DNA of 64,000 bases, from positions 372,001 through 436,000 of the forward strand of contig NZ_FOWE01000003.1 in NCBI RefSeq assembly GCF_900115395.1, written 5' to 3'. Each line of letters opens with the position of its first letter. Positions within the stretch are counted from its first letter, which is position 1. Below the pieces are notes generated by a model. The model was not told the origin of the DNA. It saw nothing but the letters and a program-made list of their open reading frames with translations, and ran no database searches. This DNA is from Geodermatophilus obscurus (GTDB taxonomy: Bacteria > Actinomycetota > Actinomycetes > Mycobacteriales > Geodermatophilaceae). This document shows positions 1 to 64,000 of the stretch, piece by piece. The translations under genes were made by a program, and so were the position numbers.

Positions 1-483
1 GGGCGCGAGGGCGAGCAGGCCGACGTCGCCGCCGAGCCCGCTCACGTCGCCGCGGCCGTCGTCGAGGGTGGCGAGGAAGCGGCCGGGCAGGTCCGCCAGA
101 GCGGGGTCGGCGCACAGGCCGGCGTCGAGCGCGGACGCCCACGGCCGGGCGTCGAGGTGCCCGCCCGCGCGGCCGGTGAGCGCGCTGGCCAGCACGTTGC
201 GCACCCGCTCGTGCGTCTCGCTGGGCAGCAGGCCGCCCGCCGCCAGCCGCTCCCCGAGGTCCTGCGCGGCGCCCGGCGTGAGCCCGCGCAGCTGCAGGTT
301 GCCCCGGCTGGTCATCTCCAGGGCGCCGTCGCCCAGGTCGCGGGCGGCGGTGGCCAGGACGCGCAGCTGCCCGGCGGTGAGCAGGCCGCCGGGCACGCGC
401 ACCCGGGCCAGCTCGCCGTCGGCCGCGGAGTGCGTCTGCAGGGCGCCGGGGCAGGCGTCGGCGCGGGCACGGGGAGACGTCAT
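1..483 (-). CDS. cobG: Precorrin-3B synthase, N-terminal part (cut by window edge)
   Basis: The frame starts with ATG at 483 and stays open for 161 codons to the window edge, so only the N-terminus is present. Residues about 22-70 match the nitrite/sulfite reductase ferredoxin-like half domain, with LARVRVPGGLLTAGQL followed by EMTSRGNLQLRGL. This is the arrangement of CobG, the Fe-S/heme protein that makes precorrin-3B in aerobic cobalamin synthesis. A sulfite reductase would share the domain, but cobN, cobS and cobU nearby favour CobG. The gene is 13 nt downstream of the PLP-enzyme gene on the same strand. The siroheme and 4Fe-4S cysteines lie outside the window and cannot be checked. Confidence 0.8.
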   Translation of the reverse strand, partial: MTSPRARADACPGALQTHSAADGELARVRVPGGLLTAGQLRVLATAARDLGDGALEMTSRGNLQLRGLTPGAAQDLGERLAAGGLLPSETHERVRNVLASALTGRAGGHLDARPWASALDAGLCADPALADLPGRFLATLDDGRGDVSGLGGDVGLLALAP

Positions 484-496
484 GGCGCCCGCGAGG

Positions 497-1438
497 CTAC
501 GACCCCGCCAGCAGCTCGCCGGCGAGCTCGGCGGCCAGGGGGTGGCCGAAGAGTCCCGGGAGCCCGCCGGTGTGCACGAAGACCGTCCGCTCGCCGGGCC
601 GGATCGAGCCGTCGGCCACCGCGGCGGCCAGCCCGGCGAGCGCCTTGGCCGTGTAGACGGGGTCGAGCAGCAGTCCCTCGGTGCGGGCCGCCGTGCGGAG
701 CGCGGCCGACGCGGCGGGGGTGAGGACGCCGTAGCCGTCGCCCACCTGGTCGCGCCGCAGCCGCAGGCCGTCGGCGGCGCCGCCGAGCGCGGCGGCCAGG
801 GCGGCCACCGGCTCCGCCGGGTCCGGCACCGCGCCGGTGTCCACGCCGAGCACCCGGTCGGCCCCCAGCCCCGCCACCAGGCCGGCCATGGTGCCGCCCG
901 ACCCGACGGCCACCACGACGTGCCGGGCGTCGGGGACCTGGTCCTCCAGTTCGGCGGCGCACGCGAGGTAGCCGCGCGCCCCGGTCACCGACGAGCCGCC
1001 CAGCGGCAGGACGGCGGGCACCTCACCGTCGGCACGCAGGTCCTCGGCGAGCGCGGCCACCCGTGCGTCGACGTCGGCCGGGTCGGGCACGAGGACCACC
1101 CGCGCGCCCAGTGCCGCCTCGAGCGCGAGGTTGCCCGGGCGCTCGACCGACGGCGACCCGCCGAGCACCAGCACGGCGCGCAGCCCCAGGCGGGCGGCGG
1201 CCGCGGCGGTCATCCGGGCGTGGTTGCTCTGCACGCCGCCCGAGGTGACCAGGACGGTGGCGCCGGCGGCGACCGCCTCGGCGGCCAGGTGCTCGAGCTT
1301 GCGGACCTTGTTGCCCCCGCCGAGGTCGGTCAGGTCGTCGCGCTTGACCACCAGGTCGTCCGCGCGCAGGCCGAGCGCCGCGGCGAGGCGCGGCGCCCGG
1401 TCCAGCGGGGTGGGCCAGTGCGAGAGCGGGACGGTCAC
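497..1438 (-). CDS. PLP-dependent D-cysteine desulfhydrase / ACC deaminase family
   Basis: This 313-residue protein belongs to the fold-type II PLP family. GGGNKVRKLEHL near residues 40-51 holds the likely Schiff-base lysine, SGGVQSNHAR near residue 67 binds the cofactor and substrate, and VGSGGTMAGL near residue 178 is the phosphate-binding loop. Family members remove sulfide and ammonia from D-cysteine or open 1-aminocyclopropane-1-carboxylate. These two activities cannot be told apart from sequence alone. Length is normal for the family. The start is GTG at 1438. It lies between a DUF4383 gene (24 nt upstream) and cobG (13 nt downstream) on the same strand, so co-transcription is possible but no functional link is evident. 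Confidence 0.85.
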   Translation of the reverse strand: MTVPLSHWPTPLDRAPRLAAALGLRADDLVVKRDDLTDLGGGNKVRKLEHLAAEAVAAGATVLVTSGGVQSNHARMTAAAAARLGLRAVLVLGGSPSVERPGNLALEAALGARVVLVPDPADVDARVAALAEDLRADGEVPAVLPLGGSSVTGARGYLACAAELEDQVPDARHVVVAVGSGGTMAGLVAGLGADRVLGVDTGAVPDPAEPVAALAAALGGAADGLRLRRDQVGDGYGVLTPAASAALRTAARTEGLLLDPVYTAKALAGLAAAVADGSIRPGERTVFVHTGGLPGLFGHPLAAELAGELLAGS

Positions 1439-1462
1439 CGGGTGATCGTCCCGCTCCGGGGA

Positions 1463-2197
1463 TCAGGCGGTGCGGCGGGCCCGGTCGAAGGACATCCACA
1501 CCTCGCGGCGCTCCTTGCGGCTGGTCACCTGCGCCATCGCGGCGACCCGGCGGCGCTGCTCGGCCGAGGCGACGTGCTGCACGACGGCGACCTCGGCGTC
1601 GCGCATGGCGCGCTCGGCGGCGAACTCGGCCGGCGTCGACGGGAACTCGTCGGCGGTGGGGGTCGGTGCGCCGTCGGCGGACTCCCGGGCGTAGGGGCTG
1701 TCGGCCGGCAGGTTGCCGCTGACCCGCCCGTAGGCGCCGAGCAGGAGCAGCACCAGGCCGGCGACGACGGAGAAGCCGACGTTGCTCAGGCCGAACGCCA
1801 GGAAGTTCCAGTCGGTGTTGAGCACCGCCAGGTTGGCCAGCGCCGACACCAGGAACAGCACGCCGATCACGATCATGACCGTGGAGGCCGTGCGGGCGCT
1901 GCGGAAGGCCGAGTAGACCAGCACCGCGGCGGTGACCAGCGAGATCGTCGACAGCAGGCCGTTGGACGACAGGCCGAGGACGCGCTCGCCGGCGGTGGAG
2001 AAGAAGGCCAGGCCGTTGAGCAGTCCGAGCACGCCGAAGACGGCGATGACGCCCGCGACGGCGAACGCGCCGATGCGCTGGACCCGGTAGACGCGGCTGG
2101 CGCCCTCCGGGCGGCGGCCGGCGTCGGGTGCGCCGGTCGAGGTGGTGGCCGCCCGCGTGCGGTCGGCCGTCCGGTTGCGGTGCAGGGACAAGGCCAC
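1463..2197 (-). CDS. DUF4383-type four-helix membrane protein
   Basis: The 244-residue protein has a basic N-terminal tail of about 40 residues, four hydrophobic segments between about residues 43 and 160, and a charged cytosolic C-terminus. Spacing and Gly/Ala-rich helices such as VIAVFGVLGLLNGLAFF resemble the actinobacterial DUF4383 family, whose function is unknown. The last 60 residues are rich in Arg, Glu and Ala and probably helical. The start is GTG at 2197, with GGGAG about 9 nt upstream. It may lead a minus-strand run with the PLP enzyme and cobG. Confidence 0.75.
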   Translation of the reverse strand: MALSLHRNRTADRTRAATTSTGAPDAGRRPEGASRVYRVQRIGAFAVAGVIAVFGVLGLLNGLAFFSTAGERVLGLSSNGLLSTISLVTAAVLVYSAFRSARTASTVMIVIGVLFLVSALANLAVLNTDWNFLAFGLSNVGFSVVAGLVLLLLGAYGRVSGNLPADSPYARESADGAPTPTADEFPSTPAEFAAERAMRDAEVAVVQHVASAEQRRRVAAMAQVTSRKERREVWMSFDRARRTA

Positions 2198-2347
2198 GGC
2201 GTGCTCCCTCGTGTCGAGTGGTGCTGACTCCGGTTGTTCCCGATCTAGTGGCGTCGGGATGCAGTTCGTTCCGGACTTCCTCGTCCCGGCTGCACGTCGG
2301 GCGTGTCGGGCCGGGAAGAGCGGGCGCCGGTCCGCGGTTCAGCGGGC

Positions 2348-2677
2348 GTGACACAGCGCTTCGACACCGACCTGCACTCCGAGTACCTGCGCGCCGACCT
2401 GTTCTTCTCCATGGGGCAGCCGGTCGAGGCCGCGCGCCTGCTGGAGCCGCTCCTGGCGGCCGAGCCGGGCAACGAGGCGGCGCTGGAGCTCCTGGCCCGC
2501 GCCTACTTCGGCTCGGCGCAGCTGCAGCGGGCGGAGGACGCGCTGCGCCGCCTGGTCGACCTGGCGCCCGCCAACGGGTGGGCGCGCCGCGCGCTGGCCC
2601 GCACGCTCGAGCGGCAGAGCCGCCACGACGACGCCGTCGCCCACCACCGCGTGGCCGACGCGCTCGGCGCCGGGTGA
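2348..2677 (+). CDS. Small tetratricopeptide-repeat protein
   Basis: This protein has about 109 residues and two to three TPR helical hairpins: YLRADLFFSMGQPVEAARLL, then LELLARAYFGSAQLQRAEDA and the repeat that follows. TPR proteins scaffold protein-protein contacts, and the partner here is unknown. I chose GTG at 2348 because homology-like sequence (TQRFDTDLHSEYL) begins there. A start at 2303 would add 15 low-complexity residues. It is divergent from the DUF4383 gene, with about 150 nt between them. Similar short TPR proteins are common single genes in actinobacteria. Confidence 0.8.
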   Translation: MTQRFDTDLHSEYLRADLFFSMGQPVEAARLLEPLLAAEPGNEAALELLARAYFGSAQLQRAEDALRRLVDLAPANGWARRALARTLERQSRHDDAVAHHRVADALGAG

Positions 2678-2717
2678 CGCGCCCGGCCCGACCGTCCTTG
2701 CTGTTCCGGCGCGGACG

Positions 2718-2748
2718 TTGACCTCCTGTCGGCAGGAGGTCCTAGCGT
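2718..2748 (+). promoter_or_regulatory. Promoter with embedded palindromic operator for the ABC exporter
   Basis: TTGACC (2718-2723) and TAGCGT (2743-2748) form a -35/-10 pair with a 19-nt spacer. A perfect 9-bp inverted repeat, GACCTCCTG-tcgg-CAGGAGGTC (2720-2741), fills the spacer. The GTG start of the exporter lies 7 nt after the -10, so the mRNA would be leaderless. A repressor bound here would block RNA polymerase directly. The repressor is not identifiable in the window. Confidence 0.6.
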
Positions 2749-2755
2749 CCCGGTC

Positions 2756-4627
2756 GTGAGCATGGAGATGACGGCGTGGTCGGCGCTCTCGCGGGCCACG
2801 CACGCCCGTGACGACCGTCGCGGGATCTCCCGCGCGACCCTGCGGCGGGTCCTGGTGTACGCCCGGCCGCACCGCGCCCGCATCGGCGCGTTCGTGGCCG
2901 TCGGCGTCGTCGAGGCGGTGGTCGCGGTCGCCGTCCCGCTGCTGGCCGGCCTGGTGGTGAACGAGATCGTCGGGGACGGGAGCACCTCGACCGTCGTCGG
3001 CCTCGCCGTCCTCATCGCCGGGCTCGCCCTCGCGGGGACCGCGCTGGGCCTGCTCGGCCGGTGGCTGTCGGCGACGCTCGGCGAGGGGCTCATCCTCGAC
3101 CTGCGCACCGCCGTCTTCGACCACGTGCAGCGGATGCCGGTGGCCTTCTTCACCCGCACGCGCACGGGCGCGCTGGTGTCCCGCCTCGACAACGACGTCC
3201 TGGGGGCCCAGCGCGCCTTCAGCGACACGCTGTCGGGGATCGTCAGCAACACCGTCACGCTGCTGCTCGCCCTCACCGCGATGCTCACGCTGTCGTGGCA
3301 GGTGACGCTCCTGGCGCTGCTCCTGCTCCCGGTGTTCCTGCTGCCCGCGCGCCGCATCGGCCGCCAGTTGGCCGGGCTGCAGCGGGTGGCCGCGGAGTCC
3401 AACGCGGCGATGACCGGGCAGACGACCGAGCGCTTCTCCGCGCCCGGCGCCACGCTGGTCAAGCTCTACGGCCGCCCCGAGGCCGAGTCGGCCCGCTTCG
3501 CCGCCCGGGCGCGGGCGGTCCGCGACGTCGGCGTCCGGACGGCGATGGTGCAGTGGACCTTCATCAGCGCGCTCACGCTGGTGTCGGCACTGGCGCTGTC
3601 GCTCGTCTACGGCCTGGGTGGCACGTACGCGCTGGCCGGCTCGCTGGAGCCGGGCGCCGTCGTCGCCCTCGCCCTGCTGCTCACCCGGCTCTACTCACCG
3701 CTCACCGCGCTGGCCAGCGCCCGCGTCGACATCGCCTCGGCCGTGGTCAGCTTCGAGCGGGTCTTCGAGGTGCTCGACCTCGTGCCGCTGGTCCGCGAGC
3801 GCCCCGACGCCCGCGAGCTGCCCGACGGCCCGGTGTCGGTCGAGCTCGACGGCGTCACCTTCGCCTACCCGTCGGCCGACCGCGTCTCGCTCGCCTCGCT
3901 GGAGGACGTCGCCCGCCTCGACGGCCGCGGCGGGGTCGACGTCCTGCACGACGTCTCCTTCACCGTCCGACCCGGGGAGGTGCTGGCGATCGTCGGGTCG
4001 TCGGGCGCGGGCAAGTCCACGATCGCCTCGCTGCTGCCGCGCCTCTACGACGTCGACGAGGGCGCGGTGCGGCTGGGCGGCGTCGACGTCCGCGACCTGA
4101 CCGCCGCCTCGATCCGCCGCACCATCGGGCTGGTCACCCAGGACGGTCACCTGTTCCACGAGTCGCTGCGCGACAACCTGCTGCTCGCCGCGCCCGACGC
4201 CACCGACGCCGAGCTGTGGGACGCGCTCGCCCGCGCCCGGCTGGCCGACGTCGTGCGCGCGCTGCCCGACGGGCTGGACACCGTCGTCGGCGAGCGCGGC
4301 TACCGGTTCTCCGGCGGCGAGCGGCAGCGGCTGACCATCGCCCGGCTGCTGCTGGCCCGCCCGCGGGTGGTGCTGCTCGACGAGGCGACCGCCCACCTCG
4401 ACGCCACGAGCGAGGTCGCCGTGCAGGAGGCCCTCGACGAGGCGCTCGAGGGCCGGACGGCGATCGTCATCGCGCACCGGCTGTCGACCGTGCGCGCGGC
4501 CGACTGCATCCTCGTGCTGGAGGACGGCCGGGTGGTCGAGCGCGGCCGGCACGAGGAGCTGCTCGCCCTCGGCGGCCGCTACGCCGAGCTGCACCGCACC
4601 CAGTTCGGGCAGCCGGTGGCGGTCTAG
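2756..4627 (+). CDS. ABC exporter, fused permease and ATPase (MdlB/MsbA type)
   Basis: The 623-residue half-transporter has an N-terminal six-helix membrane domain (about residues 35-335) and a C-terminal nucleotide-binding domain. The ATPase carries Walker [10 protein letters not shown] near residue 413, signature FSGGERQRL near 519, Walker B VVLLDEAT near 539 and the H-loop IAHRLS. It should act as a homodimer or heterodimer that exports lipids, peptides or drugs at ATP expense; the substrate cannot be read from sequence. About 20 extra residues (around [16 protein letters not shown]) are inserted before the Walker A domain, in the A-loop region. It stands alone with its own palindrome-bearing promoter, which fits a drug- or stress-inducible exporter. 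Start GTG 2756; ATG 2762 is an alternative. Confidence 0.9.
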
Positions 4628-5067
4628 CGCAGGAGGTCGGCGAGCGCGTCCTCCAGCCGCGGGAAGCGGAACCCGAAGCCGGCCTCGGCCAGCACGCGCG
4701 AGACCGCCCGCCGGCCGGTGAGGGCCAGCGCCGGGTCGGTGCGCAGCAGGACGGCGCCCAGCCGCACGAGCGGCGCGGGCGTGGGCGGCCGGTGCAGCGC
4801 CCTCCTCAGCGCGGCCATCAGCTCGGCGTTGCGGACCGGGCTCGGTGCGGTGGCCAGCAGCGGCCCGGACGGCGGCGGCGCGGCGACGACGTCGTCGTCG
4901 CCGAGGCACCAGCGGGTGATGCGCAGCCAGTCGGCGACGTGGATCCAGCTGATCCACTGGCGGCCGTCGGCGATCCGCCCGCCCAGGCCCCAGCGGACCA
5001 GGCCGGTGAGCTGGTCGAGCGCCGGCGTGCCCCGCTCGAACACCACGCTGGTGCGCAGCACGACCTG
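4624..5067 (-). pseudogene. Truncated TIGR01777-family NAD-dependent epimerase, C-terminal half only
   Basis: The reading frame matches the C-terminal half of SDR39U1/YfcH-like epimerases: VVLRTSVVFERGTPALDQL, WGLGGRIADGRQWISWIHV and the final [14 protein letters not shown]. Family members are about 300 residues long, with a Rossmann TGxxGxxG site at the N-terminus. Only about 148 residues remain here. The homology stops at GTQVV (about 5067) and the sequence beyond does not continue the family. Without the NAD-binding half the product cannot be a functional oxidoreductase. Its 3' end overlaps the exporter's last codons by 4 nt. ATG at 5061 could still start a 145-residue fragment. Confidence 0.75.
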
Positions 5068-5123
5068 GGTACCTGGCGCTGCGGGACGCGGTGGTGCGTG
5101 CGCTCGGCCCCGACGCCGGGTGA
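5067..5123 (+). other. Possible 3' remnant of a second gene at the deletion junction
   Basis: Immediately after epimerase homology ends, the plus strand reads GYLALRDAVVRALGPDAG and then TGA at 5121. This has strong third-position G/C bias and looks like the last 17-18 codons of a lost gene. It diverges from the epimerase remnant, so one deletion removing both 5' ends would explain the layout. The piece is too short to identify and could be chance. Confidence 0.3.
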
Positions 5124-5214
5124 GGGCGCCGGCCCTCCTCGTGGTCCCCTGGGACCGCGCCCGCCGAGGACCGTGCCCTCGCCCCGAGCACCCGACCGCC
5201 CTGGAGACCGCCCG

Positions 5215-5778
5215 ATGCCCCGCCGCACCCCGCGCCGTCTGCTGGTGACAGCCGCCCTCGCCCTCACCCTGGCCGCGTGCGGCGAGAGCACCCCGCAGGA
5301 GACCGGCGGCTCCGCGACCGGCGGGTCGGGCACCGCGGCCGCGACGCCGGCCTGCGAGAGCCGGCCGGCCACCGCCGAGCCCCCGGCCGGGGTGTCGACC
5401 GACCTGGCCGTCGCCCCGGAGGTGCCCGCATCGGACACGCCGCCCCCGTGCGGGCTGGTGACCGGCGACGTCGTCGTCGGGACCGGTCCCGAGGCGGTCG
5501 CGGGGTCCCCGGTCGCGGTCAAGTACGTCGGCGCCTTCTACGAGACCGGCGAGCAGTTCGACTCCTCGTGGAGCCGCGGGGCCGACGAGACGCTGCCGGT
5601 CACCCTCGGGCAGGGGCGGGTCATCCCCGGGTTCGAGCAGGGCATCGCCGGCATGCGGGTCGGTGGCCGGCGGATGGTCACCATCCCCAGCGACCTCGCC
5701 TACGGCCCGCAGGGGCAGGGACCCATCCCCGGCGGGGCGACCCTCGTCTTCGTCCTGGACCTGGTCTCGGCCGGCTGA
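5215..5778 (+). CDS. FKBP-type peptidyl-prolyl isomerase lipoprotein
   Basis: The 187-residue precursor has a lipoprotein signal peptide ending in lipobox LAAC (Cys about 22), a Ser/Thr/Pro-rich linker of about 60 residues and one FKBP domain from about residue 82. Family landmarks present are VKYVGAFYETGEQFDSSW, GQGRVIPGFEQGIAGMRVGG and IPSDLAYG. FKBPs catalyse cis-trans isomerisation at proline; this one should act outside the membrane during folding of secreted proteins. GGAG about 10 nt upstream supports ATG 5215. The next gene is cobN behind its own riboswitch, so this gene is probably monocistronic. Confidence 0.9.
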   Translation: MPRRTPRRLLVTAALALTLAACGESTPQETGGSATGGSGTAAATPACESRPATAEPPAGVSTDLAVAPEVPASDTPPPCGLVTGDVVVGTGPEAVAGSPVAVKYVGAFYETGEQFDSSWSRGADETLPVTLGQGRVIPGFEQGIAGMRVGGRRMVTIPSDLAYGPQGQGPIPGGATLVFVLDLVSAG

Positions 5779-5806
5779 CCCCCGGGGACGCGCCCGGGCC
5801 AGGCGG

Positions 5807-5812
5807 TAGCGT
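5807..5812 (+). promoter_or_regulatory. -10 element of the cobN riboswitch transcript
   Basis: TAGCGT is placed so that transcription would start at about 5819, just before the first helix of the cobalamin riboswitch. No convincing -35 is visible. Confidence 0.45.
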
Positions 5813-5818
5813 CAGGGT

Positions 5819-5942
5819 CACCACGGCAGTGCGCGCAGGAAGCCGGTGCGAGCCCGGCGCGGTCCCGCCACTGTGACCCCGGAGCACCGGGGGAGCCAGA
5901 CACTCCGGCTGCCGTGCCCGACGACCCGGGGCGCGGACCCCG
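5819..5942 (+). ncRNA. Cobalamin (B12) riboswitch upstream of cobN
   Basis: The leader contains the conserved B12-box pattern: GGAAGCCGGTGCGAGCCCGG, then a run ending CCGCCACTGTGA, then GGAGCCAGAC. The closing helix is visible as CACGGCAG (5822-5829) pairing with CTGCCGTG (5909-5916). It is followed by a short hairpin, CGGGG/CCCCG (5927-5942), just before the TGAGGA ribosome site and GTG start of cobN. Binding of adenosylcobalamin should reduce cobN translation or transcription. Position and product agree with the known use of this RNA to repress cobalamin synthesis when B12 is ample. Confidence 0.93.
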
Positions 5943-5956
5943 AGTGAGGACACAGC

Positions 5957-8900
5957 GTGTTCGTCCTGCTCTCCACCAGCGACACCGACCTGCTCTCCGC
6001 CCGCGCCAGCGGCGCCGACTGGCGGCCGGGCAACCCGGTCCGGCTCGGTGCCGACGGCATGGCGGCCCTGACCGCGGGCGCCGACCTCGTCGTCGTCCGC
6101 ATCCTCGGGGTGCGGCGGCAGTACGAGGAGATGCTCGCGCCGCTGCTGGCGGGCCCGGTGCCGGTCGTGGTCCTCGGCGGGGAGCAGGTGCCCGACGCCG
6201 AGCTCATGGAGCTGTCCACCGTCCCGATGGGCGTGGCCACCGAGGCCCACGGCTACCTGGCGCAGGGCGGGCCGGACAACCTCGTCCAGCTGCACCGCTT
6301 CCTCTCCGACACGGTGCTGCTCACCGGCGAGGGGTTCGAGCCGCCGTCGGTGGCGCCGGACTGGGGGCTGCTGGAGCGGGTCGCGCGCACGACGGGTGGC
6401 CCGCGGATCGCCGTCCTGTACTACCGGGCGCACCACCTGGCGGGGAACACGGCGTTCGTCGAGGACCTCTGCCGCGCCGTCGAGGACGCCGGCGGACAGG
6501 CGCTGCCGGTGTTCGTCAGCTCGCTGCGCAGCGTCCCCGACGAGCTGCTCGACGTGCTGCGCACCGCCGACGCGCTCGTCGTCACCGTGCTCGCCGCCGG
6601 CGGCTCCCGTCCGGCCACGGCCCAGGCGGGTGGCGACGACGGCGCGTGGGACGTCGGCCAGCTCGCCTCCCTCGACGTGCCGGTGATCCAGGGGCTGTGC
6701 CTGACCCGCTCGCGTGCCGACTGGCTCGCCGACGACGACGGACTCTCCCCGCTCGACGTCGGCAACCAGGTCGCGATCCCGGAGTTCGACGGCCGGCTGA
6801 TCAGCGTGCCGTTCTCGTTCAAGGAGACCGACGCCGACGGCCTGACCCGCTACGTCGCCGACCCCGAGCGCGCCGCCCGGGTGGCCGGGACCGCGGTGGC
6901 ACACGCCCGGCTCCGGCACACCCCGCCCGGGGACCGCCGCATCGTGGTGATGCTCAGCGCCTACCCCACCAAGCACGCGCGGATCGGCAACGCCGTCGGC
7001 CTGGACACCCCCGCGTCGGTCGTGCGGCTGCTGGCCGCGATGCACGGGGCCGGCTACGACATCGGCCCGTTCGACGGCCCGGACGCGCTGCCCGGCGTGG
7101 CCGACCTCGACGGCGACGCGCTGGTGCACGCCCTCATCGCCGCCGGCGGGCAGGACGCCGACTGGCTCACCGAGGAGCAGCTGGCGGGCAACCCGGTGCG
7201 CATCCCGGCCGCGGAGTACCGGCGCTTCTTCGACACGCTGCCCGACGACCTCCGCGCGGCGATGACCGAGCACTGGGGCGAGGCCCCGGGCTCGCTGTTC
7301 GTCGACGACTCCGACCCCGCCCGCCCCGCCGTCGTCTTCGCGGCCCTGCGCGCCGGCAACGTCGTCGTGATGGTGCAGCCGCCGCGCGGCTTCGGCGAGA
7401 ACCCGATCGCGATCTACCACGACCCCGACCTGCCGCCGTCGCACCACTACCTGGCCGCCTACTGGTGGCTGCGGACGGTCTTCGGCGCGCACGCGCTCGT
7501 GCACGTCGGCAAGCACGGCAACATGGAGTGGCTGCCGGGCAAGACGGTCGGCCTGTCGGCCTCCTGCGGGCCCGACGCCGCGATCGGCGACCTGCCGCTG
7601 GTCTACCCGTTCCTGGTCAACGACCCGGGCGAGGGCTCGCAGGCCAAGCGGCGGGCGCACGCCACGCTGGTCGACCACATGGTGCCGCCGATGGCCCGCG
7701 CGGAGACCTACGGCGACATCGCCCGCCTGGAGCAGCTCCTGGACGAGCACGCCAACGTCGCCGCGATGGACCCGGCCAAGCTGCCGGCGGTGCGCGCGCA
7801 GATCTGGACGCTGCTGCAGGCCGCGAAGCTCGACCACGACCTCGGGCTGGCCGAGCGGCCGGAGGACGACCACTTCGACGAGATGATCCTGCACGTCGAC
7901 GGCTGGCTCTGCGAGATCAAGGACTCCCAAATCCGCGACGGCCTGCACGTGCTCGGGACCCCGCCGACCGGGTCCGACCGGGTCGGCCTGGTGCTGGCGA
8001 TGCTGCGCGCCCGGCAGATCTGGGGCGGTTCGGTGGCGCTGCCCGGGCTGCGCGAGGCGCTCGGGCTGACCGAGGACGGCACCGCGGGGCTGCACGCCAC
8101 CGACGCCGTCGAGGCGCTGGCCGAGGCGCTCGTGTCCGGCATGGAGGACGCCGGCTGGACGATCGGCGCGGTCGGCCCGGTCGTGCGGGAGGTGCTGGGG
8201 CGCGAGGACGACGCCGTCGCCGAGGTGCTGCGGTTCGCCGTCGACGAGGTGGTGCCGCGCCTGGAGCGCACCACCGACGAGCTCGACGCCACCCTGCACG
8301 CGCTCGAGGGCGGCTACGTGCCGGCCGGGCCGTCGGGCTCGCCGCTGCGCGGGCTGGTCAACGTGCTCCCCACCGGGCGCAACTTCTACTCGGTCGATCC
8401 CCGCGCGGTGCCGTCGCGGCTGGCCTGGGAGACCGGGCAGGCGATGGCCGACTCGCTGCTCGAGCGGTACCTGGCCGACACGGGGGAGTACCCGCCGTCG
8501 GTGGGGCTGTCGGTGTGGGGGACGTCGGCGATGCGGACCTCCGGGGACGACGTCGCCGAGGTGCTGGCGCTGCTCGGCGTGCGGCCGGTGTGGGACGACG
8601 CGTCGCGGCGGGTGACCGCGCTGGAGCCGGTGCCGCTGGAGGAGCTCGGCCGGCCGCGGATCGACGTCACCGTGCGGATCTCCGGCTTCTTCCGGGACGC
8701 CTTCCCGCACGTGGTGACCATGCTCGACGACGCGGTGACGCTGGTGGCGGGGCTCGACGAGCCTGCCGACCGCAACTTCGTGCGGGCGCACGTGGAGGCC
8801 GACGTGGCCGGGCACGGCGACCGGCGGCGGGCGACCACGCGGGTGTTCGGGTCCAAGCCCGGCGCCTACGGGGCGGGGCTGCTGTCACTGATCGACTCGC

Positions 8901-9586
8901 GCGACTGGCGCGGCGACGCCGACCTCGCCGAGGTCTACGCGGTGTGGGGCGGCTACGCCTACGGCCGCGACCTCGACGGCGTGCAGGCGCGGCCGGACAT
9001 GGAGGCGGCCTACCGGCGGATCGCGGTGGCGGCCAAGAACGTCGACACCCGCGAGCACGACATCGCCGACTCCGACGACTACTTCCAGTACCACGGCGGG
9101 ATGGTGGCGACCGTCCGCGCGCTGACCGGGTCGGCGCCGCGCGCCTACATCGGCGACTCGACCCGGCCGGAGTCGGTGCGCACCCGGTCGCTGACCGAGG
9201 AGACCTCGCGGGTGTTCCGGGCGCGGGTGGTCAACCCGAAGTGGCTGCAGGCGATGCGCCGGCACGGCTACAAGGGCGCGTTCGAGCTGGCGGCGACCGT
9301 GGACTACCTGTTCGGCTACGACGCCACGACGGGCGTGGTGGCCGACTGGATGTACGAGAAGCTCACCCAGACCTACGTGCTCGACCCGGAGAACCGCGAG
9401 TTCATGGAGCGGTCCAACCCCTGGGCGCTGCACGGGATCGCCGAGCGGCTGCTCGAGGCGGTCGACCGCGGGATGTGGGCCGAGCCGGACCCCTCGCTGC
9501 TGGCCGAGCTGCGGCAGGCCTACCTCGACACGGAGGGCGACCTCGAGGGCGGGGAGACCCCGGCCCAGTCCGGGGCGCCCGCCTGA
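5957..9586 (+). CDS. cobN: Cobaltochelatase large subunit CobN
   Basis: The 1209-residue protein has the size and sequence of CobN, the chelating subunit of the aerobic ATP-dependent cobaltochelatase (with CobS/CobT or ChlI/ChlD-type AAA+ subunits). It inserts Co2+ into hydrogenobyrinate a,c-diamide. The family motif VHVGKHGNMEWLPGK is near residues 515-529, and the C-terminal part keeps DSDDYFQYHGGM and RNPKW/VVNPKWL-like blocks. The start is GTG 5957, with TGAGGA 6 nt upstream, directly after the B12 riboswitch. The AAA+ partners are not in the window. It faces cobS-cobU-cobC on the other strand. Confidence 0.95.
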   Translation: MFVLLSTSDTDLLSARASGADWRPGNPVRLGADGMAALTAGADLVVVRILGVRRQYEEMLAPLLAGPVPVVVLGGEQVPDAELMELSTVPMGVATEAHGYLAQGGPDNLVQLHRFLSDTVLLTGEGFEPPSVAPDWGLLERVARTTGGPRIAVLYYRAHHLAGNTAFVEDLCRAVEDAGGQALPVFVSSLRSVPDELLDVLRTADALVVTVLAAGGSRPATAQAGGDDGAWDVGQLASLDVPVIQGLCLTRSRADWLADDDGLSPLDVGNQVAIPEFDGRLISVPFSFKETDADGLTRYVADPERAARVAGTAVAHARLRHTPPGDRRIVVMLSAYPTKHARIGNAVGLDTPASVVRLLAAMHGAGYDIGPFDGPDALPGVADLDGDALVHALIAAGGQDADWLTEEQLAGNPVRIPAAEYRRFFDTLPDDLRAAMTEHWGEAPGSLFVDDSDPARPAVVFAALRAGNVVVMVQPPRGFGENPIAIYHDPDLPPSHHYLAAYWWLRTVFGAHALVHVGKHGNMEWLPGKTVGLSASCGPDAAIGDLPLVYPFLVNDPGEGSQAKRRAHATLVDHMVPPMARAETYGDIARLEQLLDEHANVAAMDPAKLPAVRAQIWTLLQAAKLDHDLGLAERPEDDHFDEMILHVDGWLCEIKDSQIRDGLHVLGTPPTGSDRVGLVLAMLRARQIWGGSVALPGLREALGLTEDGTAGLHATDAVEALAEALVSGMEDAGWTIGAVGPVVREVLGREDDAVAEVLRFAVDEVVPRLERTTDELDATLHALEGGYVPAGPSGSPLRGLVNVLPTGRNFYSVDPRAVPSRLAWETGQAMADSLLERYLADTGEYPPSVGLSVWGTSAMRTSGDDVAEVLALLGVRPVWDDASRRVTALEPVPLEELGRPRIDVTVRISGFFRDAFPHVVTMLDDAVTLVAGLDEPADRNFVRAHVEADVAGHGDRRRATTRVFGSKPGAYGAGLLSLIDSRDWRGDADLAEVYAVWGGYAYGRDLDGVQARPDMEAAYRRIAVAAKNVDTREHDIADSDDYFQYHGGMVATVRALTGSAPRAYIGDSTRPESVRTRSLTEETSRVFRARVVNPKWLQAMRRHGYKGAFELAATVDYLFGYDATTGVVADWMYEKLTQTYVLDPENREFMERSNPWALHGIAERLLEAVDRGMWAEPDPSLLAELRQAYLDTEGDLEGGETPAQSGAPA

Positions 9587-9590
9587 CGGA

Positions 9591-9608
9591 GGACCCTCCC
9601 GCAGGGCC
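9591..9608 (+). terminator. Short hairpin terminator after cobN
   Basis: Four nt after the cobN stop, GG-A-CCCT pairs with AGGG-CC around a CCCGC loop, with an unpaired A at the third position. The same bulged-A architecture recurs at 9916-9972 and 40617-40673. Confidence 0.5.
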
Positions 9609-9656
9609 GGCCGAGGTCCAGGTTCACGCGGTGGATCAAGGGGTACTCCACGCTGC

Positions 9657-9911
9657 ATGGGCATCCTGAACCGACTCCTGGGCACTGCTGAGACCACCGC
9701 TCGCCGTGGCGCCGCCGGTGGCCGCGCCGCTGGACGTGCAGGCACCGGCCGGGGCATGGCGACCGGTCGGGGCATGGCGGCCGGGCGGGGCATGGGCCGC
9801 AACCGCATGGCGAGCGGGACCCCGACCCGCCGCTACGGCCGTGGCGCACCGACCACCGCGGCCTCCGGCGGGCTGGGCCGCCTGCTCGGCTCGCTCACCG
9901 GCCGCCGCTGA
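9657..9911 (+). CDS. Small Gly/Arg/Met-rich basic protein of unknown function
   Basis: The 84-residue frame begins with an amphipathic stretch, MGILNRLLGTAETTARR, and ends GGLGRLLGSLTGRR. The middle holds a degenerate repeat of GRGM (GRGMATGRGMAAGRGMGRNRM). There are no acidic residues after the first 15 positions, so the protein is strongly basic. That suggests nucleic-acid or membrane binding, which is an inference. There is no clear ribosome site; TACTCC about 6 nt upstream could be a leaderless -10. A family-type terminator follows 4 nt after its stop, which supports a real transcription unit. I do not recognise the family. Confidence 0.6.
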   Translation: MGILNRLLGTAETTARRGAAGGRAAGRAGTGRGMATGRGMAAGRGMGRNRMASGTPTRRYGRGAPTTAASGGLGRLLGSLTGRR

Positions 9912-9915
9912 GGAA

Positions 9916-9972
9916 GGACCCCCTCGCCCCCCGCCACTCGCTGCGCTCGTGCCGGGACCCTGCGAGGGGGCC
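9916..9972 (+). terminator. Bulged-A hairpin terminator, family copy A
   Basis: GG-A-CCCCCTCGC (9916-9927) pairs with GCGAGGGGG-CC (9962-9972) around a C-rich loop. It sits 4 nt after a stop codon and between convergent genes, so it may serve both strands. Three base pairs differ from the copy at 40617-40673 with compensation on both arms. Confidence 0.7.
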
Positions 9973-10000
9973 GTTCCACCACGTTGCCGATGCGGCGGCG

Positions 10001-10774
10001 CTAGGGCAGCGAGGCGGCGGCGACCAGCAGCACGACGGTCGCCGCCGCCTCGCCCATGGCCCCCATCACGTCCCCGGTAACCCCGCCGAGGCGGGCGCTC
10101 GCGCGTGCCCGCACGGCCTCGGCGGCGGCCAGTCCCGCCACACCTGCGCCGGTCAGCGTCGCCGCGGTGCCCGCGCCGCCGGCGGCCCACCCCGCGGCGG
10201 CCGCCCCGGTGAGCACCAGCACGACCCACCCGGCCAGCCAGAGCGCCGACACCGTGCCGGCGACCGCTCGCCCCAGCGAGGACCCCTCGGCGGTCGGCAC
10301 GCCGGGCAGCCCGGCGCGGGCCATCGCCAGCCGCGCCACCGCCACCGCCGTCCATAGCGCGAGCCAGCCGCCGTCGGCCGCCAGCAGTGCCGCCCCGGCC
10401 GCCGCCTGCAGCAGCAGGACGAGCACGAGCGCCACCACGCCGAAGGGGCCGACGTCGCCCTGGTGCATCACCTGCAGCGCCCGCTCCCGGCCGCGCAGCG
10501 GACCGAGCCCGTCGGCGGTGTCGGCCAGCCCGTCGAGGTGCAGCGCCCGGGTCAGCGCGGCCAGCGCCGCCAGCGCCAGCACCGACCCCGCCAGCGGGGA
10601 GACCAGGGCCGCACCGAGGACGCCGACACCGGCCGCCACCCCGCCCAGCGCCAGGCCGACCAGCGGTGCCCACGGCAGCACCCCGCGGGTCGACGTCGTC
10701 CCGGCGGCGGGCACGCGGACCACCGTCAGCAGGGCGACCGACTCCAGCGGACCGGCCCAGCGGGGGCGGCTCAC
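10001..10774 (-). CDS. cobS: Adenosylcobinamide-GDP ribazoletransferase
   Basis: The 257-residue integral membrane protein joins adenosylcobinamide-GDP to alpha-ribazole, the last assembly step of cobalamin. The diagnostic motif LHLDGLADTADGLG is near residues 78-91 and the C-terminal GGVTGDVMGAMGE is present. Several hydrophobic segments cover most of the remainder, as expected for this membrane enzyme. The start is GTG 10774, only 10 nt after the cobU stop, so it is the last gene of a cobC-cobU-cobS operon on the minus strand. This gene is the cobalamin synthase also called CobV, and differs from the AAA+ chelatase subunit that shares the name CobS. Confidence 0.93.
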   Translation of the reverse strand: MSRPRWAGPLESVALLTVVRVPAAGTTSTRGVLPWAPLVGLALGGVAAGVGVLGAALVSPLAGSVLALAALAALTRALHLDGLADTADGLGPLRGRERALQVMHQGDVGPFGVVALVLVLLLQAAAGAALLAADGGWLALWTAVAVARLAMARAGLPGVPTAEGSSLGRAVAGTVSALWLAGWVVLVLTGAAAAGWAAGGAGTAATLTGAGVAGLAAAEAVRARASARLGGVTGDVMGAMGEAAATVVLLVAAASLP

Positions 10775-10784
10775 CGCGCCCGCC

Positions 10785-11306
10785 TCATCGCAGCCGCTGC
10801 GGCAGCCCGGCGACGACGAACCAGACCTCGTCGGCGGTGCCGGCCAGCCGCTGGTTGACCTCGCCGAGGGTGTCGCGGAACAGCCGCCCCGCGCGGGTCT
10901 CCGGCACCACGCCGAGCCCGACCTCGTCGCTGACCGCCACCACGTGCGCGGGCGTCATGGCCCAGGCGTTGACGAGGGCGTCCACGCGATCGGCGAGGCG
11001 GTCGTGCGCCCCCGGCTCCGCCGCCCACACACCGGTCTCGTCCATCAGGGCCGCCACCCACGTGGTGACGCTGTCGACGAGCAGGGTCCCCCCGCGCAGC
11101 AGCTCGCTGGGCGCCGTCGTCTCCAGGGTCGTCCAGCCCGCCGGCCGCCGGGCCCGGTGCGCGGCGACCCGCTGCGCCCAGTCGGCGTCGTCCGCCGCGG
11201 GTGCCGACGTCGCCAGGTAGACGACGTCGCCCCGGCCGGACAGGAGCGACTCGGCGTGCGCGGACTTGCCCGACCGCGAGCCGCCGAGCACCAGCACCCG
11301 GCTCAC
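10785..11306 (-). CDS. cobU: Adenosylcobinamide kinase / guanylyltransferase
   Basis: The 173-residue bifunctional enzyme phosphorylates adenosylcobinamide and then adds GMP. P-loop GGSRSGKSAHAE lies at residues about 8-19. The conserved segments TLLVDSVTTWV and VVAVSDEVGLGVVPETRAGR, followed by RDTLGEVNQRLA, match the CobU/CobP family, and the length is typical. The start GTG at 11306 overlaps the stop of the upstream phosphatase gene by 4 nt (GTGA), so translation is probably coupled. It acts directly before CobS, encoded next. Confidence 0.95.
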   Translation of the reverse strand: MSRVLVLGGSRSGKSAHAESLLSGRGDVVYLATSAPAADDADWAQRVAAHRARRPAGWTTLETTAPSELLRGGTLLVDSVTTWVAALMDETGVWAAEPGAHDRLADRVDALVNAWAMTPAHVVAVSDEVGLGVVPETRAGRLFRDTLGEVNQRLAGTADEVWFVVAGLPQRLR

Positions 11307-11860
11307 GGCGTCGCTCCCAGCTCGAGGCGGGTCACCGTGCCGTTGTGCGGCGTCACCGCAGGCATGTCGGCCGGGCCCAGCCCCGCCGCGACCGCCTGCG
11401 CGGCCCGGATCGTGTCGCCGTGGGTGACCAGCGCGACCACGTCGGCCGGCGGCTCCGCGGCCAGCGCCGCCAGGAGGTCCGCGACCCGGCCGTGCAGCTG
11501 CGCCAGGCTCTCCCCGCCCTCGGCCGACCAGTGCGGATCGGTCCAGTCGACGACGTCCCACAGCTCCCGCGACGGCCGCCCCTCGAGCGCGCCGTAGCCC
11601 TGCTCGCGCAGCGCCGGGGTCGTCGTGAACGGCAGGCCGGTGGCGCGGGCACAGTGCTCGGCGGTCTGCACCGCCCGGCGCAGGTCACTCGACAGCATCG
11701 CCTCCGGAGCCAGGCCGGCCAGCTCGCGGGCGGCGCCCTCGGCCTGCTCGTGCCCGAGTGGGGTGAGCGGCACGTGCGCGGTCTGGCCCTGCATCAGCCC
11801 GGCGGCGTTCCACTCGCTCTGGCCGTGGCGGACGAGGAGGAGGGTGAGCGGGCGCGCCAT
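11303..11860 (-). CDS. Histidine phosphatase family protein, probable alpha-ribazole phosphatase
   Basis: The 185-residue protein starts with the phosphohistidine motif LVRHGQSEWN at residues 8-17 and has the partner block LSSDLRRAVQTAE near residue 57 and THGDTIRA near residue 143. This is the phosphoglycerate-mutase-like branch 1 fold. Its place as first gene of a cobU-cobS operon suggests the CobC role, removing phosphate from alpha-ribazole-5-phosphate; other sugar-phosphate substrates cannot be excluded. A TACGCT element (11872-11877, minus strand) would start transcription about 5 nt before the ATG. Confidence 0.8.
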   Translation of the reverse strand: MARPLTLLLVRHGQSEWNAAGLMQGQTAHVPLTPLGHEQAEGAARELAGLAPEAMLSSDLRRAVQTAEHCARATGLPFTTTPALREQGYGALEGRPSRELWDVVDWTDPHWSAEGGESLAQLHGRVADLLAALAAEPPADVVALVTHGDTIRAAQAVAAGLGPADMPAVTPHNGTVTRLELGATP

Positions 11861-11871
11861 GGTGGTCGCCG

Positions 11872-11918
11872 AGCGTAGGACAGGCGGCGGGAGGGGCCGG
11901 CGCCGGTGCTCGTACCGT
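11872..11918. promoter_or_regulatory. Divergent promoter pair
   Basis: TACGCT read on the minus strand (11872-11877) serves the cob operon. TACCGT on the plus strand (11913-11918) sits 6 nt before GTG 11925, a leaderless arrangement. The two -10 elements are about 35 nt apart, so the promoters overlap. Confidence 0.45.
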
Positions 11919-11924
11919 CGGTGC

Positions 11925-12713
11925 GTGACCCTCCCCGTCCGTCCCGGCGCCGGCCGCCCGGCCGCCCGGCCCGCCGGTCCCGACCCGCTGACCCCGCTGC
12001 TGGACCTGCCCGGTGTCCGCGAGGCCGCCGAGTCCGCCCGGACCGGCATCGACCGGTTGCTCGCCCACCGGCTGATGCGCAACCGGTCGGCGGAGGTCAG
12101 CTCCGAGTCGGCGCTGCGGGGCGCCCGCGCGTCCGCGGCCCTCGACGGGGTCGACGTCGCGTTGGCCGACCTGCGCGCCGGCTCGGTCGAGGACCCGGTG
12201 GTGCAGGGGTCGCTGCGGGTCTCGGTCGGGCTCGGCGCGATGGTCGACACCTGGGCGCGCGCCCCCGGGCAGGTGCTGGCCCGGCTGCACGTCCTGGCCG
12301 CCGCGGACCTCGCCGACCGTGGCGACCTCGGCCGCCCCGCGCCACACGCCGGCCCGCGCCTGGGCGGCCTGTTCCAGGTGGTCACCGGGACCTCGACCGT
12401 GCCGGCGGTGCTCGTCGCCGGGCTGGTCCACGGCGAGCTGGCGGCGCTGGCGCCCTTCGGCACCGCTGACGGCGTCGTCGCCCGGGCGGCCGGGCGGCTC
12501 ACCGTCATCGGCCGCGGACTGGACCCCAAGGCCGTCTCCGTGCCCGAGGTCGGCTTCCTCGAGCTCGGTGCCGAGGCCTACCGCGAGCGGCTGGCCGGTT
12601 ACGCCTCCGGCGGTCCCGACGGCGTCGCCGCCTGGCTGGTGCACTGCTGCCGGGCCGCCGAGCTCGGCGCCCGCGAGGGCCTGGCCATCGCCGAGGCGAT
12701 CCTGCGGGGCTGA
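11925..12713 (+). CDS. Conserved actinobacterial protein, Rv3662c-like
   Basis: The 262-residue, alanine-rich, mostly helical protein has no signal peptide. Conserved-looking blocks are SSESALRGARASAALDG, RLGGLFQVVTGTSTVPAVLV and VSVPEVGFLELG. In M. tuberculosis the counterpart Rv3662c lies next to the HAD phosphatase Rv3661 and ssd, as here (with an aldo/keto reductase inserted). Database entries often call the family oxidoreductase, but no nucleotide-binding motif is visible, so function is unknown. The GTG start at 11925 lies 6 nt after a TACCGT -10, implying a leaderless mRNA. Confidence 0.75.
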   Translation: MTLPVRPGAGRPAARPAGPDPLTPLLDLPGVREAAESARTGIDRLLAHRLMRNRSAEVSSESALRGARASAALDGVDVALADLRAGSVEDPVVQGSLRVSVGLGAMVDTWARAPGQVLARLHVLAAADLADRGDLGRPAPHAGPRLGGLFQVVTGTSTVPAVLVAGLVHGELAALAPFGTADGVVARAAGRLTVIGRGLDPKAVSVPEVGFLELGAEAYRERLAGYASGGPDGVAAWLVHCCRAAELGAREGLAIAEAILRG

Positions 12714-12755
12714 CCTCCGCCTGCGTCCCGCCGGGCCGCGGGGGACAGTGACGGC

Positions 12756-13724
12756 ATGCGCACCCTCGACGTCGACGGGCTCGGCCCGGTCAGCCGGATC
12801 GGCCTGGGCACCTGGCAGTTCGGCTCCCGCGAGTGGGGCTACGGCGAGGGCTACGCCTCCGGCGCCGCGCGCGACATCGTGCGCCGTGCCCGCGAGCTGG
12901 GCGTCACCCTGTTCGACACCGCCGAGGTCTACGGCTTCGGCCGCAGCGAGCGGATCCTCGGCGAGGCCCTCGGCGACGAGCGCGCCCGGGTCGTCGTCGC
13001 CTCGAAGGTCTTCCCGGTGGCGCCGTTCCCGCCGGTCGTCCGCTCCCGGCTGGCGGGTAGCGCCCGCCGGCTGGGGCTCGACCGGGTGCCGCTGTACCAG
13101 GTCCACCAGCCCAACCCCGTCGTGCCCGACAGCGTGACCATGCCCGGTATGCGCCGGCTGCTCGACGACGACCGGATCGGCGCGGTCGGCGTCTCCAACT
13201 ACTCGCTGGCGCGCTGGCGGTCGGCCGACGCGGCGCTGGGCCGGCCGGTCATCAGCAACCAGGTGCACTTCTCCCTGGCCCACCCCGGCGCGCTGGAGGA
13301 CCTGGTGCCCTTCGCCGAGCGCGAGGGCCGGGTGGTCATCGCCTACAGCCCGCTGGCGCAGGGGCTGCTGGGTGGCCGCTACGACGTCGGCAACCGGCCC
13401 GGCCGGGTGCGCGCCGCCAACCCGCTCTTCGGCACCGAGAACCTGCGCCGTGCCCGGCCGCTGCTCGACGTCCTCCGCGAGGTCGCCGACGCCCACGACG
13501 TGCGCCCCGGGACGGTCGCGCTGGCCTGGCTGGTCTCGCTGCCGCAGGTCGTGGTGATCCCCGGAGCGTCGAGCGTGGAGCAGGTGGAGGCGAACGCGGC
13601 GGCCGGCGACCTCGAGCTGCGCGGGGACGAGGTGGCGGCGCTGACCGCGGCGGCGCGGGCGTTCAGCCCGGTCTCGGCGGCACGCACCCTCGTCGACGGC
13701 GTGCGGGAGCGGCTCGGCGTCTGA
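12756..13724 (+). CDS. Aldo/keto reductase
   Basis: The 322-residue protein is a TIM-barrel NADP(H) oxidoreductase. The catalytic tetrad is visible as Asp in LFDTAEVYG, Tyr in the same block (about residue 55), Lys in VASKVFP (about 84) and His in YQVHQPNP (about 110). The NADPH-binding end is VVVIPGASSVEQVEANAAA. Length is standard. The substrate is not predictable. It follows the Rv3662c-like gene on the same strand after 42 nt and ends 2 nt before the convergent HAD gene. Confidence 0.92.
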   Translation: MRTLDVDGLGPVSRIGLGTWQFGSREWGYGEGYASGAARDIVRRARELGVTLFDTAEVYGFGRSERILGEALGDERARVVVASKVFPVAPFPPVVRSRLAGSARRLGLDRVPLYQVHQPNPVVPDSVTMPGMRRLLDDDRIGAVGVSNYSLARWRSADAALGRPVISNQVHFSLAHPGALEDLVPFAEREGRVVIAYSPLAQGLLGGRYDVGNRPGRVRAANPLFGTENLRRARPLLDVLREVADAHDVRPGTVALAWLVSLPQVVVIPGASSVEQVEANAAAGDLELRGDEVAALTAAARAFSPVSAARTLVDGVRERLGV

Positions 13725-13726
13725 CC

Positions 13727-14596
13727 TCAGGCGCCGCGGCGCCGCCGTCGCCCGGCAGGGACGGCGGCCGGTGCCGCCACCGGGGCCCGGGGGATCGGTA
13801 CGACCGCGACGACGCGCAGCGCCCGCCGCCGCGCGTACCAGGCCAGCCCGGCCACTGCCGCGCCCACGCTCATCGCCGCGCCCGTGACCACCGGCCCCGG
13901 AGGAGCCGCGAACCGGCTGCGCATCGACACCGGCCGGGTGAACTCCCGCACCGGCCAGCCACGCTCGGTGGCCGCCCTGCGCAGCGCCCGGTCGGGGTTG
14001 ACCGCCGTCGGGTGCCCGACGGCGGCGAGCATGGGCAGGTCGGTGACCGAGTCGCTGTAGGCGTAGCAGTCGGCCAGGTGGTAGCCGCCCTCGGCGGCCA
14101 CCTCGCGCATCGCCTCGGCCTTGTTCTCGCCGTAGGCGTAGAAGTCGATCTCCCCCGTGTAGCGGCCGTCGGCGCGCACCATCCGGGTGGCCACCACGCG
14201 GTCGGCCCCGAGCATCTCGCCGATCGGCTCCACCATCTCCGCACCGCTGCTGGAGACGATCACGATCTCGTGGCCGGCAGCCCGGTGGAACTCGATCAGG
14301 TCGGCGGCCTCGGCGTAGACCAGCGGGTCGACGACCTCGTGCAGCGTCTCGTGGACGATCTCGTGCACGGTCGCGACGTCCCAGCCGGTGGCCATGCGGG
14401 TGATCTGCGCGCGCATCCGCTCCATCTGCTGTGCGTCCGCGCCGGCGAGGGAGAAGACGAACTGCGCGTAGGCGCCCTTGAGCACGGCGCGGCGGTTGAT
14501 CAGCCCGCCGGCGAAGAAGGGCCGGCCGAAGGCCAGGGTGCTGGACTTGGCGATGACCGTCTTGTCCAGGTCGAAGAACGCCGCAGCGCGGGTCAC
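13727..14596 (-). CDS. HAD-IB family hydrolase (Rv3661/SerB-like) with C-terminal membrane helix
   Basis: Motif I is FFDLDKTVIAKSS at residues 8-20, with nucleophile Asp9 and the Lys/Thr typical of subfamily IB. IVIVSSSGAEMVEPIG provides motif II and YSDSVTDLPML motif IV. The central 4-helix cap matches phosphoserine-phosphatase-like proteins, but the real substrate of this actinobacterial clade is unknown. After about residue 235 comes a hydrophobic helix (TGAAMSVGAAVAGLAWYA) flanked by RRR, then a Pro/Arg tail, so it is likely membrane-anchored. It is divergent from ssd, the same neighbour as in M. tuberculosis. Confidence 0.88.
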   Translation of the reverse strand: MTRAAAFFDLDKTVIAKSSTLAFGRPFFAGGLINRRAVLKGAYAQFVFSLAGADAQQMERMRAQITRMATGWDVATVHEIVHETLHEVVDPLVYAEAADLIEFHRAAGHEIVIVSSSGAEMVEPIGEMLGADRVVATRMVRADGRYTGEIDFYAYGENKAEAMREVAAEGGYHLADCYAYSDSVTDLPMLAAVGHPTAVNPDRALRRAATERGWPVREFTRPVSMRSRFAAPPGPVVTGAAMSVGAAVAGLAWYARRRALRVVAVVPIPRAPVAAPAAVPAGRRRRRGA

Positions 14597-14723
14597 GGTT
14601 CACGACTGTAAGCGGACGGTGGCGGTCTGACGGTGACCCGCGTCCTGTCCACACCCTTCCGGGTCGTCCACAGGTCGCCCGGCCGGGGCCCCCGCGGTCA
14701 CTCCCTGCGGTGGGCTCGGCCGC

Positions 14724-15818
14724 GTGCCCCCGTTCGTCCCCCCTCCCCGTCCGCTCGTCGTCAGTGCCGACGAGGACCTCCTCGACGACGTGCTGCGCGT
14801 GCTCGCCGCCGCCGGCACCGAGCCCGAGGTCGCCACCGGCGGCCCGGCGCTGCGCCGCGCGCACCGCGACGCGGGCCTGGTCCTGCTCGGCTCCGACGTG
14901 CTCGACGTCCCGGCGGTGCGGGCGCTGCCCCGTCGCCCCGGGGTCGTCGTCGTGGCCGGCGCCGCCCTGACGTCCGCGGCCTGGGCGGCGGCGGTCGAGC
15001 TCGGGGCCGAGCGGGTCGCCGTCCTGCCCGACGACGAGGCGTGGCTGGCCGCCCGGGCCGCCGAGGCGGTGCGCGCCCCGGTCGAGCGCGGGTGGCTGGC
15101 CGTGGTCGGCGGCAGCTGCGGCGGTGCGGGGGCCAGCACCCTCGCCACCGCGCTGGCGCTGGCCGCCGCGGGGTCGGGCGACGAGGTCCTGCTCGTCGAC
15201 GCCGACCCGTGGGGCGGCGGGCTGGACCTGCTGCTGGGCGCCGAGGACGTCGACGGGCTGCGCTGGCCGGCACTGTGCGGGGTCCGTGGCCGGGTCGCGG
15301 GGGAGGCGCTCCTGAGCGCCCTGCCCGGGATCGGCGGCGTCCGGGTCCTGGCCGCCGCACGCGAGGACCCGGTGGCGGTCCCGGCCGCCGCGCTGACGGC
15401 CGTCGTCGAGGCGGCCCGCGCCTGTGGCCGGCCCGTGGTGGTCGACCTGTCCCGGCCGGCCGGTCCCGACGACGCGGCCGCGGCCGCGGTGCTCGCCGAG
15501 GCCGACCTGGCGGTGCTGGTCGTGCCCGCCCGGCTGCGGGCGGCGTCGGCGGCGCGGTCGCTGCTGACCGGTACCCCCGGGGAGCCCGCGCCGTGGGGCT
15601 CCGCCCGGCTGGTGGTCCGCGAGACCGCCGGTGGCCTGTCGGCGGCGGAGGTCGCCGCGGTGACCGGCCGGCCCGTCCTGGCCGCGCTGGGCCACGACCG
15701 CGGCGCCGTGGCCCGCGGGGAGCGCGGCGAGCCGCCGTCGGTGACCCCCCGCAGCCCGCTGGGTGCGGTCACCGGCCGGTTGCTCGGCGCGCTGGCCCTC
15801 GCGGAGCGTGCGGCGTGA
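14724..15818 (+). CDS. ssd: Septum-site-determining / TadZ-like protein Ssd
   Basis: The 364-residue protein has an N-terminal receiver-like region followed by a MinD/ParA-type domain. The deviant Walker A is VVGGSCGGAGASTLA near residues 131-145, and VLLVDADPWGGGLDLLLG follows. Actinobacterial homologues (Rv3660c) are reported to influence septation, and TadZ/CpaE proteins place the Tad pilus machine at the cell pole; here ssd is the first gene of the tad operon. The Walker A lacks the usual lysine pair (GGAGAST), so ATP turnover may be weak. The stop overlaps the tadA start by 4 nt. Confidence 0.88.
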   Translation: MPPFVPPPRPLVVSADEDLLDDVLRVLAAAGTEPEVATGGPALRRAHRDAGLVLLGSDVLDVPAVRALPRRPGVVVVAGAALTSAAWAAAVELGAERVAVLPDDEAWLAARAAEAVRAPVERGWLAVVGGSCGGAGASTLATALALAAAGSGDEVLLVDADPWGGGLDLLLGAEDVDGLRWPALCGVRGRVAGEALLSALPGIGGVRVLAAAREDPVAVPAAALTAVVEAARACGRPVVVDLSRPAGPDDAAAAAVLAEADLAVLVVPARLRAASAARSLLTGTPGEPAPWGSARLVVRETAGGLSAAEVAAVTGRPVLAALGHDRGAVARGERGEPPSVTPRSPLGAVTGRLLGALALAERAA

Positions 15819-16957
15819 ACGGCCTGCCGCTGGTCGAGCGGGTCCGGGCCCGCCTGGCCCTGGAGCCGGGCCCGCCCAGCCGCGCCGCCGTGGCCGCCCT
15901 CGTCCGCGACGAGGCGGGCCTGGTCGGCGACGACGAGGTGCTCGACGCGGTGCGGGACGCGGTGGCCGAGCTGGCCGGTGCCGGGCCGCTGGAGCCGCTG
16001 CTGCGCGAGCCCGGCGTCACCGACGTCCTGGTGAACGGGCCGTCGTCGGTCTACGTCGACCGCGGTGCCGGGCTGGAGCGCGCCGCCGTGCGGTTCCCCG
16101 ACGAGGACGCCGTCCGCAGGCTGGCGGTCCGGCTGGCGGCGAGCGCAGGCCGCCGGCTCGACGACGCCGCACCGTGGGTCGACGCCGGCCTGCCCGACGG
16201 CACCCGCCTGCACGCCGTGCTCCCGCCGGTGTCGGACGGCGCCACCTGCCTGTCCCTGCGGGTGCTGCGCCGGGCCCGCCTCGGCCTCGACGACCTCGCG
16301 GCCCGCGGCACGCTGCCCGGGGAGTGCGCCGGCCTCCTGCGGGCGGTGCTGCGGGCGCGGCTGGCCTTCCTGGTCACCGGCGGCACCGGCTCGGGCAAGA
16401 CCACCCTCCTCGCCGCGCTGCTGGGTGAGCTGCCCGCCGGGGAGCGCCTGGTGCTCTGCGAGGACGCCCCGGAGCTGGCGCCGGCGCACCCGCACGTCGT
16501 CCGGCTGCTCACCCGGCCGGCCAACGTGGAGGGTGCCGGCAGCGTCGGACTCCGCGACCTGGTGCGCCAGGCGCTGCGCATGCGGCCCGACCGGCTGGTG
16601 GTCGGCGAGGTGCGCGGCGCGGAGGTCACCGACCTGCTCGCCGCACTGAACACCGGCCACGACGGCGGCTGCGGCACCCTGCACGCCAACCGGCCCGGGG
16701 AGGTGCCCGCACGGCTGGAGGCGCTCGGGGTGGCCGCGGGCCTGGACCGCCGGGCGGTGCACAGCCAGGCCGCGGCCGCGCTGTCCGTCGTCGTGCACCT
16801 GCGCCGCACCCCGGCGGGACGGCGCGTCGAGGAGATCGGGGTGGTGCGCCGCGACGGGGACTGGGTGGTCGTCGAGCCGGGCTGGCGTGCCGACGGCGGC
16901 CCGTGCCCGGCCGCCGCCCGGCTGCACGCCCTCCTCGGCCGCGGCGGTCCGGCGTGA
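15815..16957 (+). CDS. tadA: Tad pilus secretion ATPase TadA/CpaF
   Basis: The 380-residue type II/IV secretion ATPase has an N-terminal domain with PLEPLLREPGVTDVLVNGP, Walker A TGGTGSGKTTLL near residues 187-198, the Asp box CEDAPEL, Walker B RPDRLVVGEVRGAE near 252-265 and the His box GCGTLHANRPGEV. It should form the hexameric motor for Flp pilus assembly and retraction at the inner membrane face. GTG 15815 overlaps ssd by 4 nt and its stop overlaps tadB by 4 nt, so the four genes ssd-tadA-tadB-tadC are translationally coupled. Equivalent to Rv3659c. Confidence 0.93.
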   Translation: MNGLPLVERVRARLALEPGPPSRAAVAALVRDEAGLVGDDEVLDAVRDAVAELAGAGPLEPLLREPGVTDVLVNGPSSVYVDRGAGLERAAVRFPDEDAVRRLAVRLAASAGRRLDDAAPWVDAGLPDGTRLHAVLPPVSDGATCLSLRVLRRARLGLDDLAARGTLPGECAGLLRAVLRARLAFLVTGGTGSGKTTLLAALLGELPAGERLVLCEDAPELAPAHPHVVRLLTRPANVEGAGSVGLRDLVRQALRMRPDRLVVGEVRGAEVTDLLAALNTGHDGGCGTLHANRPGEVPARLEALGVAAGLDRRAVHSQAAAALSVVVHLRRTPAGRRVEEIGVVRRDGDWVVVEPGWRADGGPCPAAARLHALLGRGGPA

Positions 16958-17778
16958 GCGCGGCCCTGGTCCTGGTGGCGGCGGCGCTGCTGGCGTGGCC
17001 GGGTGTCGCGGCCGAACGCCGGCGTCGGCTGCGCCGGCTGACCCGGCGGCCCCCATCCGCCGGTCCCCGGACCCCGGCCGTGTCCCTGTCGGCGCTGCCG
17101 CCGTCGGCCTGGCCGCTGCCTACAGCGGCGCTCGCCGGGCTGGGAGGGGCCGTGGTGGGCACACCGCTCGTCGGCGTCCTCGCCGCTGCTGCAGCGGCCG
17201 CTGCGGCGCGCAGCCTGGCCCGCGCCCGGGCCCGCCACCGCGACCAGGTGCGGCTCGACGGGCTCGCCGACGCGCTCGGCGCCGTCGCCGCGGAGCTGCG
17301 GGGCGGCCGGCCGCTCGAGGCCGCCACCACGTCGGCTCTGGCCGGCTGCCCGGACGGCGACCTCGCGCAGGGCCTGGCCCGGGCGCTGCGGGCACCCGCG
17401 GCGGCATCGGCGACGCCGGGCACCGACCTCGGCGTCGCCCTGGGGCGGGTGGCCGCGGCCGTGCTGCTCAGCGGGCGCACCGGCTGCTCGCTGGCCGCGG
17501 TCGTCGGGGCGGTGGAGGACGACCTGCGGGCCCGCCGCCGGCAGCGGCAGGAGCTGCGGTCGGTGACCGCCGGCCCGCGGGCCAGCGCCGCGCTGCTCGC
17601 CGGGCTGCCGCTGCTGGCCCTGGCCATGGGCAGCGGCATCGGCGCCGATCCGTGGGCGGTGCTCACCACGACGGCGGCGGGGCAGGTGCTGCTCGTCGCC
17701 GGGGTCTGCCTGGAGGCCGCGGGGCTGGCCTGGTCGGCGCGGCTGGTGCGCCGGGCGGTGGGGAGCGCGGCGGCGTGA
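16954..17778 (+). CDS. tadB: Tad pilus inner-membrane protein TadB
   Basis: The 274-residue protein has N-terminal hydrophobic segments, a cytosolic region with the type II secretion F (GspF/TadB) pattern (LDGLADALGAVAAELRGGRPLEAA) and C-terminal helices (about residues 205-225 and 240-260). It should form the membrane platform on which TadA acts. GTG 16954 lies in a GTGA overlap with tadA, and the downstream end overlaps tadC in the same way. It corresponds to Rv3658c. Confidence 0.88.
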   Translation: MSAALVLVAAALLAWPGVAAERRRRLRRLTRRPPSAGPRTPAVSLSALPPSAWPLPTAALAGLGGAVVGTPLVGVLAAAAAAAAARSLARARARHRDQVRLDGLADALGAVAAELRGGRPLEAATTSALAGCPDGDLAQGLARALRAPAAASATPGTDLGVALGRVAAAVLLSGRTGCSLAAVVGAVEDDLRARRRQRQELRSVTAGPRASAALLAGLPLLALAMGSGIGADPWAVLTTTAAGQVLLVAGVCLEAAGLAWSARLVRRAVGSAAA

Positions 17779-18488
17779 GTCCCGCGCTGGTCCTGCTGGC
17801 CGGGGCCCTCCTGGCCTGGCCCTCCCCGGCTGCCCGTCGCGCGGCGCGGGTGCGGTCGGTCACCGGGGCTCCCGGCACGCCTCCACCGCGGGTGCCGTCG
17901 GCGGGTGGCGCCCGCCGGCTGGTGCTCCCGGGGGCGGCGGGGATCGCCGTCGCGCTGCTGGTCGGCGGGCCGCTGGGTGCGGTGCTCGGGGTGCTGGCCG
18001 GGGTGCTCGCCGACCGGCTGGTGGGACGGACGCGACCCGCGGACGCGGCGCAGCGGGCCGCGGGAGAGGAGGTGCCGGTCGCCTGTGACCTGCTGGCGGT
18101 CTGCCTGGCTGCCGGCCTGCCCGTCGGCGGGGCGCTGGCGGCGGTCGCGACGGCGCTGCCCGGGCCGACCGGCGACGCCCTGGCCGTGGTCGCGGGACGC
18201 ATGCGCCTGGGCGCCGCGCCGCGGGCGGCCTGGACCGGGGTGCCCACCGGGCTGGCCGGCCTGGGCCGGGTGCTGGTGCGCGCGGGGGAGTCCGGTGCGG
18301 CGGCGGTCCCCGCGCTGCGCGTGCTGGCGGCCGACGCGCGTCAGGCCGCCCGCAGCGACGCGGAGGCGGCGGTGCGGCGGGCCGGGGTGTGGGTGCTCGC
18401 CCCGCTGGGCGCCTGCTTCCTGCCGGCCTTCGTCTGCCTCGGGATCGCGCCGATGGTCATCGGCATCGCCGGGCAGGTCTTCGGGTGA
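17775..18488 (+). CDS. tadC: Tad pilus inner-membrane protein TadC
   Basis: The 237-residue paralogue of TadB has hydrophobic segments near residues 1-16, 48-85 and 205-235, and the GspF-like core VACDLLAVCLAAGLPVGGAL with RVLVRAGESGAAAVPALRVL. It completes the inner-membrane platform of the pilus. In related genomes the Flp pilin gene follows at once; here a convergent minus-strand gene begins 18 nt after the tadC stop and the pilin gene is 7.4 kb away, so the locus is split. Confidence 0.88.
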   Translation: MSPALVLLAGALLAWPSPAARRAARVRSVTGAPGTPPPRVPSAGGARRLVLPGAAGIAVALLVGGPLGAVLGVLAGVLADRLVGRTRPADAAQRAAGEEVPVACDLLAVCLAAGLPVGGALAAVATALPGPTGDALAVVAGRMRLGAAPRAAWTGVPTGLAGLGRVLVRAGESGAAAVPALRVLAADARQAARSDAEAAVRRAGVWVLAPLGACFLPAFVCLGIAPMVIGIAGQVFG

Positions 18489-18506
18489 CCGGCCGGTCCC
18501 CGTGGG

Positions 18507-19271
18507 TCAGCGCGGGCCGGTGGGGACCGCGGACGCCGGGTGGGCCGAGGAGGACGGGTGCGCGGTGAAGGAGGGCGCGAGGGACCACGCGGCCGGCACC
18601 GCCGAGGGCACCGGGCCGCCGACCGGACCGAGGTCGAGCACCATGCGGGTCGGCTGGAAGGCCTCCGCGTACCCGATGCGGGCCTGCGCACCCCAGTGCC
18701 GGGCGGAGGCGACGATCGCGTCGGGCTCGACCATCGCCGACCGCTCCACCTGCGAGGCGTGGGCGGCGAGGGCGGCCAGCTTGCCGCTGAGGTGCGCCGT
18801 GACGTCCACGTAGACCGTCGGCGTGAAGGTCAGCGTCGAGGGGCTCTGGTAGTGCAGCACCCGGGGCAGGCGGCGGGCCGCGCCCAGGGTGGCCGCCGCG
18901 ACGGCGCGGTGGTCCTGGTGGCTGTCGTCGGGGGCGTGCACGTAGACGAGGTCGGCCGCCGTGGCCCGCAGCGCCTGCTCGATCCGGCGGATCGCCGCTG
19001 CGTCGGCCACGACCTCGCAGTCGCGCAGGCCGCCCCAGAGGAGGGTGGCGCCGAGGGTGGCGGCGGCCCGCTCCTGCTCGGCGCGGCGGCCGACCACCTG
19101 GGTGTCGTCGCCGGGGCCGTTCTCGCCGCCGGTCATCACGAGCACGGTCACCGTGTCACCGGCCGCGACGTGCGCCAGCAGGGCGCCGCCGCAGCCGAGC
19201 TCGACGTCGTCGGGGTGCGCCCCGATGGCGAGGACGCTGCGTCCCGTGCTCCGCGTGCCCGCGCCGTCCAT
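18507..19271 (-). CDS. PIG-L/LmbE family GlcNAc deacetylase-like protein
   Basis: The 254-residue protein carries the metal-binding motif AHPDDVELGCGG (residues 18-29) and the downstream HAPDDSHQDHRAV (about 111-123), together giving the HPDD and His ligands of PIG-L zinc deacetylases. Known members remove acetyl from GlcNAc in glycans, GPI precursors, mycothiol or bacillithiol intermediates. The C-terminal 30 residues are Ser/Pro/Ala-rich and look unstructured. Its position at the end of a surface-glycan block suggests it modifies that glycan, which is an inference. ATG 19271 is preferred to upstream options. A strong hairpin separates it from the next gene upstream. Confidence 0.85.
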   Translation of the reverse strand: MDGAGTRSTGRSVLAIGAHPDDVELGCGGALLAHVAAGDTVTVLVMTGGENGPGDDTQVVGRRAEQERAAATLGATLLWGGLRDCEVVADAAAIRRIEQALRATAADLVYVHAPDDSHQDHRAVAAATLGAARRLPRVLHYQSPSTLTFTPTVYVDVTAHLSGKLAALAAHASQVERSAMVEPDAIVASARHWGAQARIGYAEAFQPTRMVLDLGPVGGPVPSAVPAAWSLAPSFTAHPSSSAHPASAVPTGPR

Positions 19272-19351
19272 CGCCGCCGTCCCGTCTGTCCGGGGCGGTC
19301 CTCCCGCCCGATGCCTCTCCATCGGCGGCCGGAGCCGCCCCCTCCACCGCG

Positions 19352-19390
19352 ACGACCGGCACCTCCCCCGTCGGGGGGAGATCCGGTCGT
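19352..19390 (-). terminator. Strong hairpin after the secreted-protein gene
   Basis: ACGACCGG (19352-19359) pairs with CCGGTCGT (19383-19390), and inside it CTCCCCC pairs with GGGGGAG around a 4-nt loop. It starts 10 nt after the stop of the 19401-19949 gene on the minus strand. There is no U tract, as usual in actinobacteria. Confidence 0.65.
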
Positions 19391-19400
19391 GCACGATCGA

Positions 19401-19949
19401 TCAGCCCGCGGCCGCCGCGGCGACGGGCTGCGCGCCGCGCTCACGGCGCCGGCGTGCGACCCACGCCGAGCCGCCGGCGACCGTGCCGGAGGCCACCAGG
19501 ACGATGACCATCCCGAGGCCGTTGCCGTCGGCAGGCAGGGGAGTGGAGGACGGGCAGCGCGAGCTCGTGTCCCTGCGGGCGATGCCGTAGACCCCGAGGA
19601 CCTGCCACTGCACCTCCTTCACCGACGCGGGCACGCGGACGGTGAAGACGGCCTGCCGCGTCCCCGCCTCGAAGCGCGTGGTCTGCTGCCCGTCGAAGGA
19701 GTCGGGGACCATGTCGTTGTTCCTGCCCCGGGCCACCGAGAACGCCGACGACGTGGTGTTCGTGTAGCCGAACGCCGCCGTCCAGGAACCGTCCTGCACC
19801 GGGGTGACGCAGGTGACCAGCGGCTTGACCCAGCCGTAGTGGGCGCTCGCCGCACCCGGGGTCCCGAGGACCACCGCGAGCGCGATCGCGGCCACCACTC
19901 CCAGCCGCGTCCCGCGTGACGCCCGGCGCCGTCCCGTCCCGCCTGCCAT
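19401..19949 (-). CDS. Secreted Ig-like protein with C-terminal sorting tail, candidate exosortase substrate
   Basis: The 182-residue precursor has a Sec signal peptide with a basic start and hydrophobic core (about 17-31), and a likely cut after GAASA (residue 36). The mature part (CVTPVQDGSWTAAFGYTN, then EAGTRQAVFTVRV) resembles a beta-sandwich module seen in large bacterial surface proteins. The tail is tripartite: TPLPADGNG (136-144), a hydrophobic helix (145-165) and RRRRER, the layout of PEP-CTERM-like signals cut by exosortases; LPADG also faintly resembles a sortase motif. GGAGG 7-8 nt before ATG 19949 and flanking hairpins make it its own unit downstream of the exosortase operon. 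The target role is inferred. Confidence 0.8.
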   Translation of the reverse strand: MAGGTGRRRASRGTRLGVVAAIALAVVLGTPGAASAHYGWVKPLVTCVTPVQDGSWTAAFGYTNTTSSAFSVARGRNNDMVPDSFDGQQTTRFEAGTRQAVFTVRVPASVKEVQWQVLGVYGIARRDTSSRCPSSTPLPADGNGLGMVIVLVASGTVAGGSAWVARRRRERGAQPVAAAAAG

Positions 19950-20031
19950 GTCGACGCCTCCCGATCGGGGCTCGCCCGGCCCCACCGGGAGGCCATCGGC
20001 CCGCGGCGGGCACGGGTGCAGGCGGTCTCCG

Positions 20032-20054
20032 GGCCCCTCACCCGGAGGAGGGGC
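20032..20054 (-). terminator. Hairpin terminator after the HAD gene
   Basis: GGCCCCTC (20032-20039) and GAGGGGCC (20047-20054) form an 8-bp perfect stem with a 7-nt loop, 10 nt beyond the stop of the HAD gene on the minus strand. It marks the end of the five-gene overlapping operon. Confidence 0.65.
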
Positions 20055-20063
20055 CGGGGCGGT

Positions 20064-20801
20064 TCAGCCCGCCGCCGGCACCGCTGCGCGGACGGCGGAC
20101 AGCGCCAGGACGGCGGCGGAGGGGAAGTCGCCGGCGACCGCCCAGGCGGCGGGGTCGTCGGGGGCGGCGGCGTACTCGCCCTGCCGCACGCGGATCGCCC
20201 GTGCGCCCACGGCGGCGGCGACGGCGACGTCCTTGCCCGGCCGGTCCCCGATGACGAGCACCCGGTCGGCGGGCACCCCGAGGCGGCCGGCCAGCACCCG
20301 CAGGCCCTCGGGGGACGGCTTGCGTGCCGCCCGGCCGCCGAGCGTGTCGGTGACCAGCACCTCGGTCAGGAGCGGCAGCAGGCCGGTCGCGGCGAGCTTG
20401 GCGGCCTGGATGGCGGGGTTGCCGTCGGTGAGGCAGCCGACGGGGACCACGTCGCCGAGGGCCGCCAGTGCCTCCGCGGCGCCCGGGTAGGGCGGGAGGG
20501 ACGACGGCGCGTGGGCGGTGAAGGCGGCCACCAGCGGCGGCACCAGCCCGGGCAGGTCCCCGGCCGGCACGCCGGCGGCCAGCAGCGCACGGTCGACGGT
20601 GCCGCCGCGGTCGGAGCCGGCCGCCAGCTCGCGGACGAGCGCGGCGTGCACGCGGGCGCCGTCCAGGCCCGCCTCGGTGGCGGCGAGACCGACGTCGGCC
20701 GCCGCGCCGGCCAGGTAGGCGGCCTGCGGGTACAGCGTGTCGTCGAGGTCGACCACCACCGCCAGCGGCGGCGGGCCGTCCCAGGGCGGCGCGCTCGTCA
20801 C
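20064..20801 (-). CDS. HAD-superfamily hydrolase
   Basis: The 245-residue phosphatase has motif I VVVDLDDTLYPQ (about residues 15-26), motif II GCLTDGNPA (about 122-130), the Lys of motif III in ARKPSPEG, and motif IV VLVIGDRPGKDV (about 186-197). It has a helical C1 cap between motifs I and II. This is the nucleotidase/phosphoglycolate-phosphatase-like group. Placement after an epimerase and an ATP-grasp enzyme suggests dephosphorylation of a sugar intermediate, an inference. The start GTG 20801 overlaps the epimerase stop by 4 nt. It is the last gene of the operon, followed by a hairpin. Confidence 0.85.
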   Translation of the reverse strand: MTSAPPWDGPPPLAVVVDLDDTLYPQAAYLAGAAADVGLAATEAGLDGARVHAALVRELAAGSDRGGTVDRALLAAGVPAGDLPGLVPPLVAAFTAHAPSSLPPYPGAAEALAALGDVVPVGCLTDGNPAIQAAKLAATGLLPLLTEVLVTDTLGGRAARKPSPEGLRVLAGRLGVPADRVLVIGDRPGKDVAVAAAVGARAIRVRQGEYAAAPDDPAAWAVAGDFPSAAVLALSAVRAAVPAAG

Positions 20802-21949
20802 CACGGCAGCCGGCCGTCGGTGAAGTCCGGCTCGTCGAGGGCCAGGAGCGCGTCGGTCGCCTCGTCGGCGAGCAGCGCGGCCACCCGGACACCGGTGGTG
20901 CCGTCGCCGTAGGGGCAGGGGAGGGCGGCCGCGCGGGCCTGTCCCTCCGCGCCGGTGTGGCGGACCGCGGCGGCGAGGACGGCGTCGGCGGCGGAGTCGT
21001 CGGCGAGACCGGCCAGGGTGGTGGTGCCGGCCTCGACGCCCTCCCACCGCGGGGTCGAGCCGCGCAGCACGACAACGGGCACCCCGAGGAACGCCGCCTC
21101 CTCCTGGATACCGCCGGAGTCGGTGACGGCGAGCCGCGCCGAGGCCAGGGCGGCCAGCAGGCTGTCGTAGCCGACCGGTCCGCTCAGGGTGATCGCCGGG
21201 TGGTCGAGCTCGCCACCCAGGCCGGTCGCGGCCAGCCGCGCGGCGGTGCGCGGGTGCACCGGGAAGGTCACCGGGCCGACGTCGTCGGCCAGCGCCCGGA
21301 CGATCCCCACCAGCCGCTTCAGCCGCACCGGGTCGTCGACGTTGGTCGGACGGTGCGCGGTCACCAGGACGCCGCGACGTTCGGCCACCGGGACCGGGCG
21401 CACGCCCCGGGCCACCAGGGTGTCGACCACCGGGTTGCCGACGACGAACACCCGCTCGGCCGGCACCCCCTCGGCGGCCAGGAACGCCGCGGCCCGGCGC
21501 GTGGGCGCCAGGTGCAGGGCGGCGACGGCCGCGGCGACCCGCCGGTTGACCTCCTCGACGCTGCGCGGGTTGAGGCTGCGCAGCCCGGCCTCCAGGTGCG
21601 CGAACGGCACCCCGGCGCCGCGCGCGGCCAGGGCGTACGCGGGGACGGTGTGGGTGTCCCCGAGCGCCAGGACGACGTCGGGCCGGAACCGGGCGACCGC
21701 GCGCGCCGCGTCGGCGTGCAGCGCGCCGTACCGCGCGGCCGGGTCGTCGGCCGGCAGCCCGAAGCGCCAGGTGGGTGCCAGTCCGAGGGTCTCCTGCAGG
21801 CGGGTGGAGAGGTCGGGATCGGTGTGCTGGCCGGTGTCGACGACGTCGACCCGGTGTCCCGCGGCGGTCAGCGCCCGCACCACCGGTGCCAGCTTCACGA
21901 CCTCGGGCCGGGTGCCGAAGGGCACCAGGACGTGCCGGGTGCGGGTCAC
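20798..21949 (-). CDS. wecB: UDP-N-acetylglucosamine 2-epimerase (non-hydrolysing)
   Basis: The 383-residue protein shows the GT-B-like epimerase pattern: PFGTRPEVVKLAPV at the N-terminus, VDTGQHTD, FAHLEAGLRS (about residue 112), VLVTAHRPTNVDD (about 211) and VTDSGGIQEEAAFLGVPVVVLR with RWEGVEAGT. It converts UDP-GlcNAc to UDP-ManNAc. In PRS..E the usual PEExNR becomes PRSVEEVNR, a small variation. ManNAc-containing surface polysaccharide is therefore likely. It sits between ATP-grasp and HAD genes with GTGA overlaps on both sides. Confidence 0.9.
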   Translation of the reverse strand: MTRTRHVLVPFGTRPEVVKLAPVVRALTAAGHRVDVVDTGQHTDPDLSTRLQETLGLAPTWRFGLPADDPAARYGALHADAARAVARFRPDVVLALGDTHTVPAYALAARGAGVPFAHLEAGLRSLNPRSVEEVNRRVAAAVAALHLAPTRRAAAFLAAEGVPAERVFVVGNPVVDTLVARGVRPVPVAERRGVLVTAHRPTNVDDPVRLKRLVGIVRALADDVGPVTFPVHPRTAARLAATGLGGELDHPAITLSGPVGYDSLLAALASARLAVTDSGGIQEEAAFLGVPVVVLRGSTPRWEGVEAGTTTLAGLADDSAADAVLAAAVRHTGAEGQARAAALPCPYGDGTTGVRVAALLADEATDALLALDEPDFTDGRLPW

Positions 21950-23013
21950 GACCGCACCGCCGTCGCGACGCAGGGGTCGGCCACCGGGCTGCCGTCCTCG
22001 CCGCTGTAGGTCTCGGCGAAGTAGCGGCTCATCCGGACCCCGGGCGTGAACCACAGGTGCGGCAGGCGGGTGCCCGGCTCGCGGATGCCGGTCAGGTGGG
22101 CGCTGACCACGTCGGCGCCGGCGGCGAGGGTCAGCGGCAGCCCGCCGGAGAAGCGCGGGTTGATCTCGACGACGGTCGCCCGGCCGTCGTCGGCGACGAA
22201 GCCCTGGACGTTGGCCGGGCCGGTGAGCCGCACCGCCTCGAGGGCGGCGGCCACGACCGCGGTGACCTCGGTGGAGTCGAAGGTGGTGCCCTTCACCGAG
22301 ATGCCGGCGCGGGTGTCGTCCCGCCAGCGCGGCACCACCGTGACCAGCTCGCCGTCGCGGCCCACCAGCGCGTCGGCGGTGAACTCGCGGCCCGACAACC
22401 GGGTCTGGGCCATGAGCGACGCGTCGGCACGCATCGCCCCGACGACCTCGGCCCGGGCGTCGAGTGCGCGCACGCCGCGGCTGCCCCGGCCGGAGCGGGG
22501 CTTGACCAGCCAGGGGCCGGGGACGGTGACGAGGCCGGCGGCGGTGTCGGTGGTCGCGGGGTGCGGCACGCCGGCGACGCGCATGGCGCGGGCGAAGGCC
22601 GCCTTGTCGCAGCAGACCTCGACGGCTTCCGGGTCGGGCAGCCAGGTGGCCACACCGGCCGCGGCGAGCCGGTCGGCACCCGCGGCGAGCGCGGGCAGCT
22701 CCTCGGCGACGGTGCCGATGAGCGCGTCGGCGCCGTGCGCTGTGGCCAGGGCCACGAGGGCGTCGACGAAGCGCACGTGGTCGGCGCGGGGGACGACGGC
22801 GCCGACGGTGGCCAGCGCCGCACCGGCGGCGGTCGCGTCGGCGTCCACCCCGACCACGCGGTGGCCCAGCGCCACCAGGCGGCGGACGACGGCGACCCCG
22901 GCCGGGCCGCCGGCGCCGGTGACGAGCACGGCGGGCCCCCCGGGACGCCCGTACCGATCGTCGGGGAGCGGGGGCACGGGTGCGGTGGGCCGGTTCGGCA
23001 GGGTCGAGGTCAC
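21946..23013 (-). CDS. ATP-grasp family ligase
   Basis: The 355-residue protein begins with a Rossmann-like pre-ATP-grasp domain (VLVTGAGGPAGVAVVRRL, about residues 29-46). A glycine-rich ATP-grasp loop follows (WLVKPRSGRGSRGV, about 174-187), and the metal-binding signature VVEINPRFSGG lies near residues 287-297. It resembles carbamoyl-phosphate-synthase-like, PylC-type ligases that join a carboxylate to an amine. Linked with an epimerase, a phosphatase and a glycosyltransferase, it may attach an amino acid to a sugar, but the substrate is unknown. Its GTG start overlaps the exosortase stop by 4 nt, so the two proteins are likely co-expressed. Confidence 0.85.
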   Translation of the reverse strand: MTSTLPNRPTAPVPPLPDDRYGRPGGPAVLVTGAGGPAGVAVVRRLVALGHRVVGVDADATAAGAALATVGAVVPRADHVRFVDALVALATAHGADALIGTVAEELPALAAGADRLAAAGVATWLPDPEAVEVCCDKAAFARAMRVAGVPHPATTDTAAGLVTVPGPWLVKPRSGRGSRGVRALDARAEVVGAMRADASLMAQTRLSGREFTADALVGRDGELVTVVPRWRDDTRAGISVKGTTFDSTEVTAVVAAALEAVRLTGPANVQGFVADDGRATVVEINPRFSGGLPLTLAAGADVVSAHLTGIREPGTRLPHLWFTPGVRMSRYFAETYSGEDGSPVADPCVATAVRS

Positions 23014-24254
23014 CGGGGCGTCTCCGGGGGCGGGGGAGGAGTGGACGGGCGGGCGAAGCTGTGGGGCGCGGTGGAACGCGAGGCGGAAGGACGTCGCGCC
23101 GGTGCGGTCCCGGGCGGCCGGGTGGCCCCGGGTGCCGGCGGCACCGGGATCCGGGCGACCGCCACCGCGGCGCCGTCGTCCCTCGAGCCGTCGCCCCCGG
23201 AGCCGTCGTCCCCGGAGCCGTCGTCGGAGCCGTCGCCCCCGACCGGACCGTGCGGGGTGGCCGGGGGAACCGGGCGGGCCAGCAGCCAGCCCCGCGCCCA
23301 CAGCCGCAGCGCGGTCACCCGGTGGTCGGTCACCGGCTCCCACTGCCGGGCGGCGACGGCGTCGGCGAGGGCGTCGAGGACGAGGGGGTCCACGTCGTAG
23401 GTGGCCACGGCGACCAGCGAGGCGCTGTGCGCGCCGAGGCCGTCGGCGGCGAGCTGGCGGACGCGCTCGGCCCGCCGGAGGGCCGGCAGGTGCCCGAGCC
23501 GGTAGTCCACGCGGGCGGCCTCCCGGCGGGCGGCCAGCCGGGCGGAGACCCGGCGCGGCAGGACGTGGCGGTGCAGCAGTCCGGTCACCGTCGTGCGGCG
23601 CCGGCGGACCGCGGCCTCCACCTCCTCGGTGGCGCGGTACCCCAGTCCCGGCCGGGCCCAGCTGTCGGGGCGGCGGGCGGTGTGCCGGCCGTCGACGTCC
23701 TGCTCGGCGCGCTCGGCGGCCGGGAGGGTCACCCAGACCATGACGAGGAAGCCGCCGAGGGTGGCGACCAGGTTCCACAGGGTGCCGACCCAGTCGTGGA
23801 AGAGGACCAGCGCCCCCTCGCCCCAGTGCAGGCCGGCCAGCGCGGACAGCAGCAGCCGGCCGTGGTTGAGCGCCACGACGGCGGCGACGGCGACCACCAG
23901 GCCGCCGAGCGCGTGCAGCTTGCGGCCACGCAGGATGACCGCCGTCAGGGCGACCAGGCCGAGGACCGACAGCACCGACGAGCACGATGCCGTCACGACC
24001 GCGTCGATGATCTCGTCGTCGCCGCGGAAGAGCAGCACGTGACCGGGCAGGACGCCGGAGGACCACGTGGGGTCGAGCCACCCGAGCACCAGGGCGACCG
24101 CGCGGGCCTCGAGCACCTGCAGAGGTCCCGAGAGGGTGGCGAAGCCGACGACGCAGATGACGGCGGCCAGCGCGAGGTCGAACAGGACCGGGAGCAGCCG
24201 CTGCGTCGTCCCCCGGGAGAGCCGTCGCCGGCCGACGGCGGGTGCGGTGGTCAC
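23010..24254 (-). CDS. Exosortase/archaeosortase-family transpeptidase with long cytosolic tail
   Basis: The 414-residue membrane protein has about six hydrophobic segments in residues 20-180. The transpeptidase triad of the family is visible: Cys91 in VTASCSSVLSV, Arg133 in ALNHGRLLLS and His153 in LVLFHDWVGTLW, with 42- and 20-residue gaps typical of exosortases. These enzymes cut PEP-CTERM-like tails of secreted proteins at the membrane. Residues about 185-414 form an Arg-rich cytosolic extension not found in basic exosortases, ending in an Asp/Gly/Ser repeat and a Pro-rich tail. The gene overlaps the GT2 gene upstream and the ATP-grasp gene downstream by 4 nt each. Confidence 0.78.
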   Translation of the reverse strand: MTTAPAVGRRRLSRGTTQRLLPVLFDLALAAVICVVGFATLSGPLQVLEARAVALVLGWLDPTWSSGVLPGHVLLFRGDDEIIDAVVTASCSSVLSVLGLVALTAVILRGRKLHALGGLVVAVAAVVALNHGRLLLSALAGLHWGEGALVLFHDWVGTLWNLVATLGGFLVMVWVTLPAAERAEQDVDGRHTARRPDSWARPGLGYRATEEVEAAVRRRRTTVTGLLHRHVLPRRVSARLAARREAARVDYRLGHLPALRRAERVRQLAADGLGAHSASLVAVATYDVDPLVLDALADAVAARQWEPVTDHRVTALRLWARGWLLARPVPPATPHGPVGGDGSDDGSGDDGSGGDGSRDDGAAVAVARIPVPPAPGATRPPGTAPARRPSASRSTAPHSFARPSTPPPPPETPR

Positions 24255-25672
24255 CGGTCCTCCTCCGGGGGGAGCGCGAACGACCGCGGCCGCGGATCGC
24301 TCCCCGTCGTGCCGGCCCCGACGGGTGCGGGCGCGGCCGAGCGCGGCACCGTGGACGTGGCACCCGAGCGCGACGTCTTCACCCAGCTGTAGGGACGGCC
24401 GAGCATCCCGTCGACGTAGGCGCGGGAGGTGATCCAGATCGACAGCGCGAAGGCGGGCAGGAAGCCCAGCAGCCGCCAGGCCGAGCGGCGCTCCACGCGG
24501 CCCACGAGCAGGCCGACGCACAGCTCGGCGAGCGGGCCGATGAACAGCAGCATCGACAGCGGCAGCAGGCCCACGACCGGCAGGTCACCGACGCCCAGGG
24601 CCCGCAGCACGGTGAGCAGCAGACCCAGGCCGCTGAGCACCGGCACGTGGTAGACGCCGAGGAACAGCGTCGTCTCGACCTTCTCCAGCAGCGACAGGTG
24701 CGGTGAGCGCATGAGCGGGCGCCAGTAGTCGCGCAGGCACTTCTGGTGGCCCCGGGCCCAGCGGTACCGCTGCTTCCAGAAGCGGTGCGCGCTGACCACC
24801 GCCTCCTCGAAGTCGATGGCCGACACGTCGTAGCGCACCCGCTGGCCCATCAGCAGGATGCGCAGGGTCAGGTCGGTGTCCTCGGTGACCGTCTCGGGGT
24901 TCCAGCCGCCGAGCGCGCGCAGCGTCGAGGTCCGCACGGCGCAGTTGGCGCCGCCGTAGGCGGGCAGCTCGAAGAGCGCCTGTCGGCCGTACTCGTTGAC
25001 GAGGTAGCCGGAGAGGTAGTCGACGAAGACGGTGTTGGCCATGGTGCTGTCCTGGCCGTTGCGGATGACGCAGCGGCCCATGACCGCACCGACGACCGGG
25101 TCGCGGAAGTGCCGCACCAGCCGGCGCAGCGCGGTCGGCTCGGGCTCGTGGTCGGCGTCGAAGACCAGCACGACCTCGGCGTCGACGAGGGCCAGCGCCT
25201 CGTTCAGGGCACCCGACTTGCCCCCTCCGGCGCCCGGCGGCCGGTGCAGCACGCGCAGCCGGGGGTCGCGGACCGACCAGGCGTCGAGCTTGGCGCCGGT
25301 CGCGTCGGCCGAGCCGTCGTCGACGACGACGAGGGTGAGCCGGTCGGAGGGGTAGTCCAGCGCCAGCAGCGCCGCGACCATGCCGTCGACGACGAGCTCC
25401 TCGTCCTTGCACCCGACGAGGACGGCGACCGTGGGGGTGTAGCTGTCCAGCCCGACGTCGGCGGCCAGCAGGTCCCGCTCGGCCCAGCGCGCCGCGGCGA
25501 CGGCGAAGGCCAGGTGCCGGCAGAAGTAGACGCCGAAGACGACGTTGAGCGCGCCGGCGACGACGCCGAGGGTGGGGCCGACGCCGAAGAGCGCGAGCGC
25601 GGCACCGAGGACGAGGACGTAGGCGACGAGGACCAGCGGACGGCCCTCGGGACGGTCGGTGCCGGATGCCAC
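24251..25672 (-). CDS. Membrane-bound GT2 glycosyltransferase (cellulose/hyaluronan-synthase-like)
   Basis: The 473-residue processive-type glycosyltransferase has two N-terminal membrane helices (about 13-55). The GT-A domain has VAVLVGCKDEE, the DDG motif LVVVDDGSADATG, the DxD-type FDADHEP, the acceptor TED in ETVTEDTDL and the QRYRW motif (KQRYRWARG). Three or four C-terminal helices follow. It should polymerise or transfer a UDP-sugar while moving the product across the membrane; GlcNAc/ManNAc are plausible given the downstream epimerase. GTG 25672 has AGGAGGG 5 nt upstream, the strongest ribosome site of the operon, as expected for its first gene. Confidence 0.9.
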   Translation of the reverse strand: MASGTDRPEGRPLVLVAYVLVLGAALALFGVGPTLGVVAGALNVVFGVYFCRHLAFAVAAARWAERDLLAADVGLDSYTPTVAVLVGCKDEELVVDGMVAALLALDYPSDRLTLVVVDDGSADATGAKLDAWSVRDPRLRVLHRPPGAGGGKSGALNEALALVDAEVVLVFDADHEPEPTALRRLVRHFRDPVVGAVMGRCVIRNGQDSTMANTVFVDYLSGYLVNEYGRQALFELPAYGGANCAVRTSTLRALGGWNPETVTEDTDLTLRILLMGQRVRYDVSAIDFEEAVVSAHRFWKQRYRWARGHQKCLRDYWRPLMRSPHLSLLEKVETTLFLGVYHVPVLSGLGLLLTVLRALGVGDLPVVGLLPLSMLLFIGPLAELCVGLLVGRVERRSAWRLLGFLPAFALSIWITSRAYVDGMLGRPYSWVKTSRSGATSTVPRSAAPAPVGAGTTGSDPRPRSFALPPEEDR

Positions 25673-25904
25673 GGATCCCTCCTCCCACGACGTGCGCGGC
25701 GGTGCGGCTGCGCCCCCTCGTCGCTGGATCGGCAGTCGCGCTGTCGTCCTGAAGTGGAAGCGCCCGGGCCGACACGGCCGACCCCGTCCTCCACAGGGGC
25801 CGCCTCCTCCACAGGTCCGTCGCGGGCGTGGAGCCGGTGCGGCGCGCGCGGCGAGGGTCGGGCCGCGCCCCGCGCCGGGGCCACCGACCCGAGGAGGACC
25901 CGCG
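25673..25904. promoter_or_regulatory. Divergent intergenic region between the exosortase operon and flp
   Basis: This 232-nt region must carry promoters for the GT2 operon (minus) and the pilin operon (plus). I see two direct copies of CCTCCACAGG about 20 nt apart near 25790-25820, and ribosome sites at both ends. No unambiguous -35/-10 pair was found on either strand. Confidence 0.4.
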
Positions 25905-26174
25905 ATGACCACCGTCCCGCCCGAGACGACCCCTGCCGATCCGCTCGACACCGGGGCCGAGCCGCCCGGTGGCCGCGCGGGGCGTCGCGGCCCGGCGGCC
26001 CGGTGGGCGCTGCTGCACGCCGACCCCGAGGCCGGCATGAGCACCGCGGAGTACGCGGTCGGCACCGTGGCCGCCTGCGCGTTCGCCGCCGTGCTCTACC
26101 GGGTGGTGACCGGCGGGTCGGTCGTCACCGCCCTCGGCGACCTGGTGTCCTCGGCCCTCCAGGTGCTGTCCTGA
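25905..26174 (+). CDS. flp: Flp-type pilin (DUF4244)
   Basis: The 89-residue prepilin has a long 44-residue leader ending in Gly44, followed by MSTAEYAVGTVAACAFAAVL. That is the Flp processing pattern, with Glu at +5 and Tyr at +6, then one hydrophobic helix. Mature pilin would be 45 residues. A perfect GAGGAGGA ribosome site precedes ATG 25905. Counterpart of Rv3656c. No prepilin peptidase (TadV/CpaA) gene is in the window. Downstream TadE genes overlap it, while the export machine genes lie 7.4 kb upstream. Confidence 0.88.
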   Translation: MTTVPPETTPADPLDTGAEPPGGRAGRRGPAARWALLHADPEAGMSTAEYAVGTVAACAFAAVLYRVVTGGSVVTALGDLVSSALQVLS

Positions 26175-26542
26175 GCCGCCGGCCCCGTCGGCGGGACGGC
26201 GAGGCGGGCATGGTCACGGCCGAGACGGCCGTCGTGCTGCCGGTCCTGCTCCTCGTGCTGGCGGCGGTCGTCGCGGCCGTCGTGGTGGTCGGGGCGCAGC
26301 TGCGCTGCGTCGACGCCGCGCGCGAGGGAGCCCGGGCCGCCGCCCGGGGCGAGGACGCGGCCACCGTGCAGGCCATGGTCGCGCAGGTCGCGCCCGAGGG
26401 AGCGGCCACCGCGGTCGCCGTCGGCGGCGGTGAGGTGCGGGTGACCGTGCGCGCCGAGGTCACGCCGCTGGGGCCGGTGCGCCTGGAGGTCGGCGTCGGG
26501 GCCACCGCGGTCGCCCGGCTCGAGCCCGGCGTCGCCGGGTGA
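26171..26542 (+). CDS. tadE: TadE-family minor pseudopilin, possible CTG start
   Basis: The pseudopilin core is GEAG followed by MVTAETAVVLPVLLLVLAA: a prepilin-peptidase site with Glu at +5, then the TadE hydrophobic helix and a short periplasmic domain. The only AUG (26210) lies exactly at the first mature residue and would remove the leader. In frame upstream there is CTG at 26171, forming a CTGA overlap with the flp stop just as GTGA overlaps join the other genes, and it yields a basic leader SRRPRRRDGEAG. I therefore prefer CTG (123 codons) although it is a rare start. Rv3655c counterpart. Confidence 0.72.
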   Translation: MSRRPRRRDGEAGMVTAETAVVLPVLLLVLAAVVAAVVVVGAQLRCVDAAREGARAAARGEDAATVQAMVAQVAPEGAATAVAVGGGEVRVTVRAEVTPLGPVRLEVGVGATAVARLEPGVAG

Positions 26543-26916
26543 CCGCGCCCGAGCGGGGGTCGGCGACCGTGTGGACCGTCGCCCTGGCCGCGGTGCTGGC
26601 GGCCGTGGGGACCGCCGCCGTGCTCGTCGGTGCGGCGGCCGTCGCCCGCCACCGCGCCGGCACCGCGGCCGACCTCGCGGCGCTGGCGGCGGCCGCCCGG
26701 GCGTTGACCGGTGACCCGGCCGCCTGCACCGCCGCCGCCGAGGTCGCGCGGGACAACGGGGCCTCCCTGGCCGCCTGCGCCGTGGTCACGGGCGCGGTCG
26801 TCGAGGTGACCACCGAGGTGGGCGTCCGGCTGGGGCCGCTGGGCACCCGGAGCGCGCGGGCCACCGCGCGCGCCGGCCCCGTGCCGCCGGACGCGCTGCC
26901 CGCCGCCGGGGCCCTC
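26539..26916 (+). CDS. TadE-like protein (Rv3654c type), 3' end undefined
   Basis: GTG 26539 overlaps tadE by 4 nt. The first 115-125 codons look like the helicase/secretion-neighbourhood TadE-like family: RGSATVWTVALAAVLAAVG, a single N-terminal membrane helix and an Ala-rich domain with two pairs of cysteines (AACTAAA, AACAVV). The family normally ends about here, but no stop codon occurs in this frame until 28621-28623, deep in the antisense of the helicase gene. I give the supported part only; the literal frame would be 694 residues. A lost stop, a frameshift or a sequence error are all possible. Confidence 0.65.
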
Positions 26917-29526
26917 TCAGAAGACCAGGTCGTCCTCGGCGGGCCGGACCGCCCGGTCGGCGTCCTCGACGGCTCCCCCGGGGGGCTCGCCGGTCCCCTC
27001 GGCCCGGGGCGCGACCTCGGCCGGCACCGCGGGGAGCACCTCGATCGCCCCGGTCCCGGCCTCGTCGGCCGCGGCCAGCTCGTCCAGGACGACGTCGAGC
27101 ACCCGCACGGCGCCGGCCTTGTCCAGCGGGTCGTTGCCGTTGCCGCACTTGGGCGACTGCACGCACGAGGGGCAGCCGCTCTCGCACTCGCAGCTGGCCA
27201 CGGTGGCGCGGGTGGCGCGCAGCCAGCGCCGCAGGGCCGCGAAGCCCCGCTCGGCGAAGCCGGCGCCACCGGGGTGCCCGTCGTAGACGAACACCGTGGC
27301 GGTGCCGGTGTCGGGGTGCAGCGCCGTCGACAGCCCGCCGAGGTCCCAGCGGTCGCAGGTGGCCAGCAGCGGCAGGATGCCGATGGCGGCGTGCTCGGCC
27401 GCGTGCAGCGACCCGGGCAGCGACAGGTCGTCGACGGCGGCGCGCGCCACCGCGTCGGCGTCGAGGGTGAGCCAGACGGCGCGGGTGCGCAGCTGGCGCG
27501 CGGGCAGGTCGAGCGGGAACTCGGCGAGCACCTCACCGGTGCCGGCCCGCCGCCGCTGGTAGGCGACCACCTGGTTGGTGACGTCCACGACGCCGGTGTG
27601 CGCCGTGACCGTGCCCAGCCGGCGGACGTGGTCGGTGGCGACGATGCCGAGGTCGGTCACGTCGCGTGCGACGGTGGTCCACTCCGGGCTGTCGGCGTGC
27701 ACGACGGCGCAGGCGTCCTCGAGGTCGAGCTCGTCGACGACGAACGTCTCGCCCCGGTGCACGTAGAGGGCGCCGGTGTGCACGGTCGCGTGCGCCGCGC
27801 CGCCGTCGACGGTGCCCAGCAGCCGCCCGGTGCCCGCCTCGATGATCGCCACCGGCTCGCCACCACTGCCGCGGATGTCGACGTCGGGGCGCCCGCGGCC
27901 GGCCCAGTACCAGCCGGCGGGCCGGCGCCGGAGCTGACCGGCCGCGACCAGCTCGTCGAGCCGGGCCTCGGCCACGGCGCCGCCGAAGTCGGGGAGGTCG
28001 GCCGGGGTCAGCGGCAGCTCGGCCGCCGCGCAGCACAGCTGCGGGCCGAGCACGTAGGGGTTGGCCGGGTCGGTGACGGTGGCCTCGACGGGCCGCCCGA
28101 AGACCGCCCGCGGGTGGTGCGCCAGGTAGTGGTCCAGCGGGTCGTCCCGGGCGACGAAGACCACGAGCGACTCCCGCTGCGCCCGCCCGGCGCGACCGGC
28201 CTGCTGCCACAGCGAGGCCAGGGTGCCCGGGTAGCCGGCCAGCACCACCGCGTCGAGGCCGGCGATGTCGATGCCGAGCTCGAGCGCGTTCGTGGTGGCC
28301 ACGCCGAGCAGCTCCCCGGACGACAGCGCCCGCTCCAGCTCCCGGCGCTCCTCGGGCAGGTACCCGCCGCGGTAGGAGTCCACCTGCCGGACCAGGTCGG
28401 TGCGGCCGCGGTCGGCCAGCAGGCGGCGGGCCTGCTCGGCGACGGACTCGGCGCTGCGCCGCGACCGGACGAACGCGAGCGTCCGGGCGCCGCGCTCGAT
28501 CAGGTCGGCCAGCAGCCCCGCGGCGTCCGCGGCCGCGGACCGCCGCAGCGGGGCGCCGTGCTCGCCGGTCCGCTCGGTCAGCGGCGGTTCCCACAGCGCG
28601 AAGGTCGCACCGGGTCGGGGTGACCCGTCGTCGGTCACCGCCACGACCGGCGCGCCGACCAGCCGGGTGGCGGCCACGGCCGGCTCGGCCACCGTGGCCG
28701 ACGCGAGCACGAACACCGGGTCGGCGCCGTAGCGGCGGCAGATGCGGCGCAGCCGGCGCAGGACGTGGCCGACGTGGGAGCCGAAGACCCCCCGGTAGGC
28801 GTGGCACTCGTCGATCACGACGTAGGCCAGCCGGCGCAGCGTCGAGGACCACCGCTGGTGGGCGGGCAGGACGCCGCGGTGGAGCATGTCCGGGTTCGTG
28901 ACGATCCACCGCGAGTGACGGCGCACCCAGTCCCGCTCCTCGCCCGGGGTGTCGCCGTCGTAGGCCGCCGGGCGCACCGACGGGTCGGCCAGCGCGGCCA
29001 CCGACGCGAGCTGGTCGCGGGCCAGGGCCTTGGTCGGCGCGAGGTAGAGGACGCAGGCGCGCTGGTCCTCGGCGAGGCGCGTCAGCGCGGGCAGCTGGTA
29101 GGCCAGCGACTTCCCCGACGCCGTGCCCGTGGCGACCACGACGGAGGTGCCGTCGTGGGCCAGCTGCGCCGCCTCCACCTGGTGCCGCCAGGGGTCGGTC
29201 ACGCCCTGGGCCTCCAGGCGCGCACGCAGGGCCGGGTCGACCCAGTCCGGCCACGGCAGCGTCCGCGCGCCCCGCACCGGCAGGTGGTGCACGTGGGTGA
29301 CGGGGTGCTCCTCCTCGGGGGTCCCGGCGAGCAGGTCCTCGAGCAGCTCGGTGCCGGGCAGCACGCCCCGGGGCCGCGCAGGTCCGGAGCCCGTGCCCGA
29401 CCCGTGCCCGGCAGCCGCCGCGTGCGCCTGCGCGGTGGCAGCGGCGGCACCTGGGCGCTCGCCCCCTGGGGTCTCCTCGCGGCCGGGTGGGGGAGCAGCC
29501 GGCCGGACCGGGTGGAGCGCGGTCAC
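26917..29526 (-). CDS. DEAD/DEAH-box helicase with DUF1998 (MrfA/YprA-like)
   Basis: The protein of about 869 residues has two RecA-like domains: motif I ATGTASGKSLAY near 132, motif II VVIDECHAY near 240, motif III LASATV and motif VI QQAGRAGRAQ. A C-terminal zinc-binding DUF1998 region follows, with CECESGCPSCVQSPKCGNG near 780. Relatives such as Bacillus MrfA act in repair of mitomycin damage. It corresponds to Rv3649, conserved beside the tad genes in actinobacteria. GTG 29526 is chosen; GTG 29556 is possible. Its 3' end runs antisense to the open TadE-like frame. Confidence 0.9.
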   Translation of the reverse strand: MTALHPVRPAAPPPGREETPGGERPGAAAATAQAHAAAAGHGSGTGSGPARPRGVLPGTELLEDLLAGTPEEEHPVTHVHHLPVRGARTLPWPDWVDPALRARLEAQGVTDPWRHQVEAAQLAHDGTSVVVATGTASGKSLAYQLPALTRLAEDQRACVLYLAPTKALARDQLASVAALADPSVRPAAYDGDTPGEERDWVRRHSRWIVTNPDMLHRGVLPAHQRWSSTLRRLAYVVIDECHAYRGVFGSHVGHVLRRLRRICRRYGADPVFVLASATVAEPAVAATRLVGAPVVAVTDDGSPRPGATFALWEPPLTERTGEHGAPLRRSAAADAAGLLADLIERGARTLAFVRSRRSAESVAEQARRLLADRGRTDLVRQVDSYRGGYLPEERRELERALSSGELLGVATTNALELGIDIAGLDAVVLAGYPGTLASLWQQAGRAGRAQRESLVVFVARDDPLDHYLAHHPRAVFGRPVEATVTDPANPYVLGPQLCCAAAELPLTPADLPDFGGAVAEARLDELVAAGQLRRRPAGWYWAGRGRPDVDIRGSGGEPVAIIEAGTGRLLGTVDGGAAHATVHTGALYVHRGETFVVDELDLEDACAVVHADSPEWTTVARDVTDLGIVATDHVRRLGTVTAHTGVVDVTNQVVAYQRRRAGTGEVLAEFPLDLPARQLRTRAVWLTLDADAVARAAVDDLSLPGSLHAAEHAAIGILPLLATCDRWDLGGLSTALHPDTGTATVFVYDGHPGGAGFAERGFAALRRWLRATRATVASCECESGCPSCVQSPKCGNGNDPLDKAGAVRVLDVVLDELAAADEAGTGAIEVLPAVPAEVAPRAEGTGEPPGGAVEDADRAVRPAEDDLVF

Positions 29527-29589
29527 CCCTCCACTGTCACACCGGTGGCAACCCACCGTCCCGCCGCGGTGTCAGCGCGGGACCAGAGA

Positions 29590-29632
29590 GTGCGGAAGAC
29601 GGGGTTCCGCACCGTGTGATCTCCGTTACATT
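29590..29632 (+). promoter_or_regulatory. Palindrome and -10 element upstream of hppA
   Basis: A perfect inverted repeat GTGCGGAA (29590-29597) / TTCCGCAC (29605-29612) lies 14 nt before TACATT (29627-29632), so it covers the -35 region. A transcript would have a leader of about 90 nt. The site is also close to the divergent helicase start, so one regulator could affect both. Confidence 0.5.
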
Positions 29633-29728
29633 GGCGCGGCGTCAGCGGGCGGCTCGTCCATCCGCCGGCGCTCTCCGCCGACCGGGGACGCGAGGCCGCC
29701 CGGCGGCAACCACCGCTGGGAGGTACCG

Positions 29729-31984
29729 ATGCCGGACAGTTCTCTCTCCGGCGGGGACGTCGTCCTCGTCACGGCAGCCCTCGTCGTCTCGCTGGCCGCC
29801 CTCGTCTTCGCCGCCTCACTGGTGCGTGCGGTACTCGCCGCCGACCAGGGGACGGCGAAGATGCGCGAGATCGCCCTGGCCGTCCAGGAGGGAGCCGGCG
29901 CCTACCTGCGGCGGCAGTTCCGCACCCTCGCGGTCTTCGCCGTCATCGTCTTCCTGCTGCTCCTCGTCCTCCCGGTCGCCGACGGCGGATGGGGCACCCG
30001 GATCGCCCGGGCGGTCTTCTTCCTCGTCGGGGCGCTGTTCTCCGCCGCCGTCGGGTTCATCGGGATGACCCTGGCCACCCGCGGCAACGTGCGGGTCGCC
30101 GCGGCCGCGCAGGCAGGCGGCTACCGGCCGGCCTTCCGGATCGCGTACCGCACCGGTGGCGTCTGCGGGATGATCACCGTCGGTCTCGGCCTGTTCGGCG
30201 CCTCCCTGGCGCTGCTGCTCTTCGACGACACCGCGCCGGTGGTCCTCGAGGGCTTCGCGTTCGGCGGCGCCCTGCTGGCGATGTTCATGCGCGTCGGCGG
30301 CGGCATCTTCACCAAGGCCGCCGACGTCGGCGCCGACCTCGTCGGCAAGGTCGAGGCCGGCATCCCCGAGGACGACCCCCGCAACGCTGCCACCATCGCC
30401 GACAACGTCGGTGACAACGTCGGCGACTGCGCGGGCATGGCCGCCGACCTGTTCGAGTCCTACGCGGTGACCCTGGTCGCCGCACTGATCCTCGGGCAGG
30501 TCTTCTTCGGCGCCGACGGGATGGTCTTCCCGATCGTCGTGGCCGCCATCGGCGTGCTGGCCTCGATCGTCGGCATCCTCGCCAGCAACCCCGGCAAGAG
30601 CGACGCGAGCGGCCTGGCTCCCATCAACCGCGGCTTCTTCACCTCCGCGGTGGTCTCCCTGGTGCTCGTCGCCGCCGCGGCGTTCACCGTCCTGCCCAGC
30701 GTGGCCGACGTCCCCGACTCGGTGGTCAACCCGCAGGTGCTCGGCTTCGTCTCGGTCGTCATCGGGATCGTGCTCGCGGCCGCCATCCAGCAGCTCACCG
30801 GCTACTTCACCGAGACCACCCGCAAGCCGGTCCGCGACGTCGGCCAGAGCTCGCTGACCGGGCCCGCCACGGTCGTGCTGTCGGGCATCTCGCTGGGCCT
30901 GGAGTCGGCCGTCTACGCGGCGCTGCTGATCGGCGGCGCCGTCTACGGCGCCTTCCTCATCGGCGGGGGCGCGGCCCTGTACGCCGTCGCGCTCGCCGGC
31001 TGTGGGCTGCTCACCACCGCCGGGGTCATCGTCTCGATGGACACCTTCGGCCCGGTCAGCGACAACGCCCAGGGCATCGCCGAGATGTCCGGCGACATCG
31101 ACGAGGCCGGCGCCCGGGTGCTGACCGACCTCGACGCCGTCGGCAACACCACCAAGGCGATCACCAAGGGCATCGCGATCGCGACCGCCGTCCTGGCGGC
31201 CACGGCGCTGTTCGGCTCCTACAACGAGCAGGTGCGTACGGCCCTCGGTGACGTCGACCTCGCGCAGTCGTTCAGCCTGGTCGAGCCGGACAACGTCGTC
31301 GGCGCCATCATCGGCGCGGCGGTCGTGTTCCTGTTCTCCGGTCTGGCGATCAGTGCCGTCTCCCGCGCCGCCGGACGGGTCGTGTTCGAGGTCCGGGAGC
31401 AGTTCCGCACCCGGCCCGGGATCATGGACTTCTCGGAGCGGCCGGACTACTCCGCCGTCGTCGACATCTGCACCAAGGACTCGCTGCGCGAACTGGCGAC
31501 GCCGGGCCTGCTCGCCGTCCTCGCCCCCGTGGCGGTCGGCTTCGGACTCGGCTTCGGCCCGCTGGCGGCCTACCTCGTCGGCGCCATCGCGACCGGCACC
31601 CTCATGGCCGTCTTCCTCGCCAACTCCGGCGGGGCCTGGGACAACGCCAAGAAGATGGTCGAGGACGGCGCCTACGGCGGGAAGGGCAGCGAGGCGCACG
31701 CGGCCACGGTCATCGGCGACACCGTGGGCGACCCGTTCAAGGACACCGCGGGCCCGGCGATCAACCCGCTGCTCAAGGTCATGAACCTGGTCGCCCTCCT
31801 CATCGCCCCAGCGGTGGTCAGCCTCTCGGTCGGCGATGACGCCAACACCACCGTCCGGCTGCTCATCGCCGGCGCGGCGACGCTGGTCGTCGTGGGCGCC
31901 GTGGTCGTCTCCAAGCGGCGCTCCGTGGTCGTCGGCGGCTCCACCGAGGAGACGGCGGGCACGCTCACCACCTCCGCTCCCTGA
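29729..31984 (+). CDS. hppA: Membrane H+-translocating pyrophosphatase, K+-independent type
   Basis: The 751-residue, roughly 16-helix protein hydrolyses PPi and pumps protons. Catalytic signatures are DVGADLVGKVEAGIPEDD near 199-216, DNVGDNVGDCAGMAADLFE and GDTVGDPFKDTAGPAINP near the C-terminus. GNTTKAITKG near residue 472 carries the Lys that marks K+-independent enzymes (Ala in K+-dependent ones). GGGAGG before ATG 29729 is a good ribosome site. A soluble pyrophosphatase gene is also present at 46527-47018. The leader and palindrome suggest regulated expression. Confidence 0.95.
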   Translation: MPDSSLSGGDVVLVTAALVVSLAALVFAASLVRAVLAADQGTAKMREIALAVQEGAGAYLRRQFRTLAVFAVIVFLLLLVLPVADGGWGTRIARAVFFLVGALFSAAVGFIGMTLATRGNVRVAAAAQAGGYRPAFRIAYRTGGVCGMITVGLGLFGASLALLLFDDTAPVVLEGFAFGGALLAMFMRVGGGIFTKAADVGADLVGKVEAGIPEDDPRNAATIADNVGDNVGDCAGMAADLFESYAVTLVAALILGQVFFGADGMVFPIVVAAIGVLASIVGILASNPGKSDASGLAPINRGFFTSAVVSLVLVAAAAFTVLPSVADVPDSVVNPQVLGFVSVVIGIVLAAAIQQLTGYFTETTRKPVRDVGQSSLTGPATVVLSGISLGLESAVYAALLIGGAVYGAFLIGGGAALYAVALAGCGLLTTAGVIVSMDTFGPVSDNAQGIAEMSGDIDEAGARVLTDLDAVGNTTKAITKGIAIATAVLAATALFGSYNEQVRTALGDVDLAQSFSLVEPDNVVGAIIGAAVVFLFSGLAISAVSRAAGRVVFEVREQFRTRPGIMDFSERPDYSAVVDICTKDSLRELATPGLLAVLAPVAVGFGLGFGPLAAYLVGAIATGTLMAVFLANSGGAWDNAKKMVEDGAYGGKGSEAHAATVIGDTVGDPFKDTAGPAINPLLKVMNLVALLIAPAVVSLSVGDDANTTVRLLIAGAATLVVVGAVVVSKRRSVVVGGSTEETAGTLTTSAP

Positions 31985-32017
31985 CCCACCTGCACGCCGG
32001 CCGTCCACACGACGCGA

Positions 32018-32046
32018 GCCTCCGCCCGGTCCCGCCGGGCGGAGGC
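32018..32046 (+). terminator. hppA terminator hairpin
   Basis: A perfect 12-bp stem, GCCTCCGCCCGG (32018-32029) with CCGGGCGGAGGC (32035-32046), and a 5-nt loop lie 33 nt after the hppA stop. Confidence 0.75.
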
Positions 32047-32115
32047 CCGCGGCCGTGGGCTGTGGACGGCTGCGCGGCTGTGGACGACGCGGCGGGCCGC
32101 ATCGCCCCTCGCCCC

Positions 32116-32121
32116 TAGCGT
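32116..32121 (+). promoter_or_regulatory. -10 element for the WXG-like/DUF1023 pair
   Basis: TAGCGT lies 49 nt before GTG 32171, just after the hppA terminator. No clear -35 box is visible. Confidence 0.4.
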
Positions 32122-32170
32122 CCGGCGCGCCGGTCCGACCCGCGGCCCGGCACCGACGCCGGGAGGGGCC

Positions 32171-32485
32171 GTGTCCGTCCAGATCGCCATCCAGCTCGAC
32201 GCCGTCCGGGCCCTGGGCGAGGAGCTGGCCGCCCTCGCCACCGAGCTGTCCGCCGACACGGACCTGTGCGCCTCCTCGGCGGCCTCCCTGGCCACCGCCG
32301 CGCCGGGGGAGGTCTCCGACCGGGCCGGGGCGACCGGCCGCAGCTGGGCGACCCTGGTGGCCGACCTCGTGGCGGGCGCCGACGCGGCCTCGACAACTCT
32401 GCTGGCCGCCGTGCACTCCTACCGCCTCGCCGACGCCGCCGTCTCCGACCGGCTCCTCGCCGCCCGGGCCGGGGCGCCGGCATGA
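32171..32485 (+). CDS. Small helical WXG100-like protein
   Basis: The 104-residue, almost wholly helical protein has no signal peptide. Two helices (about 3-28 and 45-85) flank a turn containing GRSWATL, whose Trp recalls the WXG helix-turn-helix of ESX substrates. It lacks an exact WXG. GTG 32171 follows GGGAGG at a suitable distance, and the stop overlaps the downstream hydrolase start by 4 nt (ATGA). Such pairs of a small helical protein plus DUF1023 hydrolase are common in actinobacteria. No type VII secretion genes are in the window, so secretion is speculation. Confidence 0.65.
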   Translation: MSVQIAIQLDAVRALGEELAALATELSADTDLCASSAASLATAAPGEVSDRAGATGRSWATLVADLVAGADAASTTLLAAVHSYRLADAAVSDRLLAARAGAPA

Positions 32486-34056
32486 GCGCGCCGGGCCTGA
32501 CCACCGTCGCCGCCTGGGATCCCCCGCTGCTCGACGGTGCGGTGTACACGCTCGAGGCGGTGACCGAGCGGCTGCCGTCCTGGCGGGCCCGGATGGACGC
32601 GGTCGCGCGCTCGCTGGCCGACGCCGAGTGCTGGTCGGGTCCGGCGGCGTCGGTCGCCGCCACCGCCCTGGGCGAGGTGTCGGCGGTGGTGACGGCGGTG
32701 ACCGGCGCGCTGGGGAACTCCCTCGACCGGCTGTGGGAGACCGCCCGCGAGGTCCGCACCGCGCAGGAGCTGGCCGGACAGGCGCTGGCGGCGGCCGCTG
32801 CCTCGGGGCTGACGTTCGACGGGTCCGGCGGCGTGGTCGCCCCGCCGCCCGCGCCGGCGCCTGCCGACGCCACCTCCGCGCAGCTGGAGGACCACTACAC
32901 CGAGCTGGCGGAACGGGCGGCGGCCACCGAGCGGGTGGCGGCCCTGGCCGCCGACGCGATGCGCGCGGCCGCCCGGGCCGCGGCCGCTGCCGCGGAGTCC
33001 GCCGACCCGCTCGCCGCGCTCGGTGGCACCGGCGGTGTCCGTCCGGCCGGCTTCGCCGGTCTGGCGGCGCTCGTGGGCGCGGCCGGACTGCTCTCCTCGC
33101 GTCCGGTACCCCCACCGCCGGACACGGCTCCGGACGAGGTCGCCTCGTGGTGGACGGGTCTGTCGGGGCCCGCCCAGGACGACCTGCTGGGATCCTCGCC
33201 GGCCGCACTCGGCGGGCTCGACGGCCTGCCCGCGTGGGCGCGTGACCGTGCCAACCGCCTCGTGCTCGAGCGCGTCCTGGCCGATGCCCCGTGGGAGCAG
33301 CAGGTGGGCGCACAGGCCGTCGCTGCCGAGATCAGGGCAGAGGAGGCGGCCGGCCGGCCCGTGCAGCTGTGGGTGTACGACCCGGCCGGTGACCTCGCCG
33401 CACTCGCCTACGGCGACCTCGACACGGCGGACGACGTCGGGGTGCTGGTGCCCGGTGTGAACAACACCGTCGCCGGCGACCTGCACGCCCTGGGAGACGA
33501 CGCACGGACGGTCGCGGACGCCGCCCTCGCCGCCGCGCCCGCGGCGTCCGTCGCGACCGTCGCCTGGCTCGGCTACCGCCCGCCGGTGGGGGCCGGCCTC
33601 CGGCAGGCACTCGGCCGTTCGACGGCGACAGCGGGTGGGGTGGCCCTGGCCGGTGACCTCGCCGGGCTGGCGGCCGCGCGGTCGGCGACCGGCGTGGGGC
33701 GTGCCGCCGATCCCCGGGTGACCGTCCTGGCGCACAGCTACGGCACCGTGGTCCTCGACGAGGCCGGTGACCTGCCGGGGAGGCTGCCCGTCGACGCCGT
33801 CGTGCTCTCGGGGAGTCCGGGGATCGAGGAGGCGCACGCGTCGGACCTCGAGGCGGACGAGGTCTACACGGCGTGGTCGCCGGCGGACCCGATCGCCTGG
33901 TCCGGGTGGCACGGCGACCCCCCGTGGCTGCGGCAGTTCGGGGCGACGCCGCTCCCCGTCGACCCCGACACCCTGCACTGGCAGTACTACGACCCGGACC
34001 GGCCGACGGCGGCCGCCATGGGGGAGGTGGTCGTCGCCGCCCGGGAGGCCGACTGA
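32482..34056 (+). CDS. DUF1023 alpha/beta hydrolase with N-terminal WXG-like helical region
   Basis: The 524-residue protein has two parts. Residues about 1-190 are Ala-rich helices with a WSGPAASVAA turn that resembles WXG100 domains. Residues about 290-524 form an alpha/beta hydrolase of the DUF1023 type: GVLVPGVNNTVAGD, nucleophile elbow LAHSYGTVV (Ser near 418), and acid and His candidates in WSPADPIAW and PDTLHWQYYD. Substrate is unknown; the family resembles lipases/esterases. It overlaps the preceding small protein by 4 nt, suggesting they act together. Next gene topA has its own promoter. Confidence 0.8.
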   Translation: MSAPGLTTVAAWDPPLLDGAVYTLEAVTERLPSWRARMDAVARSLADAECWSGPAASVAATALGEVSAVVTAVTGALGNSLDRLWETAREVRTAQELAGQALAAAAASGLTFDGSGGVVAPPPAPAPADATSAQLEDHYTELAERAAATERVAALAADAMRAAARAAAAAAESADPLAALGGTGGVRPAGFAGLAALVGAAGLLSSRPVPPPPDTAPDEVASWWTGLSGPAQDDLLGSSPAALGGLDGLPAWARDRANRLVLERVLADAPWEQQVGAQAVAAEIRAEEAAGRPVQLWVYDPAGDLAALAYGDLDTADDVGVLVPGVNNTVAGDLHALGDDARTVADAALAAAPAASVATVAWLGYRPPVGAGLRQALGRSTATAGGVALAGDLAGLAAARSATGVGRAADPRVTVLAHSYGTVVLDEAGDLPGRLPVDAVVLSGSPGIEEAHASDLEADEVYTAWSPADPIAWSGWHGDPPWLRQFGATPLPVDPDTLHWQYYDPDRPTAAAMGEVVVAAREAD

Positions 34057-34158
34057 CGGCGCTGGCCGGGCCGGGAACAGCGGCGGGACTGCGCCGTTGG
34101 ACGCGGTGACGGCGCGCCACCCGGGGTCGCCAGCCGGTCGCGTTCCGCGGTCGTGGCC

Positions 34159-34164
34159 TACCGT
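34159..34164 (+). promoter_or_regulatory. -10 element for topA
   Basis: TACCGT lies about 77 nt before GTG 34241, giving a leader of about 70 nt. It sits in the 184-nt gap after the DUF1023 gene. Confidence 0.4.
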
Positions 34165-34240
34165 GGCCCGCCGAGGGGGCGCACCGGGTGCCGAGAGCGC
34201 ACCGCGTCACCGCGTTCCCCGCACCACCGACAGGAGCACC

Positions 34241-37141
<2,901 letters not shown>

Positions 37142-37149
37142 CGCCGGCC

Positions 37150-37911
37150 GTGGCCGGCCCGCCCGACCCCGCCGACTGGCAGCAGCGGCGGACGTCGTTC
37201 GGGTCGGTCGCGGCCGGCTACGCCGCGCACCGGCCGGACTACCCGGCCGACGCCGTGGCCCTCCTGCTCGGCGAGCGGCCGCTGCGCGTGCTCGACCTCG
37301 GCGCGGGTACCGGCCTGCTCACCGACGCCCTGCTCACCGCCGGGCACGAGGTGGTCGCCGTCGACCCGTCGCCGCAGATGCTCGACCAGCTCCGCGCCCG
37401 CCACTCCGGGGTGCCGGTGCACGTCGGTGGCGCGGAGGCCGTCCCGCTGCCCGACGCCGACGTCGACGCCGTGGTCGCCGGCCAGGCGGCGCACTGGTTC
37501 GACCCCGGGCCGGCCGCGACCGAGCTGCGCCGCGTGCTGCGCCCCGGCGGGGTCGTCGGGTTCGTGTGGAACGTGCGCGACGAGCGGGTGCCGTGGGTGG
37601 CCGCCCTCGGCGCCGCGCTGGCCGCCGAGGCGCGCGGGCACGAGGCCGACCAGGGCGTCGTGACGGCCTTCGCCGCCGCGCTGCCGGCCGACGTCGCGAC
37701 CGCCGGGTCGGCGACCGTGCAGCGGGTCACGCCCGAGCAGGTCGTCGCCGGCATCGGCACCCGCAGCTACGTGGCCACCATGACCCCCGACGCCCGCGCC
37801 GCCTTCCTCGACGGCATCCGCGACCTGCTCGCCACCCACCCCGACACGGCCGGCCGTGAGGTCCTCGACCTGCCGTACCGCACCGACGCCCACCGGCTCA
37901 CCCCGCGCTGA
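37150..37911 (+). CDS. Class I SAM-dependent methyltransferase
   Basis: The 253-residue protein has motif I VLDLGAGTGLLTDAL (about residues 48-62), VVAVDPSPQML for motif II, and ADVDAVVAGQAAHWFD then LRRVLRPGGVVGFVW for later motifs. This resembles the UbiE/methyltransferase-11 group that acts on small molecules; the substrate is unknown. GTG 37150 follows the topA stop by 8 nt, so it may be co-transcribed with topA. Its final 14 nt overlap the convergent tam-like gene. Confidence 0.85.
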   Translation: MAGPPDPADWQQRRTSFGSVAAGYAAHRPDYPADAVALLLGERPLRVLDLGAGTGLLTDALLTAGHEVVAVDPSPQMLDQLRARHSGVPVHVGGAEAVPLPDADVDAVVAGQAAHWFDPGPAATELRRVLRPGGVVGFVWNVRDERVPWVAALGAALAAEARGHEADQGVVTAFAAALPADVATAGSATVQRVTPEQVVAGIGTRSYVATMTPDARAAFLDGIRDLLATHPDTAGREVLDLPYRTDAHRLTPR

Positions 37912-38689
37912 CCGGCCGGGCGCCCACCGCGAACACGCGGCGGAACGGCAGCACGGTCGAGCCGTCCGGTCGCGCCGGGTAGGCCTCTCGCAGCGCCGCG
38001 GCGTACTCCGCGGTGAAGGCGGCCGCGTCGTCCCCGAGCCGAGCGAGCACCGGCCGCAGGACGGTGCTGCGCACCCAGGTCAGCACCGGGTCGGGGCCGC
38101 GCAGCACGTGCAGGTAGGTGGTCTCCCAGACGTCGGCGGCCAGCCCCGCCGCCGTCAGCACGTCGAGGTAGGCGTCGGGCTCGGGGACGGCGTCGGGCGG
38201 GGGAGCGGCGTCCGCCAGGCGGCCGGCCCACTCCGGTGACGTGCACAGGCCGGCCAGCAGGCGGTGCGTCGGCGCCCGGGAGTTGCCGGGCACCTGCACC
38301 GCCAGCCGGCCGCCGGGCGCGAGGTGCCCGGCCCAGCGCGCCAGCAGGCCGAGGTGTCCGGGCACCCAGTGCAGGACGGCGTTGGAGACGACGACGTCGA
38401 CCGGGCCGTCCGGCCGCCAGTCGCGGACGTCGCCGAGCACGAACGCCACCCGCCCGTCGACGGCGTGCGCGGCGGCCGCGGCCAGCATCTCGGGCGAGGA
38501 GTCGACCCCCGTCACCCGAGCCCCCGGCCAGCGCTCGGCGAGCGAGGCGGTCAGCGCGCCCTCCCCGCAGCCGAGGTCGACGACGACCCGCGGGTCCGGC
38601 GCGTCCACGCGGGCCAGCAGGTCGGCGAACGGCCGCGCCCGCTCGCCGGCGTAGCGCAGGTAGGTCGCGGGGTCCCAGGAGCCGGCCAC
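37898..38689 (-). CDS. tam: Trans-aconitate 2-methyltransferase-like protein
   Basis: The 263-residue methyltransferase begins SWDPATYLRYAGERARPFADL, the signature N-terminus of Tam. Motif I is VVDLGCGEGALTASLAERW, with VTGVDSSPEML and VVVSNAVLHWVPGH later. Tam methylates trans-aconitate, removing an inhibitor of aconitase. GTG 38689 is chosen because the family start aligns there. Convergent with the preceding methyltransferase, overlapping by 14 nt, and divergent from tmk. Confidence 0.85.
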   Translation of the reverse strand: MAGSWDPATYLRYAGERARPFADLLARVDAPDPRVVVDLGCGEGALTASLAERWPGARVTGVDSSPEMLAAAAAHAVDGRVAFVLGDVRDWRPDGPVDVVVSNAVLHWVPGHLGLLARWAGHLAPGGRLAVQVPGNSRAPTHRLLAGLCTSPEWAGRLADAAPPPDAVPEPDAYLDVLTAAGLAADVWETTYLHVLRGPDPVLTWVRSTVLRPVLARLGDDAAAFTAEYAAALREAYPARPDGSTVLPFRRVFAVGARPVSAG

Positions 38690-38738
38690 GGTGCCGACCG
38701 TAGGGCCGCCGGAGCCCGGGAGGGTCGTCCCCGGCCGG

Positions 38739-38744
38739 TACCGT
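38739..38744 (+). promoter_or_regulatory. -10 element for tmk-holB
   Basis: TACCGT would start transcription near 38751, leaving about 38 nt before the proposed ATC start. Confidence 0.4.
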
Positions 38745-38788
38745 GGTCCGGCCGCACACACCCGCCGAGCCGTCCCCGGGAGCCCCCG

Positions 38789-39445
38789 ATCGCCGCCCAT
38801 CCGCGCCTGCCCGGTCGCGGGCTGTTCGTCGCCTTCGAGGGCGGCGAGGGCACCGGCAAGTCCACCCAGGCCGGCCTGCTGTTCGACTGGCTCGGCGTGC
38901 ACGAGATCCCCGCGCGCCGGACGTCGGAGCCCGGCGGCACCCCGCCCGGCGCCCGCATCCGCGCGCTGCTGCTCGACCCGGCCACCGGCGACCTCGCCCC
39001 CCGCGCCGAGGCGCTGCTCTACGCCGCCGACCGCGCCCACCACGTGCACACCGTCGTCCGGCCCTCCCTCGACGTCGGCGAGGTCGTGATCACCGACCGC
39101 TACGTCGACAGCTCGCTGGCCTACCAGGGCGCCGGCCGCGCGCTGTCGCTGGAGGAGGTCCGCCGGCTGTCGGACTGGGCCACCGGCGGGCTGGTGCCCG
39201 ACCTGACCGTGCTGCTGGACCTGCCGCCCGAGGCCGGGCTGGCGCGGGCCCTGGGCCGCGCCGCCGCCGACCGGCTGGAGGCCGAGTCGCTGGACTTCCA
39301 CGAGCGGGTGCGCGCCACCTTCCGCGCCCTGGCCGACGCCGAGCCGCACCGGTACCTGGTCCTCGACGCCGGCCTGCCGGCCGAGGAGATCGCCGCGGCC
39401 GTGCGGGAGCGGGTCGGCGCCCTGCTGCCGGGGCGGGTCGCGTGA
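38789..39445 (+). CDS. tmk: Thymidylate kinase, unusual start codon
   Basis: The 218-residue enzyme phosphorylates dTMP to dTDP. Features: FVAFEGGEGTGKSTQ (P-loop near residue 21), TSEPGGTPPGARIR, the DRY motif in VVITDRYVDSSLAYQG and the lid region ALGRAAADRLEAE. Reading upstream from the P-loop, the frame has no ATG, GTG or TTG close enough to give a normal N-terminus. ATC 38789, preceded by GGGAG at 6-nt spacing, is the best initiation point. CTG 38822 next to the P-loop is too short. It overlaps holB by 4 nt. Confidence 0.88.
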   Translation: MAAHPRLPGRGLFVAFEGGEGTGKSTQAGLLFDWLGVHEIPARRTSEPGGTPPGARIRALLLDPATGDLAPRAEALLYAADRAHHVHTVVRPSLDVGEVVITDRYVDSSLAYQGAGRALSLEEVRRLSDWATGGLVPDLTVLLDLPPEAGLARALGRAAADRLEAESLDFHERVRATFRALADAEPHRYLVLDAGLPAEEIAAAVRERVGALLPGRVA

Positions 39446-40611
39446 GCACGCCCGGCGGCGTCTGGACCGAGGTCGTCGGCCAGCCCGCCGTCGTCGCCGA
39501 GCTGCGGGCCGCCGTCGCCGACCCGGCGGCCATGACCCACGCGTGGCTGTTCACGGGGCCGCCCGGGTCGGGCCGCTCGGTCGCCGCGCGCGCCTTCGCC
39601 GCGGCGCTGCAGTGCCCCGACGGCGGCGACGGCACCTGCCACGAGTGCCGGACCGTCCTGTCCGGCACACACGCCGACCTCAACCTCATCGTCCCGGAGG
39701 GCCTGTCCATCGGCGTGACCGAGGCCCGCGAGCTGGTGCGCATCGCCGGGCGGGCGCCGTCGCAGGGCCGCTGGCAGATGATCATCGTCGAGGACGCCGA
39801 CCGGATGAGCGAGGCGGCGGCCAACGCGGTGCTCAAGATGATCGAGGAGCCGCCTCCGCGGACGGTCGTCATGCTCTGCGCGCCGAGCCTGCACCCCGAC
39901 GACGTGCCGGTGACCATCCGGTCCCGCTGCCGGGTCGTCGGCCTGCGGACGCCGCCGGCCGACGCCGTCGCCGACGTGCTGGTGCGCCGCGACGGCGTCG
40001 ACCCGGCACTGGCCGCCTGGGCCGCGACCGCCGCCGGCGGGCACGTCGGGCGGGCGCGGCACCTGGCCCGCGACGAGGACGCCCGGCTGCTGCGCCGCGC
40101 CGTCCTCGACATCCCGCTGTCCCTGGTCAGCCTCGCCGCCTGCCTCACCGCCGCCGACGACCTCGTCGGCGCGGCCAGGGAGGAGTCCGACCGGACCAGC
40201 GCCGCTCTCGACGCTCCGGAGACCGAGGCGGTCAAGACCAGCCTCGGCGTCGGCGCGCGCGGGCCGGGCGTGGCCGCCAGCCGCGGGGGTGCCGGCCAGC
40301 TCAAGGACCTGGAGAAGCGGCAGAAGAGCCGCGCCACCCGGATCGGCCGCGACTCCCTGGACCGGGCGCTGGTCGACCTCGCCGGGCTCTACCGCGACGC
40401 CCTCGTCCTGCACGCCGCACCCGGTGAGGCGCTGCCGCTCGACCACCCAGACCGGCGGGCCGACGCCGAGGACCTCGCCCGCCGGATCGGCGCCGAGGGC
40501 GCGCTGCGCCGCATCGACGCGGTGCTGGCCTGCCGGACGGCGCTGGAGCAGAACGTCAAGCCGCAGATCGCCGTCGAGGCGCTCACCGTCGCGCTGCGGC
40601 TGCCGGCGTAG
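39442..40611 (+). CDS. holB: DNA polymerase III subunit delta'
   Basis: The 389-residue clamp-loader AAA+ subunit has WTEVVGQPAVVAEL at the N-terminus, P-loop-like FTGPPGSGRSVAA, a zinc module CPDGGDGTCHEC, DADRMSEAAANAVLKMIEEP and the sensor RSRCRVV. The GSGRS loop lacks the Walker lysine, as usual for delta', which does not hydrolyse ATP. GTG 39442 overlaps the tmk stop by 4 nt. A 70-residue linker around 270-330 is longer than in E. coli but typical in actinobacteria. A bulged-A terminator follows by 5 nt. Confidence 0.93.
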   Translation: MSTPGGVWTEVVGQPAVVAELRAAVADPAAMTHAWLFTGPPGSGRSVAARAFAAALQCPDGGDGTCHECRTVLSGTHADLNLIVPEGLSIGVTEARELVRIAGRAPSQGRWQMIIVEDADRMSEAAANAVLKMIEEPPPRTVVMLCAPSLHPDDVPVTIRSRCRVVGLRTPPADAVADVLVRRDGVDPALAAWAATAAGGHVGRARHLARDEDARLLRRAVLDIPLSLVSLAACLTAADDLVGAAREESDRTSAALDAPETEAVKTSLGVGARGPGVAASRGGAGQLKDLEKRQKSRATRIGRDSLDRALVDLAGLYRDALVLHAAPGEALPLDHPDRRADAEDLARRIGAEGALRRIDAVLACRTALEQNVKPQIAVEALTVALRLPA

Positions 40612-40616
40612 ACGAA

Positions 40617-40673
40617 GGACCCTCCTGCCCCCCCACCGCTCGCAGGCTCGCGGCGGGCCCCTGCAGGAGGGCC
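40617..40673 (+). terminator. Bulged-A hairpin terminator, family copy B
   Basis: GG-A-CCCTCCTGC (40617-40628) pairs with GCAGGAGGG-CC (40663-40673), with inner pairing of CCGC and GCGG in the loop. Same position after the stop, same bulged A and same C-rich loop start as copy A at 9916-9972. Confidence 0.7.
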
Positions 40674-40701
40674 GCTGCGCGAGGCCCGCCGACCGCTGCC
40701 G

Positions 40702-40707
40702 TAGACT
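40702..40707 (+). promoter_or_regulatory. -10 element for tRNA-Thr
   Basis: TAGACT would start transcription near 40714, 8 nt before the mature tRNA 5' end. Confidence 0.5.
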
Positions 40708-40721
40708 GGCCGCGCACGTCC

Positions 40722-40794
40722 GCCGCCTTAGCTCAGTCGGTAGAGCATCTCACTCGTAATGAGAAGGTCGTCGGTTCGATTCCGACAGGCGGCT
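40722..40794 (+). tRNA. tRNA-Thr (anticodon CGT)
   Basis: The 73-nt cloverleaf is complete: acceptor GCCGCCT/AGGCGGC, D arm GCTC...GAGC, anticodon stem TCTCA/TGAGA with loop CTCGTAA (anticodon CGT), 5-nt variable loop and T arm GTCGG-TTCGATT-CCGAC. CCA is not encoded. It reads ACG, an often used Thr codon in high-GC genomes. Confidence 0.96.
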
Positions 40795-40840
40795 CCCCTC
40801 GGGATCCCGTCCCGTCGGTGGCCCGTGTCACCATCCCGCC

Positions 40841-41290
40841 GTGACCAGTCGCGGCGCCCCGGCCCAGCACCTGCGCGACCTCGCGCGGCTGCGCCGCGTC
40901 CGCGACCGGATCGACCGGGAGTACGCCCGGCCCCTGGACGTCGAGGCGCTCGCCCGCGGCGTGCACGTGTCGGCCGGGTATCTCAGTCGCGCGTTCCGGG
41001 CGGCCTACGGCGAGTCGCCCTACGCCTACCTCATGACGCGGCGCATCGAGCGGGCGATGGCGCTGCTGCGCCGGGGCGACCTCAGCGTCACCGAGGTCTG
41101 CTTCGCCGTCGGCTGCCAGTCGCTGGGCACCTTCAGCACCCGCTTCACCGAGCTGGTCGGGATGCCGCCGAGCACCTACCGGCGGTTGGCCGCGCAGGCC
41201 ACCGAGGGCATCCCCGCGTGCGTCGCCAAGCAGGTCACCCGACCGGTCAGGAATCGAGAAGCACCGGACGCCACGCCGTCCCTAGCGTGA
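40841..41290 (+). CDS. AraC-family transcriptional regulator, DNA-binding domain only
   Basis: The 149-residue protein is essentially one AraC domain with two helix-turn-helix units: VEALARGVHVSAGYLSRAFR and SVTEVCFAVGCQSLGTFSTRF, closing with the GMPPSTYRR motif. There is no ligand-binding N-terminus, so effector sensing, if any, needs another protein. It lies directly 5' of a VOC/PNPOx-like pair and probably regulates them. The gene ends 5 nt before the VOC start, and its last codons contain that gene's -10 element. Confidence 0.9.
   Translation: MTSRGAPAQHLRDLARLRRVRDRIDREYARPLDVEALARGVHVSAGYLSRAFRAAYGESPYAYLMTRRIERAMALLRRGDLSVTEVCFAVGCQSLGTFSTRFTELVGMPPSTYRRLAAQATEGIPACVAKQVTRPVRNREAPDATPSLA
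41283..41288 (+). promoter_or_regulatory. -10 element of leaderless VOC transcript
   Basis: TAGCGT lies in the last codons of the AraC gene, 7 nt before ATG 41296, a leaderless arrangement that would allow independent expression of the VOC-PNPOx pair. Confidence 0.45.
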
Positions 41291-41295
41291 TCGCC

Positions 41296-41718
41296 ATGAC
41301 CACCACCACGGACCTCGCCGTCCACCACGCCTTCCTCCCGCACGACGACGCGGAGGCCGCGCTGGCCTTCTACCGGGACACCCTCGGCTTCGAGCTCCGC
41401 AACGACGTCGGCTACGGCGGCATGCGCTGGCTCACCGTCGGCCCGGCCGGCGGGTCCGGCACCTCGATCGTGCTGCACCCGCCGGCGGCCGACCCCGGCG
41501 TCACCGACGACGAGCGCCGCGTCATCGCCGAGATGATGGCCAAGGGCACCTACGCCTCGGTCGTCCTGTCCACCCCCGACCTCGACGGCACGTTCGAGCG
41601 GCTGCAGGCCGGTGACGCCGAGGTGGTGCAGGAGCCGACCGAGCAGCCCTACGGCGTCCGCGACTGCGCCTTCCGCGACCCCGCGGGCAACATGGTCCGC
41701 ATCCAGGAGGCGCCGTGA
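41296..41718 (+). CDS. VOC-family (glyoxalase/bleomycin-resistance fold) protein
   Basis: The 140-residue protein has two beta-alpha-beta-beta-beta modules: HHAFLPHDDAEAALAFYRDTLGFELRN split as AALAFYRDTLGFEL, and a C-terminal half ending DCAFRDPAGNMVRIQE, the usual metal-Glu segment. VOC proteins include glyoxalases, dioxygenases and antibiotic-binding proteins; substrate is unknown. Its stop overlaps the next gene by 4 nt. Adjacent AraC regulator and UvrA-like ATPase make a detoxification role plausible, not proven. Confidence 0.88.
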   Translation: MTTTTDLAVHHAFLPHDDAEAALAFYRDTLGFELRNDVGYGGMRWLTVGPAGGSGTSIVLHPPAADPGVTDDERRVIAEMMAKGTYASVVLSTPDLDGTFERLQAGDAEVVQEPTEQPYGVRDCAFRDPAGNMVRIQEAP

Positions 41719-42188
41719 CCGCCTCCGGCTCACCGGCCGGTACCGCGCCCCGCTCCCGCGCGCAGCGACGCCGGGACACCGAGCACCGCCTGGCCTCCGA
41801 CGTCGACGTCTGGGTGGCCAGCGCCTCGCCCGACGGGGCGCCGTACCTGGTGCCGCTGTCCTTCGACTGGGACGGGGAGGTCCTGCTCCTGGCCACCCCG
41901 GCCGACAGCCCGACGGGTCGGAACCTGGCCGCCACCGGGACCGTCCGGCTCGGCCTCGGCGCCACCCGCGACGTGTCGGTGGTCGACGGCGACGTCGAGG
42001 CCCTCGGGATCGACGCGCTGCCGCCCGACCGGGGCGACCGGTTCGCCGCCCGCGCCGGCTTCGACCCCCGGGCGTCGGCCACGCCGTACCGCTGGTTCCG
42101 TGTCACACCCCGCCGCGTGCAGGCGTGGCGGGAGGCGGACGAGCTGACCGGCCGCGAGCTCATGCGCGACGGCCGGTGGCTGGAGTGA
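41715..42188 (+). CDS. Pyridoxamine 5'-phosphate oxidase-like flavin/F420-binding protein
   Basis: The 157-residue split-barrel protein has the strand pattern VWVASASPDGAPYLVPLSF, then LLLATPADSPTGRNLAATG and VRLGLGATRDVSVVDGDVEA. It ends with TPYRWFRVTPRRVQAWRE, which is typical of actinobacterial flavin- or F420-dependent oxidoreductases of the PNPOx group. Cofactor and substrate cannot be fixed from sequence. GTG 41715 overlaps the VOC stop by 4 nt, implying co-translation. Confidence 0.85.
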   Translation: MTASGSPAGTAPRSRAQRRRDTEHRLASDVDVWVASASPDGAPYLVPLSFDWDGEVLLLATPADSPTGRNLAATGTVRLGLGATRDVSVVDGDVEALGIDALPPDRGDRFAARAGFDPRASATPYRWFRVTPRRVQAWREADELTGRELMRDGRWLE

Positions 42189-42318
42189 CGCCCGCCGACG
42201 CACGTACCGGCCCGGCGTGCACCGGGTCAGCCGGACGGGTGCCGCGCCACCCCGCCGCGCCCCGAGCAGGTAGACACGACAGCGCCGACGCCGACGGCGC
42301 CCACCGGACGGAGACACG

Positions 42319-44730
<2,412 letters not shown>

Positions 44731-44734
44731 CGGG

Positions 44735-44762
44735 CCGGACGGCGGGGCTTCCCGCCGTCCGG
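44735..44762 (+). terminator. Terminator of the UvrA-like gene
   Basis: CCGGACGGCGGG (44735-44746) and CCCGCCGTCCGG (44751-44762) form a perfect 12-bp stem with a GCTT loop, 4 nt after the stop. Confidence 0.8.
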
Positions 44763-44923
44763 ACTGCAGCTCACCGCCCTCCCTGCCGATACCCCCTGAC
44801 GAGACCACCAGGAGAGGTGGGACGAGCGTACGAGGGGGTGCGGGGAGCCGGGGACGACGACGCCACCCGGCTCGTCCTCCTGCCCGTCCACGCGAGCTGA
44901 CCGGCCCGGCGGCCACCGCACCG

Positions 44924-44987
44924 ACGACACCGCATCCCCACGACACCGCAGACCCACGACACCGCAGACCCACGACACCGCAGACCC
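44924..44987 (+). repeat. Four tandem 16-bp units in the PilZ gene leader
   Basis: The unit ACGACACCGCAGACCC is repeated at 44940, 44956 and 44972, preceded by a slightly diverged copy at 44924 (CATCCCC in place of CAGACCC). The array ends directly before the GAGGAGGA ribosome site of the PilZ gene, so copy number changes the leader length. Confidence 0.85.
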
Positions 44988-45002
44988 ACGAGGAGGACCG
45001 AC

Positions 45003-45650
45003 ATGGGCACCCCAGGGATCGACTACCCGGAGGACAGGACCGTCCTCGACGTCAAGGCCGTCAGCCGCGACGACGTGCTGACCAGCTTCGTCGAGGAGGC
45101 GACCGGCGGCGAGCTCGTCCTCAGCATCGGCGAGGACTCCGCCCGGCGCCGCGTACGGCTCGAGCCGGGCGAGACCCTCGAGCTGGTCTGGCGCGGCCCC
45201 GAGGAGCTGCGGGCGGTGCCCGCCGAGCTCCTCGAGGTGCGGACGGGCGAGTCGCCGACCTGGCGCGTGCGGATCGCCGGCCCGTCCTCGCGCGGCCAGC
45301 GCCGGGCCGCCGTGCGGGCGCCACTGACGGTGCCCGTCCAGGTCGTCGCCGGCGGGGAGCGACGCGCCGGGACGACGCTCGACCTCAGCGAGGGCGGCAC
45401 CCACTGCCTGCTGCAGGGGGAGCCGGACAAGAACGGCGCGCTCGAGGTGGGCTCCGTGGTGCACGTGACCGTCGACCTCGGCGGCCGCGCCGTCGCCACG
45501 AAGGCGGAGGTCACCCGGCGGCACCCGCGCGAGGACCGGCGCCCCGAGCTGTCGCTGCGCTTCATCGGCCTGGCCGAGCGCGACGAGGACGACATCCGCC
45601 GCCGGGTCTTCGCCGAGCTCCGCGACCTGCGCACCCGCGGCCTGATCTGA
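45003..45650 (+). CDS. PilZ-domain protein, probable c-di-GMP effector
   Basis: The 215-residue protein has an N-terminal YcgR-like beta domain (about 1-90) and a C-terminal PilZ domain. The c-di-GMP motifs are RRAAVR (RxxxR, near residue 101) and DLSEGG (DxSxxG, near 128). Such proteins relay c-di-GMP to motility, secretion or polysaccharide synthesis. The target is not shown by the context; the surface-glycan and pilus genes 20 kb away are candidates only. Strong GAGGAGGA site before ATG 45003, immediately after a tandem repeat array. Confidence 0.88.
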
Positions 45651-45658
45651 TCGGGGGC

Positions 45659-46417
45659 ATGGACCGAGCCCGGCTCAGCGCGATCGCCCACCGCTGGCAC
45701 CCCGTCGCCGCCCCCGTCTCCGACGACGCCCTCCGCCGCCTGGTCGGCCGGCTGGCCCCGCCGGCGGGCGCCGGCCGGACGCGCACGGCGCTCGACCTCG
45801 GCTGCGGCTCCGGTGCGTGGCTGCTGGCCCTGCTCGGCGCCCACCCGGCGTTCGACGGCGTCGGCGTCGACACCTCCGCGCCCGCCCTCGACGCCGCCCG
45901 CGACCGCGCCGCGATGGCCGGCCTGGTCGGGCGCGCGGTGTTCGTCGAGGCCGACGCCGCGACCTGGGAGGGCGGGCCGGCCGACGTCGTGCTGTGCATC
46001 GGCGCGGCGCACGCCTTCGGCGGGACGGCGGGCGCCCTGGCCGCCGTGCGACGGCACCTGCGTCCCGGCGGTCGGGTGCTGTTCGGCGACGGCTTCTGGG
46101 AGGCCGGGCCGAGCGAGGCGGCGCTGGCGGGGCTGCAGGCCGAGCCGGGCGAGCTGCCCGACCTCCCAGGCCTGCTGGCGGAGGTGGGCCGCGCCGGCTT
46201 CGAGCCCGGCTACGGGCACGTCAGCACCCTGGCCGAGTGGGACGAGTACGAGTGGTGCTGGACCGGTGCGCTCACCGAGTGGGCGCTGACCGAGGCGCCC
46301 CACGGCGAGCGGGAGCAGGCGCTGGACGCCGCCCGCACCCACCGGCGGCAGTGGCTGGAGGGCTACCGCGGCGAGCTCGGCTTTCTGACCGTCGTCCTGC
46401 ACGACACGCGCGCCTGA
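45659..46417 (+). CDS. Class I SAM-dependent methyltransferase
   Basis: The 252-residue methyltransferase has motif I TALDLGCGSGAWLLALLG (near residue 41), GVGVDTSAPALDAA for the ribose-binding acid, and ADVVLCIGAAHAFGG plus VRRHLRPGGRVLFGDGFWE later. The DGFWE segment resembles small-molecule methyltransferases of the UbiE group; substrate unknown. It starts 8 nt after the PilZ stop, so co-transcription is likely. A large hairpin follows. Confidence 0.85.
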   Translation: MDRARLSAIAHRWHPVAAPVSDDALRRLVGRLAPPAGAGRTRTALDLGCGSGAWLLALLGAHPAFDGVGVDTSAPALDAARDRAAMAGLVGRAVFVEADAATWEGGPADVVLCIGAAHAFGGTAGALAAVRRHLRPGGRVLFGDGFWEAGPSEAALAGLQAEPGELPDLPGLLAEVGRAGFEPGYGHVSTLAEWDEYEWCWTGALTEWALTEAPHGEREQALDAARTHRRQWLEGYRGELGFLTVVLHDTRA

Positions 46418-46430
46418 CACCGCCTCCTGC

Positions 46431-46479
46431 GACGACGACGGCGGCGCATCCCCCGGGGGGAGCGCCGCCGTCCGTCGTC
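46431..46479. terminator. Bidirectional terminator between methyltransferase and ppa
   Basis: GACGACGACGGCGGCGC (46431-46447) pairs, with one bulge, with GCGCCGCCGTCCGTCGTC (46462-46479). The loop contains a second small CCCCC/GGGGG hairpin. It lies between convergent genes. Confidence 0.75.
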
Positions 46480-46526
46480 CGTGTGTGATCGCAGGGCCGG
46501 CCCGCGGGCCGGGGGAGGAGTGCGGC

Positions 46527-47018
46527 TCAGTGGCCGCCGCCCTCCTGGGCCCGCTCGAGGGATGCGTGGATCTCGGCCTCGGCCTCGGCACGGCCGACCC
46601 AGTTGGCGCCCTCGACCGACTTGCCCGGTTCCAGGTCCTTGTAGGTCTCGAAGAAGTGCTGGATCTCCAGCCGGTCGAACTCCGAGACGTCGGTGATGTC
46701 CTGGAGGTGGGCCATGCGGGGGTCGGTGGCCGGGACGGTGAGGACCTTGTCGTCGCCACCCGCCTCGTCGGTCATCCGGAACATGCCGATGGCCCGGCAG
46801 GTGATGAGGCACCCGGGGAAGGTGGGCTCCTCCAGGAGCACCAGGGCGTCGAGCGGGTCACCGTCCTGGCCCAGGGTGTTCTCGATGTACCCGTAATCAG
46901 CCGGGTAGCGGGTGGAGGTGAACAGCATCCGGTCGAGCCGGATGCGCCCGGTGGCGTGGTCCAGCTCGTACTTGTTCCGCTGGCCCTTGGGGATCTCTAC
47001 CGTCACGTCGAACTGCAC
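46527..47018 (-). CDS. ppa: Soluble inorganic pyrophosphatase
   Basis: The 163-residue family I enzyme hydrolyses PPi to phosphate. Active-site elements are [26 protein letters not shown] and [18 protein letters not shown] with the metal-binding Asp cluster. GTG 47018 is chosen since [11 protein letters not shown] is the normal family start. It is divergent from dacB, as Rv3628/Rv3627c in M. tuberculosis. With hppA the genome has both soluble and membrane PPases. Confidence 0.95.
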
Positions 47019-47071
47019 GGCACGTAGTGTGGCCCACCGGTGCCCGTCGCACCGGCGCAGGTCCGGCCCGG

Positions 47072-48508
47072 GTGGTACCTCAGGGGGAGAGCACGATCGC
47101 GCCGAACGGGTCCACGACCGTCCGACCGAGCTACCGCAGGCTGCGCAGGAGGGTCCTGCTCGGCCTCGTCGTGCTGGTCCTGATCGCCGCCCTGACCACC
47201 GGTGCGGTGCTGTTCCTGGGCCGCGACGGCGGCACCGGCCCCGACGCCGCCGGCACGTCTGCGCGGCTGCCCGCGGTCGGCGAGCCGGCCCCGGTGCTGG
47301 CGTCGCTGTCCTCCGACGCGTCGGCACCCGACCCCGACGCGCTCGCCGCGACCCTCGCGCCGCTGCTGGCCGCACCGCCGCTCGCCGGCGGGCTGTCGGC
47401 CGAGGTGGTCGACGTCGCCTCCGGTGACGTGCTCCTCGACGACGGCGCCGACCGGCAGGTGACGCCGGCGTCCACGGCCAAGCTGCTCACCGCCGTCGCG
47501 GCGCTCACCGCCCTCGACCCCGACGACCGCCTCGAGACGACGGTCGTCGCCGGGCCCGCGGCCGGCGAGGTGGTGCTCCTCGGTGGCGGCGACCCCACCC
47601 TGTCGACCACCGCGCCGTCGCTGACCTACCCGGGCGCGGCGACCGTCGCCGACCTCGCCGCCCAGGTGCAGGCCGCGCTGCCCCCGGGCACAGCGGTCAG
47701 CCGGGTGCTGGTCGACAACTCCCTGTTCGAGGGGCCGCTCACCGCGGAGGGCTGGGGCCGGGAGGACGCGCCGTCGAGCTACGCCTCCCCGGTGACGGCC
47801 ACCGCCGTCGACGGCGCCCGCCTGGTGCCAGGGGAGAACGCCCGGAGCGGCTCGCCGGGCACCGACGCCGGCCGGGCGCTGGCCACCGCCCTCGGGGCCC
47901 CGGGTGCCGTGGTCGAGCTGGGCCAGGCCCCCGACGGCGCGCAGACGCTGGCCACCGTCCGCTCCGCCCCGGTCGCCCGGCTGGTCGAGCAGGCGCTGTC
48001 GCAGTCGGACAACCTGCTCGCCGAGTCCCTGGCCCGCCACGTCGCCCTCGCCCGCGGCCTGCCCGCGTCCTTCGACGGGGCGGCCGAGGCGGTCACCGCG
48101 GCGGTCGCCGACGCCGGGCCCGACGTCTCCGGCGTCGAGCTGTACGACGGCAGCGGCCTGTCCCGGCTGGACCGGGTCACCCCGCGCGTGCTCACCGACC
48201 TCGTCGCCGGCGCCGCCGACGGGTCGCTGGAGGGCGCCTCGCCGGTGGTCTCGGGCCTCGCGGTCGCCGGCTACGACGGCACCCTGGCCGACCGCGGCGA
48301 CGCCGACCCCGCCACCGCGCCCGGCACGGTCCGCGCGAAGACCGGCACCCTGCTCGGCGTGCACGGCCTGGCCGGCACCGCGGTGACCGCCGACGGGCGG
48401 CTGCTGGCCTACGCGCTCGTCGCGAACGGCACGACCGGCGGCGGGCTGCCCGAGGAGGCGGCCCTCGACGCGGTGGCCGCCGCACTGGCCTCCTGCGGCT
48501 GCCGGTGA
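47072..48508 (+). CDS. dacB: D-alanyl-D-alanine carboxypeptidase/endopeptidase (PBP4 class)
   Basis: The protein of about 478 residues has a basic N-terminus and one membrane anchor ([13 protein letters not shown]). The penicillin-binding domain has S-x-x-K in [10 protein letters not shown]-x-N in SQSDNLLAE and K-T-G in AKTGTLLG, with the long insertion typical of PBP4. It trims or cleaves peptidoglycan peptides outside the membrane. The start is uncertain: GTG 47072 has no ribosome site, whereas ATC 47096 has GGGGGAG at ideal 6-nt spacing, and GTG 47027 is further upstream. Rv3627c counterpart. Confidence 0.9.
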
Positions 48509-48535
48509 GCACGGGGGGCGCCCGGGCCCCGCGGG

Positions 48536-48541
48536 TACGGT
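48536..48541 (+). promoter_or_regulatory. -10 element of leaderless DUF2342 transcript
   Basis: TACGGT lies 6 nt before ATG 48548. No ribosome site is present, supporting a leaderless mRNA. Confidence 0.45.
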
Positions 48542-48547
48542 GAGGCG

Positions 48548-49633
48548 ATGACGAGCCGCTCACTGGTCGACTGGGAGCTGGCCGGGCGCACCGCCCGCCG
48601 GCTGTCCGGGCCCGGCCCCGCGACCTCCCGCGAGGAGGCCGCTGCCGTCGTCCGGGAGCTGCACGAGGCCGCCGCGGCCGCCGTCGCGCACGTCGAGGGG
48701 CTCACCGGGCTGCACCCGGTCGAGGGCGGGCCGGTCCCCGAGGTCGCCGTCGTCGACCGGCCCGGCTGGATCGACGCCAACGCCGCCGGCATGGCCGCGC
48801 TGATGGACCCGCTGGTCACCGCGCTGACCGAGCGCCAGGAGAGCCGGCCCGGTCCGCTGGCCACCGCGATCGGCTCCCGGGCGACCGGCGTGCAGGCCGG
48901 CGGCCTGCTGGCCTTCCTGTCCTCGCGGGTGCTCGGCCAGTACGAGATCTTCGGCACCGGCGGCCGGCTGCTGCTGGTCGCGCCCAACATCGTCGACGCC
49001 GAGCGGAAGCTGGGCGTCGACCCCACCGACTTCCGCCTGTGGGTGTGCCTGCACGAGGTCACCCACCAGCTGCAGTTCACCGCCTTCCCGTGGCTCGCCG
49101 ACCACCTCGAGGCGCAGATCGCCGAGTTCGTCGACGCCACCGACCTCAGCCCCGACGCGCTGCGCGAGCGGATCGCCGACCTCGTCCGCGGGGTCACCGA
49201 CGCCGTCCGCGGCGGGGACGACGACGGCGGCGGGCAGGGCCTCATGGCGCTGGTGCGCGACCCCGCGCAGCGCGCCGTGCTCGACCGGGTGACCGCGGTG
49301 ATGAGCCTGGTCGAGGGGCACGCCGAGTTCGTGATGGACGGCGTGGGCCCCGACGTCGTGCCCTCGGTGCGCACCCTGCGCAAGCGCTTCGCCCAGCGGC
49401 GCAAGGGCCGAGGCCCGCTCGACCGCGTGCTGCGCCGGCTGCTGGGCCTGGAGCAGAAGATGAAGCAGTACGCCGACGGCCGGCACTTCGTCGGCGGCGT
49501 GGTCGACCTCGTCGGCATGGAGGGCTTCAACCGGGTGTGGACGGGGCCCGAGACCCTGCCGCTGGTCGAGGAGCTCACCGACCCTGCGCGCTGGGTGGAG
49601 CGGGTGCACGGCCGCCCGGCCGTCACCGCCTGA
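48548..49633 (+). CDS. DUF2342 zincin-like metalloprotease-fold protein
   Basis: The 361-residue protein contains HEVTHQ (about residues 168-173), a HExxH zinc motif, and VEGHAEFVMD (near 257) that could supply the third ligand. The family, often annotated as coenzyme F420 biosynthesis-associated because of its phylogenetic distribution, is conserved between dacB and tilS in actinobacteria (Rv3626c). Proteolytic activity is unproven. There is no signal peptide. The TACGGT-N6-ATG arrangement predicts leaderless translation. Confidence 0.85.
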   Translation: MTSRSLVDWELAGRTARRLSGPGPATSREEAAAVVRELHEAAAAAVAHVEGLTGLHPVEGGPVPEVAVVDRPGWIDANAAGMAALMDPLVTALTERQESRPGPLATAIGSRATGVQAGGLLAFLSSRVLGQYEIFGTGGRLLLVAPNIVDAERKLGVDPTDFRLWVCLHEVTHQLQFTAFPWLADHLEAQIAEFVDATDLSPDALRERIADLVRGVTDAVRGGDDDGGGQGLMALVRDPAQRAVLDRVTAVMSLVEGHAEFVMDGVGPDVVPSVRTLRKRFAQRRKGRGPLDRVLRRLLGLEQKMKQYADGRHFVGGVVDLVGMEGFNRVWTGPETLPLVEELTDPARWVERVHGRPAVTA

Positions 49634-49658
49634 GTCACACCCCCGTGAGCGGCTCGGG

Positions 49659-50684
49659 GTGAGCGGCCCGCACCCCGCCGTCGCGCAGGTCCGCGGCGCC
49701 GTCCGTCCGGGGCTGCGCGCCTCCGCCGGCCCGGTGCTGGTCGCCGTGAGCGGGGGAGCGGACTCCCTGGCGCTGGCCGCCGCGGTCGCGTTCGAGGCCC
49801 CGCGCGCCGGGGTGCCGGCCGGGGCGGTCACCGTGGACCACGGACTGCAGCCGGGATCGGCGGAGCGGGCGGGGCGGACCGCGGCCCTGCTGCGCGACCT
49901 CGGGCTGGACCCCGTCGTCGTGCGGACCGTCGCCGTGGGCACCGGCGGGGGGCCGGAGGGCGCGGCGCGCACCGCCCGGTACGCGGCGCTGACCGGCGAG
50001 GCGGCCGCGCGCGGCGCCCGCGTCGCCCTCGGGCACACGCTCGACGACCAGGCCGAGACGGTGCTGCTCGGCCTGGGGCGCGGCTCGGGCCCGCGCTCGG
50101 TGGCCGGCATGGTGGCGCACCGCCCGCCGTTCTGGCGGCCGCTGCTCGCCGTCCGGAGGGCCACCACCCGTGCCGCCTGCGCCGCGCAGGACCTGCCGGT
50201 GTGGGACGACCCGTGGAACACCGACCCCGGGTACCGGCGTGCCCGGCTGCGCGCCGAGGTGCTGCCGCTGCTCGAGGACGTCCTCGGGGGTGGCGTGGCC
50301 CCCGCGCTGGCCCGGACGGCGGACCTGCTCCGCGAGGACCTCGACGCGCTCGACGGTCTCGCCGCGGCCGAGCTCGCCCGCCTCGCCGGCCCGGCGGGCC
50401 CGCCGGCCGGCGACCTGCCCGCCGCGGACCTCGCCGCGCTGCCGGCCGCCCTCCGCCGGCGGGTGCTGCGCGGCTGGCTGCGCGACGGCGGCGTCCCGGA
50501 CCTGCAGGCGGTGCACCTGACCGCCGTCGACGCGCTGGTGTCGGCCTGGCGCGGGCAGGGGCCGGTGGCCCTGCCGGGCGGTGCGGAGGCGCTCCGCGCG
50601 TCTGGCAGGCTGGTGCTGCGGCCCGCCGGCTCCCCGGGCGGGAGGGCTGTCTCGGCACCCGATCCGGAGGAGCAGCTCCCGTGA
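49659..50684 (+). CDS. tilS: tRNA(Ile)-lysidine synthase
   Basis: The 341-residue enzyme attaches lysine to C34 of tRNA-Ile(CAT), so that it reads AUA. The PP-loop SGGADSLAL is near residue 32, with [20 protein letters not shown] for ATP and tRNA handling and [16 protein letters not shown] downstream. The C-terminal domain is short, as in other actinobacteria. GTG 49659 is chosen. Its stop overlaps hpt by 4 nt, a linkage conserved in many bacteria. Confidence 0.93.
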
Positions 50685-51268
50685 GTGAGACCGCGTCGAC
50701 CCCTGCCGGCCTGGGGCCCGACCACGGCTACGGCCCCGACATCCACCACGTGCTGCTCTCCGAGGAGCAGATCCAGGCCAAGATCGTCGAGCTGGCCGAC
50801 CAGGTGGCCCGCGACTACGCGGGCCGCGAGGTGCTCCTCGTGGGCGTCCTCAAGGGCGCGGTGCTGTTCATGAGCGACTTCGCCCGGGCGCTGCGGCTGC
50901 CCACCCAGATGGAGTTCATGGCCGTCTCCTCCTACGGCAGCTCCACCAGCTCCTCGGGCGTCGTGCGCATCCTCAAGGACCTCGACCGCGACATCAGCGA
51001 CCGGCACGTGCTGGTGCTCGAGGACATCATCGACAGCGGGCTGACCCTGTCCTGGCTGCTGAAGAACCTCGGGAGCCGCCGGCCGGCGTCGCTGGAGGTC
51101 TGCGCGCTGCTGCGCAAGCCCGACGCGATCAAGGTGGAGGTGCCCGTCCGCTACGTCGGGTTCGACATCCCCAACGAGTTCGTCGTCGGCTACGGCCTCG
51201 ACTACGCCGAGCGCTACCGCGACCTGCCCTACATCGGCACCCTGAAGCCCGAGGTCTACGGGGACTGA
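50681..51268 (+). CDS. hpt: Hypoxanthine phosphoribosyltransferase
   Basis: The 195-residue purine-salvage enzyme transfers phosphoribose from PRPP to hypoxanthine or guanine. The PRPP motif is [14 protein letters not shown] (near 111-124), with [17 protein letters not shown] at the N-terminal loop and [17 protein letters not shown] at the C-terminus. GTG 50681 overlaps tilS by 4 nt, with GGAGGAG 8 nt upstream. tilS-hpt-ftsH order is widely conserved. Confidence 0.95.
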
Positions 51269-51353
51269 CGCGGCGGCAGCGGGGCCTCCTCCGGACGGGG
51301 GAGCACCGGCATCCGTGCAGTTCGTGCACAGGGGACGCACAGCCCTCCCGGTG

Positions 51354-51359
51354 TACCGT
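51354..51359 (+). promoter_or_regulatory. -10 element for ftsH
   Basis: TACCGT lies in the 210-nt hpt-ftsH gap and would give a leader of about 115 nt. A short inverted repeat GTGCA/TGCAC (51315-51329) lies just upstream. Confidence 0.4.
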
Positions 51360-51478
51360 CGAGTGCCAACGACGACTGCCGAGCGCCAGGGTGCCCGCCC
51401 GGGTCGCGCGGAGCGTCACCCGGACGATCAGGAGGGTCGACGGGCCAGGCCGGCGCCCCGGCCGCCCGGCATCGGTGT

Positions 51479-53550
<2,072 letters not shown>

Positions 53551-53554
<4 letters not shown>

Positions 53555-53597
53555 GCGAGCTCGCGAGCTCGCCCATGGGTGGAGCAGCCTCGCTCAC
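53551..53597. repeat. Palindromic spacer between ftsH and folE
   Basis: GCGAGCTCGCGAGCTCGC (53555-53572) is a perfect 18-nt palindrome. It lies inside a larger potential stem, GTGAGCGAG (53551-53559) with CTCGCTCAC (53589-53597), that begins in the ftsH stop codon. It could end or process the transcript, or be a dispersed repeat. Confidence 0.6.
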
Positions 53598-53627
53598 GCC
53601 GGCGACGAGCGCCAGCGAGGCGACGGC

Positions 53628-54245
53628 GTGAGCGTCCTGCCCGAGGAGTCGGAGGACGAGGTACGCGCCGACCCGGCACGCATCGACTCCGCCCGCGCCG
53701 AGGCCGCCGTCCGTGAGCTGCTGCTCGCGGTGGGGGAGGACCCCGACCGCCCCGGGCTGCGCGACACCCCCGCACGGGTGGCGCGTGCCTACGCGGAGAC
53801 CTTCGCCGGCATCTGGCAGGACCCGGCGGAGATCCTCGCGACGGTGTTCGACGAGGACCACGACGAACTGGTCCTGGTCAAGGACATCCCGATGTACTCG
53901 ACCTGCGAGCACCACCTGGTGCCCTTCCACGGGATGGCCCACGTCGGCTACATCCCCGGCGAGGACGGCCGGGTGACCGGACTGTCGAAGCTGGGCCGGC
54001 TGGTCGACGTCTACGCCCGCCGCCCGCAGGTGCAGGAGCGGATGACCCGGCAGATCGCCGACGCCCTCGACGAGCACCTCAAGCCCCGCGGCGTCATCGT
54101 CGTCATCGAGGCCGAGCACCTGTGCATGGGCATGCGGGGCATCCGCAAGCCCGGCTCGACGACGGTCACCTCGGCCGTGCGCGGCATGTTCCGCGACAAC
54201 CCGGCCACCCGCGCCGAGGCGATGAGCCTCGTCATCGGTCGATGA
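53628..54245 (+). CDS. folE: GTP cyclohydrolase I
   Basis: The 205-residue enzyme makes dihydroneopterin triphosphate from GTP. Zinc and catalytic residues are in [14 protein letters not shown] (Cys and His near 90), [17 protein letters not shown], and [17 protein letters not shown] for the second Cys/His. GTG 53628 fits the family N-terminus with GCGAGG upstream. First gene of the folE-folP-folB-folK set, in the same order as Rv3609c-Rv3606c. Confidence 0.95.
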
Positions 54246-54255
54246 AGCCTGGCCG

Positions 54256-55119
54256 GTGAGCGGGCCCGGGGCGCAGCTGCTGCACCCGGGGCGGTGTGTG
54301 GTGATGGGCGTCCTCAACGTCACGCCCGACTCCTTCTCCGACGGCGGCTGCTTCGCCGACCGGGACTCCGCGGTCGCGCACGGCCTGGCGATGGCCGCCG
54401 GCGGCGCGGACTACGTGGACGTGGGCGGTGAGTCGACCCGCCCGGGCGCCGACCGCGTGGACGCCGCCGAGGAGCGCCGCCGCGTCGTCCCCGTCGTCCG
54501 GGAGCTGACCGCTGCCGGGGTCCGGGTCAGCGTCGACACCACCCGCACCGAGGTGGCCGCCGCCGCGCTCGAGGCCGGCGCGGTGCTGGTCAACGACATC
54601 AGCGGCGGCCTCGCGGACGACGGCATGGCGGCGCTGGTCGCCGACGCCCGGGTGCCGTGGGTGCTCATGCACTGGCGCGGCCACAGCCGGGAGATGTACG
54701 CCCGGGCGGAGTACGGCGACGTCGTCACCGAGGTGTGCACGGAGCTGTCCGCCCGGGTCGACGCCGCCGTGTCGGCCGGGGTCGACGCCGCCCAGCTCGT
54801 CGTCGACCCCGGCCTGGGCTTCGCCAAGCAGGCGGCGCACAACTGGGCGCTGCTGGCCGCCCTGCCGCGGGTGGTCGCGCTCGGCCTGCCGGTGCTGGTC
54901 GGCGCCTCCCGCAAGACCTTCCTCGGGCGCCTGCTGCCCGGCCCCGACGGCGCACCACGCCCCGCGGCCGGGCGCGACGCCGCCACCCTGGCCACCACCG
55001 TCCTGGCCGCCGAGGCCGGCGCCTGGGGCGTGCGCGTGCACGACGCCGCCGCCTCGGCCGACGCCGTCGCCACGGTGGCCGCCGTCCAGCGCGCCCGCGA
55101 GGATGCCCGTCGTGACTGA
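54256..55119 (+). CDS. folP: Dihydropteroate synthase
   Basis: The 287-residue TIM-barrel enzyme joins p-aminobenzoate to the pterin; it is the sulfonamide target. Signatures are VMGVLNVTPDSFSDGG (near 17-32), YVDVGGESTRPGA (near 53-65) and VLVGASRKTFLGRLL with the C-terminal RVHDAAASADAV. It starts 10 nt after folE and overlaps folB by 17 nt if folB starts at ATG 55103. Confidence 0.95.
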   Translation: MSGPGAQLLHPGRCVVMGVLNVTPDSFSDGGCFADRDSAVAHGLAMAAGGADYVDVGGESTRPGADRVDAAEERRRVVPVVRELTAAGVRVSVDTTRTEVAAAALEAGAVLVNDISGGLADDGMAALVADARVPWVLMHWRGHSREMYARAEYGDVVTEVCTELSARVDAAVSAGVDAAQLVVDPGLGFAKQAAHNWALLAALPRVVALGLPVLVGASRKTFLGRLLPGPDGAPRPAAGRDAATLATTVLAAEAGAWGVRVHDAAASADAVATVAAVQRAREDARRD

Positions 55120-55498
55120 GCGCCCCGGGGGCAGCACCCCCGACCGGATCGCCGTCCGCGGGCTCACCGCCCACGCCCACCACGGCGTCTACGGCTTCGA
55201 GCGCGAGAACGGGCAGACCTTCTCCGTCGACGCCGTCCTCGACGTCGACACCGCCCCGGCCGCCGCCACCGACGACCTCGCGCTCACGGTCAACTACGCC
55301 GAGCTGGCCCAGCGGCTGCACGCCGTCCTCACCGGCGAGCCGGTGGACCTGCTGGAGACCCTGTGCCAGCGGCTGGCCGACGTCTGCCTGGCCGACCCGC
55401 TGGTGCAGGCCGCGGAGATCACCGTGCACAAGCCGCAGGCCGACCTCGGCGTCCCCTTCGACGACGTCACGGTCACCATCCGCAGGGACCGGGCGTGA
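55103..55498 (+). CDS. folB: Dihydroneopterin aldolase
   Basis: The 131-residue enzyme cleaves 7,8-dihydroneopterin to hydroxymethyl-dihydropterin. AVRGLTAHAHHGVYGFERENGQ carries the substrate Glu (split as AHHGVYGFERENGQ), with VNYAELAQRL and VTVHKPQADLG-like EITVHKPQA later. ATG 55103 or GTG 55112 may be used, both inside the folP end. The stop overlaps folK by 4 nt. Confidence 0.93.
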   Translation: MPVVTERPGGSTPDRIAVRGLTAHAHHGVYGFERENGQTFSVDAVLDVDTAPAAATDDLALTVNYAELAQRLHAVLTGEPVDLLETLCQRLADVCLADPLVQAAEITVHKPQADLGVPFDDVTVTIRRDRA

Positions 55499-55998
55499 CC
55501 CGGGCGGTGCTGTCGCTCGGCGCCAACCTCGGTGACCGCGCCTGCGCGCTGCGCACCGCCGTCGAGGCGCTCCGAGCCGACGGGCTCACCGCCCGCTCCA
55601 CGCTGTACGAGACCCCGCCGTGGGGCCCGGTCGAGCAGCCGCCCTACCTCAACGCGGTGGTGGTCGTGCGTGGCGACCGCGACGCCGCCGGCTGGCTGGC
55701 GCGCGCGCACGAGCTCGAGCAGGCCGCCGGCCGCACCCGCGAGGTGCGGTGGGGCGCGCGCACCCTCGACGTCGACGTGGTCACCGTGACCGGCGACGAC
55801 GGCGCCCCGGTGCTGTCCGACGACCCGGTGCTCACCCTGCCGCACCCGCGGGCGCACGAGCGGGCGTTCGTGCTGGTGCCGTGGCTGTCGCTGGACCCGA
55901 CCGCCGTCCTGCCCGGCCACGGTCGCGTCGCCGACCTCGTCGCCGCGCTGCCACGCGAGGACGTCGAGGCGGTCGTCAGGTGGGAGCACCTCCGGTGA
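55495..55998 (+). CDS. folK: 2-amino-4-hydroxy-6-hydroxymethyldihydropteridine pyrophosphokinase
   Basis: The 167-residue enzyme transfers pyrophosphate from ATP to hydroxymethyl-dihydropterin, feeding FolP. Family marks are LSLGANLGDR at the start, YETPPWGPVEQPPYLNAV, the metal-binding RTLDVDVVT and LPHPRAHERAFVLVP. GTG 55495 and the stop both lie in GTGA overlaps, with folB and the DUF3180 gene, so the folate genes are strongly coupled. Confidence 0.95.
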   Translation: MTRAVLSLGANLGDRACALRTAVEALRADGLTARSTLYETPPWGPVEQPPYLNAVVVVRGDRDAAGWLARAHELEQAAGRTREVRWGARTLDVDVVTVTGDDGAPVLSDDPVLTLPHPRAHERAFVLVPWLSLDPTAVLPGHGRVADLVAALPREDVEAVVRWEHLR

Positions 55999-56510
55999 GG
56001 CCGGTGAGCCGGCGCGACCTCGCCGTCGTCGCCCTCGGGCTGGCGCTGGCCGCCTGGCTGGTCGTGCGCGCCACGTACGGCTCGCTGCCGCCGCTGCGCT
56101 GGTGGCTGCCGGTGCCGCTGGCCGTCCTCGCCGTCGCCGAGGCCCTCGGCGCGCGGACCCTGCGGACCCGGCTGGCCGCCGAGCGCACCGCCCGGCGCGG
56201 CGCGTCGCGCCCGGCCGAGCCCGGCGCCCCGCTGGTGCGCCGGGTCGAACCCCTGCTCGTGGCGCGGCTGGCGGTCCTCGCGCAGGCCAGCGCCTACGTG
56301 GGCGCGGTCTTCGCGGGCGTGTGGGCCGGCGTCATGCTGCACGTGGCGCCGTCGGTGTCCCGGCTGTCGGCGGCCGGCGACGACACCGTCACCGCCGTCG
56401 TCGGGGTCGGCTGCGCCGCCGCGCTGACCGCCGCGGCGCTGTGGCTGGAGTCGGTGTGCCGCGTGCCGCCCGACGAGGACGGGCCACAGGACGGCGCCCG
56501 GGCTCTCTAG
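55995..56510 (+). CDS. DUF3180 membrane protein
   Basis: The 171-residue protein has four hydrophobic segments (about 8-26, 35-52, 93-117 and 133-152) and a basic loop. It matches the actinobacterial DUF3180 family, found directly after folK (Rv3605c). Function is unknown. GTG 55995 overlaps folK by 4 nt. Its stop lies in the first unit of a 21-bp tandem duplication, and the operon is interrupted here by a transporter on the opposite strand. Confidence 0.85.
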   Translation: MRPVSRRDLAVVALGLALAAWLVVRATYGSLPPLRWWLPVPLAVLAVAEALGARTLRTRLAAERTARRGASRPAEPGAPLVRRVEPLLVARLAVLAQASAYVGAVFAGVWAGVMLHVAPSVSRLSAAGDDTVTAVVGVGCAAALTAAALWLESVCRVPPDEDGPQDGARAL

Positions 56511-56531
56511 GTCAGCGCCCGGGCCCTCTAG
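56494..56531. repeat. Tandem 21-bp duplication carrying stop codons
   Basis: GCGCCCGGGCTCTCTAG (56494-56510) recurs as GCGCCCGGGCCCTCTAG (56515-56531), period 21. The first copy holds the TAG stop of DUF3180 and the second holds the stop (CTA on this strand) of the convergent ABC gene. Confidence 0.8.
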
Positions 56532-57706
56532 CCCAGCGCGGACCCGGCCACCTCCGGGGCGGTGCCCTCCACCGACCGACGCAGCGCCGCGTGCAGCGAC
56601 TCGGGGGTGAGCACCCCGAGGAACACGTCGCCGTGCAGCACCGCGACCCAGCCGGCCTCGTGCTGCAGCATCGTGGCGAACGCCGTCTTCAGCGTCGCGT
56701 CGACCGGCACCCACGCGTCCATCCGGCGGGCGGCCGAGCCGACGGTGCCCGCGCCGGTGGCCCGCTCGCCCGACAGCCAGCCGTGCAGCCGTCCGTCGTC
56801 GTCGAGCACGACCGCCCACCGGGCGCCGACGGCGGCCATGGACGTGCGCGCGTCGGCCAGGCCGTCGGCGACGTGCACGACCGGTGGCCGCTCGAGGTCG
56901 TCGATCGAGATGCCGGTGACCGCCAGCCGCTTGAGCCCTCGGTCGGCCCCCACGAAGTCGGCGACGAACGCGTTGGCCGGCCGGCCGAGCAGCTCGGCAG
57001 GCGGGGCGAACTGCTCCACCCGCCCGCCGTAGCTCATCACCGCGATCCGGTCGCCGATCCGGACGGCCTCCTCGATGTCGTGGGTGACGAAGACGATCGT
57101 CTTGCGCACCGTCTCCTGCAGCCGCAGGAACTCCGTCTGCAGCCGCTCGCGCACCACCGGGTCGACGGCGGAGAACGGCTCGTCCATGAGCAGGACGGCG
57201 GGGTCGGCCGCCAGCGCCCGGGCCACGCCGGCCCGCTGGCGCTGCCCGCCGGACAGCTGCGCGGGGTAGCGGCCGCCGTGGACGGCAGGGTCGAGGCCCA
57301 CCGTGGCCAGCAGCTCGTCGACCCGGGCGCTGGTGCGCCGCTTGTCCCACCCGAGCAGCCGCGGGACGGTCGCGACGTTCGCGCGGACGGTCTGGTGCGG
57401 GAAGAGCCCGACGTTCTGGATGACGTAGCCGATCCGGCGGCGCAGCCGGTCGGCGTCGACCCGGGTGACGTCCTCGCCGCCGAGCAGGATCCGCCCGGTC
57501 GTCGGCTCGATGACCCGGTTGATCATCTTCATCGTCGTGGTCTTGCCGCAGCCCGAGGGCCCGACGAGCACGCTCAGCTCGCCGGCGGCGAAGGTCAGGT
57601 CCAGCGCCTGCACGCCGACGGTGCCGTCGGCGTAGGTCTTGCCGACCCCCTCGAGCCGGATCTCCTGAGCGGTGCCGTCCCCGCCGTCGGTCGCAGTAGC
57701 GTGCAC
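56528..57706 (-). CDS. Quaternary-amine ABC transporter ATPase with C-terminal CBS region (OpuCA/ProV type)
   Basis: The 392-residue ATPase has Walker A VGPSGCGKTTT (near 41), signature LSGGQRQR, Walker B VLLMDEPFSAVDP and H-loop FVTHDIEEA. From about 255 to 380 it carries paired CBS-like segments (VHVADGLADARTSMAAVG and WVPVDATLKTAFATML), which in OpuA sense ionic strength. It energises uptake of glycine betaine, choline or similar osmolytes. The GTG start at 57706 is 2 nt from the divergent permease start, and GGGAGG in that gene's first codons is its ribosome site. Confidence 0.9.
   Translation of the reverse strand: MHATATDGGDGTAQEIRLEGVGKTYADGTVGVQALDLTFAAGELSVLVGPSGCGKTTTMKMINRVIEPTTGRILLGGEDVTRVDADRLRRRIGYVIQNVGLFPHQTVRANVATVPRLLGWDKRRTSARVDELLATVGLDPAVHGGRYPAQLSGGQRQRAGVARALAADPAVLLMDEPFSAVDPVVRERLQTEFLRLQETVRKTIVFVTHDIEEAVRIGDRIAVMSYGGRVEQFAPPAELLGRPANAFVADFVGADRGLKRLAVTGISIDDLERPPVVHVADGLADARTSMAAVGARWAVVLDDDGRLHGWLSGERATGAGTVGSAARRMDAWVPVDATLKTAFATMLQHEAGWVAVLHGDVFLGVLTPESLHAALRRSVEGTAPEVAGSALG
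57697..57702 (+). promoter_or_regulatory. -10 element of leaderless permease transcript
   Basis: TAGCGT lies within the first codons of the divergent ATPase gene, 6 nt before GTG 57709, predicting a leaderless mRNA for the permease genes. Confidence 0.5.
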
Positions 57707-57708
57707 GG

Positions 57709-58440
57709 GTGACCTCCCTGGGTGCGCGCCCTCTGCTGGACGCGGTGAGCGGGCCCGCGACGGGTCTGCTCGCGGTGGACGAGGCGCCGAACCCCTGGTT
57801 CGACTCCTCCTACGTGACCGAGAACTGGGACTCCATCCTGGCCTACACCGGCGAGCACGTGCGCCTGACCGTGCTGGCCGTCGCCATCGGGACGGCGATC
57901 GCGCTGCCGCTGGCGCTGCTCGCCCGCCGCAGCCGCTACCTGGCGGCACCGGTGCTGGGGCTGTCCACGGTCGTCTACACGATCCCGTCGCTGGCGCTGT
58001 TCGCGCTGCTGGTGCCCTTCACCGGGCTGTCGTCGAACACCGTGCTCATCGGCCTGGTCGCGTACTCGCTGGTGATCCTGGTGCGCAACTTCCTCGCCGG
58101 CCTGCAGGGGGTCCCCCCCGACGTCCGCGAGGCGGCCCGGGGCATGGGGCTGTCGGGCGCGCAGACCCTCTGGCGGGTGGAGCTGCCGCTGGCGCTGCCG
58201 TCCTTCATGGCGGGGCTGCGGATCGCCACGGTCTCGACGGTGGCGCTGACGACGGTCGGCGTCCTCGTCGGGCACGGCGGGCTCGGGCAGCTGATCACCG
58301 GCGGGTTCGCCGCGAACTTCTACCGGGCCGAGATCGTCACCGGCGCCGTCGGGTGCGTGCTGCTGGCCCTCCTGGCCGACCTGGCGCTCACCGCGGTCGA
58401 GCGGGCGCTCACGCCCTGGACCCGGGCGGTGCGGACGTGA
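57709..58440 (+). CDS. Quaternary-amine ABC transporter permease 1 (OpuCB/ProW type)
   Basis: The 243-residue permease has five or six membrane helices and the EAA loop DVREAARGMGLSGAQTLWRVELP (seen as REAARGMGLSGAQ). The segment STVVYTIPSLALFALLVPF is typical of betaine/choline permeases of the OpuC/OpuB class. It should pair with the second permease encoded next (GTGA overlap) and the ATPase encoded divergently. Translation is probably leaderless. Confidence 0.9.
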   Translation: MTSLGARPLLDAVSGPATGLLAVDEAPNPWFDSSYVTENWDSILAYTGEHVRLTVLAVAIGTAIALPLALLARRSRYLAAPVLGLSTVVYTIPSLALFALLVPFTGLSSNTVLIGLVAYSLVILVRNFLAGLQGVPPDVREAARGMGLSGAQTLWRVELPLALPSFMAGLRIATVSTVALTTVGVLVGHGGLGQLITGGFAANFYRAEIVTGAVGCVLLALLADLALTAVERALTPWTRAVRT

Positions 58441-59174
58441 ACGACTTCGAGCGGGCGCTGCGCTACCTGAACGACCCGCTCAACTGGAGCCGGCCGAACG
58501 GCATCGCCGACCTCGCCGTCGAGCACGTGACCATCTCCGCCGTCGCCGTCCTGGTGGCCATGGTGATCGCCCTGCCGATCGGCACGGCGCTGGGCACCGC
58601 CCGCCGCGGCGGGGGACTGGTGGTCGCCCTGTCCAACGTCAGCCGCGCGGTGCCCACCCTGGCGCTGCTCACCCTCTTCGCGGTGAGCCCGATCGGCTTC
58701 GGCAACCGCGCGACGACGATCGCGCTGACCGTCTTCGCCGTCCCGCCCATCCTCACCAACGCCTACGTCGGGTTCCGCGGCGTCGACCCGGAGCTGCGCG
58801 AGGCCGCCCGGGGCATGGGCATGAGCCGGGCGCAGGTGCTCGGCCGGGTGGAGCTGCCGCTGGCGCTGCCGCTGGTGACGACCGGCATCCGCACCGCCGC
58901 CGTCCAGGTGGTCGCGACGGCGGGGCTGGCCGCGCTCGTGGGCGGCGGGGGGCTGGGCCGGCTGATCAACCTCGGCTTCGGCCAGCAGGACTACGGGGTC
59001 ATGATCGCCGGCGCCGTCCTCGTCGCCGGCCTGGCGCTGCTCACCGAGACCGTGCTGGCGGTCCTGTCCTGGGCGGTCGTCCCCGGACCGCACCGGCTGC
59101 CGTTCCTGCAGGTCAGGACACCGGAGGAGCCCGGAGGGGTTCCGGAACCGACCGCCAGCGGCGTCCCGCTGTGA
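58437..59174 (+). CDS. Quaternary-amine ABC transporter permease 2 (OpuCD type)
   Basis: The 245-residue permease resembles its partner: NVSRAVPTLALLTLFAVSP, then EAA loop REAARGMGMSRAQVLGRVELP split by ELREAARGMGMSRAQ, and GLAALVGGGGLGRLINLGF. The last 30 residues are a Pro-rich cytosolic tail. Two distinct permeases are the rule in OpuB/OpuC transporters. GTG 58437 overlaps the first permease by 4 nt. A 158-nt gap separates it from the binding-protein gene. Confidence 0.9.
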   Translation: MNDFERALRYLNDPLNWSRPNGIADLAVEHVTISAVAVLVAMVIALPIGTALGTARRGGGLVVALSNVSRAVPTLALLTLFAVSPIGFGNRATTIALTVFAVPPILTNAYVGFRGVDPELREAARGMGMSRAQVLGRVELPLALPLVTTGIRTAAVQVVATAGLAALVGGGGLGRLINLGFGQQDYGVMIAGAVLVAGLALLTETVLAVLSWAVVPGPHRLPFLQVRTPEEPGGVPEPTASGVPL

Positions 59175-59332
59175 GCGGCGTCCCCGGCTGAGGCCGGCTT
59201 CGTAACGACCGCGCAACACATCCGCGCCGGGATTGCCCCTGCTCACGGGCCGGGAGTTGCATGACCGACGCGGGGACCCCCGCCAGACACGCGTCGCGGC
59301 AGCACGCCGCACGGGACACAGAAGGCGGACAC

Positions 59333-60343
59333 ATGCGTCAGCCACGCGCACTCGCCCCCCTCCTCCTCGCCGGGTTGCTCCTCACCGCCGCGTGCGGCGA
59401 GTCGGGCTCCTCCGACGCCGGCGGTTCCACCGGCTCCGGCGGCTCCGCCGCCTCCGGGGACACCTGCGCCCCGGTGGCCGGCGAGCAGCTCGTCGTCCTC
59501 GAGGACGACATGCAGCTGCAGAACGCCGACAACATCGTCCCGGCGGTCACCTCGGCCACCGCCGCGGCGAACCCGGCGCTCCTGCCGGCGCTGGACGCGG
59601 TCTCGGCCGCGATGACCACCGACCAGCTCATCGAGCTCAACGCCGCCGTCGACATCGAGCGGCAGAGCGCCGAGGAGGTGGCCGCGGCCTGGGTCGAGCA
59701 GAGCGGCGTCACCGACGGGCTCGAGCAGGGCAGCGGCCCGATCATCGTCGGCGCGAGCAACTTCACCGAGTCGACGATCCTGGCCAACGCCTACGCCGGC
59801 GTCCTCGACGCCGCCGGCTTCGACGCCTCGGTCCGCGAGGTGGGCAACCGCGACCTGTACCTGCCGGCGCTCATCTCGGGCACCGACCTGCAGGTCTTCC
59901 CCGAGTACCTGGCCACCGTCACCGAGGCGCTCAACGCCCAGCTCAACGGCGCCAACCCGACGCCGATCGCCAGCGCGGACGCCCAGGCCACGCGCGACGG
60001 GCTGCAGCCGCTGGCCGACCAGGTGGGCCTCACCTTCGGCACGCCGTCGGAGGCCGCGAACCAGAACGCCTTCGCCGTCACCCAGGAGTTCGCCGACGGC
60101 CTCGGCGTGACCACGCTGTCGCAGCTGGCCGACGCCTGCAGCGACGGCTCGCTGCTCCTCGGCGGGCCGGCGGAGTGCCCGACCCGGCGGTTCTGCCAGG
60201 CCGGGCTCGAGGAGCGGTACGGCCTGACCTTCGCCGAGTTCCGCGAGTTCGACGCCGGCGGCCCGCTGACGAAGGCCGCCATCCAGCAGGGTGAGGTCTC
60301 GATGGGCCTGGTCTTCAGCTCCGACGCCGCCCTCGCCCAGTAG
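59333..60343 (+). CDS. Quaternary-amine binding lipoprotein with apparent circular permutation
   Basis: The 336-residue precursor has lipobox TAAC (Cys21) and a Gly/Ser linker. Family OpuCC/ProX proteins begin with a VGSxNFTES strand and end with an LxxLxDDK...P...N segment. Here the order is reversed: LVVLEDDMQLQNADNIVP through MTTDQLIELNAAVDI (residues 53-107, normally C-terminal) comes first, and IVGASNFTESTILANAYAG (about 138-156, normally N-terminal) follows. The protein ends at GLVFSSDAALAQ, the point where the DD segment would normally continue. The old termini are joined by a loop near 125-135. ATG 59333 has GAAGGCGG upstream. It should deliver betaine-like ligands to the transporter. 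Confidence 0.88.
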   Translation: MRQPRALAPLLLAGLLLTAACGESGSSDAGGSTGSGGSAASGDTCAPVAGEQLVVLEDDMQLQNADNIVPAVTSATAAANPALLPALDAVSAAMTTDQLIELNAAVDIERQSAEEVAAAWVEQSGVTDGLEQGSGPIIVGASNFTESTILANAYAGVLDAAGFDASVREVGNRDLYLPALISGTDLQVFPEYLATVTEALNAQLNGANPTPIASADAQATRDGLQPLADQVGLTFGTPSEAANQNAFAVTQEFADGLGVTTLSQLADACSDGSLLLGGPAECPTRRFCQAGLEERYGLTFAEFREFDAGGPLTKAAIQQGEVSMGLVFSSDAALAQ

Positions 60344-60373
60344 GAGGGCCTGCCTGCCCCCCACCTCACCACG

Positions 60374-60410
60374 GCGAGCCCCCGACTCCGAAAAGGAGTC
60401 GGGGGCTCGC
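60374..60410 (+). terminator. 16-bp perfect terminator hairpin after the binding protein
   Basis: GCGAGCCCCCGACTCC (60374-60389) and GGAGTCGGGGGCTCGC (60395-60410) form a perfect stem with loop GAAAA. The sequence just before it (AGGGCC and a run of C after the stop) vaguely recalls half of the bulged-A family. Confidence 0.88.
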
Positions 60411-60417
60411 TGAGCGT

Positions 60418-60423
60418 TACCCT
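60418..60423 (+). promoter_or_regulatory. -10 element of leaderless DUF6779 transcript
   Basis: TACCCT lies 8 nt after the terminator stem and 6 nt before ATG 60430. Confidence 0.45.
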
Positions 60424-60429
60424 CTGGCC

Positions 60430-61518
60430 ATGCGCGGAGCGGGGGACGACGGCAGGGCCGGCCGGGGTGCCGGCTCCGGGTCGGCTCGGCGGGTCGTGGG
60501 CCTGGCCGTGGGCTGCCTCGCCGTCGTCGGCGCCACCGCCGTCGTGTTCCTGACCGACGACCCGCAGCTGCTCCGGATCGCCGTCGTCGCCGTCGCCTGG
60601 GCCTGCCTGCTGGCGGCCTTCGCCTCCGCGCGCCCCGCTCCGGACGGGTCCGGTCCCGGTGCCGCCCGCGAGGCCGACCTGCGAGCCGCCCACGGCCCGG
60701 AGCTCGCCGCCGCCCGCGACGGCGAGCGCGAGCGCTCCGAGCGCCTCCGCCGCGACGCCGAGGACGCGATGCGGCGCGAGCTCGACGCTCTGCGCGCCGA
60801 GGTCGCCGGCCTGCGCGAGGGACTGTCCGGGCTCGACGGGCTGGCCCGCGAGGTGGCCGCGATCGGCGCCCTGCACGGGGACCTGCGCGGCGAGCTCGCC
60901 GACCTCGCCGGTCTGCGGGCCGACGTCGGCCGGCTGCGCACCGAGCTCACCGACCGGTCGACCGCCGGGCAGCTGTCGGGGGAGATGCGCGTCGAGCGGG
61001 TGGTGGTGCACGCCCAGTCGGTGCGCACCGGTCCCGGGCGCGAGCCGCTGGAGCCGGCCACCGCGGCCTGGTCGGCCGGCGTCGCCCGCGAGCTGTCCGG
61101 GAACTGGCCGGCGGGCCCGGCGCAGCCCGCGGGCGTCGTCGCCGACGCCGCCCGTCCCGAACCCGCCCCCGAGCTCCGACCGGCACCGGAGCCGGTACCG
61201 GTCGCGCGCCCGCTGCCCGCCGTCCCCGCGCATCCCCCCGTGCCCGCCGCCGATCGCGCTCCGCTCGGCCGTCGCCGCTCCGACCCGCCGGCCGGGCTGC
61301 GGCTCCCGGCGGCGTACGGGCAGCCGACCGTGCAGCGGCCGGCCGTGCACGCCACCGCGGCCGGGCACGCCGGTGTCCCCGCGGCGCCCGTCCCGGCCGC
61401 CGTGGGGGCACCCGACGAGGAGGCCGGGTCCGCCCGGCTCGCGCAGATCCTCGCCGAGAGCGGCGTGACCCCCGGCGGCCGGCGGCGGCGCTATCGCGAC
61501 CAGGCCGACGGCGGCTGA
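60430..61518 (+). CDS. DUF6779-type membrane/coiled-coil protein (Rv3604c-like)
   Basis: The 362-residue protein has two close hydrophobic helices (about 21-40 and 48-66), an Arg/Glu-rich coiled coil (about 85-185), a long Pro/Ala-rich disordered region and a conserved basic end with LAQILAESGVTPGG and RRRRYRDQ. It matches the position and build of Rv3604c upstream of Rv3603c-panC. Function is unknown; the architecture suggests a membrane-anchored scaffold. TACCCT-N6-ATG predicts leaderless translation. The stop falls in the first unit of a tandem repeat. Confidence 0.8.
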   Translation: MRGAGDDGRAGRGAGSGSARRVVGLAVGCLAVVGATAVVFLTDDPQLLRIAVVAVAWACLLAAFASARPAPDGSGPGAAREADLRAAHGPELAAARDGERERSERLRRDAEDAMRRELDALRAEVAGLREGLSGLDGLAREVAAIGALHGDLRGELADLAGLRADVGRLRTELTDRSTAGQLSGEMRVERVVVHAQSVRTGPGREPLEPATAAWSAGVARELSGNWPAGPAQPAGVVADAARPEPAPELRPAPEPVPVARPLPAVPAHPPVPAADRAPLGRRRSDPPAGLRLPAAYGQPTVQRPAVHATAAGHAGVPAAPVPAAVGAPDEEAGSARLAQILAESGVTPGGRRRRYRDQADGG

Positions 61519-61566
61519 GCGGACGGCGGCTGAGCGGACGGTGGCTGAGCGGACGGTGGCTAGGCG
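61507..61566. repeat. Four tandem 15-bp units that repeat stop codons
   Basis: Units GACGGCGGCTGAGCG (61507, 61522), GACGGTGGCTGAGCG (61537) and GACGGTGGCTAGGCG (61552). The first TGA ends the DUF6779 frame; the next units give further in-frame stops, and the last supplies the stop (CTA) of the convergent SDR gene. Confidence 0.88.
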
Positions 61567-62306
61567 GGGCCGCGGGACAGCGCGCCGCCGTCGAGGACCA
61601 CGGTCTGGCCGGTGACCCAGCCGGCGCCCAGCAGGTAGGCCGCGGCCTCCCCGACGTCCTCGGGCTCGCCGAGGCGGCCGACCGGGTAGGCGCGGGCGGC
61701 CTCCTCCTCCCGGCCCTCGTAGAGCGCGCCGGCGAAGCGGGTCTTCACCACCGCCGGGGCCACGCCGTTCACGGTCACCCGCGGGCCCAGCTCGACGGCG
61801 AGCTGGGTGACCAGGTTGATCAGGGCTGCCTTGCTCACCCCGTAGCCGGCGATCCCCGGTGACGCCTTGAGCCCGGCCACGGACGCGACCACGAGCACCG
61901 ACCCGCCGTGCTCGGCCATCCACGCCCGCCAGGCCTCCTGCACCAGGCCCAGCGTGCCGACGACGTTGGTGTCGAGGATCTTGCGGAAGGCGTCGAGGTC
62001 GAGGTCGACCATCGGCCCGTAGACCGGGTTGATCCCCACGTTGCCGACCAGGTGGTCGAGGCTGCCGAAGCGCTCGACCGCGGTCCGCACCGCCTCGGCC
62101 CGGTGCCCGGGGTCGCCGGCGTTGCCCGGAACGCCGACCGCCACCTCCGGGCCGCCGAGCGCGGCGACCGCCTCCTCCAGCGCCTCCGGCTTGCGGGCCG
62201 TGAGCACCACCCGGGCCCCCCGGTCGACCAGGCTGCGCGCGATCGCCAGCCCGATGCCGCGGCTGCCGCCGGTGACCAGTGCGGTGCGTCCCTCGAACGT
62301 GCCCAC
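61560..62306 (-). CDS. Short-chain dehydrogenase/reductase
   Basis: The 248-residue classical SDR has the cofactor motif TGGSRGIG (about 12-19), NVGI in place of NNAG, the catalytic Ser in VVASVAGLK and YGVSKAAL (YxxxK, near 156), and the C-terminal GQTVVLDGG. It resembles FabG-like 3-oxoacyl reductases but stands alone, so the substrate is unknown. GAGGGAG lies upstream of GTG 62306. It separates the Rv3604c-like and Rv3603c-like genes, which are adjacent in M. tuberculosis. Confidence 0.92.
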   Translation of the reverse strand: MGTFEGRTALVTGGSRGIGLAIARSLVDRGARVVLTARKPEALEEAVAALGGPEVAVGVPGNAGDPGHRAEAVRTAVERFGSLDHLVGNVGINPVYGPMVDLDLDAFRKILDTNVVGTLGLVQEAWRAWMAEHGGSVLVVASVAGLKASPGIAGYGVSKAALINLVTQLAVELGPRVTVNGVAPAVVKTRFAGALYEGREEEAARAYPVGRLGEPEDVGEAAAYLLGAGWVTGQTVVLDGGALSRGPA

Positions 62307-62614
62307 GTCACTCCCTCGTGTCCGCCGGCGACCGCAGCGGCGCCGGTGCGGACGCCCACGCTAGGACGGCCGCGCTCCCGGCCCGGCGGGCACCCCGGCC
62401 CCGCACGTGACCCACTCCACAGGCCCCGCGCGTTGCAGGCGACCCCGGACGGTCACACACTCGCCTTCGGCACGTCGCCTGCGTGACACACCCGGTCGCA
62501 GCGGACCTCCTGCCGGCACCATCCGCACGACCCGCACCCCCCGGGACGACGACGACGTCGCGCCCGGCCACCGAGTCCGGTACCCGCGAGGGACTGGAAC
62601 GAGAGGTGACCGCG
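62307..62614. promoter_or_regulatory. 308-nt divergent spacer with a possible promoter
   Basis: No confident gene. TTGCAG (62433-62438) and CACACT (62456-62461) are spaced by 17 nt and could drive the DUF2520-panC genes. GTG 62483 could extend the DUF2520 frame upstream by 44 low-complexity residues, but the better ribosome site precedes ATG 62615. Confidence 0.4.
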
Positions 62615-63559
62615 ATGCCTGCTGCCCGCAGGGACCCCCGCGCCGCCGGGCTGCCGCCCGCCGCCGACGCACCCGCCCGGCTCCGCGTCGGTGTCATCGG
62701 GGCCGGCCGCGTCGGTGCCGTCCTCGGCGCCGCCCTCGCCGCCGCCGGCCACGACGTGGTCGCCGCGTCCGGCCTGTCCGCCGCCTCCGCCGAGCGCGCC
62801 GCCCGGCTGCTGCCCGGGGTCCCCCTGCTCCCCGCCGACGAGGTCGTCGCCGCGGCCGACCTCGTCGTGCTCGCCGTGCCCGACGACACGCTCCCCGGCC
62901 TGGTCGCCGGCCTGGCCGGCACCGGCTCGTGGCGCGCCGGGCAGATCGCCGTGCACACCTCCGGTGCGCACGGCCTCACCGCCCTCGTCCCCGCGGAGCG
63001 CGCCGGAGTGCTGCCGCTCGCGCTGCACCCGGCCATGACCTTCACCGGCGCCCCGGAGGACGCCGAGCGGCTCACCGGAGCCCCGTTCGGCGTCACCAGC
63101 CGCCCGGAGCACCGGCCGGTCGCCGAGGCACTGGTGCTGGAGATGGGCGGCGAGCCCTTCTTCGTCGCCGAGGCCGACCGGCGGCTGTACCACGCCGCCC
63201 TGGTCACCGGTGCGAACCACCTGGTCACGCTGGTCGCCGAGGCCGCCGACCTGCTGCGCGCCGCCGGTGTCGGCGCTCCCGAGCGGGTGCTCACCCCGCT
63301 GCTCACCGCGGCGCTGGACAACGGGCTGCGGCGCGGCGACCGCGGCCTCACCGGCCCGGTCAGCCGCGGCGACGTCGGCACCGTCGCCGACCACCTCGAG
63401 ACGCTCACCGACCGGGCGCCGGAGTCCGTGGCCGCCTACGTCGCGATGGCGCAGCGGACCACCGAGCGGGCGCTGGCCGCCGGACGGCTCAGGCGGCACG
63501 AGGGCGCCCCGCTGCTCGACCTCCTCTACGAGGCCGCCGACCCGGCCGGCTCCCGGTGA
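62615..63559 (+). CDS. Rossmann-fold DUF2520 oxidoreductase-like protein (Rv3603c-like)
   Basis: The 314-residue protein starts with a NAD(P) motif [17 protein letters not shown] (near 22-38). [17 protein letters not shown] and the DUF2520 blocks [15 protein letters not shown] and [16 protein letters not shown] follow. It resembles F420-dependent NADP reductase and pyrroline-carboxylate reductase folds. Conserved directly before panC in actinobacteria, so a link to pantothenate synthesis (ketopantoate reduction is one idea) is suggested but not shown. ATG 62615 has GAGAGG at 8-nt spacing. The stop overlaps panC by 4 nt. Confidence 0.88.
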
Positions 63560-64000
63560 CCACGACCACCCACGCCGTGTCGCCCACCCGCCCCACCGCC
63601 CCCGCGGTCGCGGAGACGGCCGCGCAGCTGCGGGCCCTGGTCGCCGGGCTGCCCGGTCCGGTCGCCCTCGTCCCGACCATGGGCGCCCTGCACGAGGGGC
63701 ACCGCGCGCTGGTGCGCGCCGCCCGCGAGCGCGCGGGCAGCGTCGTCGTCTCGGTGTTCGTCAACCCGACCCAGTTCGGCCCCGGCGAGGACCTCGACCG
63801 CTACCCGCGCACCTGGGACGCCGACCTCGCCGCGCTCACCGAGGAGGGCGCCGACGTCGTCCTGCACCCGCCGGTCGACGAGGTCTACCCGCCCGGGGCG
63901 CTCGGCGTCACGGTCGACCCCGGCCCGCTCGGCGGCGTCCTGGAGGGCGCGGTCCGGCCCGGGCACTTCGCCGGCGTGCTGACCGTCGTCGCCAAGCTGT
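63556..64000 (+). CDS. panC: Pantothenate synthetase, N-terminal part (cut by window edge)
   Basis: GTG 63556 opens a frame that runs to the window edge (148 codons). The adenylate-forming signature [16 protein letters not shown] (about 35-50) contains the HxGH motif, and [20 protein letters not shown] follows with pantoate-binding residues. PanC condenses pantoate and beta-alanine using ATP. The KMSKS-like motif lies beyond the window. The GTGA overlap with the DUF2520 gene matches Rv3603c-Rv3602c. Confidence 0.95.

What the first reader, a model, noticed from the sequence alone, without database searches (positions are those of the whole stretch)
18507..25672. Actinobacterial exosortase/glycan operon with its own candidate substrate, inserted in a tad pilus locus
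Seen: five minus-strand genes joined by 4-nt GTGA overlaps encode a membrane GT2 glycosyltransferase, a multi-helix protein with the Cys91-Arg133-His153 triad of exosortases, an ATP-grasp ligase, a UDP-GlcNAc 2-epimerase and a HAD phosphatase. They are followed by a secreted protein with a tripartite C-terminal tail and by a PIG-L deacetylase. Known: exosortases process PEP-CTERM-like tails and often sit with polysaccharide genes in Gram-negative bacteria; actinobacterial versions are little studied. Inference: this is a self-contained system making a ManNAc/GlcNAc-type glycan and releasing or attaching a small Ig-like surface protein, possibly to that glycan. The ATP-grasp enzyme could supply an amino-acid bridge.
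Basis: partly seen in the sequence, partly recalled or inferred. Interest (0 to 1): 0.9.

Follow-up and report, generated by a model that had tools for sequence, protein, structure and literature searches.

The report
Gram-positive exosortase with matched sorting signal
A seven-gene kit in soil actinobacteria pairs a membrane enzyme of the exosortase family with a small surface protein bearing a new tail signal, plus sugar-building enzymes, and may fasten that protein to an amino sugar outside a Gram-positive cell.

Summary
Five genes with four 4-nt GTGA overlaps (GT2, exosortase, ATP-grasp, UDP-GlcNAc 2-epimerase, HAD), a 182-aa tail protein and a PIG-L deacetylase lie at 18507-25672. The 414-aa protein passes the exosortase/archaeosortase model (29.6 bits, cut-off 23) but no named subfamily; the Cys/Arg/His triad is kept in 57 of 57 aligned sequences, window included. 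All seven genes occur in the window and in 35 of 35 related genomes with this exosortase, and in another order in 11 of 12 loci from Micromonosporaceae and metagenome bins. A new C-terminal signal, [LMV]Pxx[GA]NG plus hydrophobic helix plus Arg, is in 55 of 57 tail proteins; strong matches occur in exactly those 36 genomes and in none of the other 76, although sortases occur in all 112. The tad position is a lineage-specific insertion. Best reading: the exosortase cleaves the signal and passes the Ig-like protein to an amine on a sugar made by the other genes, as in the type IX secretion linking sugar. The pairing is well supported; the acceptor is inferred.

The parts
24251..25672 (-). Membrane GT2 glycosyltransferase of the PgaC/NodC/cellulose-synthase type, with hydrophobic segments at both ends; DDGS, DADH, TEDTD and QRYRW stretches visible (their catalytic meaning is recalled)
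23010..24254 (-). Exosortase-family protein (414 aa): membrane domain about 1-180, invariant juxtamembrane box 182-207, helical (probably HEAT-like) domain about 223-326, variable Gly/Pro-rich end
23982..23984 (-). codon of Cys91, predicted nucleophile
   Evidence: 57 of 57 aligned sequences
23856..23858 (-). codon of Arg133 (NxxR motif)
   Evidence: 57 of 57
23796..23798 (-). codon of His153 (HxxxG motif)
   Evidence: 57 of 57
23634..23711 (-). juxtamembrane box RAEQD..GRHTARRP..WARPGLGYR of the exosortase
   Evidence: 19 of its 26 positions invariant in 36 sequences; recognisable in the 11 Micromonosporaceae/MAG sequences printed; low confidence (block means 37-48) in the model
23277..23588 (-). 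helical, probably HEAT-like domain of the exosortase; a separate membrane-anchored protein in the distant cassette L152, and in one open frame with the ATP-grasp in L153
   Evidence: the window's own segment has no Pfam match
21946..23013 (-). ATP-grasp ligase (PylC / carbamoyl-phosphate-synthase-like)
20798..21949 (-). non-hydrolysing UDP-GlcNAc 2-epimerase (WecB/WbpI family), the only wecB match of the genome
20064..20801 (-). HAD phosphatase
19401..19949 (-). Secreted tail protein, candidate exosortase substrate: signal-peptide-like start, Ig-like domain 40-126, LPADGNG, helix 146-171, Arg cluster
19518..19538 (-). sorting motif LPADGNG (residues 138-144)
   Evidence: [LMV]Pxx[GA]NG in 55 of 57 tail proteins, window included
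18507..19271 (-). PIG-L de-N-acetylase without a hydrophobic segment by the hydropathy scan (taken as cytosolic)

Best explanation
This is a Gram-positive exosortase system with its own sorting signal. The tail protein is exported by Sec and stays held by its C-terminal helix with the motif outside. Cys91 of the exosortase, helped by Arg133 and His153 on the outer face, attacks within LPxxGNG, most likely just before the conserved Gly, as sortases do at LPXT-G (recalled). The Ig-like domain is then passed to a primary amine. The other genes build the amine-bearing acceptor: the epimerase makes UDP-ManNAc (or a relative), the membrane GT2 puts hexosamine into a glycan, PIG-L removes an N-acetyl group to bare an amine, the ATP-grasp enzyme caps it with an amino acid or short peptide, and the HAD enzyme removes a phosphate. 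The outcome is a small surface protein joined by its C-terminus to an amino-sugar glycan. SHOWN by comparison: exosortase family, triad, pairing of signal and enzyme, shared gene set. INFERRED: topology, cleavage, cut site, transfer rather than release, chemistry of the acceptor. My odds: the tail protein is the exosortase's substrate 0.88; it is transferred to a product of this cassette 0.5; the acceptor is an aminoacylated hexosamine 0.35. The confidence given is for the reading up to and including transfer to a product of the cassette.
For: Exosortase model passed; C91, N130, R133, H153 and G157 in 57 of 57 aligned sequences. Tail profile matched in 37 of 112 family genomes: the 36 exosortase carriers plus one weak partial match. 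Tail-only profile: 56 strong matches (E 2.3e-8 or better), all in the 36 carriers, none in 76 others. Extra copies of the tail protein away from the cassette keep the motif. Sortases occur in 112 of 112 genomes, so they do not explain the pattern. All seven genes in 35 of 35 relatives (in one of them, G055, the tail gene lies on another contig) and in 11 of 12 loci of Micromonosporaceae and MAGs with a different gene order. The epimerase is the only wecB match of the genome and its best solved relatives are WbpI-type epimerases. PIG-L relatives include diacetylchitobiose and GlcNAc-malate deacetylases. In the distant cassette L153 the domain fused to the exosortase here shares one open frame with the ATP-grasp. 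Parallel: type IX cargo C-termini are amide-bonded to a 2-N-seryl or 2-N-glycyl amino sugar made with a putative deacetylase and an amino-acid transferase, and the authors suggest exosortase acceptors may be alike (PMC7468200, passages). Archaeosortase A depends on a lipid pathway thought to make archaetidylethanolamine (PMC7157517, passages).
Against: No biochemistry exists. None of the seven proteins matches WbpA/B/D/E, VimE or VimA-type families, so the parallel with type IX is one of logic, not of homology. Substrates of the ATP-grasp, HAD and PIG-L enzymes are unknown. The epimerase may feed wall polymers unrelated to the exosortase. Genomes are related, so the 36-against-76 contrast is not 36 independent events. 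G096 has a weak partial tail match without the exosortase. In the fetched stretches of two distant cassettes with the same biosynthetic genes (L152, L153) the tail family was not found and in L153 a choice-of-anchor P protein stands nearby; L128 has a tail-like protein without the motif. The window protein has no Pfam match, EpsH model included.
Confidence: 0.5

Rival explanations
1. The exosortase only cuts: it releases the Ig-like domain from the membrane, and the sugar genes make a separate exopolysaccharide to which the free protein binds without a covalent bond.
For: PEP-CTERM proteins are described as stabilising the contact of EPS and cell surface (PMC12188702, passages); GT2 is of the polysaccharide-synthase type. 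Transfer has not been shown here.
Against: ATP-grasp and PIG-L are found in 35 of 35 carrier relatives, which a plain exopolysaccharide would hardly need (inference); relatives or analogues with known chemistry (archaeosortase A, type IX sortase) attach the new C-terminus to an acceptor.
Confidence: 0.25
2. The tail protein is an ordinary sortase substrate (LPxTG-like) and the exosortase acts on something else.
For: The motif resembles LPXTG and one relative has a perfect LPATG (L056); the own genome has 4 sortase matches.
Against: Thr stands at position 4 in only 1 of 55 motifs and the conserved block runs on to NG. Sortases are in 112 of 112 genomes, strong tail matches only in the 36 exosortase carriers. 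The tail gene lies in the same 20-kb locus in 32 of 35 relatives; in two the cassette is cut by a contig end and in one (G055) the gene is on another contig.
Confidence: 0.07
3. The cassette makes a small glycoside (as in bacillithiol or mycothiol synthesis, where PIG-L enzymes deacetylate GlcNAc conjugates) or a wall polymer, and exosortase and tail protein are neighbours without a shared task.
For: PIG-L is nearest BshB1 among named models (95.9 bits, cut-off 182.5 not reached).
Against: All seven genes are found together in every carrier genome of the family and, rearranged, in 11 of 12 loci outside it.
Confidence: 0.1

Closest known systems
PEP-CTERM / exosortase (EpsH, XrtA) systems of Gram-negative bacteria (PMC1569441, abstract and one section)
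   Same: Multi-pass membrane protein with invariant Cys, NxxR and HxxxG; substrate with signal peptide and a C-terminal motif + helix + basic cluster; sugar genes nearby
   Different: Motif is LPxxGNG, not PEP; Gram-positive host without the outer membrane that the 2006 study reports for all PEP-CTERM bacteria; one substrate family with 1-3 strong signal matches per genome against a median of eight diverse proteins in the 2006 study; extra helical domain and RAEQD box on the exosortase
XrtP / choice-of-anchor P system of actinobacteria (NCBIfam NF012139, NF053846, NF040603; no paper found)
   Same: GT2 next to an exosortase and a tailed protein, with a 2-epimerase nearby in L041. L153 has a choice-of-anchor P protein next to a cassette of the present kind
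   Different: Separate exosortase branch (100/100 support); XrtP model not listed for the window protein; different substrate family and motif. G076 and G077 hold both types
XrtG system of lactobacilli (PMC12854382, one passage; TIGR03110, TIGR03111)
   Same: Gram-positive; exosortase, one CTERM protein and two XrtG-associated glycosyltransferases
   Different: XrtG model not listed for the window protein; epimerase, ATP-grasp and PIG-L are not named in the passage read
Type IX secretion linking-sugar (Wbp/Vim) pathway (PMC7468200, passages)
   Same: C-terminus joined to an amino-acid-modified amino sugar; a deacetylase, an amino-acid adding enzyme and a WbpI-type epimerase are involved or proposed
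   Different: Deacetylase (carbohydrate esterase 4 against PIG-L) and amino-acid enzyme (N-acyltransferase-like against ATP-grasp) are of other families, and the sorting enzyme is unrelated (recalled); Gram-negative outer membrane setting
Archaeosortase A of Haloferax (PMC7157517, passages)
   Same: Same enzyme superfamily; genes of the acceptor pathway were found by synteny with the archaeosortase
   Different: Motif PGF; acceptor is a lipid whose synthesis needs PssA and PssD

Membership tests
Exosortase/archaeosortase family (TIGR04178) | score over the curated cut-off | tested here: met
   29.6 bits against 23; 32.9 in the genome search
Exosortase/archaeosortase family (TIGR04178) | invariant Cys, Arg in NxxR, His in HxxxG, placed near one membrane face | tested here: met
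   57 of 57 at C91, N130, R133, H153, G157; hydrophobic segments at 90-108, 113-136 and 155-180; that the face is the outer one is inferred
Exosortase/archaeosortase family (TIGR04178) | Pfam PF09721 Exosortase_EpsH match | tested here: not met
   no hit for the window protein; the relative L153 passes at 39.6 against 25.7 and L152 falls just short at 25.3. Pfam's model covers the EpsH branch and the NCBIfam signature model the wider family (my reading)
Exosortase/archaeosortase family (TIGR04178) | proteolytic or transpeptidase activity | not testable with these tools
   needs mass spectrometry and mutants
Named exosortases XrtS, XrtR, XrtM, ArtC (NCBIfam) | score over cut-off | tested here: not met
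   XrtS 42.9 of 145; XrtR 21.5 of 150; ArtC 13.9 of 100; XrtM 11.9 of 125
XrtP and XrtG | score over cut-off | tested here: not met
   neither model is among the 5 families listed up to E 1
XrtP-associated glycosyltransferase NF053846 | score over cut-off | tested here: not met
   91.9 of 520 bits; homologous, not the same family
PEP-CTERM substrate | motif + hydrophobic helix + basic cluster at the C-terminus, with signal peptide | tested here: met
PEP-CTERM substrate | Pro-Glu-Pro motif | tested here: not met
   LPADGNG in the window; none of the 55 motifs holds PEP
LPXTG sortase substrate | LPXTG motif | tested here: not met
   Asp in place of Thr in the window; Thr in 1 of 55 motifs
WecB UDP-GlcNAc 2-epimerase (TIGR00236) | score over cut-off | tested here: met
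   225.7 of 210.15 bits; sugar specificity not tested, nearest solved relatives are WbpI-type
Wbp/Vim linking-sugar pathway | WbpA, WbpB, WbpE, WbpD, VimE and VimA homologues in the cassette | tested here: not met
   none of the seven window proteins matches such families in the scans; only the 2-epimerase is of WbpI's family. The rest of the genome was not searched for them

The most novel reading that the evidence does not exclude
Gram-positive actinobacteria have evolved, with largely unrelated enzymes, the same answer as the type IX secretion sortase: a cysteine intramembrane transpeptidase that joins the C-terminus of a surface protein by an amide bond to an amino-acid-capped, de-N-acetylated mannosamine or glucosamine. 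The LPxxGNG signal, the exosortase and the acceptor pathway travel as one seven-gene unit, which would give the first exosortase acceptor that can be read from its genes.
Probability: 0.33. Interest if true: 0.87.

Novelty: new variant of a known kind. Interest (0 to 1): 0.73.

Why it matters
What exosortases attach their substrates to is an open question (PMC7468200 speaks of an unidentified compound; [quoted passage not shown] Here enzyme, signal, one substrate family and a compact set of candidate acceptor-making genes occur together in named Gram-positive isolates, so enzyme, cut site and acceptor can be tested by deleting single genes and weighing one small protein.

Tried and rejected
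Second exosortase type in the family (L034, L036, L037, L038, L041, L042, L043): counted with ours, then set apart because the cassette queries matched there only a GT2 and, in 6 of 7, an epimerase at 27-41% identity and the L041 protein is nearest XrtP (62.2 bits, below the cut-off of 200); 5 of 41 genomes hold only that type and 2 hold both.

Tad pilus link: rejected as functional. tadC and Flp were seen on both sides of the cassette in 5 of 35 relatives besides the window; the tad locus is closed in 7 of 7 relatives fetched, three of which carry the cassette elsewhere (G040, G048, G061). No remnant of the cassette was found in the two nearest empty sites, L167 and L168.

G096: the single tail-profile match outside the carriers (E 9.8e-4, profile residues 8-61, assembly 67% complete) did not match again at E 0.01 among the reading frames of L151, and its tail-only match covers positions 20-46, without the motif. 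I do not count it as a true tail protein; it is the one result against a perfect pairing.

Motif exceptions: L062 reads GNS, with a second copy in that genome matching both profiles, and L128 has no motif. Dropped before that count: the broken tail copy of L044 (66 aa); G041 also has an intact copy. The 57 are not all copies seen: adjacent second copies in several genomes were not extracted.

Phylum sample: 4 of 396 genomes matched, the window's own among them; G277 matches only in the C-terminal domain, so exosortases of this kind were seen in 3 of 396. A class-wide sample failed twice for machine reasons and was dropped. Of the 45 named loci, only 13 (L116-L128) were searched for the seven genes; L127, an uncultured Blastococcus cut by its contig end, showed four of them and is not in the 11 of 12.

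Searching print, listings only: (10 of 10 papers listed; 40 of 75; 15 of 125; 10 of 34, all on X-ray or radiation topics; 0 papers for Geodermatophilus with exosortase; 5 of 484) showed no paper on this system. The library lacks most subscription journals (Haft 2012 is not held).
Full report
WHAT IS THERE. On the minus strand at 25672-20064 five genes are joined by four GTGA overlaps: membrane GT2, exosortase-like protein, ATP-grasp, UDP-GlcNAc 2-epimerase and HAD phosphatase. A secreted 182-aa tail protein (19949-19401) and a PIG-L deacetylase (19271-18507) follow. The exosortase passes the general TIGR04178 model (29.6 bits, cut-off 23) but none of the named exosortase models; the nearest is XrtS at 42.9 of 145 bits. 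Pfam gives it no family.

HOW COMMON AND HOW FIXED. TIGR04178 is found in 41 of 112 Geodermatophilaceae genomes. Of these, 36 (the window's own included) hold the present type and 5 only a second, XrtP-like type; two hold both. I fetched the surroundings of every match. All seven genes are present in 35 of 35 relatives: in 32 the tail gene lies in the same 20-kb locus, in two (G108, G002) the cassette is split by contig ends, and in one (G055) the tail gene is on another contig, away from the cassette. The five-gene core keeps short overlaps in most of them. A scan of named genomes gave 45 loci, of which 13 were searched further: 11 of 12 loci from eight Micromonosporaceae isolates (Micromonospora, Spirilliplanes, Actinoplanes, Pilimelia) and metagenome bins carry the same seven genes in the order tail, PIG-L, GT2, exosortase, ATP-grasp, epimerase, HAD. 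The twelfth, L128, keeps six genes and has only a weak tail-like protein without the motif; the thirteenth, L127, is a Blastococcus locus cut by its contig end. In a phylum sample 4 of 396 genomes matched, the window's own included, one of them in the C-terminal domain only.

THE SIGNAL. Tail proteins diverge (28-79% identity to the window's in local alignments), but [LMV]Pxx[GA]NG is present in 55 of 57; within these 55, Pro, Asn and the last Gly are by definition fixed, the first position is L 40, M 14, V 1, and position 4 is mostly Asp or Glu (42 of 55). Two cysteines are invariant in the 32-sequence alignment, one in the first strand of the domain and one seven residues before the Pro. The predicted structure shows a signal helix, a beta-sandwich 40-126 at high confidence, a low-confidence motif stretch and a helix 146-171. 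The full-length profile matches in 37 of 112 genomes, the 36 carriers and one weak partial match in G096. A 48-position profile of the C-terminal tail alone gives 56 strong matches (E 2.3e-8 or better) in exactly the 36 carriers and none in the other 76; 59 of 112 genomes have some match at E 0.01, but the weaker ones (E 4e-4 or worse) mostly cover only the hydrophobic part. The carriers hold 1-3 strong matches each. Compared by eye, all 56 fall within matches of the full-length profile, so the system seems dedicated to one protein family; some copies, one in the window's own genome, lie far from the cassette and keep the motif. Sortases are in 112 of 112 genomes, so the pattern follows the exosortase. 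The genomes are related, so this is not 36 independent tests.

THE SUGAR GENES. The epimerase passes wecB and is the only wecB match of the genome; its best solved relatives are WbpI-type UDP-diacetamido-glucuronate 2-epimerases, with UDP-GlcNAc epimerases close behind. PIG-L relatives of known structure include diacetylchitobiose and GlcNAc-malate deacetylases. The ATP-grasp enzyme has one solved relative at E 0.001, named only as a carbamoyl-phosphate-synthase-like protein. The GT2 is of the poly-GlcNAc, chitin and cellulose synthase kind and is related to, but below the cut-off of, the GT families curated as partners of XrtP and XrtG.

MECHANISM. Exosortases were proposed to act like sortases (PMC1569441, abstract and section 6). 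Two systems tell what to expect of the acceptor. Archaeosortase A needs PssA and PssD, thought to make archaetidylethanolamine (PMC7157517, passages). In the type IX system the cargo C-terminus is amide-bonded to an amino sugar that carries a serine or glycine, presumably after a deacetylase has bared the amine; an epimerase of WbpI type is predicted but untested; and its authors suggest that exosortase acceptors may be amino-acid-modified sugars too (PMC7468200, passages). The present cassette holds a PIG-L deacetylase, an ATP-grasp ligase and a 2-epimerase of the WbpI/WecB family beside the exosortase. I therefore read it as a Gram-positive counterpart: the exosortase passes the Ig-like protein to an amine on a hexosamine glycan that the neighbours make. 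The pairing of signal and enzyme is shown by comparison; cleavage, transfer and acceptor are inference.

SETTING. The cassette's place between tadC and the Flp-like pilin gene is an insertion seen in the window and 5 of 35 relatives; in seven relatives without it the aligned parts of those genes lie 0.15-0.91 kb apart. In L035 and L039 the cassette lies beside the same helicase gene but tadC was not found next to it. The tad pilus is not part of the system.

NOVELTY. Exosortases in Gram-positive bacteria are known from XrtG of lactobacilli (PMC12854382, one passage) and, in curated models, from XrtP. No NCBIfam family at E 1 and no Pfam family over its cut-off describes this tail protein, and the paper searches named under Tried and rejected listed nothing on this system. 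I rate it a new variant of a known kind: new exosortase branch, new signal, dedicated substrate family and a shared set of candidate acceptor genes.

Noticed in passing
outside the window, G000:C15:352369-352896 (+), about 19 kb before its first base (L139): A second tail protein of the same genome with MPADGNG, far from the exosortase; similar copies away from the cassette are seen in several relatives (L140, L141, L142, L146, L148).
   Followed up: partly
L041:6128-11523 and loci L034, L036, L037, L038, L042, L043: A second actinobacterial exosortase type (XrtP-like); in L041 it sits with a GT2, a choice-of-anchor P protein ending in a PLSGW-type tail, a 2-epimerase and a weakly GGDEF-like neighbour. 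The L041 exosortase scores 62 of 200 bits for XrtP, so it may be a branch of its own.
   Followed up: partly
L152 (G341) and L153 (G300): Distant cassettes in which the exosortase lacks the C-terminal domain and the RAEQD box; the domain is a separate membrane-anchored protein in L152 and in one open frame with the ATP-grasp in L153. L152 also has a 753-aa secreted protein with a hydrophobic, basic C-terminus next to PIG-L.
   Followed up: partly
L117:15340-17340, with matches in L052, L054, L057, L058, L062, L064, L068: Proteins that look like GGDEF-EAL enzymes (by my reading, no family search) lie near the cassette in several loci, which may hint at cyclic-di-GMP control of the GT2; not tested against the genomic background.
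   Followed up: no
L047, L052, L054, L061 (exosortase gene): In four relatives the exosortase frame has no stop and runs open through about 1 kb of the ATP-grasp gene; sequencing error or a real oddity of the variable C-terminal end.
   Followed up: no
window 23634-23711: The RAEQD..GRHTARRP..WARPGLGYR box is among the most conserved parts of the exosortase although predicted with low confidence; its role is unknown.
   Followed up: partly
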